From: Dichetophora obliterata | Taxonomy: Eukaryota; Arthropoda; Insecta; Diptera; Sciomyzidae | NCBI GenBank assembly: GCA_963920525.1 | Contig: OY986436.1 | Span: forward strand, 7,552,501 to 7,616,500 | Length of the DNA stretch: 64,000 nucleotides | Reading direction: 5' to 3' | Part shown: piece after piece, positions 1 to 64,000 of the stretch | Layout of the letters: each line of letters opens with the position of its first letter | Position numbering within the stretch: the stretch's first letter is position 1 | Translations under genes and position numbers: made by a program | Notes under the pieces: generated by a model | The model's input: the letters and a program-made list of their open reading frames with translations, nothing else | The model's database searches: none | What the model was told of the DNA's origin: nothing

Positions 1-2454
1 AAAAATTTCGGATCCGTACAATAAGGTGGGGACAAGATACGTTTTAGCTAATAACATTCTTATGTGAAAGGGGGTGAAAAACTGTGTGGCCCATAGGCTA
101 CGGAGCATACCATAAACTTTTCCTACAGTGATGTTGACATGATTCGTCCAATCTAAAGTGCTGCTGAAGGTAATACCCAAATTTTTTGCCGTTTTTACAA
201 CTTCAATACATGACCCATTTATCGTAACGTCCGGAAAGGGCAAAGAAGAGTTATGTTTTCTCGTTATAATTAAACATTTTGACTTATTTGGGTTTATGCT
301 TAAGCCATTAGCGGAAGCCCAATCGTAAATTTTACACAAATTAGCATTCAGACTATCAACACACGTGGTAATATCACATTTGCGACAGCTAGTATACAGT
401 TGTACATCATCAGCGTACATTTGTATACCACAATTTTGCAGCACAGTTGGTAAGTCGTTTATATAAACCGAAAATAAAAGAGGGCCCATTACAGAGCCTT
501 GAGGAACGCCACGGTTTACAGGTAAGAAATTGGAAGTAACGCTGCCTATATTAACGGCTTGTGATCTGTTTGTGAGATAAGAGGTCATTAGTCGAGTTGC
601 AGTGGCGGAAAAATTAAACACATTTAATAATTTCAAACATAAAATTTGGTGATCAACCGTGTCGAAAGCTTTCGAATGATCTAGCAAAACCAAGAAACTG
701 ATTTCATTGCGATCGAGGTTATTTCGAATTTCATCGCTGACGTCAAGTAGAGCAGTCACGCAACTACGCTTAGGTCGGAATCCTGACTGTCTGTCAGTTA
801 GCAGTTTATTGTCCAAAAGAAATTTGTTTATTTGGTAGTACATCAGCGTTTCAAAAACTTTTGATAGATATGGTAAAATTGCTATGGGGCGGAATTCATT
901 ACCAGTTTTAGGGATGGGAATAATTTTAGCTTTTTTCCAAATAGCAGGGAATTCTGATTTCGTTATGATGGTATTGAAAATGTTAATAATGAAAGGGGTT
1001 AGAGCAGGAAGAAGTAACTTAAAAAACCTGGGATGTATTTCATCGAAACCGACGGCATTAGATTTAATCTCTAAGCAACTTCGCAGTACTTCTGTATATT
1101 CAACGCATTGAAAATTAAAAGCTGAGTACGAGTTGATAGATCTCTGAAAGATGCGACAACAGTTGACACTGGGCGCTGACATAGGTATATCTATAAATTT
1201 GTTATTTAGAGCCTCGACGTCTACGCTAGTGTCTGTAAGCGAAATATTTCTACCAACTCCAATTTGCCGAATAATATTCCACTTCGTTTTGCTGCCTATG
1301 GCAGAGCTAAATTTAGATTCATAATATGCTAACTTGGCAATTTTCACCGCCCTGACCACATTGTTTCTGCATATGCGGAAAATATTATAACGCTCGGGTG
1401 TTTTGAGACGTTTCCATTTATTATACGCTGCGTCACGTTTTTTCATTAAACTTTTAAGGGTACTGGAAAACCAGGGCCTTAGAGAGTGCTTTACAACTTT
1501 AGTTTTAAGAGGAACATGTTTTTCAAATAATGAATTGACGTTACGTTGTAGGAAATCTAACTTATCATTTACTGATAGCATGTGATAAATTTCTGTCCAG
1601 TCGACGTGATTTAGCTCTGTCTGAAGAGAGCTAAAATCTATATTTGTAAAATCTCGGTATGTTATTTTTTGCTCTGGTATTAGCAGCTGAAAATTATAGC
1701 AAAGAAAAATCAGGTCATGCTTGGAAAAAACAGGAGCAGATAACTGGTCATAAAGTAAGACTTTATCATTATCACCGACAAAAAAGAGGTCTAGCAGCGA
1801 ATTTCTATTTTTGGAAAAGTGTGTGGGTGTGGTGCAGTTTGGCGACGTAAGACCAAGTGCACACATATCATCAGATAAATGAGTTTCAACCAATAAATCA
1901 CAATTAAAATCGCCACAAATTATGATGTCAGCATAGGAGCTTACCACCGATTCAATTTTCAACATTAAGTTTTCTGTATGGACATAACGATTTGGCCTAT
2001 AAACTGTGCCGACAAGTAGTTTTTTGGATTCATAGATTATGTCAACAAATAGGAATTCAATATTATCTTCAGAGTTTGATTTACTGATTAAGTTGCATGT
2101 AATACCATCTTTAACAAAAATTGCAACCCCACCGGCATGAGACTCTCGATCCGCACGAAATGATCTATAACCCTTTACACTAAAGACACTATTTTGAACA
2201 GAAGGCTGAAACCATGTTTCAGATACACAAATTATATCCATGTTTGAGTTTTCAAAAATGTACCGAAACTCATCAATTTTATTATTTAAACTTTGCGCAT
2301 TAATATGACATACCTGTAGTCCCGTCGCTTGCCTGCTTAATATTCGAATTAAAGCATAGAGATTGTCTCTAGAACAACAACGACCGTAATTATTCGAACT
2401 CACAACGGATATGGTTTGAGATAAAAAGACGCGTATTTGCAGCACAGTTAACAT
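1..2454 (-). CDS. LINE ORF2: AP-endonuclease and reverse transcriptase (partial at window edge)
   Basis: This would nick target DNA and copy the element RNA into it (target-primed reverse transcription). The ATG at 2454 follows an in-frame stop a few codons upstream. The N-terminal endonuclease starts at about residue 50 (motif INAQSLNNKIDEF, then SETWF) and has GDFN at about residue 181. Reverse transcriptase blocks are LLDHSKAFD, VPQGSVMGPLLF (about residue 650) and the catalytic YADD (residues 680-683). The last codons at the edge read LVPTLLYGSEIF, a block typically just after the RT core. I checked the reading frame at the start, at GDFN, at VPQGS, at YADD and at the left edge, and all five agree. 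The 818 codons therefore appear open, with the C-terminus outside the window. Confidence 0.88.
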   Translation of the reverse strand, partial: MLTVLQIRVFLSQTISVVSSNNYGRCCSRDNLYALIRILSRQATGLQVCHINAQSLNNKIDEFRYIFENSNMDIICVSETWFQPSVQNSVFSVKGYRSFRADRESHAGGVAIFVKDGITCNLISKSNSEDNIEFLFVDIIYESKKLLVGTVYRPNRYVHTENLMLKIESVVSSYADIIICGDFNCDLLVETHLSDDMCALGLTSPNCTTPTHFSKNRNSLLDLFFVGDNDKVLLYDQLSAPVFSKHDLIFLCYNFQLLIPEQKITYRDFTNIDFSSLQTELNHVDWTEIYHMLSVNDKLDFLQRNVNSLFEKHVPLKTKVVKHSLRPWFSSTLKSLMKKRDAAYNKWKRLKTPERYNIFRICRNNVVRAVKIAKLAYYESKFSSAIGSKTKWNIIRQIGVGRNISLTDTSVDVEALNNKFIDIPMSAPSVNCCRIFQRSINSYSAFNFQCVEYTEVLRSCLEIKSNAVGFDEIHPRFFKLLLPALTPFIINIFNTIITKSEFPAIWKKAKIIPIPKTGNEFRPIAILPYLSKVFETLMYYQINKFLLDNKLLTDRQSGFRPKRSCVTALLDVSDEIRNNLDRNEISFLVLLDHSKAFDTVDHQILCLKLLNVFNFSATATRLMTSYLTNRSQAVNIGSVTSNFLPVNRGVPQGSVMGPLLFSVYINDLPTVLQNCGIQMYADDVQLYTSCRKCDITTCVDSLNANLCKIYDWASANGLSINPNKSKCLIITRKHNSSLPFPDVTINGSCIEVVKTAKNLGITFSSTLDWTNHVNITVGKVYGMLRSLWATQFFTPFHIRMLLAKTYLVPTLLYGSEIF

Positions 2455-2627
2455 TATTATTAACTTTTAATATAAGAAATAAAGAATTAAAAGAAATAAA
2501 AATAAGAAAAGAAGTAAGTGTACATATTACGCAAAGAAATGGAATGAAGGAAGCAAATAGAAATAAAAAGAAGATAGATAGGTTAAAGAAAGACAAATTA
2601 AATAACGCAAAAACATAAAACTTAAAC

Positions 2628-3575
2628 TTAGGCAGGAACAACTTCATCTTCCGGGCATCTTTCACAAATTCCTTCGGCGGCAAGAACATGGCTGTGCAGC
2701 TCGCTTTCATTTTTGATGCGAATACTTTGGGAGCCTTTGTGTAGCCGAATGTGTAAACACCCTCGGACGGTGAAAGCATTGTAAATACTTTTTCGTTTCT
2801 TGTAGGTAATAGCAGCATGTAATAGCTTTCTAGTATCAGCGCTGAGGCACTCGTGGATGTAGATATTGTGATCTGCTTCAAAGCCTGCATTGATCAGATT
2901 CACGGCTTTCTTAACACGTCTGCGGTAGTCACCAAATGCTTTCAAAACCCGATTTCGGTCATGCGGAGTGTAGAACTTGACGATGATCACAGGGTTTGAA
3001 TTTTGATTTGTTGTTCTCTGCCTTACCCGAAAAATATCTTTTAATTGCGGTGGTAAAAACTCAATAGAGTGACATACAAGGTTAAAGATGCTCTTAATAT
3101 TTTCGCCTGTCATTAAAGGCACTCCAAAAATAATTGCATCGGAAGAGTTATGATTTTCACAGCTGTTGTTGGAATTTGATGTCGAAGAGCATCGCTTGAG
3201 TTCATCGGTTAGGGCATCACAACGCGAGGAAAGAAGTTCGATGCGATTTTCAAGTGAGCTTAATTTAAGTTCGTAATCACTAAAATTGTTTTTGATGGTT
3301 GCAACTTCGCTCTTAAATTCGTTGCTCAATTTAGTCTCGACGTTCGCAATTTCACTCGAGAGACGCTTGAAGAGGATGTCGGAGTGCTGTCGAAGACGGT
3401 CCTCTAGCTGTTCCACTTCAACTTTCAACTTAACACTCAAACGCTCTTCTAACGCATAGAGTGCAGTACTAAAAGAGGTTAAGCTGCCACTCTCTGACTT
3501 AGGTGTGTTCTCGTTTTTAGAGCGAAGGCCTTGTTGGCGTAGTTGTTCACGTGTTAGTCTTGGACTCGGTGTCAT
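2628..3575 (-). CDS. LINE ORF1 protein with coiled coil and FP25K-like C-terminal domain
   Basis: A 315-residue protein starting at an ATG, just upstream of the endonuclease/RT ORF. Residues about 40-135 are rich in heptad-like L/V and charged positions (for example ALEERLSVKLKVEVEQLED), which suggests a coiled coil for trimer or multimer formation. Residues about 165-305 resemble the C-terminal domain of baculovirus FP25K-like proteins, which also occurs in ORF1 of some insect LINEs. Supporting motifs are PVIIVKFYTPHDRNRVLKAF, IYIHECLSADTRKLLHAA and HKGSQSIRIKNESEL. The expected role is RNA binding and RNP assembly. No CCHC zinc knuckles are visible. The family match is from memory of motifs and was not tested by a search. 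Confidence 0.8.
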   Translation of the reverse strand: MTPSPRLTREQLRQQGLRSKNENTPKSESGSLTSFSTALYALEERLSVKLKVEVEQLEDRLRQHSDILFKRLSSEIANVETKLSNEFKSEVATIKNNFSDYELKLSSLENRIELLSSRCDALTDELKRCSSTSNSNNSCENHNSSDAIIFGVPLMTGENIKSIFNLVCHSIEFLPPQLKDIFRVRQRTTNQNSNPVIIVKFYTPHDRNRVLKAFGDYRRRVKKAVNLINAGFEADHNIYIHECLSADTRKLLHAAITYKKRKSIYNAFTVRGCLHIRLHKGSQSIRIKNESELHSHVLAAEGICERCPEDEVVPA

Positions 3576-4034
3576 TTAAGGCGTTTAGTTAGTAGTTGGC
3601 GCGCAATTAGGGGAAAACGTATAACACAGCAGCTTCAATTCGTGTAGCTTAGGATTATTTTGTTTAGTTGTTTTAAGCCACAGACGGCACCGTTTGATGT
3701 CTACCAACAAATTACACTCGCGCACTCGTTGTTTTTGTGTTTTTTCTTTATTTACCAGCTTTTGCATCAAAAATTGACAACAAATAAAGTTCAGCACTGA
3801 TCGAAAGATTTTGCATACGAATTGCATCTGGGTTTTCTGCAGTAAAGCAAATGTTTAATTCTTTAATTCATGCTAAAATGCAATTAAATGAGTCTATATC
3901 CGATGTTTACAAAAACTTCAAAAACGAAAACTTGATAAAACTTGATAAAATATTAAATCTCTGTATAAAAACGAAGCGCACAGAAAGACACGTCTGCACT
4001 TCCAAAGAGTGCATTTGTTGCTCTCAAAGCATGA

Positions 4035-4612
4035 ATAAAAAGTTTTTTTTAGAAATCCTTTCTATGAACACTCATAAAACACGCATAAAAAGGATTCTTT
4101 TATGAGTCCTTTTTATGAACACTCATAAAACACGCATAAAAATAATTCTTTTATGAATCTTTTTTATGAACACTCATAAAACACGCATAAAAAGGATTCT
4201 TTTATGAGTCCTTTTTATGAACACTCATAAAACACGCATAAAAAAGATTCTTTTATGAGTCCTTTTTATGAACACTCATTTTTTGTAGACTCATAAAACA
4301 TGCATAAAAAGGATTTTTTTATGACTACCTTTTACGAACACTCAAAAAACATGAATTAAAATTATTCTTTTATGAGTCCTTTTATGAACACTCACAAAAC
4401 CCGCATAGAAAGGATTCTTTTGTTGGTCCTTTTTATGAGCACTCATGAAACACTCATTAACAGGATTCTTTTATGAGTCCTTTTTATGAACACTCATAAA
4501 ATACGCATAAAAAGGATTCTTTTATGACTCATTTCTATGAACACTCATAAGACCCTCACATAATTGACGCATTTCAGAGCCTTATTTTATGAGGGCTCAT
4601 AAAATGTTTGCT
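4035..4612. repeat. 51-bp minisatellite, about 11 units, each able to form a hairpin
   Basis: Tandem units contain CACTCATAAAACACGCAT followed by AAAAAGGATTC and GAGTCCTTTTT. The last two parts are mutually complementary (AAAAAGGA against TCCTTTTT), so every unit can fold. Unit starts at about 4069, 4120, 4171 and 4222 give a 51-bp period. Later units are more divergent, with small indels. The array ends about 70 bp before the mariner element. A short apparent reading frame at 3851-4105 runs into the array and has no recognisable domain. Confidence 0.9.
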
Positions 4613-4682
4613 GGGAGCGCTGTAAGCCTGGATGTGTTAAGACGAGAGTGGAAATTTTCCGCAAGAAAATTAAATTTAAATA

Positions 4683-5959
4683 TTGGGGGTTGGAATTAGT
4701 TTTAAAGGTATTCTAAGAGATGGCGTAACTATCAATAGATCGCATCGGGCACACCTGTGACTATATTCATTTCAAAGCACATTGTGTAAGCTTCATTTTT
4801 CAGTATGTGTCATTCCACTGAAGTGTAAACAACATATATTTTTTTCTCTGTGAACATGTCGACTTTCGTTCCAACAAAACGCAATGTGCGGGAAGGTTTA
4901 CTTTTGTGCTTCCATTTGAAGAAAAAAGCGGTTGAAGCACAACGCACGCTTACTGAGGCTTACGGGGACTATGATGCTCCATCGATTTCTACTTGTGAGT
5001 ACTGGTTCCGTCGGTTTAAAAGTGGTGATTTTGATACGGAAGACAAAGAGCGTCCGGGCCAGCCGAAAAAGTTTGAAGATGAGAAATTGGAGGCTTTGCT
5101 CGATGAAGACCCGTGTCAAACCCTTCAAGAATTGTCAGAATCATTGGGAGTCGACTTATCAACGGTCGGCAAACGCTTGAAGGCCATGGGAATGATTCAA
5201 AAGCAAGGAAATTGGGTGCCGTACCAGTTGAAGCCGAGAGACGTTGAACGGCGATTTTGCATGTGCGAACAACTGCTTCAACGGCATAAAAGGAAGATTT
5301 TTTTGCATCGTATTGTCACTGGCGATGAAAAGTGGATCCATTACGATAATCCTAAGCGAAAAAAATCGTGGGGACCACCCGGCCATGCATCAACATCGAG
5401 GGCCAAGCCGAATATTCATGGCGCCAAGCTTATGCTGTGTATTTGGTGGGATCAGAAGGGTGTCGTGTACTATGAGCTGCTAAAACCTAACGAAACCATC
5501 ACTGGGGAACGCTACCAACAACAATTGATGCAATTGAGCCGAGCATTAAAGGTTAAACGGCCGGAATATGCCAAAAGACACGACAAAGTGGTTTTTCAAC
5601 ATGACAACGCACGGCCACATGTTGCAAGAACCGTCAAGGAAACGTTGGAGGCGCTGAATTGGGATGTGCTACCCCACCCAGACATAGCCCCTTCCGACTA
5701 CCACCTATTCAGATCGATGACGCATGGCTTGGCTGAGCAGCGCTTCACTTCTTACGAGGATACCAAAAAATGGGTCGATTCGTGGATTGCCTCAAAAGAC
5801 GAATCGTTCTTCCGGCGCGGAATCCATATGCTGCCAGAAAGATGGGAAAATGTTGTAGCTAACGATGGACAATACTTTGAATAATATACATTGTACCGTC
5901 GTTTCTAAATAAATGCTCAAAAACCGAAAAAAACCTTTAAAATTAATTCCAACCCCCAA
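4683..5959 (+). mobile_element. Complete mariner transposon with TIRs and TA target duplication
   Basis: The termini are TTGGGGGTTGGAATTA at 4683 and its complement ending at 5959. Extending inward gives about 27 bp of inverted repeat with one mismatch. TA dinucleotides at 4681-4682 and 5960-5961 are the target duplication. The 1277-bp length is normal for mariner. It contains a single uninterrupted transposase reading frame. The near-perfect TIRs point to a fairly recent insertion, but the transposase carries an internal four-residue deletion (see the CDS entry). Confidence 0.95.
4856..5884 (+). CDS. Mariner transposase, full length but with DD30D spacing
   Basis: A cut-and-paste transposase of 342 residues starting at ATG 4856. 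An in-frame GTG two codons earlier is not a plausible start. The N-terminal helix-turn-helix half contains FCFHLKKK-type sequence, WFRRFKSGDFD and ERPGQPKKFED. The catalytic half has D157 (VTGDEKWIHYDN), D250 (FQHDNARPH) and D281 (IAPSDYHLF). In mariners the last two aspartates are separated by 34 residues. Here there are 30, because four residues normally present between LPHP and DIAPSD are missing. That is a clean 12-bp in-frame loss. The C-terminus (RGIHMLPERWENVVANDGQYFE type) is complete. It most resembles the mauritiana-like subfamily. The deletion sits in the catalytic loop, so I infer that activity is lost or altered. Confidence 0.95.
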   Translation: MSTFVPTKRNVREGLLLCFHLKKKAVEAQRTLTEAYGDYDAPSISTCEYWFRRFKSGDFDTEDKERPGQPKKFEDEKLEALLDEDPCQTLQELSESLGVDLSTVGKRLKAMGMIQKQGNWVPYQLKPRDVERRFCMCEQLLQRHKRKIFLHRIVTGDEKWIHYDNPKRKKSWGPPGHASTSRAKPNIHGAKLMLCIWWDQKGVVYYELLKPNETITGERYQQQLMQLSRALKVKRPEYAKRHDKVVFQHDNARPHVARTVKETLEALNWDVLPHPDIAPSDYHLFRSMTHGLAEQRFTSYEDTKKWVDSWIASKDESFFRRGIHMLPERWENVVANDGQYFE

Positions 5960-5961
5960 TA

Positions 5962-6245
5962 TTTAAAAAGCGCACCTGTTTTTTTTTTAAAAATAATCAT
6001 GTCTGAACAAACATTATTTTTTGCTGTGCGTTTTAAATTTAGTAAAATAACTTTCAAGTAATTAACTACACGGTCAGACGTTAACCTTTTATACTACTTT
6101 TACATTAAATCCCAATAGGCATTTAGAGAATTCAAAATGAAATGATACTTTAAAAAAATCATTTATGTTCTATATACTAATTCACGTATGAAAATATAGT
6201 TTATACATTTTAACGCTATTTATTTTATACTGCCGTCATAGCCAA
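5962..6245. other. AT-rich non-coding stretch
   Basis: Between the mariner element and the next candidate repeat I see only AT-rich sequence. No reading frame with recognisable content and no clear repeat is present. Confidence 0.6.
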
Positions 6246-6247
6246 AA

Positions 6248-7046
6248 TGCAGTACACACGGTTAAAAATATTTAATCTAAGCTTTGGATTAAAGGAATTT
6301 TTAATCAAAAAAGTACCTCTTATTTTTAATCCGTACTTTATTTTAATTTATTTAAATTTTAAAAAATTTTAAGTTTAAGACTATTTTAAGACTACGAATT
6401 TACATTAAGCTTTTGTTACATTAAGCTTTTCGAAGAAATTTTTTAGAAAGGTTATACAATATTTTTAAATAAACAGTAAAGTTTATAAAAAAAATCTTAA
6501 TTTAAATAAATAAAATATAATTTTTTGTCCGATTTTGGTCTCGACCCTCGTTTTCGAAAGCTCACTTGCATTCGAAATGATGCAAAATAAGCGCAACTTT
6601 GCTTTCAACTGAGTTGATCGAGTGAATAAGACTTTAAGGTTTTGTAGGAAGAAATTGTTAAAAACGTTTAAAAAACTTTTTAAATGATCAGACAATTTTT
6701 AAAAAAAAAATTTCAATTAAAAATAGAACAAAAAATAAATAAAAAACTTTATTATAAACTGCGATAGGCGAGTGGGTAAGATATCGGACCGGCAAACGAG
6801 AGTACTTGGGTTCAAAGTAGGAAATGGTCATTGACAAATTTAATTTTAAATTAATGTGTTTATATATTTTAATTTTTTCTCAATAAAATTCTCAAAATTT
6901 TAAACCTTTTTCGAACTAAAAAGTATTCCTTTTTAGATTAGGAAATTTTAAACTTTTGCTTAAATTCAGAAGTATTTTATTTTTTGGTGTTGTCTTATAT
7001 GTAATCAAAATAAGTAAAAAATTTAGTCCAAGATTTTCAACCGTGC
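6248..7046. repeat. Possible MITE with degenerate inverted ends
   Basis: The left end contains CACGGTTAAAAAT at about 6257. The right end at about 7030-7046 is the inverted CACGGTTGAAAAT. The flanking bases differ and I cannot fix a target duplication, so the boundaries are approximate. The interior is AT-rich and includes the tRNA-like segment at 6764-6822. It may instead be a diverged repeat of another type. Confidence 0.35.
6764..6822 (+). other. tRNA-like segment with A-box and B-box (SINE head or tRNA relic)
   Basis: TAGGCGAGTGGGTAAG resembles a Pol III A-box, and GGGTTCAAAGTA about 40 bp later resembles a B-box. The spacing fits a tRNA-derived promoter. I could not fold a complete acceptor stem and cloverleaf, so a functional tRNA gene is unlikely. 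A tRNA-derived SINE fragment or decayed tRNA is the better reading. Confidence 0.35.
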
Positions 7047-7074
7047 ACTTCAAAAGTATATTATAAGAAATTTT

Positions 7075-7372
7075 TTAATCTAGAATTGTTTAACATTAAA
7101 GTTTTTTTCTTAATGACCTTGTTATTTATTATGTTGATTTTATATGATTTAAATACAAATTCTAAACGTTTGATAGTTTAAATCATACTTGATTTTTAAT
7201 ACAAATTCTAGTTTTTTGTTAGTTTAAAATCGTTTATTGAGCAGTAGGTTTTTAGATCTTTTCAAAGAAAGAAACCTTAAGCTCAATAAACGATTTTAAA
7301 CTATCAACCAACTAGAATTTTTATTTAAAATCAAGTATGATTTAAACTATCAGACACATAGAAATTGTTCAA
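7075..7372. repeat. Foldback element, copy A
   Basis: Two arms of roughly 90-110 bp are reverse complements (left about 7131-7244, right about 7278-7372). The shared core reads GCTCAATAAACGATTTTAAA in the right arm. Between them is a short loop of about 35 bp. The same arm sequence recurs at 51,821-52,138 and 52,483-52,665, so this is a dispersed family in this genome. No coding capacity is present. Confidence 0.85.
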
Positions 7373-9702
7373 AATTTTTAAATGGTGATTTATAAATGGT
7401 GATCGAACTAATATATGCGATAATTTCAAAAGCTTTACTTTTATATTTTTGTTTAATAAAAAATCAATAAATTAAAATTTAATTTAGGATAATAATAATT
7501 AATTATACGAACTGCCAAGTAACATTGGGTATATCAGCTAGTCTTAGATAAAGATCTAAATTGACGGTGTAAAATTTGAAATATCGAACAAGTCCAAGTA
7601 GAAAAAGTCTACTCTTCACTTAAAGACAGACACAAAGAAAAACAGAGCAAGGAAAACCAAAAATATAGTTAAACAAAAGTGATATTTTCACTTTGATATT
7701 TTTTACTTTTCTTAAATCTTCCGTTCGAGGCCTTTTAAAGGTATTTATTTTTTTCAGATTAATTCCTCATGATACATTTTCTTACCATGGTTGACGAATG
7801 CTCAAGAAATTTGCTTTTTTAGGCATTTTGAATTTATTCCCAAGTCAAATTCAACAAATGTCAATGTTTTTGGCTGCCAGCTAGTTGAAAAGTTTATTTT
7901 TGTCTTAAAACCCAAATTCTCAACTTATATTAGTATTTATTTTATACCACATCTAGCCTAAGCAGTTTGACTGAAAAGCCTTTGTTTGATTTTGCTAAAG
8001 GGGTTGATTTTATTTGTGCTTGAAAAACTTAAACGTTCACCTAAATGCTCAGCACAGCAAATATATTGGTTACACAAAGTGAAGGACAAAGTGAATGTAG
8101 AAAATAAAGGATATATTGGCAAAAGACATTCATTCATTTGAAGCTTGCTCGCTCCTCCTTTACTTAGTGGGATGTCATAATGGGTTAACGCAGCCACGTA
8201 GATAATGTCCTTGAGCTTAACTGTTGTTGACAACAAAATGTCCCATCAAATCGAAGGCAATGGCAAAAACTTAAACAAAACCAACAACGGTAATAAAATG
8301 AGCAGGTGAAAACTTAGATGAGCTGGAAAAAGTTTAATATTTGGTATCAGAAGTCCTTGAAAAGAAAACAACTTTGTAGCAATATTAAATTTAGGCAGAA
8401 AATATGAGATAACATTTGACACTGTTAGCTAATAATTTACAAAATTAGAAAACTTTTTATTAGATCAGATAATTTATTCGGAAACTTATGTTCAACTCAT
8501 GCTTAAGTGAATGAAAGAACTCAGAAGGAGGCTGTAAAGAGATAAGCAAGAACTGCTTGAATAAAATATGACGCTTAGAGAGACAACAATAAATACCTAA
8601 ATTAATTATTTATATATTCAGAAAAGGCTTTTGTGTTAAAAGCTTTTCAGTTTTTACTGACATTACTTAGACATTTGATATTTTTGTGAGTCACTTTTTG
8701 GCATTGAAACTGAGCGCTGTCATTAATTATAATTATTGAAGAAAAAAAATGATAATTAAAAAATATTATTCTTTATTATAACAAACAGTTTGAAAGTACA
8801 ATAGTATAAAAAATTTTAAAAATGCTCTCCAAAAAAATGGAGAGGGTGGTGGAAAAAACCAGCTCGGCTTCACCTGAATTATTAACAAGCTCAAATTTTA
8901 AGGATGTTTTTCCTTTGTTTTCCGTTCAATACAACTCAAAAGGAAAAACAATGGAGTGAAGTATAATTAATCAGCACCACTGATGAGCAAAATAATTAAA
9001 ACTTTTAGCGCGTGTGCAAACATTTAGAGGCTTTCATTCCAGCACCACCATAACTTCACTCAAAAGTTTTCTACTCACTTTAATGAAGGCATTTAAAGCT
9101 TTGCCACTTTTACCGCTTGATGCTTGAGCTCTTTTATTCTGTGCACAAATTCCATTAACTGTCGTGGTTGCTCAATCACAAAACCATAAAAACCAACAAA
9201 GTTATGAATGTGTTAAAGTTGCTAAGTGCCACAAAGAAAAGCAGGCAGCAGCAGCAGCAACAAACAACACCAACAAAAACAGCAACAACTGCAAAATATC
9301 AAAACCAAAAATCCACAAACACATCAGTGTTGGTTATTTTCTTTTAACTCTTCTTCAAGAAGCTTGTTCGTTTTAAATTTGAATGGTTTTTAATGATTAA
9401 AAGTTAGTCTTTTGATTGATGAGGGTTCTCTGCTTCAAGGCTTAAAATTTAAAATATTTTGAGCTAAAATTTTTAAGCTCTTTCAAGTGCCAAAACCAGA
9501 TCAGATTTTAAAATGAAGATATTTTATTTATAAATAACTTAATGGCCTGGCAGAAGTTGTTCTGCCCTTTTCTGCAGAACGCAATAGCACCAAAGTTATG
9601 TTCATATGCTTATATTATGTAAATATAGCTCGAATACAACTACAGTGCCACATATTTGATGCTAATACATCTATGAATCATTGCGTTGACAAAACAGTAT
9701 AT
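7373..9702. other. Non-coding stretch, low-complexity tracts only
   Basis: AT-rich sequence without a supportable gene. A CAG/CAA-rich tract at about 9238-9295 creates a short Ala/Asn-rich apparent reading frame with no other coding signs. Confidence 0.6.
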
Positions 9703-9704
9703 TA

Positions 9705-10476
9705 ATGGTATTCATTAAAATTTGTTAAGTCCTGCTAAACTGCTAAATTGTTAAAGTTAGCAGCTGTTGATGTGAACGAACCTGCTAAGACATTTTACAA
9801 TTAAGTGCTAAACTGATATGTCAAAATCAGCTGGAAGACTACTACAGTTTAAAATTGAAAAAACTGAATTATTACAAAATCAAACGACGGCGTTTATTTG
9901 CACATGGCTAATAAATAAATAATAAAGCTTAATTAAATAGAAATACAACTTTCTTACTCAACCATTTATAAATAAATAAATTGCAAATATTTTGCAAAAA
10001 TTGTTTGCAAATGTTAATTTGACAACTTTCAATGTAGCAATAGCTCTGTGGTTTTAATAACTTGTGTAACCAGTACTCAGTAACAAAAAATGTATTTTTA
10101 TTTTTATATTACAGTGCGTTAACACTTTTGATACATTTGCTACTCGGAAACTTTGAAATATCTTAAATCTCTACCAGCATCTTTACAAAATTTTTGTTTT
10201 TTTATTAAAAAAGGGAAGTTTTTAGACTTTGAAGCTGTAAATCATAAATAATTTGGTACTTGTTTAAACTCATTGACACAACGCTTCATCACTACATTCA
10301 ATAACTTTGACGTTTCAGACTTAACAAATGGTATCTGCTAAACAAAAACACAGTGCTGAGCTTGTTAATTTGCTTACAAGCTGCTAAGTCTTTTCTCAAA
10401 CAAAATTTTGACAGGAGTTAACAAATTTGTTAAGTTTAGCAAGTTAGCAGGGCTTAACAAATGTAGTGAATACCAT
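9705..10476. repeat. MITE-like element with about 45-bp imperfect inverted ends
   Basis: The left end ATGGTATTCATTA (from 9705) and the inverted right end ATGGTATTCACTA (ending 10,476) continue inward as TTTGTTAAG(T/C)CCTGCTAA. TA at 9703-9704 and 10,477-10,478 could be the target duplication, as for Tc1/mariner-related MITEs. No transposase remains inside. Confidence 0.65.
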
Positions 10477-10499
10477 TATTGTGCAAATTGGACGTTAGT

Positions 10500-11340
10500 T
10501 TGTTAAGTCGTTCAGAAGTTATGTGATAACAAACAGACACACCAACGATTACACATTCTGTCAAAAAAGTATCGGGAATTTGACAATAAAACACAGGCTC
10601 CTTCCAAAATAAAACACTTATGCCAATGAATAATCCAAACATTAGAACATTTTTTAAATGCATTTTCTGTAATCAACTTAATTTCTTGCCGCGAATTCAC
10701 TTGTCTTTACCTCCATCGACTCGAAGTCGGCCGGAGTCACCTCAGGTAAATACGATGGTTGTTTGATGGTATGTGTTGAGTTTTTTGCCAGAAATTCGTT
10801 CACAATGATAGCCTTCTGAGATGGTATGTTATCGTGGTGAAAAATCCATGTGTTTTCTTTACAAACACTTGGTCTTTTCTGGCCAAGTTGTTCTCTTAAA
10901 TGCCGCATTACGCTTAGATAATATTATTTATTTATTGTCTGACCTTCTGGCGCAATTACGAGTGCACAACAATGCGATAATCAAAGAAAATATTCAACAT
11001 TAGCATTTTGCAATCCCGAAGCCATTCCGAAGCTTGTTGACTGGTTTGCATATGAAACTCATAAACACATGTTTCATCACCAGCTACAATGCATTTTATG
11101 AATGTGAGTACAGAATTGACTCTTTCTAGCATGTTTTCAGCTTTCTTTACGAGATTGAGTTCTTGAAAAAGTCAGGTATTTCGGAACTAGTCGAGCGGCA
11201 ACAACTTTCATACTCGAACAATCCTTTAAAATGATACGAACTGATTCGTGAGACACAGAAAATTCAGCGGCTTTCTCTCTCAAACATAAATGACAATTCT
11301 CAATCATCGTTTCCTTCATTTTAGCGATGTTAACTTCAGT
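10500..11340 (-). pseudogene. Decayed mariner transposase (irritans-like)
   Basis: Read on the minus strand, three blocks in different frames match mariner order. At 11,319-11,137 is a helix-turn-helix region (ILKDCSSMKVVAARLVPKYL). At about 11,080-10,950 is the first catalytic block (GDETCVYEFHMQTSQQASEW). At 10,908-10,680 is the second (WIFHHDNIPSQKAIIVNEFL) followed by PSYLPEVTPADF. Stops and frameshifts separate the blocks, so it is non-functional. I could not identify TIRs. The subfamily call rests on the HHDN-PS and P-F motifs. Confidence 0.8.
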
Positions 11341-11489
11341 TGAAAACTTCTGTTGTATGTTACGCTGTATGTTAAATGTCGCAAATAAGGAATATTAAAA
11401 AAAAAACTCAATCCGTTGAATACGAGTACGAGGTGGCAATATCATATTCTTGAAAAAAAAAACATTTTATAATGATGCAATCATGTGAA

Positions 11490-14290
11490 TATTGTTATTA
11501 GGAGCATTTTGATGTATACATCGTCTTTGTACGATGTATGGTTTGGGAGTTATGACGAAAAAAACCAGATGTTTTTGGCCAACTATAGCTCAAAAAAGTG
11601 TTCTACAACTTTTAAACTACAAGAGATAGCGCAAAACGTATTTGCACAAAGAAGTTATTCGCCTTAAGGGCGATGCCATGACGATAATTTTAATGCATGA
11701 ATCATCCTTGTCTGATAGGTATTTTGGATTTCATGGCGAAATTATGACGAAAAAACGAAAAAAGTCACAAAAAGGACATACGAAATTAACATGTAATATA
11801 ATTTTTAAAATTCTTCCAAGGATGCAATCTTATAGGCAGAGGCTTCACAAACATTTTGGTGCATAAAACGTTTTTTTATAATGTATGGTTTAGGAGTTAT
11901 GGCTAAAAAACAAAAAATTAGAAAATCACAGAAAATGACTGGAAAACTAAGATTCTTGAAAAAAAAATTTTTTCTAAGAATGCAGTCGTGTGAGTATTGT
12001 TATTGCAAACATTTAAGTGCATTAATCGTCCCTTTAGGATGTACGGTTTGGGAGTTATGTCATTAATCAGATCTTTTTGGCCAACTATAACTCCAAAAAG
12101 TGTTCGACAACTCTGAAACTACAAGAGATAGAGCAAAATGCATTTAAACAAAGAAGTAACCCGCCGTAAAGACGTACCATGACGATAATTTTAATGCATG
12201 AATCGTCCTTGTTTGATATGTATTTTGGCTTTTATGGCGAGTTTATGACGAAAAAACGAAAAAAATTCACAAAAAAGGACATACCAAATTAACATGTATT
12301 ATAATTTTTAAAATTCTTTCAAAGATTTAGTCTTGTAGGCAAAGGCTTCAGAAACATTTTGGTGCATAAATCGTTCTTTTATGATGTATGGTTTGGGAGT
12401 TATGGTTAAAAAAAATAGAAAATCACAAAAAATGACGTAGAAAACTATGATTCTTGAAAAAAATATATTTTTTCTAAGAATGCAGTCGTGTGGGTATTGT
12501 TATTACAAAGATTTTGGTGTATAAATGCCCTTGTAGGATATATGGTTTTGGAGTTATGACGAAAAAAAACAGAGGTTTTTGGCCAACTATAACTCCAAGA
12601 AGTGTTCTACAACTCTAAAACACCAAGAGGTAGAGCAATACGCATTTGAACAAAGAAGTAGCCCGCTTTAAGGACGATGTCATGACGATAATTTTAATGC
12701 ATGAAACGTCCTTGTCTGATAGGTATTTTGGATTTTATGGCGAATTTATGACGAATAAACGAAAAAGTCACAAAACAGGACTTATGAAATTAGCACGTAA
12801 TATCATTTTAAAAATTCTTCCAAAGATGCAATCTTGTAGGCAGAGGCTTCACAAACATTTTGGTGCATAAATTGTCATTGTAGGATGTATGTTTTGGGAG
12901 TTATGACGAAAAAATCAGATGTTTTGACCAACTATAAATCCAAAAAGTGTTCCACAACTCTTAAACTACAAGAGATAGAGCAAAATGCATTTGGACAAGG
13001 AAATAACCCACTATAAGGACGATGCCGTGACGATATTTTAATGCATGAATCATTTTTGTCTTTCTTATGTCGAATTATGTCTTCTTGGCGAATCTACGAT
13101 GAAAAAACGAAAAAAAAATTCACAAAAAAGGACATACGAAATTAACATGTAATATAATTCTTCCAAGGATGTTGCCTTGGAGGCAGAGGCTTCACAAATA
13201 CTTTGGTGCATAAATCGTCTTTTTATGATGTATGGTTTGGGAGTAATGGCTAAAAAAAAAACTAGAAAATCACAAAAAATGATGTAGAAAACTAAGATTC
13301 TTAAAAAATACCTACTCGTGTGGGTATTGTTGTTACAAACATTTTGATGCATAAATTGTCCTTATAGGATGCATGGTTTGGGAGTTATAACGAAAAAACC
13401 AGATGTTTTTGGACGACTATAACTCCAAAAAGTGTTCTACAACTCTTAAACTACAAGAGATAGAGCCAAACGCATTTGGACAAAGAAGTAGCCCGTCTTA
13501 AGAACGATATCATGACGATAATTTAAATGCATGAAACGTCCTTGTCTGATAGGTATTTTGGATTTTATGGCGAATTTATGACGAAAAAACGAAAAAAGTC
13601 ACAAAAAAGGTCATACGAAATTAACATGTAATATAATTTTTAAAATTCTTCCAAGGATGCAATCTTGTAGGCAAAGGCTACACTAACATTTTGGTGTATA
13701 AATCGATTTTTTTTAGAATGTATGGTTTAGGAGTTATGGCTAAAAAATAAAAAAAAATTAGAAAATCACAGAAAATGACGTAGAAAACTAAGATTCTTGA
13801 AAAATGCAGTCGTATGGGTATTATTATTACAAACATTTTGGTGCATAAATCGTCATTGTAGGATGTATGGTTTGGGAGTTATGGCGAAAAAATCAGATGT
13901 TTTGGCCAACTGTAACTCCAAAAAGTGTTCTACAACTCTTAAACTACAAGAAATAGAGCAAAATGCATTTGAGAAATAACCCACCAAAAGGACGATGTCA
14001 TGACGATAATTTTAATGCATGAATCGTCCTTGTCTGATATTTATTTTGGATTTTATGGCGAATTTATGACGAAAAAACGAAAAAAATTCACAAAAACGAC
14101 ATACCAAATTAACAAGTAATATAATTTTTAAAATTCTTGAAGGACACAGTCTTGTAGGTAGAAGCTTCACAAGGATTTTGGTGCATAAATCGTTTTTTTA
14201 TAATGTATGGTTTAGGAGTTATGACTAAAAAACAAAAAATTAGAAAATCACAAAAAATTACGTAAGATTCTTGAATAAAAAGATATTAGT
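11490..14290. repeat. Satellite-like tandem array, about 500-bp higher-order unit, 5-6 copies
   Basis: The marker GACGATAATTTTAATGCATG and its variants start at 11,680, 12,181, 12,684, 13,029, 13,514 and 14,002. The spacings are 501, 503, 345, 485 and 488 bp. The 345-bp interval marks a unit with an internal deletion. Each unit also contains two related half-units beginning ATGTATGGTTTGGGAGTTATG, one followed by GACGAAAAAACCAGATG and the other by GCTAAAAAAC. Copies are diverged by substitutions and small indels. Several short reading frames inside are by-products of the repeat. Confidence 0.92.
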
Positions 14291-17200
14291 TTTGAGGTAG
14301 CTTAAGTAGAAATTTTTATAATAGACAGGTAGTTTATAAAGTATTTAAGTAAAAAAAGGATTTTATTATTTATGGTCTTAGTTGTATGATTATTTTTAAA
14401 TTTTATCTGATTATTTCATATCTAAGTATTAAAAGTAGACTTTAAAATAAAAGTTAATTTCATTAGTTTTAAAATTATAGCAACAAAAATTGTATTTAAG
14501 ATTTCAAATTAAAATGTCAAAGTATATTTAAACTGCTTGCTTTAAAAAATATATTTGGCTTTAAATAAACCAGTTATGTTTGGTTTCAACTTTTGATTTA
14601 ACAGTCAAATAAACAAATGTTTATAGAAAAATAAGAAATTACTGCGTCCTATAACTCCAAAGCTATTCGATAGCACAAATTAATGTAGTATGAAAGGTAC
14701 CACGACCCCTTGACCAAAGCCCATAAAATGTTATCAGTGAAACGGTACGTGTAAATTGTGGTCGAATAACGGAAGAAGATATCCAAGACTGTGCAATAGA
14801 GTGGGGCGATTAGTATGGAAGGAAAAAAGTGTTAATGGGCGCTTCGCGTTTCTGATTCTTGGGATTGTACTGAGCAAAAAAGTCCACTAAACCATACGTT
14901 TACGGTGAAAATCGAGCTTCCAGATTTTAACTTGCTCCAATTGATCCAATTGATCCAATACTAAGACAAAAATCTCAATGGTTTGGCTGTTATAGGCCAA
15001 AATATCAAAAAAAAAAAAAAAACGTGGCAAAAGTCTGAGAAAAAACTGCAAGTCAAAATCTTGCAAGAAAAGAAAATCTAGAAAGAAAAATATAACAAAC
15101 CGATAATACACTTATCAAACACATCTGTAACTTATCAAACACATCGTCATATATTCCAAGTTAACATGGTTTTAGTGTTTTTATGACGTCCCTTTGATGG
15201 GAGATAGTTTTTATCCAATTTTTCAAAATGTTAAACTCAATGAATGTATCAAATAGCAAAGCTTCTGTGAAAAATATTTAGTAATTTATGAGCGAAATTA
15301 TTAAGGGTTTGCTTTTTTGATGACTTCACCTTATTTGGGTGGCAGGTGTAGTTTCCACTGAATTTTGCTAAATTTCATTCTTAGGCACTCTGAGAACTCA
15401 TATGCACTATATGGAAAATTCAATCTTAAGTGCAAATTTCGAAAATTTAAATATTTAAGATTTTAACGGTTCTATGAAAACACTTTAAGAGATAGGGGAG
15501 GCTTTATTCGATTTGGCTTCATTTCAAACTCAAAAGCAGAGTTTAATTTAATTTAAGAAAAGTCATGGCCTCTTCTAATGGGCGTTACAAATGAACTGAC
15601 TACGTTAATATATTGCATGGAGGTATAAAAATTTAAGTCTTCCATTGATTTGACTGCCGTTTGCCAAATTTTTGCACTAACAGAAAAACTGATGCACACA
15701 TCAAGTAATTTGAGAGTTAAAAACAAATCATTAAATTTGACAGAACATTGCAATAAACGAATAAAAACTATTCATGTTGATTTTAAGACTTTTTGTTGCA
15801 TTGTTGAAAGCATAGAAATTTGCCTAAGAAAACATATAGATCAAAAAATTTTACATCCAAGATTTACCAGCGTCAAGGACCTGCCTGTGTAGAAAAAAGA
15901 TGGAGCAAATGAAGAATGTGCTTGTTGCAGAACTTTGCTTGTCGGCACGTAAGCAAAAAAATATTGATTTATGAAGGACAATTCATGTGCAAGGAACACA
16001 GCGTAAGAAACTCGTTTTTCACAAAAAAGTAGTTGCTGCAAAATTTTTTATGCTTTTGAGGATGTTCAAAATTTATTGACTACTTTAAAAGAAAGGAAAG
16101 TGAAAAGTTATTTAAGCTAAAACTTAGTATAATTTAAAAATAACATAAGAAATTTTTCATGCTTAACAAAATTTTATTTTTATTACTGTTGTTGGAGTTT
16201 CTTAAAAATGTTGAACAAATATCTGGCTTACACTTTAAGGGTTTTTTTTTTAATTTTTAAAGAAGGTATTTCATTGTTATTGAAACAGCTACGCCTCACA
16301 TGTGTAACATTTTTATGCATAGCTTTGTGAACAAATTCAAAGGACCAAAAATATTTCATTAAATATTAAAAGGAACCTTTGCGCTGTTATGCTTCGCAAA
16401 GCAGTTAAAAATTCGAGCTTCTTCATGCATGGTTGTTTTTCGTTTTTGCGTTTTTTATTTGACATGTGTATACATTGTGTTGTAGTGAAGCAATTGTAAC
16501 AAACATTCTTACACAAACTTGCAACTCTTTAAGCTTACGGCTTATATGTGGTAGGAAAACGGAAGTGCTGGCTTTTATGCCAATAGCTTAAAGAACATCT
16601 TAGGTTTTATATGCTGCAATGTGGCGAACCACTTCAGGAAGAAAATTGTTTAGAAAGACTTTTGCTAAAAAATTTAATGAGATTTGTTAAAAAATGTGGC
16701 AAAAATGTGGCGAAAATGTGAAAAAAAATCATAAAATAAAATTGTTTTAGCTTAACTTTAATGTTGTTGGTGCACGCAAGATGGTGTATTTCAGTTTTTA
16801 CTTATGATTTTTTTCAATTTTTATTTACATCATCATAAAAGACATTTTTTGTTGCTTTAAAAGCTGATGATATTTTAAAAGCAGTAGTAGGTAAGGAAAA
16901 CTTGTAACATACATATGCTTAAAGATTGTAGTGGAATTTGCCATTTATAATTAAGCAAAAATGTGCTATACAATGGAAAATATATTGATTTTCTAACATG
17001 ATTTTTATCATTTGCAGACACAAAAAATTCGCCAAAAAATTTGCTTGAAATGCTTACAAGATGTTCATAAGACTATATTAGTTGTTAGAAAATATAAAAA
17101 AAAATTGTAAAGTTAGAAGGTTAATTTAGTAGCGCAGCACATATTTTCAATCTAATTTTCTTAAACCACACTGACTAATAAACATACGAATTATGCTTCC

Positions 17201-17592
17201 AAAACACATAATTCTAAATTAATGAACCCATAAAAAACTTTTGACTTTGGGCTAGTCAGCAGCTAGGCGTCATTATCATCATCATCAACTTTACTAACTA
17301 CCTGCAGCAGCATTTCCTAATGACTTTTTAAGCCACTTTAATGTGGATGTAGATGAACTACTACATAACTACGTAGTAGTTATGTTTTTTTTTGCTAAAA
17401 TTATTATGGAATTTTAAGCTAGCTTGAGTTTGGCTTAGGTAACATTTCAAAAGGCGCCTAAGTGTATGCAACGCATAATGCACAATTTTTCTCTTTTTTT
17501 TTATTTGCACTCTTAAGCTTAATCCAGCCATAGTTTGTAATAGAAAGTGGCTTTTGTGTGAACTTTCAACGTTGACTAACTATGGTATTAGG
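14291..17592. other. Non-coding stretch
   Basis: AT-rich DNA without a supportable gene. There is a run of A at about 15,009-15,024. Short apparent frames at 15,553-16,041 on both strands lack any recognisable motif. Confidence 0.55.
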
Positions 17593-17594
17593 AT

Positions 17595-17614
17595 GTATGT
17601 GTGTGTGTGTGTGT
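17595..17614 (+). repeat. (GT)n microsatellite
   Basis: An uninterrupted GT run of about nine units, within a wider TG-rich tract to about 17,645. Confidence 0.9.
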
Positions 17615-18269
17615 CTTAGACTGTGAGTAATGTGCGTGTGCTTTTGTAAGTGTTTAGTTCTACTTGAGTTTTTACGCTCGTGCGAATTTAGAATTCTATT
17701 TATAACAAAAGCTGCTAGGAACTCAAGCTTATTGAGTGTGTTTGTAAGTCTGTGTTTGCGTGCCAGAGTGTGAATAAGTTTTTCATTGTTAATGCACTAG
17801 TGCATGTGGCTGTGTGTGTATTAAAAATATTTAAAAAGTTTAAGAACTGCCAGCACTAGGTAGCACTTAAAAGCTCATGGGAGCGCGGCAACATGGCAAA
17901 GCAAAGGAGAAGCTACTAATGAGAGTTAAAAAATAACTTTTAAGGTTTCACTTCAAGTTTAAGCTCGTCTTTAAGCTATCAAAATCAGATAAAGAAGTAT
18001 TTTAAAAAGTTAACCATGGCGTATGAGTAACATTAAATTTATTACTCTTTGCTTCGAAGCAGTTATCTCATAAATCCACAAATATTTATGACTTTAATGT
18101 TAATTTGTAAAAATTTTATGTTTACTACCATTATAGAATTTGATGCAGAAAAAAAATGTTTTAAGCACTTGATTGGGCTGCATTGTTTTTTCAGTCAATC
18201 AGTAACATAATAGCTTGCTTCAAAATTTGTAATAATTAAAATATTAAATTTATGAGCAGATTATAAAAT

Positions 18270-18525
18270 ACACCCACACACACACACGCAAAGTTACCTT
18301 AACGTTCTAGCGCACTTCTATACAAATACACACACAAACACACACACTTTTCTAGTTAAATCTTAATTAAAGTTTCAAAAGTGCCTAAATTCAAAGGAAA
18401 CTCAATCCAGAAGCAGCAGCAAAGTCAAACAGCCACCCAACCAACTGACTTCACTTAGCAAACTCATCACTTGTAATACTATCCACAACCAACACACACA
18501 CACACATACACACACAAACATTGGC
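18270..18525 (+). repeat. Cluster of (CA)n microsatellites
   Basis: Three interrupted CA runs at about 18,271-18,290, 18,327-18,350 and 18,493-18,520, separated by ordinary sequence. They mirror the GT tract 0.7 kb to the left. The surrounding 17.6-19.0 kb region has no gene that I can support. Confidence 0.85.
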
Positions 18526-19079
18526 TTCACTCTAGAACTACTGTAACATTTAAACTCCCATTGTTTTGTGCTGCATTCATCTGTGTTTGTGTGTGTTTTT
18601 GCTTATTTGCCCGCATGTATGTGTGCTTACAGCGTATGAAATGGACACCCTCTGCTGCTTTTAGACAAAATATTATATTATGATAATGTTATTTTAATGA
18701 TGTTTGCTTTTGAAAGGAATATTCTTTTATATTTTTGTTCTTTCTATACACAAAAATAAATAAAATTTACTTGAACAATAAAGCTAAATTTAGCTCATAC
18801 GTGCAGGTCAAGGACTGCAAAATGAACAAAAAAAAAACACATATATTTTTGTAAGAAGATGTAAGCAGTGTTTGAAATGTCGAAATATTATCCGAGTTTC
18901 ATTTAAGGATCCTTAGAATATTTATGTTGATTACTTGCATAAACGAATATATAATGCAATTTTATTTAAGGAAACGTTTTAGTTAACAAAGGACCTAAAA
19001 CGAATATGAATTACTTGGTATTTTAACGTATATAATGTTGAATAATTTCTTCAATATTCAATTCAAATCAATATTTATT

Positions 19080-20400
19080 CTCACACCTCCTACTAAAACT
19101 AGTACACAATATTAAGATTATTCATCAAATTACAAGAGTTACATTTCATTAAGATTTAAAAATAAATTTAAATAGATAGTACTAATAATAATAATTAGCA
19201 CATTTCAAGATGCTTAATATCTATTCAGTGGAGAAATGGTGATTTTGAATGGTGAATGGATGAAAAATATTAGTATTGAAATACTGTATTTATTGTCATT
19301 TTACAGGAAATTAAAAAAAGGTGTGCCACTCTAAGCTAAGAAGGTGGAAAGGAAAGAATAAGAGCTGGAAAAGTAGAAAGAGAACGAATATGAGGCATGG
19401 CTAGTAATGCTTAATCTATAGCAAGGATTCCAAATTATTATAATCAAAACTATACAACCAGATTTTACAATATTTTAGAAACAATCTAAGTGACCTGCAT
19501 TGTTTAATAGTAGTAGGTTATTTATTAAAAAGTCTGCAGAAGATAATTGTCAGAAGATAATTGGGTTGTACAGAAAATTGGAACGGTAACATTTTCGACA
19601 AAGCCTATGTTGTATGGAACAGTAGATCTAAATTTGGTTTTGGTAATTTAAATAAAATTTTTTAAGAGTATTATAGTAATAAAGGTGACGAATTGGCAGA
19701 ACATTTAATGATGTAAAAATTGTCAACGAAGGAGATTTTTGGTTCATATTATAAATTTTCTTACAATACGTTTTTGCTATATTAGTAAAGGGTTGATTTT
19801 ATTTGCATAAGCACCGCCCCAACAAGAAATACCGTAGTTTAACTTGAAATAAAAAAGGCCATAGTAAAATTGTTTTAAAATATATGGCGAGCACAGATTA
19901 CTCCAGTTGAGGTTATTATCTATAACGACTCTTTATTCAAATTGATTTATTTATTTATTTAAAAAGATATTTAAATTGATTAACATGTTGAATATTAAAG
20001 CAATTGGGACTACACGAGAACGTATGGTTATAAGAATGCCATGAACGACAATTAAGAATGAACTTTTTGCAGTTAGGATCGTGATATGTTATATCTATTT
20101 GAGGATCAACTTGCTCTAATAAACTAAAAACATTATTCTCGTCTTATTACTTATTAGTAATTTATGAGATTTAAACCATTTTATTAAGATGTCTGAGTCG
20201 TAGTTGATGTGTGAAACTAGATCAAATTGTGTCTGTCAAACATATAAAATACGCAATATGAAAATATGCCTCGAAAATTCTGGTCGAAAATTGCACTTAT
20301 ATAAATTAAAAACAAGACGGGACCCATACAACAATATTTGAATGATGATGTTGTGTGTTTTGATGTTGAAATTTTTAATAAGATAATTAAAGTTTTGTAT
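19080..20400 (-). pseudogene. Heavily decayed LINE reverse-transcriptase C-terminal region
   Basis: On the minus strand, short peptide traces appear in RT order. Near 20,300 is GPVLFLIYI (the block after the PQG motif). Near 19,860-19,790 is FYYGLFYFKLNYGISCWGGAYANK (the region after the RT core). Near 20,060-20,000 is SWHSYNHTFSC. They lie in different frames with many stops and possible rearrangement. The element is much older than the other LINEs here. A poly-T run at 20,523-20,548 and a Lys-rich apparent frame next to it are low complexity. Confidence 0.5.
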
Positions 20401-21239
20401 TCTTGGTGTACTATAGGACGGGACGATTTATATAAAATAACATATTTCGATACCGCGCCATCGAAATTTTTATCCCTCTTTTCATAACGTACAAAAAATT
20501 CTTTTGCGACACACAGTCGTTTCTTTTTTTTTTTTTTTTTTTTTTTTGATTCGCCCGGAGGTATGAAATCTTGCAAAGATACGTATACGCGTCCTATACG
20601 CATGCACGATTTACATCCTAAAATCTGCCCGAATCAGCCGGGACAGATAGAATGCACCTACGTACTAAAACATACCCCCTATTGGCAATTAGGATTTTCC
20701 ACTAAGCACATTAATTGGCTTTTCAGCGGAATTTAAAAATTGAATATATATAAAACGCGTATTTAAATAAGCAACATCGAATTAAATAATAATAATTATC
20801 AATTTAAGGTACCCGAAAAACAATCAAAAACACTAAACTCATTTTAACTGGTTTGCGGCCATTGTCAAACCCAAGGACCTACGTGGATATGAGATAAATC
20901 TCATATCCGCCAAATCAAAATCCCAATTAGTTGGATATGCATTTGGGCCAACGCAGGCGTAAACTTGTGTGGAAAAGAGATATACTCTGACACACCAAAT
21001 CAGGTGGTAGTGTGAGTTCAGTCTAATTTCAAATCAGGAAACCATGTGAGCACATAAATCCCAATTCGATTTAAAATTAAAATATTGAATAATTAAAAAG
21101 TAAGTTTTAAAAACAATTCATATTTGATGGTGCTTACTTTATAAAACATAATATCGAGACAAAAAAGATAAACAGAACAATCTCAACTACCAATATTATA
21201 TTGTTATAAAACTGCGTTAGGTATAATAGGATGAAGTTA
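20401..21239. other. Non-coding stretch with a poly-T tract and a near-perfect hairpin
   Basis: This holds a run of about 26 T (20,523-20,548). It also has a hairpin at about 20,886-20,909 with 11-bp arms (GGATATGAGAT and its complement) around an AA loop. I see nothing else I can support. Confidence 0.6.
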
Positions 21240-21246
21240 AATTGAT

Positions 21247-22102
21247 TTAATTATTTAAATGTAATATAATTTTCCGTTTTAAGACGTCTACCGAATCAGA
21301 AAAATTAATCATGTTGAAGTTATCATTGAAATCACTGCACACACATCGTAAAGGTTCATGAAGAGCGTAATTAGAACTGCACTGACTCAACTTGAAAGAC
21401 AGAAAATGTCTAGTTCCTCTCCTTGGGATGTTAAAATTTAGAGCTGAGATGAGATATTCCGAATTAATCTCGCCACGAAGTAATTTATACAGAAATATGA
21501 CATTAAGCATTATTCTTCTGCTTCTTGGGGAAGGTAGTAAAATAATTTTAAGGCGTGTTTCATACGATGAAAGCATAATATTGGGGTTCCAACGACTATG
21601 ACGTAAAGCAAAAAGTAAAGACTGTTTTTAAACGGATTCTATGGCGTCGATGTAGACATTATATTGTGGGTTCCATACAACTGATGCATATTCAAGAATT
21701 GGCCTTACGAGAGAGGTATATAATAATTTAGTAGTAAAGGGACCACTGAATTCTTTAGCCTATCTTTTAATGAAACCAAGGACTCCTCTTGCCTTATTTA
21801 TCACCATATTAACGTAGAGATTGAAGCGAAGTTTTGAATCCATAATAACACCAAGATCGAGAAAACTGGAAACTATTTCTAAGTTAGTGTTATTTATAGT
21901 GTAATTTATGTTACTAGCAGATCTTCGCGAGAATGTCATTTGCTTACATTTTTTTAAGTTGAGATTTAATATATTTAAGCTTCACCAGTCCACAAGTCTA
22001 TTTAGATCAGATTGTAAAAGATGTCGTTCTTCGGGTGATTTGTAACAAAGAAAAAGTTTCGCGTCGTCAGCGTACATTAAGACGTTACAGTGTTTTATTA
22101 CC
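21247..22102 (-). pseudogene. LINE A ORF2, second part of reverse transcriptase and C-terminal tail
   Basis: This continues the RT interrupted by the nested element. NVLMYADDAKLF, containing the catalytic YADD, lies at about 22,090-22,056. It is followed by LKKCKQMTFSRR and LDLGVIMDSKLRFN (about 21,970-21,820) and INKARGVLGFIKR. The last 109 codons (21,576-21,247) end at a stop in the typical CR1-like tail (SPRSRRIMLNVIFLYKLL, RGTRHFLSFK, LHEPLRC). At least one stop (after DLNRLVDW) and frame changes show it is dead. The tail matches the corresponding end of LINE B (32,238). Confidence 0.85.
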
Positions 22103-22117
22103 GAAGGAAGATCATTA

Positions 22118-24565
22118 CTTACTTACTTACTTACTTACTTAGTTGGCGCTACAACCGTATGTCGGTCTTGGCCTCATCTAAGAATTTTCGCCAGCCATTT
22201 CTGTCTTTCGCTTGCTGGCGCCAGTTGGAAATTCCAAGCTTCGTCAGGTTGTCCTGTACTTGGTCTTTCCAACGAAGATGCGGTCGTCCTCTTCTGCGTT
22301 GACCGCCGCTGGGTACCGAATCGAATGTTTCCTTCACTGGAGCATCGTCTTTCATGCGCTGAACATGACCAAGCCAGCGAAGCCGCTCGATTTTAATGCG
22401 CTTGACTATGTCGATGTCAGCGTACAGCTCATACAGTTCATCATTCCACCGTATTCGGTACTCGCCATTGACGCAGATTGGTCCGTAGATCTTACGAAGA
22501 GTCTTTCTCTCTAATGCTCCTAAAGTCTTTTCATCTAAACTGCTCAGCATCCAGGTTTGTGATGCATAAAGTAGGACGGGCATGATGAGCGATTTATAGA
22601 GCGTGATTTTCGTTCGTCGAGAGAGGGCTCTGCTTCTCAATTGCCTACTGAGCCCAATGTAACACCTGTTGGCAAGAGTTAATCTTCGTTTGATCTCAAT
22701 GCTGATGTCGTTGGTTGAATTAATGCTGGATCCCAGATAAACAAAGTTCTTCACAACCTCGAAGAAGGTATTGTCAACGGTAACGTGGGTTCCAAGACGC
22801 TGGGACTGTTTGTTTGTTGACACTAAGTATTTTGTCTTATCTGCATTCACTGACAGACCCATTCGACTTGACTCTCTTTCTAATTTGGAAAATTCTGCAC
22901 TGACTTCGCGCGTATTATGGCCAATGATATCTATGTCATCAGCATACGCAAGCAGCATAACACTCTTGTAGAATATTGTGCCACTACGTCTCAGATCAGC
23001 AGCTCGGATGATCTTTTCCATTATTAGGTTGAAAAAGTCGCACGATAAGGAATCACCTTGTCTGAAACCTCGTTTGGTAATAAATGGTCGGGAGAGGTCC
23101 TTCCCGATTTTAACTGCGCTGCTGGTGTTGCTCAGTGTCATCCTGCAAAGTCGTATTAGTTTTACAGGAATACCAAATTCAGACATGGTGGAGTACAGGT
23201 GCTTCCTTATTGGTCTATCGAAGGCGGCTTTGTAGTCGCCAAAAAGATGGCGGGTGTCGACTTGTTTTTCTTGAGTCTTCTCCAATATTTGCCGTAGCGT
23301 GAAAATCTGGTCGATGGTGGACTTTCCAGGTCTGAAGCCACACTGATAAGATCCGATCAGTTTGTTTACAATGGGCTTCAATATTTCACATAAAACGCTC
23401 GACAGGACCTTACATGCGATATTAAGAAGGCTTATCCCACGGTAATTGGCACAGATAGTGGGATCGCCTTTCTTGTGTTCCCTCCATAACGTCAGTGTAC
23501 TCTGGACATCTGTCACTAGATTCCCGTTTTTATCCTTGCAGGAAGAGGCCCCGGTTTTAAAACCATCGGCAAGGCGTCTTATTTTTTCGAAAAATGTTCG
23601 GGCCTCATTCCTGTCACCATACATCTCAATCTTTTCCTGCTCGCGCTTTTCTGCCTCTCTTTTTTTCCGCCTGAAAATATGTCTCTCTTCCCTCCTCTTT
23701 TCTTTGTATCGCTCCTTAGCAGCGCGCGTTGCAACCGACTGCAGGGTGGCTTTGTAGGCGGAGTCTTTCTTTGCAGTGGTGTCGCGACACTCCTGGTCGT
23801 ACCACTGGTTTCGGCGAGGGCGTTGGTAGCCAATCACCTCTTCAGCAGCCGCACGCATGGGGTTGGAAATGTGTGTCCACTGCGCGTATATATCATCGAT
23901 TGGAGGAGTGCTTTGAAGCAGGAGTGAGAGTCGAGTGGCGAAAGCATCGGCTGTCTGTTTCGATTGCAGCTTGTCGACGTCTAGCTTTCTCTGTGTAGGG
24001 TTGCGTGTATTATTAGCTGCGCACAGACGTGTACGGATCTTGGCTGCAACAAGATAGTGATCCGAGTCAATGTTTGCACCACGGATCGTGCGTACATCCA
24101 AAACACTGGAAGAGTGCCTTCCGTCGATCAAAACGTGATCAATTTGATTTTTTGTTTTTTGATCAGGAGATATCCAGGTGGCTTTATGAATATTGAGATG
24201 CTTGAATCTAGTGCTACTTACGACCATGTTTCGTGCTGCGGCGAAGTCAATCAGCCTCATTCCGTTATCGGAGGTGTTGTCGTGGAGGCTGAACTTTCCG
24301 ACTGTTGGACCAAAAATATTTTCCTTGCCCACCTCAGCGTTGAAGTCACCAAGCACGATTTTTACGTCGTGACGGGGGCAGCGCACGTAAACATTTTCAA
24401 GGCGCTCGTAGAAAATTTCCTTGATCTCATCGACCTTGTCTTCCGTCGGAGCGTGCGCACATATTAGGCTTATATTGAAGAATCTAACCTTGATGCGGAT
24501 TATGGCAAATCGTTCGTTCACAGGTGTGAATCGCAGGACGTGGGGCCGTAGTCTCTTGCCAACTT
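22118..24565 (-). mobile_element. RTE-type LINE nested in LINE A, with 15-bp target duplication
   Basis: The insert is flanked by GAAGGAAGATCATTA (22,103-22,117) and GAAGGAAGATAATTA (24,566-24,580), a 15-bp duplication with one mismatch. Its 3' end carries a (CTTA)n tract at 22,118-22,142, which reads (TAAG)n on the element strand, the kind of short-repeat tail RTE elements use. The 5' end is truncated within the endonuclease. Because it splits LINE A between the PQG and YADD blocks, it arrived after LINE A. Confidence 0.92.
22149..24563 (-). pseudogene. RTE endonuclease/reverse transcriptase, 5'-truncated with in-frame internal deletion
   Basis: A single reading frame of about 800 codons is open across the insert, but it is not a complete protein. 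Endonuclease motifs present are ICAHAPTEDK, VLGDFNAEVG, IDHVLIDGR and SDHYLV. RT motifs present are NYRGISLLN, GFRPGKSTIDQIF, DYKAAFD, KRGFRQGDSLS and the catalytic YADDIDIIG. The C-terminus has RLRWLGHVQRM and GRPHLRWKDQV, usual for RTE-like proteins. Near 23,472-23,478 the text jumps from TLTLWREH straight to KKGDPT. The RT finger region that separates these blocks in relatives is gone, without breaking the frame. The N-terminus is also missing: the frame runs into LINE A and starts only at a chance TTG at 24,608. Confidence 0.88.
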
Positions 24566-24580
24566 GAAGGAAGATAATTA

Positions 24581-25383
24581 ATGAATAGTAAAAACAAAAC
24601 CGGTCCAAGATGACTGCCCTGAGAAACGCCAGAAGTGACCGAAATACTTTTTGAGAGAGAATTCTTATATAAAACCTTTTGAGTACGTCTAGATAAATAC
24701 GAATTTATCCAATTTAATAATGTGACAGGAAACCCAATAAGGTGGAATTTTTTCAAAAGAAGAATATGATTAACACTGTCGAAAGCTTTGCTAAAGTCCG
24801 TATAAATAACATCAGTCTGCAGTCCCAAAGTAAAACCATTTATAACACGCGTAGTAAACTCTAAGAGGTTTGTTGTAGTGGACTTACACTTCAGAAAACC
24901 ATGTTGAAAGACAAAAATGGTGGAAGACACGGAGTGGGTTAATTGATCAGTTATGATTTTCCCAAATAACTTAGGGATTGCACTTAATTTTGCAATTCCT
25001 TGATAGTTAGAAACATCTATCTTGGAGCCAGATTTATGAAGGGGTATAATATAAGAATCCTTCCATATAATAGGAAAATAACCACTATGCAAGGAAATAT
25101 TAAAAATGTTTGCTAGAGGAGTACACAGGTTTGTAGCACATTGCTTTAAAATACAGCTTGGAATTTTATCAGGGCCAGTCGTAAAAGAAGATTTTAATTG
25201 TCGAAGATAACACATGACAATATTTGGGTCTATTACAAGAGTTTCAAAAGAGTTAACTGGCGGGAGAAAAGGATACACCGTGCTAGTATTAAAAGGTATA
25301 TCGGAGTAAGTTGATTTAAAGAAGTTTGCAAACATGTTAGAAATCACATTGTCACAAGATGATTCTTCCTGATTGAATTTCAT
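24581..25383 (-). pseudogene. LINE A ORF2, first part of reverse transcriptase
   Basis: About 265 codons are open on the minus strand. They contain SSFTTGPDKIPSCILK, YIIPLHKSGSK, YQGIAKLSAIPKLFGKII, FQHGFLKCKSTTTNLLEF, DVIYTDFSKAFDSVNH and SGVSQGSHLGPVLFLLFIN. The frame then runs into the RTE insertion and picks up a meaningless tail. Upstream (25,384-26,010) the ORF is broken by stops, but FVDRCTTVNLHCSNPVSLPEDVHHP is still readable after the endonuclease. Confidence 0.85.
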
Positions 25384-26014
25384 AGGGGGTGGAAAACTGG
25401 AGGCTTTACGTTTTGAGTTAACAAAACTATAGAAAAGTTTTGGATCATCTTTAAATTGAGATTGAGATAATTGATGTTAATTATATAAGCAGAATAGCAT
25501 TGTTTATTTAATAGTTGATATCTATAACGACAAGAAGAATAGGAAGCAAAGTCTAAACTAGAACCAGATATTTTATATTTTTTAAATAAACGATTTTTTT
25601 AATTTTTAAGTGCCTTTAGATCATTTGTTAGCCAGGGTGGATTTAAAGGATAGAAGAAACACCTTTTTTTTGGGACGGACAATAGAAACACCTTTGCAGA
25701 GTATCATTCAAAAACTGTACAGAAGATTCGACGTCATAATATGAATATGATGTTCCGCTAGTTAAAATTGAAGACCAATCTGTCTGCGAAAGTAAGGAAT
25801 TAAGTTTTACATAGTCCGTTTTCTTAAAATTATAAACTTTTTTATTTCGCGCATCAGAAGTTACTTTATCTTCTTTTTCGTGGGGGAGTAAAACTGTTAT
25901 TTCAAGAGTTGGATGATGTACATCTTCTGGAAGAGATACGGGATTCGAACAATGGAGATTAACAGTAGTGCATCTATCTACAAATACAAGGTCTAGGGTT
26001 CTGTGGTTTATATT

Positions 26015-26700
26015 TTAAATATCATTGACTTGTTGAAGACACAGATCAGACAGCTTATCTAAGAAGTCATTTATCCAATCACTATTGGAAACAGGAGTAA
26101 GAAATGAAGAATCGTCAGACGATCTCCAAGTCACAAAAGGTAGGTTAAAATCACCCAGCACAATAAGAACTTCTTTATTTTTTAACAAATTATGAACTTT
26201 TTCGATGGCGTGTAAGTGTTTTAAATACATTGTTAAGTCACATTTAGGAGGAATGTAGGAGCAGGTAGCATAAAAAATACTATTATTTAATTTAACTGCA
26301 ACACAAATGAACTCAATGCCACTGGTGTCAGGAATTGTCAATTCTTCAGATACAAGCGAGTTTTGAACAGCTATCAAAACACCACCACCGATCTTATCAT
26401 GACGATCTTTACGAAAAATTTGATCTTTATTACACATTATTTCAGAATTTAAGATATTAGAGCGAAGCCAAGTCTCTGTAAAAATTATAATGTTATATTC
26501 AAAATCAAAACTGTTGATGAAAATATCTTTTCATGACGATCTTTACGAAAAATTTGATATTTATTACACATTATTTCAGAATTTAAGATATTAGAGCGAA
26601 GCCAAGTCTCTGTAAAAATTATAATGTTATATTCAAAATCAAAACTGTTTATGAAAATATCGGAAAGTTTGGAGTTAAAACCCCTGACATTTTGATACAC
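26015..26700 (-). pseudogene. LINE A ORF2 endonuclease domain, split by a 134-bp tandem duplication
   Basis: The N-terminal part (26,700-26,536) reads MYQNVRGFNSKLSD, IIIFTETWLRSN and CNKYQIFRKDRHEKI, then breaks. The second copy (26,437-26,015) repeats CNKDQIFRKDRHDKI and continues with GGGVLIAVQNSLVSEEL, SYIPPKCDLTMYLKHL, VLIVLGDFNLPFVTW and a stop after LCLQQVNDI. The 134-bp period is not a multiple of three, so the duplication itself causes the frameshift. Confidence 0.85.
26401..26668. repeat. Tandem duplication of 134 bp inside the LINE A endonuclease
   Basis: GACGATCTTTACGAAAAATT starts at 26,401 and again at 26,535. The two copies differ at only a few positions over their length, so the duplication is recent relative to the general decay of the element. 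Confidence 0.9.
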
Positions 26701-26726
26701 AAGTTCGAATTTAGACTTGTGGTTTA

Positions 26727-27341
26727 TTAATCGTTTTTTGGATGAGATTCAGGGCTATTTCGGGGACGCGGCAAATGTCCAACATTTACCGGTCTTGGAT
26801 TGCTTTTAAATTCAAATTCGCGTACAATTGTGTTAGGCGGCCAAAAGTTTACATCAACTATGGAATTAAATAAATTTTCAGGAACTGTTAATCTAAAAGA
26901 AGTAATCGATCTTACATTTGAATATTTGAATTTATGAACTGAAAGATGCAATGAACAATTCAACTTTGATTTAATGAAAAAATCTATATCAACCTCTGTT
27001 GTATCCGCAGCTAAGCGAGAAACAAAGATTGATTTAGTTGGTGGAATTGCAATGATTGGCTTAGGTGGAACAGAAACCTGAGTAGCAAGAGGAACAACCT
27101 GGGAATCGACCAAAGTTGGTGAAAGAGAAACAGTTTGAGCATAAGACATGACTGGCAATGAAGGTGGAGGTGCCAGCACTGGCAAAGGGGCAGAAATCGA
27201 TATGTTTGCTGTATTCGAAGTAGAAGTTAAAATAGGTGGAGGGGCTGTTATGCCACCAATGTCCATGTCATCAGCAATGTCATGTACACAAGCATGTAGA
27301 GTTGGAGTTGAATCCATTTTATGCTTACTACGCAAAGACAT
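26727..27341 (-). CDS. LINE A ORF1 (gag-like) protein, possibly N-terminally truncated
   Basis: 204 codons from ATG 27,341. The first half is Pro/Ser/Thr-rich and probably disordered (PLPVLAPPPSLP). The second half (residues about 108-175) contains KSIFVSRLAADTTEVDIDFFIKSKL, TSFRLTVPENLF and FWPPNTIVREFEF. The same block occurs in LINE B ORF1 (KSIFVSRFAADTSSED, FWPDNTMLHEF). I take it as the conserved ORF1 domain, possibly RNA-binding with an RRM-like fold. The true start may lie upstream, past a frameshift near 27,345. The predicted fold is inference. Confidence 0.7.
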   Translation of the reverse strand: MSLRSKHKMDSTPTLHACVHDIADDMDIGGITAPPPILTSTSNTANISISAPLPVLAPPPSLPVMSYAQTVSLSPTLVDSQVVPLATQVSVPPKPIIAIPPTKSIFVSRLAADTTEVDIDFFIKSKLNCSLHLSVHKFKYSNVRSITSFRLTVPENLFNSIVDVNFWPPNTIVREFEFKSNPRPVNVGHLPRPRNSPESHPKND

Positions 27342-27460
27342 GTGTTTTTTTTCCTTTTAGGAGAAGGAATTGACTCTTCAATATATTTAAAATCGTCAAA
27401 AAGAGACTGATATTTAAAAAATTTTGCAGAAAGCGAAGAAAGTTCCTTCCTTACTTATTT

Positions 27461-28500
27461 AATTGCAAGCTGGAATTAAATACTTTTTTATGTTGTATTT
27501 TTTCTCTCTTTAAATTGCTCCACTATTTGTAACCTATACGTATCACATATAGGCAATTGTGTCTTTGTTTACACAATTTTTAAGAAATCTTTGTTACGCA
27601 ACACAATAAAAAAAAAATGTACTTGCGTTGCTGCCGCTTGTTGTTCATAATTTTCGCCTTAATTAGACCTGATACCGACTTACAACTATAATAATAAAGC
27701 TTTAAGAACATTTGAGCTATTTCTTTATGGGCCTATTTTAAAGTAAACCCCAAGAGTATGGTAAGCCAGCTATAAAAAGTAAACAATCATCGTTTAGTGC
27801 AAACACATACTCACACAAAAACACAAATTGAGGTCATTTAAGCCAAACTGGACCTTTGAAATTTACCGCAGGTTAAGCACTTACTATATTTTCAACCCTA
27901 ATACATATCATAAATATAGTTCCGCACTCCTTCCACTTGATCTTTTCCCATTCTAACCAATAAAATGTCAAAGCCATTAAATAGTTACAACTTATATGAG
28001 TGAAGTGAAATATATACATTCGATCCACACGAACGTATGGACGGGCATATTAATAGATAGATAAATTGCCGCCAAGATAGAAGTGGGTAGGCAGACATTT
28101 ATTGTGAGTGCGAAAAGGCAGACAGATTTCTAATGATGTCTCTATTTCAAGAAAGTATTTATTTTAAGCACTATAGCTGGTTAGTGAATTTAGCTGGGTA
28201 TGATTGTTTGAGTGCTAAAAGGGCTTAGAGAAGCTTTTACATAATTCAAGTGCGTTAAAAGTGGTCTTTAATATAAGAAAAAAGGCAACCAAAATGAACG
28301 ATTAGTAAATTGAAAAGATGATAAAGCCGAGACTGAGTTAGCTTAAATTGGTCCTTATGTTTCAATGAGTCAAAGAGATTGTAGCAGTCTTTACTGAAAG
28401 CTTATAATTTAAACGAAAAACAAATTGGCCATCTCAGCACTTCAAAGGACTTTGACCGAGCATCTATTGATCAATTTACTAAGTATTTAAGGTACTCACA
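27461..28500. other. Gap between the heads of LINE A and LINE B
   Basis: About 1 kb of AT-rich DNA without a supportable gene. Its right end (28,503-28,535) matches 36,748-36,785 in inverted orientation. Confidence 0.55.
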
Positions 28501-28628
28501 AGGTGTGCTATCATGTCATATTGTCCTAAATACTTGATATTTAGTTAAATTTTCAATATAAATATATACCAAAACGTAAACGTTCAAACAAAAATCTTCG
28601 TAGTTCAGCTAAAACTACTGATATAGCC

Positions 28629-29300
28629 ATGCCATCGCCCAATAATAATACTGTTCTACCTTCTACTGTAACTGTTTTCCCTAATGTGATAATACAGCTT
28701 GAAGATCAATCAATTGGAGCTGTCAATACTGATCAAATGACTGATAATATCGCACCAACTAAGGTCGCTGCGTCAGCTGATCAGATTTCTCCTTCTGTTG
28801 AAACAATACCAATCATAGAGGAAAATGCTGATTCTCCTCACGTTTCTGGCACACAAAAAACTTACGCTGAAATTTATATTGCCTCAAATGTGGTCCCTGC
28901 ACCTTCTCAAATTACTTCGGTTTCTACAGGAGCGATACCGAAACAAATATCGAACAGCAGTATCAAAGCCCCTGTTCATAAAGAACTTGTGATTATTGAG
29001 CCTGCAAAATCTATATTTGTTTCTCGTTTTGCAGCTGATACATCCAGTGAAGACGTGTTATTCTATATAAACTCAAAGCTGAATGTTGTAAATAAAAATA
29101 TCTCTGTTTATAAATTCAATTTTTCATACGAGCGTATTACGTCCTCTTTTAAAATATCTTTGCCTGGTGATCTTTTTCACAAGGTATGGGATCAAAAGTT
29201 TTGGCCTGACAATACGATGTTGCATGAATTTATTTCTAGACCTCGGCCTACAACTTCCTTGGCTACTTTTCCGGTTTTTAACAAGAATCAAAAAAACTAG
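28629..29300 (+). CDS. LINE B ORF1 (gag-like) protein
   Basis: 223 codons from ATG 28,629, with no internal stop. The first 120 residues are low complexity and Ser/Thr/Pro-rich, probably disordered. The C-terminal 90 residues contain KSIFVSRFAADTSSEDVLFY, TSSFKISLPGDLFHKV and FWPDNTMLHEF. These align with LINE A ORF1 and mark the conserved domain. It ends 18 bp before ORF2 coding sequence becomes recognisable. The in-frame peptide upstream of the ATG suggests the original start was further left. Confidence 0.7.
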   Translation: MPSPNNNTVLPSTVTVFPNVIIQLEDQSIGAVNTDQMTDNIAPTKVAASADQISPSVETIPIIEENADSPHVSGTQKTYAEIYIASNVVPAPSQITSVSTGAIPKQISNSSIKAPVHKELVIIEPAKSIFVSRFAADTSSEDVLFYINSKLNVVNKNISVYKFNFSYERITSSFKISLPGDLFHKVWDQKFWPDNTMLHEFISRPRPTTSLATFPVFNKNQKN

Positions 29301-29317
29301 ATTGTTGCTTTCAGTTC

Positions 29318-32238
29318 CTTATCCTTTACCAAAACGTTCGTGGCATTAACACAAAACTAAATAATTTATTAATTTTGAGTCACAACCTTCACTTTAATAT
29401 AATTGCTTTTAGTGAGACTTGGCTGAAACCTAACACTTTAAATACTGAAATTCGGTGCAACAAATTTAACATATACCGCAAAGATAGAAACTCCATTCCT
29501 GGTATTTGCTCTAAAGGCGGGGGTGTGTTGATTGCAGTCAAAGCGACACATTTCTCTGAAGAGTTATTAAATCCAGAATCCTTGGACATTGAATTCTGTT
29601 GTGTTCATGTTAAGTTTGGTTCCTTGAGTCTTTTTATTACATGCTTATATATTCCTCCCGTTTCTACCTTAGAAGTTTATAGCAAAAATTTGGCTTCTAT
29701 TAGTAAATTTTGCTCAAAACTGCAATCTAATGATCATATTTTAATAACTGGAGATTTTAACCTGCCAAACGTTTCTTGGAATTGCTGTCCTGAAATTCCT
29801 GAAATATTTTTACCTTCGTCTGAATGTTCATCTGAAAATTATTTTTTAAACGAGCTCTTAATCCAAGGCCTGTTCCAACTTAACTGCATCTTTAACAAAA
29901 ATAATCGTTTGCTTTATCTGGTGTTCTTTGATGACAGCAATATCGCTTCTGTGTCTAAATCAGATCCTCTGGTAACACCCGAAGATTCTCATCCTCCAAC
30001 ATTAGAAATTATTTTAAATTTTCCAAAACCATCTGTGCAGTACTATGATTCTCAACCGCCTGTTGAGTTTAACTTTAAAAAAACAAACTACGTGATTTTG
30101 AAGAATAACTTGTCTAATATAAACTGGAATTCTATTCTAAATATTAATACAAAAAGTTTATCTTCTCAGAGTCTTGATGATGCGGTATATGAGTTTAATA
30201 GAATGCTAAATGATTGTTTTCTTAAAGCTGTTCCGCAAAGGAAACCCTCTTTGACATCGGGTCCGGTATGGTACACAAATGAATTAAGAAAAATGAGAAA
30301 CTTGATATCTAAATACTATAAAAAATATCAAAAAACACATAACATATGCGATTTTGTATGCTATACCTCGATTAAATACAGTTACCAACAGTTATGCAAA
30401 CAATCCTATAATATCTACTAAACAAAAGTAAAATTAAACATCAAATCAGATGCTAAATCCTTCTGGAACTTTGTTAACACAAAACGTAAGATTAATTCCT
30501 ATCCTTTTTTTATGAAGTATAATTCTGTTGAGTCTGATAATGATAATAGTATTTGCAATCTTTTTGCTGACTGTTTCAAGGCGACTTATTCATCATCGTC
30601 CTATGATTATTTAAGTTATCCTTTTAATATTCAATCGAGGGATATTTATTTCCCAATAATTGACACAAACACAGTCTTATCATTTTTAAAAAATATTAAA
30701 ACATCATATAAAAGTGGTCCTGATAACATACCTTCATGTATATTAAAATACTGCTGTGAAGAATTAGTAACTCCAATCTCTTTACTATTTACTTCATCAT
30801 TAAAATCCTGCTATTTTCCTGCAGCCTGGAAGCATTCATTTATCATTCCGCAATAGGTTACAACTCCGGAAATAGGTCTTTAATTGATAACTACCGTGGC
30901 ATCGCAAAATTAAGCGCTTTGCCTAAATTTTTAGAGGCAATTGTTACATCACGACTATCGCATAGCGTTAAATCTTTAATGTCTCCTTTCCAACATGGAT
31001 TCCTTTCTGGAAAATCCACTGTTACTAACCTTCTCGAATTTACATCAAAAACTATAGAAAACTTTGGAAAAGGCATGCAGACTGATGTAATTTACACGGA
31101 TTTTAGCAAAGCTTTTGACGTTGTAAATCTCAAACTATTGATCTTAAAATTACATCTTGTTGGATTTCCTATTCCGTTGGTAAAGTGGATTGAATCTTAC
31201 TTAAGAACACAATCTGTTCTTTTTAAGCTCAATAAATCACATGAGTTCCCTGTTACTTCAGGAGTACCTCAAGGAAGTCATCTTGGGCCCCTTCTGTTTC
31301 TACTTTTTATAAACAATTTGCCATCTGTCATAATGCATTCTAGCATCTTAATGTTTGCTGACGACGTCAAACTCTTTCTTTCTTTTAAAAACGATAATGA
31401 CGCTGTATTTTTGCAAGCCGACATTGATCATCTTCAAACTGGTGCAAAACGAACCGTATGAACCTCAACATGAAGAAATGCAAGCATATGTCTTTCTCGC
31501 GCAAACCACCAATTAAATGTACCTTCAAAATTTGTGGTTATCCATTGGAGTCCTTAGATATTTTCAATGATCTTGGAGTTACAATGGATCCTAAACTACG
31601 CTTTAATATTCATGTAAATAAAATAATAAATAAAGCAAATAGTACTTTTAGGATTTATTAAACGTTGGGCAAAAGAGTTTAATGATCCATTCATAACAAA
31701 AACCTTATTTACTTCCCTAGTGCGGCCTATCTTAGAATACGCTTCAGTTGTTTGGTGCCCACGATACGGTTGTTAAATAGACGACATTGAATTAGTGCAG
31801 AAACAATTTCTTTTGTTTTGCTTAAGCTATCTTTATTGTAATACTGATTTTCACTTACCACCTTATGAATATCGGTTACAACTCTTAAATCTTCCTTCTT
31901 TAAAAAATCGGAGAATTATGATAAATGCTTGTTGGATTATAAAACTTTTACATGGTTATGTAAACAGTCCATATCTATTGAGTAAAATAAATTTTAATAT
32001 TCCTCTTCGTCCTAGAAGATCTTTTGAGTTACTCCACATGAACTTTTGTAGAACTAATTATTTGCAAAATGAACCGCTTAGAAGCGCTTGCGGTGATTTT
32101 AATTTTGTATCTGATGTTATGTCCTTAAGTGAATCCATGGACTCAATCAAACATAAAATTATAGATTACCTGCAGTACCGTCGTTACTTATGTAAAGTTC
32201 TTTCAAAACTTATATCTGATGCATCTGGTGATTTGTAA
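29318..32238 (+). pseudogene. LINE B ORF2: endonuclease and reverse transcriptase with stops and frameshifts
   Basis: The endonuclease (29,318-30,421) reads YQNVRGINTKLNN, IIAFSETWLKPN, GGGVLIAVKATHFSEEL, LYIPPVSTLEVY and LITGDFNLPNVSW. A stop follows at 30,419. RT blocks are SYKSGPDNIPSCILKYC (about 30,705), a frame change near 30,855, YRGIAKLSALPKFLEAIV, FQHGFLSGKSTVTNLLEF, DVIYTDFSKAFDVVN, SGVPQGSHLGPLLFLLFIN and the catalytic MFADDVKLF (about 31,352-31,378). Further frame changes near 31,458 and 31,650 and a stop near 31,777 precede the tail ORF 31,795-32,238. Dead as it stands, though every domain is recognisable. Confidence 0.88.
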
Positions 32239-32964
32239 ACACATTATCATTAATATAACAATCTAAATGGATAAATGGACCTAAGCGTAAAATGGAAAAT
32301 TTTGGTGTATAAACATCAAAATAATCTGAATGGACCTAAACCTGGGATCTTCAATTGCCTCTTATCTTCATGATGATTGTGACTACATTTGTCGACGGTA
32401 CCGTGGTGTCTTGGTGTCTTTTTACCTCTTGAAACACTACGTTAGATCGATTTGTAATATATTAATATGAGTGGCCGATAAGACCTAGTTTGTCTTGATG
32501 CCTGCGTTCGCAACTGGTTTTCTTTATTTTATGAAAATTGGTTTGGTGAAGTTGACCTAGTTTGTCGAGTAACCACCCTGTCAAGCCTGGACCTCACCGG
32601 CTTCAGGAAGACAGAACGATATATATAATATATATACCTATTGGAGTGGTGTTTTATTGGGTATGAGACCTTGTTTGTCACACGACTCCGCCGTATACAA
32701 AAATTGTTGCTAACTTGACCTTGTTTGTCTTGAAAACGCAACCCTGCTTTGCTGTCTGATATCATTCAATTTGACTTAACTTTTTTCTTTGTTATTTTTT
32801 ATACTTTAATAAAATTATATACTTTAAGCAATTTATTAAAACTTTTTAGTTTGTTAATAATACATGATTTCAATCAAAATCATACTTTATATTTTTGAAT
32901 TGTAATTAATATCTTATTTTATAATTTTAAATATGCTATAAAACCTGTTAAGGTTTAGCAATCA
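32239..32964 (+). other. LINE B 3' untranslated region with a motif repeated four times
   Basis: GACCTAGTTTGTC occurs at 32,482 and 32,554, and GACCTTGTTTGTC at 32,667 and 32,717. They are all in the same orientation, with unrelated sequence between them. No coding content. The function is unknown; it could be a structural or binding element of the 3' end. Confidence 0.7.
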
Positions 32965-33281
32965 AGTAAATAAATAAATAAATAAATAAATATTTACAAC
33001 TAAAATTTACAAGATAAATAAATGCAAATAAGAAACAGCTGTTTAATTACGACACTTCAATAAACATAGCTTTCAGAGTGGTAATATATAAGTACTTTTT
33101 TATATGGAAGGCAACAATAACATGTTTAACCCTCGGATGGATGACAGAATGGAATTGCTAAGAAGAAGTACAGTGGTCTGGGCAGACCCCTTATGTAATT
33201 TTGGTTAGGAAGGGCCGGGCATGGCCTGGTGTGCTAAGGGTGTGTCTTAAATATGAGGGGATGTTGGGGTATGTGTGTGTG

Positions 33282-33520
33282 CAGGCCCGCTTGCAAGGGG
33301 GAGTTTTGGGTGTTGAACCCCCTTTTTTAATAGAAATAGTAACAATTTTTACAAATTAACTTAATATAAACTCTAAAATAAAACAAATGCGAGGTAAACC
33401 CCTTCCCATGGAAACTAACACCCCCGATGGGGATAGAACTAGTTAAAATTTTGACAAATAAACTCTAAAGAAACACCAAAATAATTCCGCCCGCTTCAGG
33501 AAATCCTACGGACGAGCCTG
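33282..33520. mobile_element. Short hAT-like MITE inside the piggyBac element
   Basis: 239 bp with ends CAGGCCCGCTT and the inverted CAGGCTCGTCC. It is flanked on both sides by TGTGTGTG, compatible with the 8-bp duplication of hAT elements. Because the target is a GT microsatellite, the duplication length is ambiguous. No coding content. Confidence 0.65.
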
Positions 33521-33730
33521 TGTGTGTGTGTGTGTAATTAAAACCAGTTTTGTTTTTAGTTTTGCTTATTTATTCGATATTTTTTCATGTAAAATACATT
33601 TATGTTATTGCACAGGTCGGGCAAAAATGGTGAGTGATGGTCTATGCGCATGTAAGGCACAGGGGGGGTCCTGCATGTAGTGAAAGAGTATTGAGTTTTA
33701 CGTTTGAGGGGATGGCAGTGCACGCAATTT

Positions 33731-34351
33731 CTACGGTTTTAGCCACATTAGAATATCTTGATTTTGTGGGCATTGAGCTCGTTGGTGTTCATCCATCCGA
33801 TGACGGGGCCTGAAAATTAGCTCCTTCTCATTCACCATGTCCCAAACACGTTGCTTTCCATTCCGATGGCTTAAATTCCAAGCACGGTATGAATCACAGG
33901 CCCGTCGATTAGTTTCGCGAACGATTACGGAGACCACTTTCGGGGAAATCAACGACTTGAAAATCACTATTGGGTTCCGAATCGTTCCCAACTTTGGACC
34001 AGCCCGAATAGCTATTGGTTGAGTGTGGAAACGCAGTCGACCAGTTGTCGGTGGCTTATGGTTCCAAAATTTAGCTTCTTTAGACCTATAAAATTCAGCG
34101 ACTTGCTCAGCAACAGGTATGGGAATGGTAACCATGGATTCATCCTGCTCATGTTGATTTACAAGAGCAACGGCCACATTTTCTTTATATATCTTATCTA
34201 TATCTTCCTCGTCTTCACTGTCTCGCAATTTTACTTCTATTTCCACCTCTTGTTCGACATCATATGCTACTAACTCATCATCCGGAATATAGTCCCCGTC
34301 CTTGTCATCTTCTGCTTCAAATGGATCCGGTTCTTCTTCATTTTTACACAA
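33731..34351 (-). pseudogene. piggyBac-type transposase, N-terminal fragment
   Basis: About 206 codons are open on the minus strand. The acidic N-terminus (EEEPDPFEAEDDKDGDYIPD) and the following FWNHKPPTTGRLRF, AGPKLGTIRNPIVIFKSLIS and VVSVIVRETNRRACDSYRAWN match the start of the DDE_Tnp_1_7 (PGBD-type) domain. That domain typically has W..P, GP and IF......IV.ETNRYA motifs. The codon at 34,351 is TTG, so the natural start is not resolved. A separate ATG frame just upstream (near 34,393) may hold the displaced beginning. The three catalytic aspartates that should follow are missing: after about residue 175 the sequence is unrelated and stops. Confidence 0.78.
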
Positions 34352-34689
34352 ATATTCTTAAACTTGCAAGCGTTTGGAGTCCGTCATTGGACATCTCCTA
34401 TTTGTGGAACGTTGTCAACACATTGTCAAACGCTTGAAAATAATCAGCCATTTCACTTAAAAATTAATCGCAAAAAAAAAACAAATTATTAGCTTTAAAC
34501 CTCACCACTCGATTAAAAACGCATAAACTTGAACTTGAAAATATACTCACATTGTTTAAATAATTAATAAGAAAAAATATTGTTTTTTGTCAAATAAAAC
34601 GCAACGCAAGACTAACACAGACATTCTGACACACTGAAATGCTGCTTCCCAACTGCACCAATTTCTATATTCAGTTTATAATATATACT

Positions 34690-36462
34690 TGTCTAGCTTG
34701 CCTCTTTAAAAACCTAGTAGAGATTTCCCTCCTCAAACCAGTTCGAGCGGATAATGAATATAAGGATATGCTTGATTTCCAGGCATGAGATTTCGGCAAG
34801 TCCATTTAAAAAGGGAAGGCCCAGAGTTGCCATTCTCCTTTTAGCTAGAGCCGGACATTCACAGAGGAGGTGCTGAACATTTTCTACCTCCTTCTCACAT
34901 CTGCAGCTTCTGCAGAAATCGTTTGATGCAACTCCCAACCGAAGGGCATGCGCTTCGATCAGGCAGTGACCCGTTAGGATTCCTACTATTTTTGACAGGT
35001 TTACCCTGCTTAACTCAAGCAGTGAGTTGGTGCATTTTAAGTCGTAGGTAGGCCATGTTAGCTTAGCTATCCTACATGTATCAAGGCGTTCCCAGCGTTC
35101 TTGTGCAAGACCTAAGGATCTGTTCTTGCACTGGAGTTTATAGGAGGAAATGGGTATACCAATAAAGTCCTCATTTAAGAGGGTGTTAGAGGTCATACCC
35201 TTCCTTGCCAATTCGTCGGCCAAATTGTTGCCCTCGATATCCCTGTGTCCGGGTACCCATATGAGGTGAATCCTGAGTAGCCTTGCCATCTCGTTAAGAG
35301 ATTTGTGGCACTCAGTGAGAGTTTTAGAGTTGTCAATATTTGAGTTCAGTGCTTTCAGTGCAGCTTGGCTATCTGAAAAGATGGAAATACTTTTTCCTTC
35401 AAGGTCTTTTTGACCTAGAATCCTAGTGGTTTCGTGAATAGCCATCATTTCCGCTTGGTAGACACTACAATAGTTAGGAAGTCTAAAGGAAGCTTCGATT
35501 TCGAGATCCTGGGAGTAGATACCTCCCCCTACTTGTTCTCGAAGTTTGGATCCATCTGTGAAGATTTTTGCTCAGGGAATTTTGTTTGCCCAGTCTAGCC
35601 GTGAAGGGATGAAAACTGCATAGTTATTTTCAAGATTTAAGCACGGCACACAGTAGTCTGTTCTGTCGGGTGCAGACGAGTTCAGAACAATTGTGTGGCC
35701 GCAGTTGTTACCTATCCAATTACCAGATTCTCTAAGTCTCAGGGCTGCTGTGTTGGCACATTCCCTGGCAAAGATATCGAGAGGAGGAAGGTGAAGCATG
35801 ACATTGAGGGCGCTAGTTGGTGTTGAGGACAGTGCCCCCGTGATACAAAGACCTGCGCTTCTTTGCACCTTTGCAAACTTCTGAAGTGCGGTTGCCTTAT
35901 CAAGGGCCCTCCATCATACCAGTGAGCCATACATTAGTATGGGGCGGACAATTGCTGTATAAATCCAGCGTACTATTTAGGGGGAGAAACCCCATTTTTT
36001 ACCTATAGCTTTTTTACAGGAAAATAGTGCTATGTTTGCCTTTTGAACACGTTCCTTATTGTTAACATTCCAGATAAGCTTCTTATCCAGAATAACTCCT
36101 AGGTATTTCGTGCTGTCGCTAAACAGCAACCTCGAGCCGTTCAGACGCGGAGGTTCTAAGTTAGGGGTTTTATATTTCCTAGTGAAAAGAATGAGATCTG
36201 TTTTCTCGGGATTTACACTTAAACCACACGTGGATGCCCATCTCGAGAGAATTAAGAGTGCTCTCTCCATGAGTTGACAGAGAGTCTGGGGAAACTTTCC
36301 GTTAAAAATTATTGCAATATCGTCTGCATAAGCAACAACCTTGTAGCCTTCCCCCTCCATGATACGCAACAGCTGGTCAACCATCACGGACCACAGAAGT
36401 GGAGACAAAACTCCTCCCTGCGGAGTGCCTCTACTTACAAACCTACGAGTGGGAAGACATAT
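34690..36462 (-). mobile_element. LINE C: 5'-truncated LINE with RNase H (I/LOA-like), inside the piggyBac element
   Basis: The minus-strand sequence starts abruptly within the RT core at about 36,460 (FVSRGTPQGGVLSPLLW). It runs through YADD, the RT thumb region and an RNase H domain to a stop at 34,714, with a short 3' region. The abrupt 5' end is typical of incomplete reverse transcription. It lies between the piggyBac fragment and the right piggyBac end, so it inserted later. I could not fix a target duplication. Confidence 0.82.
34714..36462 (-). pseudogene. LINE C ORF2 fragment: reverse transcriptase core and RNase H
   Basis: RT part (36,462-35,977): GTPQGGVLSPLLW, MEGEGYKVVAYADDIAIIF (catalytic YADD), GLSVNPEKTDLILFTRK, TKYLGVILDKKL. 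After a stop near 35,975 the thumb region continues at 35,930-35,572 in two frames (LHLPPLDIFARECANTAALRL). The RNase H part (35,448-34,714) is open for about 244 codons: SIFSDSQAALKAL (D), LIWVPGHRDIEGNNLADELA (H and D) and a C-terminal cysteine/histidine cluster (CRSCRCEKEVENVQHLLCECP). The presence of RNase H points to the I-group rather than CR1. Stops between the parts make it a pseudogene. Confidence 0.85.
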
Positions 36463-36729
36463 TATATACGGTCAATCGAATGAAATCATATCAGTTTTGT
36501 GTGGTCTGGCCAGACCATTGTACTGCCACATACAGAAAAGAGGTCAAAAATACAAATTTTTCATTACGAAAAACACGCAAAAACCCTGAATTTGTTTCCA
36601 TTGCATTCGCCATATCGATTTTAAGGAAGTCATGGAACCGTTTCACTCAAACTTGCTAGAAAATAAATTTGCGCAGCTTCAAAGTTGAAAATGGTCTGGC
36701 CAGACCACTTTCATCCATCCTAGGGTTAA

Positions 36730-38745
36730 ACTAGTGTAAAATCTTAGGACAATATGACATTATGACATGATAGCACACCTTGGGAATACCCTAATTATAT
36801 TTAAGGCAGGGAAAGTCTTTACCAAAAGTTTTTCTCCGTTAAATCTAAGTGTCATTAGTTAATTAATGTCACAAAATATGCAACAGCTTGTAAAGTTCGA
36901 AATACTTTGGAAAAAGTTGCCTGAAAATTAATTAACTAGCATTAGTATCAATATCTTTTTATGTCTTATTTATGCCTAAAAGTATGCATCAGTTGCGAGT
37001 TTCATTAATTGAGTCCGCACAAATTGCAGATTTACTTTCTGATGGTAGTAAAAACTCTTTAAAGCGTGACTGTTCAGATAAGAGACTTAAGAAATTTTAT
37101 TACAATATCCTATTATAAGGTCGCTACAAGGACCTGTACTTGAATTCTTTAAGGGAAGCAACAACTCGGGCAACAGCTGGCAATATTAGCAACGTCAACA
37201 TCAACAAAGTTAAGTGCCGCTTTAGTTGTTTCTGTTTCTTTTATTTGTGTTTTTTCTTTTCTTCTTAATGCTCTTAAAGCAATTTTTTTGCCTACTTGTA
37301 GGCTTTGCGAAATAAACTATTTAATTAAATTAAGTAAGTGTCTGCTTTTAGGCGCACGCATATTAATCAACAAAATTACCAACATTGCCGCAAGCCAACG
37401 AAATTAGATACTTTCTACAATTGAGGTTAAATTAATAAGAAGAAAAAATACGCACACTTGCACACAAATACACACATTTTCGATGAGTGAGCCTAAAAGT
37501 AGGCTCATATATTTTTAAAAATATAATCTGTTTTATTTAAAGCTAATTGCACGCAAGGCAAACCTGCAGCATTTGCTGTAGGCTAGAAAAAAGCTGGGGA
37601 TGAAATATTTTAATTCTGCTTTTAGATGCTAATTTACGCTGTAATCTTTTTTGAAATTGAAATGCATATCTTGGCATTAATCTTGGTCCAGTTTGTTTGT
37701 TTAATGCTTTGGGAGCATTTACAAAAAATCTAAGAAGGAAGTCGCTGATTAATAGCTGCTTATAATTAATGTGCAATTATAACTCAAGTACTTTTTTCCA
37801 TTTTAGCAGCAAGATTAATTATGTTTTTATTTCTTTCATAACCTTAAATAAGTTTTGAATTATGATTAGCAGCTATGAATTCGAAAGAAGCTGCACTGAA
37901 AGAGATTTGTACACAAAATGTAGTTATTTTCCGTTGCTCTTATTTTATTTAATTTTCTTTATTTTCTTGTACATTAAAGTTATGTTTTACTCTTCGCTTG
38001 TTTTGCAGTTATGCTCAAAAGGGAGTAGAAGAAAACTTTTTCGCTGCCAAGCGGATTTGTGAGAGCTTTTTGTTCATCTTTTGATAAGCTAATAAAAGAG
38101 ATAATAGCTTGTAATGGTCAAAACAAAAAAGAAAACAAAGCTGCAGAATTGCTTAAAAAATAAATTGAAAAACATCAAAGAACAGAAAATTAAAAAAACA
38201 ATATAAGTATAAATAAAAGGAGACAAAAGAGATTGAGTATAATTTGCTTGAGAAAATCTAAGCTGGATTTAAGATTGCAATCCAATCTATGAAGTTAATG
38301 TGTTTGCAAATCTACTACCCTCAAGACCAGCAAATAAATTTTGACAGTTACTTTACACGTTTAAAGAGTAAGATTTTCGTCTTTACAATAAAAAGAAAAT
38401 AAAAGCTACATTTTGTAAAAAATTTGCTTGTCTTAAATAAACATTGCCCAAAACCATGTGTGAAGTATAACAATCAATTTGCCATTGAATACAAGTGATT
38501 TTTAATTAATTTCCTGTACAATGCTGCAACAAAGCATTGCTTGCTTTGGACAAAATATTGTGTCTTTTGTTAAGCATCGCCACAGGGTGTGTCGACCTCA
38601 TGCTTCTCTAAGTATAGGGTGCTCTCACCCTGGAATTTAACTTTAAATGGGTTAGTTTATACACTACAGTGCTTAAATGTAAACGGACTGGTAACCTTAA
38701 ATTTTATACACCTTGCCGAATGAAATTTCTGTAATAAATAATGTT
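36730..38745. other. Non-coding stretch
   Basis: AT-rich DNA. The first 60 bp (36,748-36,785) are an inverted partner of 28,503-28,535. Otherwise I see no gene or clear repeat. Confidence 0.55.
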
Positions 38746-38749
38746 GCAG

Positions 38750-39010
38750 AATGCCGTCGTTGACCAAGTTCTATCAAAAAATACAACATGTTAAAGACGA
38801 ACGAAAAGGTGTCGGAGATAAACCTCTTCAAAGACGACCATGAGCATCGACGGAAGAGCAACTTATCAAGCAAATCAAGGATTTAGTGCTCACAAATTGT
38901 CGATGAATAATAAGAGAATTTACAAAAATTCTCAACATTTCCATTGAAGTCGTTCAAAAAGAACATTTGGATCTCCTAAGAGTTAAGCCACCATTTAAAA
39001 AAAGATTTAA
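38750..39010 (+). pseudogene. Mariner transposase N-terminal remnant (irritans-like)
   Basis: The plus-strand translation shows HVKDERKGVGDKPLQRRP, then EEQLIKQIKDLVLTNCR, two stops, and IREFTKILNISIEVVQKEHL with LLRVKP. This is the order of the mariner helix-turn-helix region. Nothing of the catalytic domain remains to the right, where the DNA becomes AT-rich. It is much shorter than a complete element. Confidence 0.65.
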
Positions 39011-39019
39011 AATTTATTT

Positions 39020-40235
39020 TACTTAAATTGTGTATCCTTGCTTACAAAAATTCTAATTTTAATAAACTTTACAGTGGTATTAACCCTTAAAAGGAATAAA
39101 TGGTTAAAATCTTCAAGACTAAACAATTTTAAATAAACTTTAAAAATTTAAATATTTAATATTTTTTACAAAATGTTTGAAAAATCATTTGTATTGAAGT
39201 GAAAACTTCTTTAGGCGCCTTGAACGATTTTGGTAGAGGGTAAATCTTTGGTTTGCGTGATCGTATTTTTCCGAGGAACTCTTGTCATCGATACAGACAG
39301 CAAGGATAACAAGATATGTAAATTAGAAAACATAACCGTAAAAATGTTTGCATGTATTTGTACATAAAAAAATCAACAATGATCGTCACTCTTGTTCTTA
39401 ATCGGCAGCAAGCTTACAAAGAAATCACTTGGCAACTCCTGAAATTAATCCATATAATCTGTTTGTTAGTATAAAAATTCTTAAGTTAGGTTTCAATAAG
39501 ATGTTTGCAACCAAAACTTATTATTAGTTCGGTTTATATTGGTATATGTATGCCTTTAAAGTTTGGCAATTTCTTCAGTTGTTGTATTTGTCAACATTTT
39601 TGAAAAATTTGCTTTTACTGAAATAGCTGCTATGCATGATGAGATTTAAAAATGGAACGATCTTCTTCTTTTTCTGCTTTTTTCTGCTGGAGCTTCGTTT
39701 GCAAACAAGAAAAATAATGTACGGATTGAGTGTTTTAACATTTTAATCTTTAAGTTGTGATAAAGGAATATGTTGAACATTCAAATAACTACATGCATGC
39801 TCTTATTTTATTATATATCGTCAAACAAAGTTTGACAATTTTCACACTTGTTGTATTTGTCAGTGGCTTTTTATTTTCACCACTGCGGCATTTTATTTTC
39901 AGAGTTGCCAGCTATAATTGTTTTATTAATAAATATTTTCATAAAGGCTGTGTGTCAAAAGAAAACTTTTCACTCGTGGTGGGATAGAAAATATCAGGTT
40001 GAATAAAATTTGTGTGTGTTGAAATAAATTTGTCTTTTTTGCTGTGTCAAATGGACGATGAAATTTTGACAATTACAAATTTTGACGTTTCACATTTCGG
40101 TCGTGTACATGCACACTATATAAAGTTTGTGTTGTGTATTAAAATAAGAATATATAAGAAATAGATATATACTATATAGATACTATAGATAGATACTAAG
40201 TATATAATTTAATATAATAAATGTACGTAGACAGT
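39020..40235. other. Non-coding stretch
   Basis: AT-rich. Short apparent frames here (for example 39,757-39,987) lack recognisable features. Confidence 0.55.
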
Positions 40236-40237
40236 TT

Positions 40238-40380
40238 AACCGCCTAGTGTTTTAAATTGAAAACGCAAACCAACGACAAGCAAGATACGAGAAGCAAAAG
40301 AATTTTGTAAAAAAAAGGTGTTGCTTCTCTTGTCTTATTGTCGTTTGTTTGCGTTTTTGATTTACAACATTAGGCGGTAA
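40238..40380. repeat. Small hairpin MITE-like repeat
   Basis: About 60-bp arms are reverse complements, beginning ACCGCCTAGTGTTTTAAAT on the left. The inverted right arm reads ACCGCCTAATGTTGTAAAT, continuing AAAACGCAAAC. The central loop is about 20 bp. It has no coding content. Confidence 0.75.
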
Positions 40381-40481
40381 GAAATAGAACGTTTATGATA
40401 AGCAGACTGTAGTAATTCAATTACAACTGTAAATATAAATTTATTTTGCAGGTTTTTTGTGTAAGTGTTTTTATGTACATA

Positions 40482-41775
40482 AAGGGTGTTTTTTATAGAG
40501 TGATACAACTTTGAGTTGGCATCATTGCTTTATTTGACCACCCATTTAACAGCTGATAAATGCTTTTTGTTTAGTTTGCTTTGACATTTCATTATGGATC
40601 GACTTACACCAGAGCAACGAGTGCAAACTGTGGAAATTTTTAATCAAAATAATGGTTCTGTTCGTCAAACTTATCGTGCACTTCGTCCATTTTATGGCGT
40701 ACATAATCGTCCTTCAGAGCTGCTAATTCGAAGAAAAATAGATCGTTTTCGGACCACATTTACTGTTACTGATAATGTGCATCCCGTGAGATGCCGAACA
40801 GTGCGCACTGAAGAATCTGTAGCCGCTGTACAGAAAAGCATTGAAGATGATCCTAATCAATCAATTCGTCGCCATTCTCAGCAACTGGGGTTGTGTCCTT
40901 CCACTTTATGGAAGATTTTACGAAAAGATCTTGGCTTAAAACATTTCGAGATTCAACTTGTACAGGAATTAAAGCTAAACGAACATCGTATGCGCCGCCA
41001 ATTCGGCAAATGGACTGAAGCACAAATTGATATTGAGTTTGAATTTCCATGGAAAATTTTATTTTCCGATGAAGCCCATTGTTGGTTGAATGGGTACGTA
41101 AATAAACAGAATTTTCGTATTTGGAGTGGGGAGAATCCACAAGCTTTTGTCAAAACACCATTACATCCACAGAAAATTACTGTTTGGTGCGTTCTATAGG
41201 CTGGCGGAGTCATTGGCCAATATGTCTTCAAAAACGATGATGGTCAGAATGTTACTGTCAATGGTGAACGGTATAGGAACATGATTTGAAGTTTGTTCGT
41301 ACCTCAATTAGCTGGCATTAATCTTGCTGATATGTGGTTCCAACAAGATGGAGCCACATGCCACACAGGGGGCGCTATAAATGATTTACTCAAGGAAACT
41401 TTTGACGACAAAAATAATTTCACGAAATGGCCCAATTAATTGACCCCCAAGATCGTGTGGTTTAACCCCATTGGATTATTTTCTTTGGGGTTACGTAAAA
41501 TCACTTGTCTACGTCGATAAGCCACAAACAATTGAACACCTGGAAACCAACATTCGAAGAGTTATCGACGAGATACGGCCGCAAATTCTGCGAAAAGTTT
41601 GTGAAAATTAGTGTTCCAGATTGCGCCTTGTACGCGCCAGCCGTGGCGGTCACATGCCCGAAATCATATTTTAACATTAATGTCTATCCAATAAAGCCCG
41701 TTTCATTGATATTAAAAATATATTACTATTTTCTATTATGATTTAAACTTGTATCACTCTATAAAAAACACCCTT
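40482..41775 (+). mobile_element. Tc1/mariner-superfamily element (DD41D-type) with TIRs and TA duplication
   Basis: The termini AAGGGTGTTTTTTATAGAGT (40,482) and the inverted right end (to 41,775) match over about 30 bp with one mismatch. TA at 40,480-40,481 and 41,776-41,777 is the target duplication. The length of 1294 bp and one central transposase frame fit the superfamily. The transposase is broken by stops and frameshifts. The well-preserved ends against a damaged gene suggest moderate age or mobilisation in trans. Confidence 0.92.
40594..41690 (+). pseudogene. DD41D-type Tc1/mariner transposase, interrupted
   Basis: The first 201 codons from ATG 40,594 are open. The DNA-binding part has MDRLTPEQRVQTVEIF, RRHSQQLGLCPSTLWKILRK and ELKLNEHRMRR. 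The first catalytic aspartate is in ILFSDEAHCWLNGYVNKQNF. A stop at 41,197 interrupts WCVL-AGGVIGQYVF. The second aspartate is in MWFQQDGATCHT (after another stop near 41,287). A frame change near 41,440 precedes the third in GLTPLDYFLWGYVKS. Counting across the break, relatives of this type have about 41 residues between the second and third aspartates. That spacing is from my knowledge of the family, since the local frameshift prevents an exact count. The C-terminus (RRVIDEIRPQILRKV) is readable to about 41,610. Confidence 0.85.
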
Positions 41776-41800
41776 TATATATAAAGTGTTATAAAAATAC

Positions 41801-42358
41801 TTCGATTGTCATATGCCGACTGTAGCTACAAAAAACATCTACAAAAAAATTCAAGCTAACTGCACAACAACAATTACCAAGCAAATCTACAACAAAAACG
41901 CAGAGAGAATGACATGATCACAGCGATTGCGCAGCGTTAGAGGGGATGAACTGAATTGGCGGCGAAAAATAAATAGCACTTTGCTTGTTATTTTTTCTGT
42001 TTGCCTGCTAGCAAGATCTAAAGTGGAGGCATTCAAAGAGACCTCACGACAGTCAAACAAAGTACAAATATGAAAAATTGAAACTTCATTTTATTTCAGC
42101 AGTTAGCTCTGAAGTCTCTTTTAATGCCTCCCTCCACTTGAGAACTTGCTAGCAGGCAAACAGAAAATATAGCATGCAAAGTGCTGTATATTTTACGCCG
42201 CCAATTCGGTTCATCCCCTCTAACGCTGCGCAACCGCTGGGTTCTTGTCATTCTCTTTGCGTTGTTGTTGTAAATTTGCAAAGTAGTTATTGTTGTACAG
42301 TAAGCTTTAATCTTTTGTAGATGTTTATTTGTAGCTACAGTCAGCAGATGACATCGAA
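41801..42358. repeat. Large foldback element, arms of about 250 bp
   Basis: The left arm starts TTCGATTGTCATATGCCGAC and the right arm ends with its inverted form at 42,358. Inner arm sequences such as TTTGCCTGCTAGCAAG and its complement also pair. The loop is near 42,060-42,100. The element starts 24 bp after the DD41D element. A partial single-arm copy follows at 42,690. Confidence 0.85.
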
Positions 42359-42689
42359 CTAATTTAAAAAATTCTATTTTTTAAACTGTTTAGCATCAAT
42401 TTCTTATATGAATTATATATAATTTATGTGCTTTAGATATTTCTTAATTTTAGAATATTCTATTTTTAATAAACAACGGAATATAGATATGGTGAACATG
42501 TAAATTGTGTCAGTGTTATGATATAAATAAGCTTCAATATTTATATTAATTCAATAATGAAGTAATTTAAATAAATTACTTTAATTATATGCATTTTTGA
42601 TATGATAACACTTTTGCTTAAAAGAAATAGTTTCAGTAATAAATAAAAAATGTAATAAATTGCTATAAGCTCTTAACAAAAGTAATTCT

Positions 42690-42825
42690 AATTTCATATG
42701 CCGACTGTAGCTACACAATTAAAATTTACAACGTCTACAAAACGTTTCCAGCTAACTGCGCCAACAACAATTACCAAGGAAATCTACAAGCAAGGACGCA
42801 CAGAGAAGAACAAGATCATAGCGGA
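42690..42825. repeat. Partial second copy of the 41,801 foldback arm
   Basis: CATATGCCGACTGTAGCTAC at 42,698 repeats the arm start. The sequence then follows the left arm (ACAACAATTACCAA, then AAATCTACAA) with substitutions and small gaps. No opposing arm is present. Just to the right, TCCTACATGTAGGA (a 14-bp palindrome) occurs at about 42,850 and again at about 42,930. Confidence 0.75.
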
Positions 42826-42984
42826 ACTTTTAAAACTTTTTAATTTTCATCCTACATGTAGGACGGGCTGCAGTATGAGCTTTCGCACATCCTAAATGTC
42901 CGTCCGACCTGTCAAATCCATCCTACATGTAGGATAGTCCGAAACTCCATATTAGCATGAAAATTGCTATATAGCAGTAAGGCG

Positions 42985-43023
42985 CACAGTGTGACGACCC
43001 CATATAGCGAGTGGCCAAAAATA
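42985..43023 (+). promoter_or_regulatory. Transib left end: 23-spacer recombination-signal-like sequence
   Basis: Heptamer CACAGTG (42,985-42,991), a 23-bp spacer (42,992-43,014), then nonamer CCAAAAATA (43,015-43,023). The heptamer equals the consensus V(D)J heptamer. The nonamer shares the central CAAAAA with the consensus nonamer. The expected role is transposase binding and cleavage at the heptamer border. The spacer contains about 11 extra bases (around CCCCATATAGC) compared with the right end. Confidence 0.85.
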
Positions 43024-43079
43024 GAAGGAGTTGCCCTAGGATCATGAAATTTTGTGGAAATAAGTTTTACGGTAAAGGA

Positions 43080-43790
43080 ACTATTGTCACAAAATTTTTA
43101 TGAAATTGGATGAATGCCACGCCCACCTCCTATATAACCGAAATCGTTAATCTGGTATATTTTCCCAAAAAACAATCCCAGATAAATAAAATTTGGTACT
43201 CATAGTTCTTTTGTAGCCATAAATAGTTAGTATGAAAATGAATCATATCAGCCGACTATCGCGCCCACCTCCCATATAATCGAAATCGGTAATCTGGTGC
43301 ATTTACCCAAAAAATCATCTCAGACCAATGAAATTTAACACACACTGTTCTTTTGTAGCCATAAATAGTAAGTGTGAAAATGAATTATATCGGCCGACTA
43401 TCACGCCCACCTCCCATATAACCGAAATCGGTAATCTGGTGCATTTACCCAAAAAATCATCTCAGACCAATGAAATTTAACACACACTGTTCTTTAGTAG
43501 CCATAAATAGTAAGTGTGAAAATGAATCATATCGGCCGACTATCACGCCCACCTCCCATATAACCGAAATCGGTAATCTGGTGCATTTACCCAAAAAATC
43601 ATCTCAGATCAATAAAATTTAGCGCACACGTTTCTTTTGTTGCCATAAATATCTCGTGTAAAATTTAACAAAATCGTCCGATTAGCACGCCCATCTCCCA
43701 TATTACCGAAATCGGTAATCTGGTATATTTACCCAAAAAATTATTCCAGACCAATAAAATTTAGTACATATAGTTCCTTTTTTGGATAAT
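43080..43790. repeat. 142-bp tandem array next to the Transib left end
   Basis: The marker GCCCACCTCC starts at 43,131, 43,263, 43,405 and 43,547, with the variant GCCCATCTCC at 43,689. Spacings are 132, 142, 142 and 142 bp. Each unit contains CCATATAACCGAAATCGG and ACCCAAAAAATCATCTCAGA. The middle copies are nearly identical. The array lies inside the element, between its end and the 3' end of the transposase gene. Confidence 0.92.
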
Positions 43791-43892
43791 ATTCAGGTTT
43801 TTTTTTATTTTAGATTTAGTTCAACAAGTCTTTTTTAACAAATAAATTTAACAATTTTTTTTATTATTAATACTACAAATAATATACAAAAT

Positions 43893-45557
43893 CTAATCAC
43901 TAAATGAGCTTTCGTCACTAGAAAATTCTATTTCTGGGAAAAATAAATTATTGACATCCTGTATTTCTCTCTCTTGTTGCAATATGTATTTCTCTATTTC
44001 ACTGCCATGCTTCGTTTTAATTGTTTTTTGTTGTCTGTTTCTAGCTATTTTTGGCTCTGACTGTAGCAATAAAGACACAAATAGATCCTTATTGCAAAGC
44101 TCTCTACTAATTTTTCTGGTGTGGCTTAGACGATTCTTTCTTATTAATTTGTGCATACATTCTAATGCTTCTTCAGATAGCATGCCAATTGGAGAAGATG
44201 CATTTTTAATAATTTCAGATCCATGTATCAACAGTTTGTGTACTGTGGCAGGCATATAGTACCAGGGGTATAAATTTCTGTACATAGCAGATGTTTCATT
44301 CAAAAGAATTTCGAAATTTTCCAAATGAATTGCCTTGCCACAAGAAATTATTTTTAAAATTAAAGAAAAATTGTTTATTAAATTGAAGTCAAGATTGGTA
44401 ATATTTGCTGACGTCTGAACATTTTCAAAGAAACGTCTGGCCGTATTACCATCATTCGAAGTACCATAACCAGTCCTTACATTATCAATTATCAATCCCA
44501 TTTCTTCCTTAAACTTTAATTGAATTTTAAGTTTATTTTCTTTAAAAATTGGGTCCTGTTGATTAACTCTCCACATTTTTAGAGGAAGCCGATAGGCAAT
44601 ATGTAATAGACACTCAAAACATTTAATCTTGGCGTGAAGAGTAGAGAGACCAAATTTATAATACTCTTCTTTCGTTTCTCTTTGTGATACTGCTACAGAA
44701 TTCATTTCCGTAGGCTTTGCTCCACATAAATAGCATGAACAAGCAGCAGTATTGTTAGTTAACACATTAATAACAGCTCCATCAACCATAGTTAAGTTCA
44801 TTCTGAAATGAACATTAATATTTCCGGAGCTGTAAAAGTAACTCGAAAGATAATCTATTTCGGAGTTTATACTCGACTCTGTTTCTTTTATTAAATTTGC
44901 ATTTTCCTTCATAAAAATTAACCTAATGGGTCGACAAAATCTCGTAGATGAATGCATTTTATTTTCCCAAACAACATTTTCATCTGCCCAATCCAAAAAT
45001 TTTAAGGGAACTAAAGCAACAACAAATAAAAATTCATCAGTTGAACTGGCATCTGAAAACTTTTGCTTATAGACACTGTGTCCTGAGCTGCCATCAAATC
45101 TCCACTTACATTCTAATATTAAATCACTCTCAGTTGGTATTTTATACGATTCTATTAAGCTTTCTGCCGTTTTGTTAAGTAAATCCTGCAATGGAATTCC
45201 TACATGTGTTTCAGTTACTACAATAGAATCCGGTATTAAACTTTGTTTTTCATTTTTCAGTGCATAATATGAGGGAAAACAATCTTTATGGACTGAATTA
45301 ACAACTGATCTCATCATATTATATTTTCTTACAGAAAGATCCATATCAACATACAGAGCTAAAGCTTTGTGAACAGAAATTGTTGTGGTCAACGGATGAT
45401 CGGAAACTTTAATAGCAGCTCTTCTTATTTCTTCTGGGGACTTAATTGCAACAAGTTCTTCAACTTTCCTTCTTTTGGTTCTCTCACTTCCATCTTCGAA
45501 CGAAGTTTTTGGCCTACCTCTGCCACTTGCGGAAAATGCCCTGCTTGTGCTTGGTCC
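43893..45557 (-). CDS. Transib transposase, last exon (RAG1-related DDE core)
   Basis: 555 codons including the stop are open on the minus strand from an AG acceptor at 45,559-45,558. The first 60 residues are basic (SGRGRPKTS, RTKRRKVEELV). Diagnostic Transib blocks follow. KWRFDGSSGHSVYKQKF gives the first catalytic Asp (exon codon 155). STRFCRPIRLIFMKE comes next. LTMVDGAVINVLT gives the second Asp (codon 259). CSCYLCGAKPTEM is a zinc-ribbon-like CxxC. LSEEALECMHKLIRKNRLSHTRK supplies the catalytic Glu (within codons 462-466). These correspond in order to the DDE core shared with RAG1. The expected activity is cut-and-paste transposition with hairpin formation on the flanking DNA. With the upstream exon the protein has at least 653 residues, a normal Transib length. 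No stop or frameshift was seen. Confidence 0.93.
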   Translation of the reverse strand, partial: GPSTSRAFSASGRGRPKTSFEDGSERTKRRKVEELVAIKSPEEIRRAAIKVSDHPLTTTISVHKALALYVDMDLSVRKYNMMRSVVNSVHKDCFPSYYALKNEKQSLIPDSIVVTETHVGIPLQDLLNKTAESLIESYKIPTESDLILECKWRFDGSSGHSVYKQKFSDASSTDEFLFVVALVPLKFLDWADENVVWENKMHSSTRFCRPIRLIFMKENANLIKETESSINSEIDYLSSYFYSSGNINVHFRMNLTMVDGAVINVLTNNTAACSCYLCGAKPTEMNSVAVSQRETKEEYYKFGLSTLHAKIKCFECLLHIAYRLPLKMWRVNQQDPIFKENKLKIQLKFKEEMGLIIDNVRTGYGTSNDGNTARRFFENVQTSANITNLDFNLINNFSLILKIISCGKAIHLENFEILLNETSAMYRNLYPWYYMPATVHKLLIHGSEIIKNASSPIGMLSEEALECMHKLIRKNRLSHTRKISRELCNKDLFVSLLLQSEPKIARNRQQKTIKTKHGSEIEKYILQQEREIQDVNNLFFPEIEFSSDESSFSD

Positions 45558-45688
45558 CTAAATGAAAAATATTAAATATATAAAGTTATTGTTGGTAGAA
45601 ATCATTGAGTTTTAATTAAATATTCTCGGTTCAGTCATTTATATATTATTAAACCATGAAAATTAAATAACTTAAAGCGAGTTCCTAC

Positions 45689-45987
45689 ATCAAAACATTG
45701 TTGTTGTCCGCATACAGTTCTGCTTGCCTCAGAAAACTCTGGTATAAAAGTTGAGTGCAACCATTCCGAGTGATTTTTTTCAAAGATTCTTCTTGTTCGG
45801 TGGCAGCTATTCCACAGAGCTCCAAATCTTTTATGCATGAATTCCACTCTCTGGTTAAGTTTTCCCAAATTGATCCCATTTTCGCATTTGTTTGTAATAA
45901 ATTGTGTAACAGCTGTTTTTTTCTGCATCGAACTTGCTGCACTTAGCCACACGTCAAAAATTTCAATAACTTTTATTGGATGAGACA
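45689..45987 (-). CDS. Transib transposase, upstream exon
   Basis: 99 codons are open on the minus strand, read as VIEIFDVWLSAASSMQKKT and then VEFMHKRFGALWNSCHRTRR. A GT donor (GTAGGAACT) at 45,688 and the acceptor TTTCATTTAG ending at 45,558 define a 131-bp intron. Joining GAT to GGACCA keeps the frame exactly. Without splicing the frame hits a stop at 45,635. The exon has no ATG at its start. TTTATTTATTAG just before 45,987 looks like another acceptor, so at least one further 5' exon with the initiator Met is expected between 46,000 and 46,560. I could not locate it. Confidence 0.8.
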
Positions 45988-46569
45988 CTAATAAATAAAT
46001 TATGAATTTTTATACGCACTAATAAAATAATAATTAATTTCATACTTCTTTCGAAATTATTTTAATGGTTTTTTTCACTTTGAATTAATATTTACTCTTC
46101 ACTTAAACTTGTTCTGAAATTGTTTTTTGTTTTGTTTTGTTTTGTTTTTAAGACAACGGTTATTTTCATACTTGTTTTCATTGGCCTTAGTGAATCTTTG
46201 AATACCGTACAAAACGTTTCAATATAACCATATATTGCTGTACGCTAATAGTAGTTTAATTGAAAAAATAATAATACTAATCGTAATAAATGTTCATATA
46301 TACATTAAAAAAAATGAATATGAATATAATTATTAAATAAATGAAATGAAGAAACACCACGAACTCATTTTTATTTCAATGAGTGTATAACAATTTAATA
46401 TACCATATTAATTTTCTTAGTTGGCCAGTTTTCGTTGTAAGCAAACGATAAATGTTTTTTTACCTACGAATATATTAATATATTATTAGTAAGTCTATTT
46501 TTTACGGAAAGTGAAACTATTTTTTAGACATATAACAATGTAAACACTTATTTTTCAGTATATGTTGTA

Positions 46570-47165
46570 ATTTGAAATTTGTGAAAAAGTTGCTTTTTTC
46601 CCATATAAAATATGCTCATTTTCGCCAAAACATGCTTCACAAAAGTGAGCGTAAAGTCGTTATTATTGAGTTTCGGCAAACCAAATTTTGGAAATATGTT
46701 AAGAAAGTATTGATAAAAGACTTATTAAAATTTAAAAAAAAACAAAAATGCTTTTTTTCTTATATTTTGTCTTGAACTTTGTGAAAAAATTGTAATTTTT
46801 CCATATAAAATTGCTCATTTTCGCCAAATCAGGCTTCAGAAAAGTGGGCGTTTAGTCGTTATTATTGAGTTTCGGCAAACCATATTTTGGAAATATGTTA
46901 AGAAAGTATTGTTACAAAACATATTAAAATAAAAAAAAAACAAAAATACTTTTTTTCTTATATTCTGTTTTGAACTTTGTGAAACAATTGTAATTTTTCC
47001 ATATAAAATTGCTCATTTTAGCCAAAACATGCTTCAGGAAAATAGGCGTAAAGTCGTTTCTATTGAGTTTCGGCAAACAAATTTTTGAAAATATGTTAAA
47101 AAAGTGTTGTTGTAAACCATATTAAAATTTAAAAAAAAACAAAAATGCTTTTTTTTTATTGTTAC
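46570..47165. repeat. About 197-bp tandem array next to the Transib right end, three units
   Basis: Units contain CATATAAAATTGCTCATTTT, GTCGTTATTATTGAGTTTCG and a long A-rich tract (AAAAAAAAACAAAAATGC). Unit starts (TTTGTGAAAAA or a variant) are at about 46,578, 46,775 and 46,973. The array lies between the transposase 5' end and the right terminus. It is unrelated in sequence to the left 142-bp array. Confidence 0.88.
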
Positions 47166-47509
47166 TCAATGTTTTCGTTTTTTTAGATTTCGAGGACTTG
47201 TTCTTAGTTATAAATAATTTTTTTTTATGTTTGCATTTTAATAAATATTTTTTAAAAAAAAAAATAAATATATATTAGATATTGTCTTGCATATTTTTGT
47301 TACAAAAAATGTATGACTTTATAACAAAATATACAGTGTCAAACTGTAAAAAAATAAATTTATCATATTTTTAGGCGGGCATATTTAGGATGCTACTCCT
47401 CCATTATCGAAAAGATAAAGCAAAATACTTTTAATTTCAGAATAATGATACTCTGTACTATAATGATGCATATTTAGAATTACAATTTTATGACTTTTTT
47501 TTCTTGTCC

Positions 47510-47537
47510 TATTTTTGGCCGCACTCGTTACACTGTG
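47510..47537 (-). promoter_or_regulatory. Transib right end: 12-spacer recombination-signal-like sequence
   Basis: Read inward from 47,537: heptamer CACAGTG, the 12-bp spacer TAACGAGTGCGG, then nonamer CCAAAAATA (ending 47,510). The heptamer and nonamer are identical to those of the left end, and both are followed by G. The spacer is 11 bp shorter, almost exactly one helical turn. Confidence 0.85.
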
Positions 47538-47632
47538 AGGCGGTCCGTGGCAGGACAACGTCTTCCAGGGAATACTAATATTTTATATATAGGTTTTCAC
47601 TTCGGTCGGCAGTCCTCTCACTGCTATACTTT

Positions 47633-47822
47633 TTTTAATAAAAAGTTGTCTTCAGTCGATTTTTGACATTTAAAACTGTTAACAAAGAGAGTTTTCAACT
47701 TTAGACCAGTCAGTTATCTTTGGAAAATTGTCAGCACATAAAATAAAAAAAAAAATAAAAAATTTTTAAGGAAGCTTGTCAATTAATGGCGTTTTCGTTT
47801 CTCGAAAAAATGCAACATTTTT
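47633..47822 (+). repeat. Dispersed repeat, first copy (inverted partner at 53,446-53,641)
   Basis: From TTTAATAAAAAGTTGTCTT to TTTTCGTTTCTCGAAAAAAT this segment is the reverse complement of 53,446-53,641 with few differences. It is immediately outside the Transib right flank by about 95 bp. The family is not recognised. Confidence 0.8.
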
Positions 47823-49770
47823 TTTTATTTTACATCGAAGCCTTGACTGTAACCTATAATTAATATGTTTCATTTTCCACCACCAAACCTTGTTCATTTA
47901 CTCCAACTACAGTTGAGTGCGCAAGTTAAGCAAAGTAATGTAATAAATAACTGCAGTCAGCTTCCTTTGCTGCAAGCTGTGCGCATTAATGCTTCTTGCA
48001 TTTTGCTATTGTGGTTTTGCTTCCAGTTTTAAAGTTATAGTTTTTTTCTGTGTTTGTTGTTTTTGTTATTTGTAAAATCCTTACATTAGTTCAGTGCAAC
48101 CATTAATGTTGAATTTTAAGCAAACATTTGTTGAGTTCATAGAAACTCTTGGAGCAAACAAATCTTGAAAGCATAAAAGCTTTACTATACCGTACATATA
48201 GGTACATAAATTAGACAGTGATGCATGCATGTTTGCTTTTTTGTTCACTTCTAGCATATAAAAGTAGTGTTTTTATGCACTACACATTGACATGGTATGC
48301 AAAAAGAACAGCAGGTGTGGAAAAGCAATGCAACATGAATGCTCTTTCTTGTTTAGCTTGTGTTTTGTAGAAAACGCAAAAATAATTTTTCAGAATAAAT
48401 TTAAAGCTTGTGGTTAGAAATGCTGTAACACTACTAGACAAAATTAATGGAAATCTCGGCAGAAAATGTAATACGAAGTATGTCGGCAGAAATAATATGC
48501 ATATAAAAAAATAAGCTCAAAGATACTCAAAGAGATAAACTTTAAGTATTATGAGATTTTCGACGATAAAAACGAAAGTTAAATTTATCGTTAAATGTGA
48601 GCTATAAAAAAATATCAAAGTGCTTTTGACATTTTTATAACATTTGAAGCTATATAAATAAACTGTGAAACTAAAGCATTATATTTTAATGCATGTAATT
48701 CTTGTATGCAAAAATTTTATTATCTTTTCATGATACTAATTTTCACTGCTATGAAAACTTTTTTGAAACTGATTTAAAGCACTTTAGCTACGAATTTCCT
48801 GGAGAAAATATAAAATATTTAGTGCACTCTGTTTGTTTAACCAAAATATTGACACTCACGTACATAAGTATGGTTCCGCTTCGTTCTATCAAAGTAAATT
48901 TTAAGCACACTCTTCATGCAAATAAGTTTAGCGCAAAAGTTTTTTGCGCAGCATTTTTAAACTTAGTTCTTTTTTTTCGAGCTCTTTGCATGGCAACACT
49001 TTTTCGCACCTTTTTGACATTGAATAGTTTTTAGTAGTCAAATAAAAAAAAAAAATGAAAAAAAGAACTTTAAAACGAGCAAAATAAACACAAAGATTCT
49101 AAAGTTAACAAGCTCTGTTAGCTTAGTTAGTAGTAAAAAGTTGGCGAAAGGTTGGTTGTCTGTTTGCAAGGTTACGCTGAGAGCTACTTTAAACTTACGC
49201 GCCAAACGCTGCAAGCTTAACGCTGCGTAGTTTTGAATTTTAACTTGATAGAGGCCAAATGTAATATTTTCAATGTCAATGGGTCAAAAGAGAAGACAGC
49301 AAAAGAGAAAACAACAAGAGAGAAAAGAAAAAAAAAGACAAGAAAAACAATTTGGAAGGTTAATGTTTGACGAGGCAAGGAAAATTAACATTGAAAACTT
49401 TGAGAGCTTTTGAAGTGCTTTATGCATTTACATGATGGGAAAAGCAGAAGCAGAAGAAGCATCATCAGAAGTGGTAGTTTTGCCAATCAACTAATTGAGG
49501 AACACGTTACGCAGACAAAGCTGTTCAATATGCCGTTGAAAAAAGGATAAACGGGATATTGGAATTAATTGTTATTGAGCAACTTTCAAAGAAAATCCTT
49601 AGAAAAAGCTCCAAGCAAATCCTTTTCATGCAGTTAAGTTTAAGTTAACGTCCACTTGTATTGTAGCTATACAACAGCATTGCGACCTAAATTTTTTTGT
49701 ATTTGTTGTGAGAAAAACAATCCCTTACTGCAAAAAGAACCATAACTTTAAGAAAATTCAGGTAAAACAA
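47823..49770. other. Non-coding stretch
   Basis: AT-rich DNA. An apparent 110-codon frame at 48,702-49,034 has no recognisable domain and biased composition. I do not regard it as a gene. Confidence 0.55.
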
Positions 49771-49774
49771 TTCA

Positions 49775-50880
49775 AAGCATAAACCTCAAAAAACTGGTCG
49801 AAATTTAGGTCTAAAATTTTGGTCGAAAATGTAACTGGTCTAAAATTTTGGTCTAAAAATTAAATGCTACATCAAGTCTTTAACTGTAGTCAAAAAGGGT
49901 TATGTATTTGTAAACTTAAGTTGTATTTTTTAGTTTAATACACTAACTGGTCGAAAATAAATGGTTTTTTATAAAGTATTCATAAACCTACCTCAGCAGC
50001 AAATATTCTTTTAAATTTGTTTGAAACTTTTACTGCTGTCTTGTACTTTTATGCTAATAGTATCATTTTCAAGAAACAAAACTGGCCTAAAATGCACACA
50101 ATTCAACAATGTAAAAATAGTTAAAACTGCGAAAAGTTTTTGAAAAATTTTCTACACAGACAAATAATTTAAGGCATATAACATAGTTAAAAAACTGGTC
50201 TAACTTTTGGTCGAATTTCTGACTGGTTTAAAAACTAGTCTAAATTTTGAAAAGAATTTAGACTGATCTTAAGTTCTTGTTTAAAGTTGTAAGTACTACA
50301 TTAAGTATTTGAATATGCATTCATAAATTAAACTTTTTTAAAGACTTTCGTACAACAACTGGTAACAAATATATATTTTGGTTTTGTTAAATATGCAGCA
50401 ATGGAAGCAAATATTCCAATACTATAACACTGAAGAGCATCTAAAAAATTTAGTTGAAAACTTTTACTATTACATTGCACTATTTTATATTCGAAAAACA
50501 CTATTTTTAGGAAACAAAACTCGTCTAAAAGTCGAAAAGTCGAAAGAACCGATAAAAGTCGTTGGAAACTTTCACAAAGACAAAATAATTAAAAGTATAA
50601 TTATATCAAAGTATATAGCATATTATTAATTAATAGCTGGTCTAAATAATTTTAAAAATTTTGAAGGCTACATCAAGTCTTTAATTATGAATTTGTAAAT
50701 TTGATTAATATTGGCACTTTATTAAATATGCAGCAACACACTTTGGAAGCAAATATTCTTATACTGCAACATTGAAGAAGAGTAACTGAAAAAATTTGTT
50801 GAAAACTTTTACTATTGCATTGTACCATTTTTTATGCTGATAGTCTTATTTTCAAGAAAAAACTTAAATACAATTGTCAA
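49775..50880. repeat. Degenerate tandem repeat of about 330-400 bp, three copies
   Basis: GCAGCAAATATTCT-like starts at 49,996, 50,395 and 50,728. Each is followed by AAACTTTTACT, a long AT stretch and TTTTCAAGAAACAAAACT or a variant. The blocks between contain repeated ACTGGTCTAAAATTTTGGTC motifs. It is strongly diverged. Confidence 0.7.
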
Positions 50881-50974
50881 TACAATACAATACAACTTGT
50901 CTTAAATACAATTTTTGCGTTTATGAAACAATTTTTTTGATGAAATAAGTAAACACTGTTTGATATATAAGTAC

Positions 50975-51690
50975 TAGCTGAACCCGGTGTGCTTCGCTAC
51001 CCCCCTCGTTATAATATAATATTAAAAGTATTTATATATTTACAAAAATTTATTTATTTAATTTTAATTTAATTATTGCAATGCTTCTCCCCTTTTTTTG
51101 TTGTAATCCAATTATAATTCAGCACTGAACCGCATGTAATTTGCTTCATGCTCCCCCTTTTTATTTTTAGACCAATCAAAAAGCAGCAATTATACAATCA
51201 GCTGCCGCCGTTGGTCAAAAAATGCCCAAGATATGACGATTTAAAATTTTGGATTATATGGGCAAAGCCACGCCCCTTTGTCCACTCACAAATTTATATA
51301 GTCAAGAATTAATTATTTCGTAAGAATATCCTATTGTGAATATTTAATGGCGATCGGTTCAGTAGTTAAGACTATATTACGATTTTTAGTTTTCCTGAAA
51401 AAGGTCGTGGTCCACCCACTTTTCTCTTAGCACGTATTCCTAATTATGCCAATACCATATGTACCAAATATCATCGACGTAGGTCAAAAAATTCCCATAA
51501 TATGGCGATTTAAATTTTTGGGTTATATGGGCGGTGCCACGCCCCTTTGTCCAATAAAACTTCATATAGCCTTTTATTCCTTCCAGAGTCATAGTAAAAT
51601 GCTGTGAAAGTTTCAGGAAGATTGGTCCAAAGGTTTGGCATCCTATAAAGTACAAACAAACAAACAGACATTCATTTTTATATATATAGA
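50975..51690 (+). repeat. Dispersed repeat with CTAGCTGAACCCGG start and TATATATATAGAT end
   Basis: It starts near TAGCTGAACCCGGTGTGCTT and ends CATTTTTATATATATAGAT. Inside, a segment of about 240 bp (ATATGGGC, then CCACGCCCCTTTGTCC) occurs twice, at about 51,230 and 51,475. A related, 5'-shortened copy lies at 52,700-53,180 with the same end (ACAAACAAACAAA, then TATATATATAGAT). The class is unknown; I see no protein remnant. Confidence 0.6.
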
Positions 51691-51820
51691 TTGAAAGCAG
51701 ATTAATTATAATTAAAGTAAAATGGGGCGAAAAAAGGGGATTTGGTAATAAAAAAATCTATGGCTACCTACAGATAAAAAGTATATAAAACTTTAGGTAA
51801 ATACATATTACAAAAAAAAT

Positions 51821-52138
51821 ATTTGATTAAAGTTTTTTCTAAATGACCTCTATATTAATTATGTTGACTTTATATGATTTAAATACAAATTCTAAATGTT
51901 TGATAGTTTAAATCATACTTTGTTGTTGTTGTTGTTTCTTTGGAAAAATTCGTTAGAACAATTAATTGTTCTAACTTTGACCTTAAGCTCAATAAACGAT
52001 TTTAAACTATCAAACAACTAGAATTTGTATTTAAAATCAAGTATGATTTAAACTATCAAACATTTAGAATTTGTATTTAAATCATATAAAGTCAACATAA
52101 TTAATATAGAGGTCATTTAGAAAAAACTTTAATCAAAT
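51821..52138. repeat. Foldback element, copy B (perfect outer arms)
   Basis: The outer arms from ATTTGATTAAAGTTTTTTCT (51,821) and its inverse (to 52,138) match over about 95 bp. In the centre is a perfect 24-bp palindrome (51,952-51,975, half-site GTTAGAACAATT) next to a GTT repeat. The same arm family is in copy A (7,075-7,372). Confidence 0.9.
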
Positions 52139-52482
52139 GGTAGAGCTCGACCAAACGGAAACAGCTGAAAACAAAATCAGCAAAAATTCTAAAAACAACT
52201 TCAGTAAACATGCTTTGTTAGTGCAGACTTCCAGCAGGCTGTTGGACTACATATAATAACATAAGCATAGAAACTAAAGTAAAACAGAAATACAACAACA
52301 AATGTGACATTATGAAATGGAGGAAAAACTGAGAAATTGACGCTTCAAATCTCATCGCCCCGATGGTGCAGTGCGTCAACGCGCGCTTGCACGGGTATCA
52401 CAAAGATTTCTGATGACGCTTTTAGCAGAGTAGAAATTGCAATCAGATCAGCTAGTGATTTTTTCCTTTTCATATTGAAAAA
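52139..52482. other. Spacer between foldback copies B and C
   Basis: Mostly non-repetitive. A GC-richer stretch at 52,355-52,405 (GATGGTGCAGTGCGTCAACG) has a weak resemblance to a Pol III A-box, but I found no convincing B-box. Confidence 0.4.
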
Positions 52483-52665
52483 ACTTTGTTGTTGTTGTTG
52501 TTTCTTTGGAAAAATTCGTTAGAACAATTAATTGTTCTAACTTTGACCTTAAGCTCAATAAACGATTTTAAACTATCAAACAACTAGAATTTGTATTTAA
52601 AATCAAGTATGATTTAAACTATCAAACATTTAGAATTTGTATTTAAATCATATAAAGTCAACATA
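52483..52665. repeat. Foldback element, copy C (183-bp direct repeat of copy B)
   Basis: This repeats 51,917-52,099 at a constant offset of 566 bp, including the 24-bp palindrome, with no difference that I could see. It lacks the outer left arm and the outer 39 bp of the right arm. Confidence 0.9.
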
Positions 52666-52699
52666 AAAAAAATATTTTGTATAGCAAACATTGTTAGTG

Positions 52700-53180
52700 G
52701 TATAAGTAAGTATCTGAATTAAAAAAAGGGAGCGGTGAAGTGGGCGTGGTTCATAGTAATATGGCGACGTTAACAGTATTAAGAGCAATATACTACCAAA
52801 TAAAAAATAATCCGTTGGAAGGAAAAAACTTGTACAGAAAACAAAAAGTTTAAAACTTAAATTTGCGTGAAAAGGGGCGTGAAAGGGGGCGTTAAAGGGT
52901 GCGTGAAAGGGGCGTGGCGTAAGAAATGTTTATTTCTACCTCGCCTGGAGTATAATGTGTATACAATTTGAAGTAAATCTGTTAAAAACTATATGGGAGC
53001 AATTACATAATTTTGGGTGGGCGTAAAAGTGGGCGTGTTCGAAAAAAAGTACCCTATTAATCATGCCAGAGTCCCAGTTAAATGCTGTGAAAATTTCAGG
53101 AAGATCGGTCTAGAGGTTTGGTCTCCTATAAGGTACAAACAAACAAATAAACAAACACACATTCCATTTTATATATATAG
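52700..53180 (+). repeat. Second, shortened copy of the 50,975 dispersed repeat
   Basis: It shares AATGCTGTGAAAATTTCAGG, AGATCGGTC, TAAGGTACAAACAAACAAA and TATATATATAGAT with 51,600-51,690, in the same order and orientation. A run of GGGGCGTG-type motifs lies at 52,872-52,918. Confidence 0.65.
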
Positions 53181-53445
53181 ATAGTTAGTGTCCCTTTTTA
53201 CAATTGTGTCTATAAAAAAAAACTCAATTTACATCTTTACAGAACAAATGTGACTCGTCTCAAATTCAAGCTTAGTTTATAGCATTTTCGTTTCTCGAAA
53301 AAATTTACCCTGCCCTCTTTCTGCCATCTTTGAGAAATCTGATTTTTTCTTCTTTCGAGGCCAACATTTTCGCGAAAAGAACACGATTCAATTTTATAGG
53401 TCACTATTTTTATTCTCAAGAGGGCAGAATTTCCAAAAAGGGCAG

Positions 53446-53641
53446 AAAAAATGTTACACTTTTTCGAGAAACGAAAACGCTATTAATTGACAAGCTTCCT
53501 TAAAAATTATGATTTTTTTTTTTTTGGTTTATTTTACGTGCTGACAACTTTCCAAAGATAACTGACTGGTCTAAAGTTGAAAACTCTCTTTGTTAACAGT
53601 TTTAAATGTCAAAAACCGACTCAAGACAACTTTTTATTAAA
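53446..53641 (-). repeat. Dispersed repeat, second copy (inverted partner of 47,633-47,822)
   Basis: The reverse complement of the first copy. A shorter inverted pair lies within 53,275-53,490 (TTTTCGTTTCTCGAAAAA and its complement), which suggests a smaller element sharing that end. Confidence 0.8.
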
Positions 53642-54086
53642 CAAAATTTTGTTAAACTCCTTGTGAAGACATAAAATTGGACTAAATTGGAAATGAAGCA
53701 CTTCCCGATTTGAAACTGGTTTAGTTGTGAAAAATGTGTCTAGTAATTTATTTAGTATTGTTTCAATAACTTTTTGGAGGGAAAAAACTTTTTGCTTCTG
53801 TTTATTAAAGGTATAATAGAGGTAATTAAGTCATATTTTGGAGAGTACTATCTGTTTAATTACTTCAAATGAAATATTTATTCGAAATCTGTTAACTCTT
53901 TTCTATTTGAATCTCAATTTAATTATTGCTCTTATATTTGTATCTCCTTATTTCCATTAACTTCAGTCGGTATTTGCATTAGCTTTAAACATACAATTTA
54001 AATTGCCTTTTATTCTATTTCTCTTCATTTATTGTAATTAAAAAACCTTCATTAATTGCTTATTTGTTTATATCTTCTCTTTGCAG
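53642..54086 (+). other. Intron sequence upstream of the transmembrane exon
   Basis: AT-rich, ending in a pyrimidine-rich tract and TTGCAG at 54,081-54,086, the 3' splice site of the first recognisable exon. Confidence 0.75.
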
Positions 54087-54182
54087 TTGGTTTCCAGCAA
54101 TCCAAACCAGCGCAACTGGCGTGGCATCCTCATCGCTCTGCTGGTGATCATCATTGTTTTGGCCCTCATCGTAACCTCAGTG
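54087..54182 (+). CDS. Dpp10: DPP6/DPP10-like protein, exon encoding the transmembrane anchor
   Basis: A 96-bp exon, phase 0 at both ends (TTGCAG acceptor, GTAAGT donor). It encodes [20 protein letters not shown] followed by the rest of a single hydrophobic helix ending IVTSV. The block NQRNW-G-IALLV-LIVTSV is the cytoplasmic-to-membrane junction of DPP6/DPP10-type proteins (family S9B), which are type II membrane proteins. In vertebrates DPP6 and DPP10 lack peptidase activity and are auxiliary subunits of Kv4 potassium channels. Whether the fly protein does the same cannot be read here. The intracellular N-terminus must be encoded upstream, at or beyond the left part of the window. The symbol is by family resemblance; the related fly S9B gene ome is an alternative. 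Confidence 0.9.
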
Positions 54183-54535
54183 GTAAGTAGAGCTAAGTCA
54201 TTGTCACAACCACTATTACATCCATTACAAAATACAAACATTCAACAAGACAAACTCCTTCCCTGAAACATAGATGTTTAAAATTCGTCTAAAGTGCATC
54301 GTTCAATTCAATTTCTGTCTGCATTTTTATTCATTTCCTCCATTTCTCGTTGTTCCCATTTTTCTCTACCATTTTCCTATCGCTTCAAATTGAAATCCTA
54401 TTTCTAGAAACACACATTATTTTTATCGTTGTTGTTGTCTTTTTGTGTCATTCTGCTCTGTGTTCCTTTTTGTCGTGTGATTTTTCTGTGTGTTTTTCTA
54501 GAAAACATCATATAAAATTTCTGCTTATATCAAAG

Positions 54536-54650
54536 GTTTTGCTAACGCCTCCCGATGAGGGACCACGCGTCAAAGGACAACGCATCAAACTGCAGGATAT
54601 TGTGGATGGGTTGTTTATGCCGCAGCGCGCCAACGGGTCGTGGATCAATG
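54536..54650 (+). CDS. Dpp10: DPP6/DPP10-like protein, juxtamembrane extracellular exon
   Basis: 115 bp from acceptor ATCAAAG to donor GTGAGT, phase 0 in and phase 1 out. It continues directly from the previous exon (IVTSV then VLLTPPDEGPRVKGQRIKLQ) and ends at GSWIN plus one base. VLLTP after the membrane helix is conserved in the DPP6/DPP10 group. DIVDGLFMPQRANGSWI starts the beta-propeller domain. The 353-bp intron before it is ordinary. Confidence 0.9.
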
Positions 54651-55812
54651 GTGAGTTGAGTTGGGCTATAAATAAGTTAAGAAGGAGTTTAGCTCTTGGT
54701 TCAGAAGCGTTGTCATTTTATTGGATAGGTTTTTTATTATTTTTATTATTATATTTTAATTGAAGCAACAATAATTTTTATTTTTTTTATGTATGTGGAA
54801 CTTATATAATCGGGATTGATTTCTTTCGTAAAATTGTTTAACGATGACAAAGATGTATGCACAGTGGAGGTCACAATTTTAATAATAAGAGTATAAATTG
54901 AAGTGAATAAACTATATTTTTATTCTGTAAAACAAATTCCTGAAAACAATTACTTTTCATTTAAAAAAACGGCCTGGATAATTTTTTTACAATATTTTTA
55001 CATAAGGGAAGTCGTATAGGTGTGCAACTTCACCTATTTATACATAAAATTACTGTTACATTTATAGAAACCTGTGACCAAAGTTTCTTGATGATATCTC
55101 TGCTAGAAGTATTGTTGGCCACTATTCCCATACAAGTGTAACCACTGAGCACCTGTTTGTTCAAAAATGTATTAAAAGTGATGTAAGATTGTGTTTATTT
55201 TTGTTCAATAATTTTGTTCATCAATTTTTTATTTTATTTATTCGGAAATGAGCTAATAAAAGTACTTAAAAAGAATAGTCCTTTCAATATTTTTGTGGTA
55301 AATGTGATATTTTAAAACTATCTAACGCTGATATATATAATGCTTGAAGAATTCTATTATAATTAACCCTACAACCCATAAATTGTTTTTTGTTACGTTA
55401 AGCTATGTGGGGTTGCTTTACACCCCAACTAACTTTGAAGCGGCATTTCGTTAAATTCAGAAACAAATAACACAAATATATTCTTTTTAATTCATAATTA
55501 GTTCTTTTTAAAAAAGAGCACTGACTTAAATTAGAGCACAATAACCACTAGCGACAAAAATACATGTTATTAAATATTCCGTAAAACCAAATTCTGCCAC
55601 ATTTAATTTTTAATGGGGTTGCTACGCACCACGTATGGGTTCTAAACAACATAATTATGTCGATGCTGGAAATCGAACTTAGGTCCTTTATGACACTAGC
55701 ATATTGCAAGTTTGACTCGGCCATGTCAATATCAAAGTGCTTATAAACATAAGTCCAAAGAGAAAAAAGAAATCTTGTATTCATTTCCAAACTAATTTTA
55801 AGCCTAAAGCCT
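54651..55812 (+). other. Intron, first part
   Basis: This begins with GTGAGT. AT-rich, no second gene seen. The intron extends to 58,877 and holds the inverted-repeat element at 55,813-57,080. Confidence 0.7.
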
Positions 55813-57080
55813 AGTACTCTGTTCGTTTGTGTGAAATTTCGCTGGCAACATCTATTTATTTGTTGCGTGAAATTTCTGACTTAAAGTTTGTTGCGAGGAA
55901 TTCCTATGGCAACATTTCTCAGAGAGATTCAGAGAATATGTTGGGAGATTTCATATGATATCTCCCTTTTCAATTCAAAATAAATAGGCAGTACAGTTAA
56001 ATTGTCGTGAAAAAATGTTGCTCAGAAACATGATGCGATAATTTCACGCTGCGGAACAGTGTACTGCTCTGACGAAAATGTTGTGAAAAATTCTAACAGA
56101 GTACTATGCTTAAGCATAGTACTTCAGTTTCATGTGAAATTCCGCTCAAATCTCTATAAAAAATATGACAGCTGCGAAACAAGCGTGGAAGTTTTCACAA
56201 CATGTTCGTCAGAGCCATGGTGTAAGAAAACCAGGTGTTAGTGAGTTTTTGACAACACCATGAACTTCTTTGCTTCTGTCAAAAAATTGTGAGCGAAAGA
56301 GCGGAACTGTTGATAGTTGTCAAATTGTGCTATTTGTTTGAGTTGCTAGATGATGTGCTATAGTTTTTATTGTGCGAATTAAGTGTAAATAAATATTCAA
56401 TGCAATTAATTGTGCCTTGTTGTGTTGACAAAAAGTTATTGCAGTTGTCTTCGCCGATTTGTCAAGTTTGTCATTGAATGTTTTGGCCATTTTATCAGAA
56501 ACGTGCGCTGGAAGGTGCCGCCGACATGAAGCTTTGGCCAGCATGCAAATTGTCTTGCATTCACACCGTTTTTTTTTCATAGCGCAAAGCGTCTCATATA
56601 TTCTTTATTGTTTTCCATATCACTTTATTCTCACTTTAATCTCAGTAAAAATCTTATAAACTTGCAGAAAGACACAAATTTAACTAAATTTGTTTTCAAT
56701 GCAATTCACCATCAGCTGTTTTTGACAAGAGCGGGGAAACATAATTTCATCATTTTCAGAGAAAAGTGTCAAACTTACTAACACCTCTATTTCTTACACC
56801 ATGGTCAGAGCAGTACTCTGTTTCGCTGCGTGAAATGATTGCAACATGTTACTAAGCAACATTTTTTCACGACAATTTTATTGTACTGCCTATTTATTTT
56901 GAATGGAAAAGAGAGAGGGAGATGATATGAAATTTCCCAACTCACTCTCTGAGTCTCTCTGAGTCTATCTGAGAAACGTTGCCATAGGAACTCCTCGTAA
57001 CAAACTTCAAGTCAGAAATTTCACGCAACAAGTAAATGAATGTTGTCAGCGAAATTTCACGCAGGCAATTTTGTTTTTTG
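55813..57080. repeat. Long inverted-repeat element (arms of about 230 bp) in the intron
   Basis: The left arm (about 55,840-56,060; GTGAAATTTCGCTGGCAACA, then TTGTTGCGTGAAATTTCTGA) and the inverted right arm (about 56,820-57,060) match with scattered differences. Copies of AGTACTCTGTT occur at 55,813 and, inverted, near 56,094, and again at 56,813. This suggests several related end sequences rather than one simple element. A perfect 24-bp palindrome lies at 56,100-56,123 (half-site AGTACTATGCTT). A separate MITE is inserted at 56,216-56,803. Confidence 0.8.
56216..56803. mobile_element. hAT-like MITE with 8-bp target duplication GTCAGAGC
   Basis: 588 bp. The ends CATGGTGTAAGAAA and the inverted copy continue as AGGTGTTAGTGAGTTT and AGGTGTTAGTAAGTTT, an inverted repeat of about 38 bp with a few mismatches. 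GTCAGAGC flanks it on both sides (56,208-56,215 and 56,804-56,811). An 8-bp duplication suggests mobilisation by a hAT-type transposase. No coding content. Confidence 0.82.
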
Positions 57081-58877
57081 CAACTTATAGCTCTTCGATC
57101 AAGGTCGTTTGAAATGCTTCGTTAACCAGCACTCTGCTTGGGAGTATCATTTCCAAATAATATAGTTCTTATTAGAATGTTCTTCAAATAGCCGTTAGTC
57201 AAATAGGACTATATGACAGGCCTTCATTTAGTTTTTTGACGACCAAATTTTTTGTGAATTTAGTTAACTTCGGCATTTCACCTAAAATGAATTACTCTCG
57301 ATACTGAAAAAAATTTAAACTTTACAAGCTAATTTTATACTACCAGACTTGAGCAGTAAATATTTCCAAAATGCCACAGATATGAACTGTTTAATTAATT
57401 TTTTTTTGCAATGCACATACACGCTCATCAAGCTCTTAGGTTGCAAACAGAGTGAGCGCCGAGGCGAACAGGCAGACAAGCAGGTGCAGGCAAACTATGT
57501 TAACAAGCGAGATAAAAGTTAGCTTCGTTATATTTCTCTCGTTTTTTCGCAAGTTACTGCCTGCGCCTGTCTGCCTGCCTGTCTGAATCGGCGTTAACTC
57601 TGTCCACAACCTTACTTGACAAAATGAAAAAATTTTGTAAGCCTGCAGCATGTAAAAATAATAAAAAATAAATTCTTAAGAAACTATGTTTATTTGCTCA
57701 ATTCTGTTAGTTCTACTCTTAGAATATTTATATTGTTTTTCATTAAAAAACCCTTATTTTTTTAAATCACGAATATAATTGAGTAAAAAAACTGAATGTC
57801 TTGGTTTTTTGCGAAATCTTAATTTTTTAATGCATTGCAAGAAATCTCCCGCAACTATTACTGTGCGGCACGAAAATATGTATATATTAATTTCAACGTT
57901 TTTCACTTAATTTTAATATGAGCAATCTCGTGGTAACTTCCGTTTTTCTACTTTACCGAAGACTTTAGTGCAAATTTTTTTTTAATTAGTCCAGATATGC
58001 ACACATTTGCATGTTGAGAACTCTTGAACCATTATGATCTTAATTTTGGTTTCTTGAGAAAAGTTCTTTCTCTTATTCTTGCCAACAACTTTGTTGAACA
58101 AACATATATAACAAAAATTATTTGAAATTGTCTTTAAACCGTTAAAAAGCCCGATTTCAGCGCTTCAAAGCAAAAAATGTTACTCATACGCAATGTTGTT
58201 CGAGTTTTTTCGTTTGACTTTTTGTAAGAATCACTCGATAAGACCCACTGGAAGCGATTTTTTGCCGAAGAAACCAAAATTAAATCTTAATGGTTCAAGA
58301 GTTATCAACATGAAAATGAGAGCATATCTTGAGTTATTTTTGATATATCTTAAAAAAAAATTTTGTTTTAAAATATTCGGTAAAGTGGTAAAACAAATGT
58401 CACCAAGAGATACCTTATACCAAAATAAAGTGAAAAACGTTTAAATTATCAAATACAGAGAAAAAAGTACAAAAAAGCGCACTTAGTAAATACACTTTAC
58501 TAAGGAATAATATCAATTCGAAAACGTTTGGAAAACTCTTATTTTTAGCACTTTTGGTTCAGTGAAAATGATTTGTGATCATTAAATCGTCATATAAAAG
58601 ACTCTTTACCGATTCATAAAAACGAGGGCTCATTAAATCATAAGAAATTTAACTAAGGTTTATTGGATTAGATGACGTTTTTAAGTTTTTTTATGTTTCG
58701 GATCAGGTATTAATTCAGACAATTGAATTTCTTTAAAAGCGCTTAATATTTCTTTCAATTTTTTTCAATTATTTATATATTTTTTTTTATATAAAAACTT
58801 ATATATGAAATATTATTATTATTCTATTTCATGACTTTCTTTCGGATTTTAAAACAAAAAATATATGAACTCAACAG
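57081..58877 (+). other. Intron, last part
   Basis: AT-rich, ending in CTCAACAG at 58,870-58,877, the acceptor for the next exon. Nothing else supportable. Confidence 0.6.
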
Positions 58878-58972
58878 CTGAGGAGTTCATATTTCAGGAT
58901 CACTTTGGCCGCATCAGTTTATTAAATGTTGCCAACTTAACGGATCGAGTTCTCATGTCAAACGTCACATTT
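58878..58972 (+). CDS. Dpp10: DPP6/DPP10-like protein, propeller exon
   Basis: 95 bp, taking two bases to complete the codon begun in the previous exon (GCT, Ala) and ending in phase 0 before GTAAGT. It encodes EEFIFQDHFGRISLLNVANL and TDRVLMSNVTF, a beta-propeller blade with a likely N-glycosylation site (NVT) and another at NLT. In the vertebrate proteins the corresponding region follows the W-I-S/N motif directly, which supports the join. Confidence 0.92.
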
Positions 58973-60294
58973 GTAAGTTTAATCTTAAAACTAATAAAAA
59001 CTAATCCACACAAATACACTCAAATGCATAATACACTTAAATACATATTGGGCTATACAACAACATCATTATCATTATCATCATTATTCATGAACTTATT
59101 TTTCTTGGCTAATCTTTAGCATCAAAAACTTGCATTTAGTCGAAGTTAAATACGTCTACTCGCACCAACAACTGACAGTATCTCAAGTGTTTGCACTTGA
59201 CTTGGCAGCACTGTTTGTCTTAACCCGAAACACCCTGTCGTTGCCATATGGGCACGCAAACACAAACACTCAAAATGTGCTTATTTTAGTTTAAACCATT
59301 TTATATTTGCGTTAATAGGTCATTCTAAAAATTTAACAAAAAATTTATTCAGGGTGATTCGGGTTAAGCGAAACGATACAGAAAAACGTTGGCGTTATTC
59401 AAGCGTAATTCTACAGTTTTGGCGAAAGAAGCGAAAATAAGAGGGAATTCTTTTTGTACTTACTATTTTTTTTGCTGTGCGTAAAGAAAACTTTCTGTGT
59501 CAATGACTTGATAAACATTAACTCTTGGAATGAGTGTGGAAGCAAATAAAAAGGAAGATTTGCGGGTCTGTTGCTGTTAATTTTTTTGTAGATTTTATTG
59601 TTTGGGGGAGGTTTTACGTGCTGTTTGTGGAGAAGCTAAGAACACGTCGTAGCACAAATAAGCAAATGTTGGCTGATAACGACAAATTAAAGCGTTCTAG
59701 TGCTGCCACGTGAGAGAACTCACTAAGGACATAGAAATAAAATTTAAAAATTTTGCGCAAATATGCTATAATTTTGATGATTATTTTTCATAATACATAG
59801 CTGCAAATTAATTTTAAATCAACAACTGACATATTTTGTGGCCACAATTTGAATAATTCTACAGCAACAAAAACAACAACAACAACTCATTTCAATTTGA
59901 TGCATGAGCTGTTGTTATTAAACATTAAAAGCATTTAAACCATTTAAGCTCTTCAATTAAACTTTTTATCTGCAGCAGCCTAACGAGTTTAAAGTTCAAC
60001 AGCAACAACACAGCTTTCATTTCATTTAGTGCTTTGCTTTTAATTGCAAAATTTCATTTAATTAATAAAAACTTTTTAGTCCTGATGATGGATGAATGGA
60101 TAACTATCCCATTCATTCGCATCGTTGACATCTGGTCGTTCACTCTGTCTGTTATTACCACAAAATGAGAATGTCATTAATAAAATTTTCCGTCAAATTG
60201 ATAGCAGATTTCGTGTTATTTCATGAATTCTATTTCTTTTTTTTTACCACAAGAATTACAATTCTCTTCTCTCTCTCTCTATCTCATCTCACAG
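58973..60294 (+). other. Intron of 1.3 kb
   Basis: GTAAGT to CTCACAG with a strong CT tract (TCTCTCTCTCTATCTCATCTC) just before the acceptor. CAA-rich tracts near 59,861-59,885 are low complexity. Confidence 0.8.
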
Positions 60295-60422
60295 AAGGCG
60301 CTCGCTCCACACAGTTTTACCATATCTTCGGACAAACGCTATATATTATTGGCTCAGAACGTTGTGAAGCTTTTTAGACACTCGTTTTTAGCGCAGTTTA
60401 CGCTGTTTGACATTCAAACAAG
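60295..60422 (+). CDS. Dpp10: DPP6/DPP10-like protein, second propeller exon
   Basis: 128 bp, phase 0 in and phase 2 out (donor GTAAGT after ...CAAACAAG). It encodes KALAPHSFTISSDKRYILLA, then QNVVKLFRHSFLAQFTLFDI and QT. The pattern S-SSD-RY-LL---V--L-RHS--A-Y matches the S9B propeller blade in which the vertebrate proteins read ISPD-EY-L-SYNV--IYQHSY. No further exon appears before 64,000, so the rest of the propeller and the hydrolase-fold domain lie to the right. The presence or absence of the catalytic Ser cannot be judged. Confidence 0.92.
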
Positions 60423-61340
60423 GTAAGTAGTTGGTACGCCATCTTCGCTGTATATAAAAAATTTTTTTAAAAACGTCAAGAGGAAGAGAGATTAAATATA
60501 AAATGTAAGTCATTGAAAACGAGATATAGGTACTAAAGTGAAAAGAAAGTAGTAAGGAAAGTTAAGTTCCTAAAAAGGAAGCAGTTCAGTAACAAAATTT
60601 TTCATTGCAACGATGCATTACAATTATTTTGGAAAAGTGACATATGTGTTAATATGTAATGTGTAATATGTAATATGTAATGATGTTATGAATATGTAAT
60701 ATGTTATGATTTAATCGATTGTATTTGAAGTTGTTGAAGTTTTGAAATTAAAAGACACAAAAATTCTCACTGTTGAAATTTTCAACAGAATTATTTAAGT
60801 TATTTAGAAAAATTTCTTATAAAAAATTTTATAGAATAATAATTGAGAAATTTGTTAGATATTTCTAACAAAAATTAGCACTACAGTCTATAAACAAAGA
60901 AGTCGGACAAGAGTATGATATTATTTCTAAAACGATCATATGCAAAGAGACACGCTTTGAAATAAAAGTTAGTATATTTTTCAAACTATTACTCTTAAAT
61001 TTTAAATAAACAATAATTGTATAACCAAAATTCCATTTCACTTTCCCATACACAATATATGTGCATCCAATCCAATGCATTCATATATAAAATATTAAAC
61101 AAAAACGCGTCAAAAAAGAACTCGGAAGGCTAGCAGCACTCTTTCGCTTTAAAAGAATTGAAAGTTTTTTTGCAATTAAAGTGTGCATTAAGCGAAATTA
61201 AGGAATGGGTTCAAATTAGATTTGTTCTGATTTTTTTAAATTTTAATTCAAACGCAATTCTACTTTACTTTGCTTTATTTACTTTAAAAACACAAACTAC
61301 GTCTCAAATAAAGAAAAAACTGGAAAGCCCAAACTGAGTT
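60423..61340 (+). other. Intron start, AT-rich
   Basis: This contains a short repeated TATGTAATATG tract at about 60,650-60,710. No gene seen. Confidence 0.65.
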
Positions 61341-63250
61341 AAAATATTAATAGGCGAAAAGCGGTCGAACATGGGCCGAACAAGGTTCGAACATGGCTTA
61401 AAAACTCTGAAAAGCCTAGTGGTCGAAAGCTGGGTCGAACAACGGACGTACAAGGGCTAAATTAAGTTTTTTCGGCAGCTGTATGCCCGTTGTATGTCCA
61501 CTAATTTTTCCAAGGTCTTACTGAATAGCAAAGCAATGCCCAACAACAAAAGTAAGCCTCACTCGGCGATACTGATGTAGATGTAGAATAATTTTTTCTT
61601 GTGCACCTTAGGTTAGTTAAAAGAAATCTGCTCATTTGGTGGCGGCAGGTCTTATGATACCACAGAATGACAGAAAGGAGTAATCAAGTGAAATTTTGTG
61701 TAGAATGTTCTTAATGTAGCAGAAGCTGTAGAAGCATATTGAATCTGACGCAAGTGTTATGCCTTGACATCAATAAAATGAAGTTACTAAGCGTTATTTT
61801 TCACTAACTTTCCTACCAGCACCAACCACAACTTTTGGTCGGAAATCAATGTGTTTTAGAGTTATTTTGATTAGAAATAAGAAAAGAAAGGTTCAAGTGT
61901 AGGACAATGGCCCGGCCAGAATTTAAACCTGGGACCCCTGGGTGTCAGAAAGCCACTATGTTTTTAACGTTGACCCCTGCCGCGAAGGCTTAATTCAACG
62001 GTGCTCCAATGCTTGGGACAAATATGAAGCGTCGGCCAACGCTTCTACGGAATTCAAGAAAGACCACTTTGAAAGGTTCCCCCAACAACATGCAACAGAG
62101 CCCCATCTATCAATGTCGTCAGATTGACGTAATACATGACCGTGGCACTTTTAGCTACTCGAATTTGCACATGACTTGGTTATTTTAATAACCTTGGGCT
62201 ATCTCGGTAATCAATACCAATAATATAACCCATTACTTTTTTAGCCGCAATAATCATCCACGTCGTATCAAGGGTCATCACTCCTTGACACGAAGACTAA
62301 GGCGGCAACTACATAGGCCTGTCAACATATTATCAAGTTCCTCAATCTCAGTGGACACAACTCAGACTATTTAGGTTTCCCCGTCGCCTGTACTCAAATT
62401 CCAAAGGTAACGACAGTCAATACCTGGGCTCAAGGCTCCACTTGACAAGGCTCTTCAACATCCCGTCTTACAGACCAAAAGTTCTTAGAACATTTATATT
62501 TGACTGTGACACCTTCAGCCACTCGAATTGTACATGACTAGGTTAAAAAAAATAACCATAGGTTTCCCAGTAAAACCGGGTAAACCTCAATCCTACTTAT
62601 GCAACGTCGTTATCCTAATTAAGACTTAATAAAAAGCCTTTTTCAGAAAACTAAGAAGCATGAGCCGTTGTATACCAATTGGCTTATACAACGGTCCGAA
62701 GGTTAAATGTTTCCTACATAATAACCTTTATTCTAAGATAGGTCTGCAGAACAACGATAGATCAGGTCTCCTCATTATTGATGGATGACTGTCCCCGCTC
62801 TTCAAGTTATGTTGGATTGATCGTCCATCGAAAGCATATTACAGATGACGGTGTTATGATAACTTAATATCAAAACCATGCTTTCTCCAAGAATTTGACA
62901 GCAACAACCAAGGCTCAAGGTAAACCTTTTTATTTTACAGTTATCAGACGAACATTCAAGAGCCGTGCCTCAATAATGAACTCATTATGAGATCAGTTCA
63001 TGGGCCGTGCCCCATGAACTGCCCATCCAATAACAAACCCTCACCCTTTTTTCCTGGCTTGGGACAGGCAGATTCCCCGAAGGTCCTCTGGCGGGCATAC
63101 CCCTGGGTGGCAGTCCAACGCACTACTACTAGACTCTCGAGGCCGCCAAATTTAATTTCATTAAAGAATTATCACTTTTCGGACGATGCACGATCGCTGC
63201 CTGCCCGCCCAAAGCTGAGATAGCTGTACGACCCTTGTTCGGTCGCTGTT
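61341..63250. repeat. Comparatively GC-rich, internally repeated region of unknown class
   Basis: GGTCGAACATGG-like motifs recur at about 61,361-61,450. Two segments about 365 bp apart match: near 62,157, CTACTCGAATTTGCACATGA; near 62,520, CCACTCGAATTGTACATGAC. Each is followed by a GGTT..AATAACC segment. A hairpin with 9-bp arms (GTTCATGGG) lies at about 62,996-63,019. On the minus strand, CCAGGTTTAAATTCTGG at about 61,922-61,938 resembles a tRNA T-arm/B-box. Composition is richer in G+C than the neighbours. I see no protein. Confidence 0.5.
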
Positions 63251-63289
63251 TGGCCTTATCTAAAAAAGTTTTAATATTTACTCTAGAAA

Positions 63290-63960
63290 ATATTTACAAA
63301 TTCGGATGATCGTTGAAAAACTAACTGCAGAAGTGTCCCAATATCTTAATCAAAATGTTTATTCTGAAACACTGCGATTAGTAATTTTAAGGAATAATTT
63401 TCCTTGAAGAGCTAAGCGCACTAGAAAAAAAAGGACTTGAATCTTCTAAAACTTACTAACATAAAATAATAATTTTTTTTCTGGAAAGAAGTTATTTTCA
63501 CCGATGAAAGTACATAAGTTACATTCTTTAAGTCAGTCTTATGTATGGAGAAAGCAAAATGAAGGGCTTAGGGAAACTAATTTACGAACTACTGCAAAGC
63601 ATGGTTGGGGCTCAGTGATGATCTGGTGCTGTATATCAGCTGCTGGTCCAGGAAATCTATGCTTAATTGATAGAATAACAGATCACATGAAATATTTGGC
63701 AATTCTAAAACAAAGTTAAAAGCAAAGTGCTTAAAATTTGAGTATACAGGACACATTTTTATTTTATCAAGACGACGACCTTAAACACAAAGCCCAAAAT
63801 GTATGACAATGGCATTGAATGGCTGCTCTTTAACTGTACTCTTATCATTGAAACTCCTTCACAATCACTGGACATCAAAATTTTTGAACATTAATGAACA
63901 GATTTGCAGAACGAGCTTAGAAAAAGTATTAGATTTCTAACAAAAAGGACTTGGAAACTA
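63290..63960 (+). pseudogene. Decayed Tc1-type transposase
   Basis: The plus strand carries traces of the catalytic domain in several frames. FTDES near 63,500 holds the first Asp region. It is followed by SYVWRKQNEGL, AKHGWGSVMIWCCISAAGPG and LIDRITDHMKYLAILKQ (63,504-63,719), a diagnostic Tc1 block. YQDDDLKHKAQNV (about 63,765) is the second Asp region, and NRFAERA is the C-terminal part. Stops and frameshifts are frequent, and ends were not found. It lies within the DPP6/DPP10-like gene intron. Confidence 0.75.
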
Positions 63961-64000
63961 GGTTTATAGAAGAATGGCTCAAGAAAATCGTAAATTTTAG

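Follow-up and report, generated by a model that had tools for sequence, protein, structure and literature searches.

The element and its transposase gene

The window, a stretch of 64,000 nucleotides from Dichetophora obliterata, contains at positions 42985-47537 a member of the Transib superfamily. The element is flanked by a perfect target site duplication, AGGCG, at 42980..42984 on the left and 47538..47542 on the right (plus strand). The long end (42985..43023, plus strand) consists of the heptamer CACAGTG (42985-42991), a 23-bp spacer whose positions 10-13 read CATA, and the nonamer CCAAAAATA (43015-43023). At the short end (47510..47537, minus strand), CACAGTG (47537-47531) is followed by 12 bp and again by CCAAAAATA (47518-47510). 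Heptamer and nonamer are identical at both ends, and the Transib hallmark of termini starting with CAC, or heptamer-like, is present at both. These exact coordinates bear out the 23/12 spacers, the common heptamer and nonamer and the AGGCG duplication described in the initial annotation. Its assignment to Transib is also correct, as judged by the DDE transposase, the GC-rich 5-bp duplication and the CAC termini.

Each of the two spaced patterns was found exactly once in the window. With up to three mismatches there were three matches per pattern, compared with 1.24 and 1.15 expected. The word common to both ends is 12 bp long (GGCCAAAAATAG); when two 53-bp stretches of the window were drawn at random 20,000 times, 14 draws had a common word of at least 12 bp. 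Calling the spacers 12 and 23 presupposes a choice of nonamer start; at the left end the register closest to ACAAAAACC is CCAAAAATA, with 6/9 bases. Two subterminal tandem arrays were identified (plus strand). The first has 4.7 units of 142 bp (43118..43781) with one copy of CCCAAAAAA per unit in five units, the second three units of 198 bp (46571..47159).

The main transposase exon (43893..45557, minus strand) encodes 554 aa (P0001) with the catalytic residues D155, D259 and E466 and a GRP motif at residues 14-16. It is preceded by a putative phase-0 intron (gtagga ... tttag; 45558..45688, minus strand), the borders of which were set by eye. An upstream coding exon (45689..45980, minus strand), with an approximate 5' border and no located start codon, was recognized by blastp to the N-termini of relatives, e.g. 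P0036 (E 2.5e-6) and P0023 (E 1.6e-5). With the gene read from the minus strand, the 12-spacer end lies at its 5' side and the 23-spacer end at its 3' side. The encoded protein is a DDE transposase of the Transib/RAG1 type and matched the HzTransib chain 6pqn_A at E 1.3e-98; the Pfam search with it yielded no family at E 1. The nearest named fly proteins are LOC131997013 of Stomoxys calcitrans (P0023, 56% identity) and LOC118749386 of Rhagoletis pomonella (P0017, 50%), a likeness at the protein level. No confirmed relatives of the transposase were detected in the viral contigs and genome contigs searched. The gene content of 42985-47537 is limited to the one long coding frame and the upstream exon. 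For a RAG2-like gene, no second long frame was found and the 10 other frames of at least 60 aa had no Pfam match above the cut-off, a search that a RAG2 gene of small exons could escape.

In residues 14-40, GRP is followed by a basic stretch; with a loose regular expression GRP was present in 84 of 121 proteins. In the full-length profile these residues align in order, though weakly (domain i-Evalue 0.089), with the GGRPR region of RAG1 chain 3jbw_A, which we take to be zebrafish RAG1. The profile of the N-terminal segment alone gave no RAG1 match in the PDB. The motif upstream of the catalytic core appears RAG1-like, the alignment suggesting a weak homology. An NBD equivalent with GRP is described for both Transib subgroups in the available text of PMC9435367; such a module is thus already known.

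End pairs of the family in the genome

The assembly searched comprises 1.31 Gb in 76 contigs. CACAGTG-23-CCAAAAATA was found in 358 exact matches (control 3) and CACAGTG-12-CCAAAAATA in 188 (control 0). The pairing analysis drew on the first 100 listed matches per pattern, for which C1 and the first 20 Mb of C2 are complete in both. The long ends used were 84 out of 100 listed; those from C2:21.36 Mb onward were omitted, namely 12 from a tandem array and four others, the last of which lay beyond reach of any listed short end. This region holds 84 long ends and 52 short ones. Ends facing inward within 10 kb of each other form 24 pairs, each of which is 12/23, and no 12/12, 23/23 or otherwise oriented pair within 10 kb was seen there; 60 of the long and 28 of the short ends have no exact partner. 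Pairs in one family share descent, so 24/24 does not amount to 24 independent tests of a rule.

When the spacer was left free between 5 and 34 bp, 857 matches were obtained (control 25). The first 100 of these have spacers of 23 bp (n=37), 12 bp (n=26), 18 bp (n=10), 14 bp (n=8), 11 bp (n=6) and other lengths (n=13), and their inward pairs are all 12/23 (11/11). The pattern searches fix heptamer and nonamer and can thus return exact ones only; hence copies were also sought with the transposase protein. The search with P0001 listed 97 matches, of which the best candidates alone were scored. Among the matches listed, the nine family coding copies on C1 (at least 94% identity) all lie inside a 12/23 pair, and at least seven copies across the genome retain the complete 554-aa frame, uninterrupted by a stop codon and with 99-100% identity. 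The 12/23 layout is thus family-wide. Equal spacers or an unconserved nonamer position in other copies, regarded in the initial annotation as speaking against its reading, were looked for among the 24 pairs and nine coding copies and were not seen.

A set of 24 elements, the window copy included, was examined in detail. The target site duplication is exact in 18 elements, in which it has 74% GC, agrees in 4/5 bases in five and in 2/5 in one (L037). Eleven elements carry a complete or fragmented transposase gene; the other 13 have none. All 13 non-coding elements align with the window copy solely over the 800 bases at its start and the 1,020 at its end, regions that contain the ends and both tandem arrays; none aligns at positions 900-3500. 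Coding and non-coding copies are both 12/23, which follows from the construction of the search, and their spacer bases vary. Within a family, both ends open their spacers with similar bases, TRACGAG in that of the window element. The pairing flanked by GC-rich 5-bp duplications is common to coding copies and to non-coding elements that resemble them solely in the end regions.

Sister families and the long spacer

Furthermore, 27 loci from other end types were examined, with a partner required to show at least 4/5 bases of the duplication, 6/7 of the heptamer and 7/9 of the nonamer. Partners were found at 10 loci (reversed control 0/27), and these are 23/11 (n=5), 12/18 (n=4) and 14/23 (n=1), with no symmetric pair among them. 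The duplication is exact in L049, L052, L054, L060, L061 and L064 and agrees in 4/5 bases in L040, L042, L045 and L046. The remaining 17 loci had no partner at this threshold and may represent decayed, longer or single ends. Candidates below the threshold are 12/18 in L048, L053 and L059, 23/12 with an exact duplication and a decayed nonamer in L055, and a poor 23/19 in L041. Of the 16 short loci L001-L016, L003 and L010 alone had a credible partner in reach, and these two represent opposite ends of a single element.

The 12/18 family is numerous. Its long-end sequence gave 427 matches with at most one mismatch (control 0), and all eight inward pairs formed by the first 100 listed long ends and the 16 matching 12-ends are 12/18; seven span less than 1 kb and one spans 5.6 kb. 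Two neighbouring pairs of 18-spacers, 5.8 and 6.3 kb apart, point in the same direction and not inward. In the material examined unequal spacers are the rule and exact 12/23 is not. The sister families use 12/18, 11/23 and 14/23, and exact spacer lengths are thus family-specific. With a numerous 12/18 family, an exact 23 is unnecessary for the mobility of every Transib-type element here. The idea that one extra helical turn is the key finds no support in a genome where 12 is paired with 18 in such numbers.

The CATA analysis used 85 of the 100 listed 23-spacers. CATA is located at spacer positions 10-13 in 69 of these and in seven of 10 groups of 23-spacers with less than 70% identity between groups; at other positions it was absent from the 10 group representatives. 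The block may be a site that is recognized or bent. No description of it was found in the Transib literature covered, which was available in part. The 142-bp unit is present in all 23 fetched family copies (L017-L039; one to six unit matches each) and in none of the 27 loci of other end types. The 198-bp unit is also present in L054, one of these 27 loci. The 142-bp units had been proposed as the origin of the extra spacer sequence. As the unit was absent from those 27 loci, it is an unlikely source, and the CATA position is kept in dissimilar 23-spacers; this proposal thus finds no support.

Interpretation and comparison with known systems

The element probably belongs to an autonomous Transib family and moved recently, its coding region still intact; the ends of this family form a fixed pair of short and long RSS-like signals, 12/23. 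According to the literature, HzTransib and RAG cleave by nick and hairpin and generate 5-bp duplications. In the mechanism we propose, a transposase dimer would grip both heptamers with its RNase H core and cleave by nick and hairpin, as reported for HzTransib and RAG1. The N-terminal GRP module would grip both nonamers, of which one lies close and the other roughly one turn beyond it, and the long spacer would be bent at its central CATA block. The combination of short and long, through a preference for unequal ends, may help to unite the left and right end of the same element. Exact spacer lengths would be set family by family, as in the 12/18, 11/23 and 14/23 sisters.

It is a serious possibility, though not the reading we favour, that the asymmetry is inherited baggage. 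The transposase would then read the heptamer and the nearby spacer, the nonamer would be minor, and 12/23 would have been kept through a single ancestor. All family members do share descent, and the 12/18, 11/23 and 14/23 families have moved too. The available text of PMC8289069 ascribes little or no nonamer to HzTransib, and the likeness of the first spacer bases at both ends (TRACGAG) fits contacts close to the heptamer. This is countered by the recurrence of a nonamer-like word, at a short distance at one end and a long distance at the other, in families with otherwise dissimilar spacers, and by the asymmetry of each partner found (10/27 loci, all short/long; reversed control 0/27).

A symmetric 23/23 element, with ACAAGAAAA at spacer 23 as the nonamer of the right end and CCAAAAATA at 12 incidental, is improbable. 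ACAAGAAAA stands at exactly 23 bp from the right heptamer and matches ACAAAAACC in 6/9 bases as CCAAAAATA does. Ten of the 11 coding copies retain it, and 10 of the 13 non-coding copies have an A-rich TTAAGAAAA in this place. But in the non-coding copies the match at 23 drops to a mean of 4.1/9, whereas CCAAAAATA stays at 12, the latter by construction of the search. Moreover, position 23 lacks a CCAAAAATA-like word (at least 7/9) in the short ends of the other families, which instead carry such words at 11, 12 or 14; L062 and L065 have an additional one at 21. Chance or a private indel would be compatible with one copy alone and with a 12-bp common word that arises in 14 of 20,000 draws. It becomes negligible with 358 and 188 exact spaced ends against controls of 3 and 0, 24/24 pairs in 12/23 and 9/9 listed, protein-found coding copies on C1 in such pairs, which make 12/23 a trait of the family. 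The fixed short/long pair remains our preferred reading.

The initial annotation was aware of no general 12/23 rule for the superfamily. Such pairs have already been reported: in the available part of PMC8355894, Transib5 of D. melanogaster as well as Transib2, TransibN1, N2 and N3 of A. gambiae are given as 12/23 (±1), the asymmetries being credited to its reference 8, taken to be Kapitonov and Jurka 2005. Hence, the window element is not new in kind. These five families share with it the Transib type, heptamer, nonamer and asymmetric ends, a likeness at the level of the published description. According to the text available, asymmetric as well as symmetric ends occur in Transib subgroup II (PMC9435367) and most Transibs are symmetric (PMC8289069). 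Family-wide counts of end pairs and 12/18 or 14/23 Transib families were not found in the parts of the Transib literature covered.

HzTransib of Helicoverpa zea (PDB 6pqn/6pqx) is described as having symmetric ends, in contrast to the window family (PMC8289069, in part). Its resolved chain starts at residue 21, which corresponds to window residue 57, whereas the core of the window protein is preceded by 56 residues and the upstream exon. ProtoRAG of amphioxus and AanRAGL have asymmetric bipartite ends like the window family, reported as 27/31 (PMC8289069) and 4/13 (PMC9435367), with 5-bp duplications, as far as the available text goes. Both carry RAG2-like genes, and none was found in the window element; the second end element of ProtoRAG, unlike that of the window family, is not an A-rich nonamer (PMC8289069, in part). 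Vertebrate RAG1/2 with its 12/23 RSS differs in that the window element is a transposon, has no RAG2-like frame that we could find and has sister families that depart from 12/23.

The ends resemble the short- and long-spacer signals used to cut antibody genes. With at least seven open 554-aa copies, hundreds of ends and sister families with unequal spacers, defined end pairs can be tested with the cognate transposase, which would act independently of RAG2. The central CATA block of the long spacer offers a concrete, testable feature. It is conceivable, if rather doubtful at present, that a short/long end rule governs Transib transposition in this lineage as it does V(D)J joining. Several families, one of them coding-intact, pair 11-14 with 18-23 bp, and the long spacer may be recognized or bent at the fixed CATA; the 12/23 rule would in that case be a transposon property that predates its role in immunity, with exact lengths that each family can tune. 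The family thus bears on the question of whether the 12/23 rule began in a transposon or later in vertebrates.

Subterminal repeats of the element in the window

The sequence CCCAAAAAA was found in all five 142-bp units of the Transib element (43118–43781), oriented as the left nonamer. These copies are possibly subterminal binding sites. The number of matches to the 142-bp unit varies among the genomic copies of the element.

Other mobile-element traces in the window

A match to the RNA of an R2 retroelement was obtained with Rfam (20553–20758, minus strand; 57.9 bits). Furthermore, an open frame of 351 aa is located on the plus strand (4829–5884), which we presume to be mariner-transposase-like.

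Further Transib transposases and end types in the genome

Among the matches listed for the 554-aa main exon of the transposase, many more Transib copies with 41–70% identity were detected in the assembly, some of them with long open frames. A short family (about 0.75–0.95 kb) with spacers of 12 and 18 bp at its ends, represented by loci L049, L052, L060 and L061, occurs genome-wide in high copy number; its long-end sequence gave 427 matches with at most one mismatch. Spacers of 14 and 23 bp were observed at locus L064 on an element of 193 bp, flanked by an exact GATTG duplication.

Tandem array with Transib-like ends

Among the matches listed in the genome pattern search, at least 12 copies of a 23-spacer end (CACAGTG, 23 bp, nonamer) with the spacer GATCCCTCTCATAGAGATGGCGG lie within 34542191–34625870 of contig C2, successive copies being spaced by about 7.4–7.7 kb. 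This region is a tandem array, each unit of which carries a Transib-like end.
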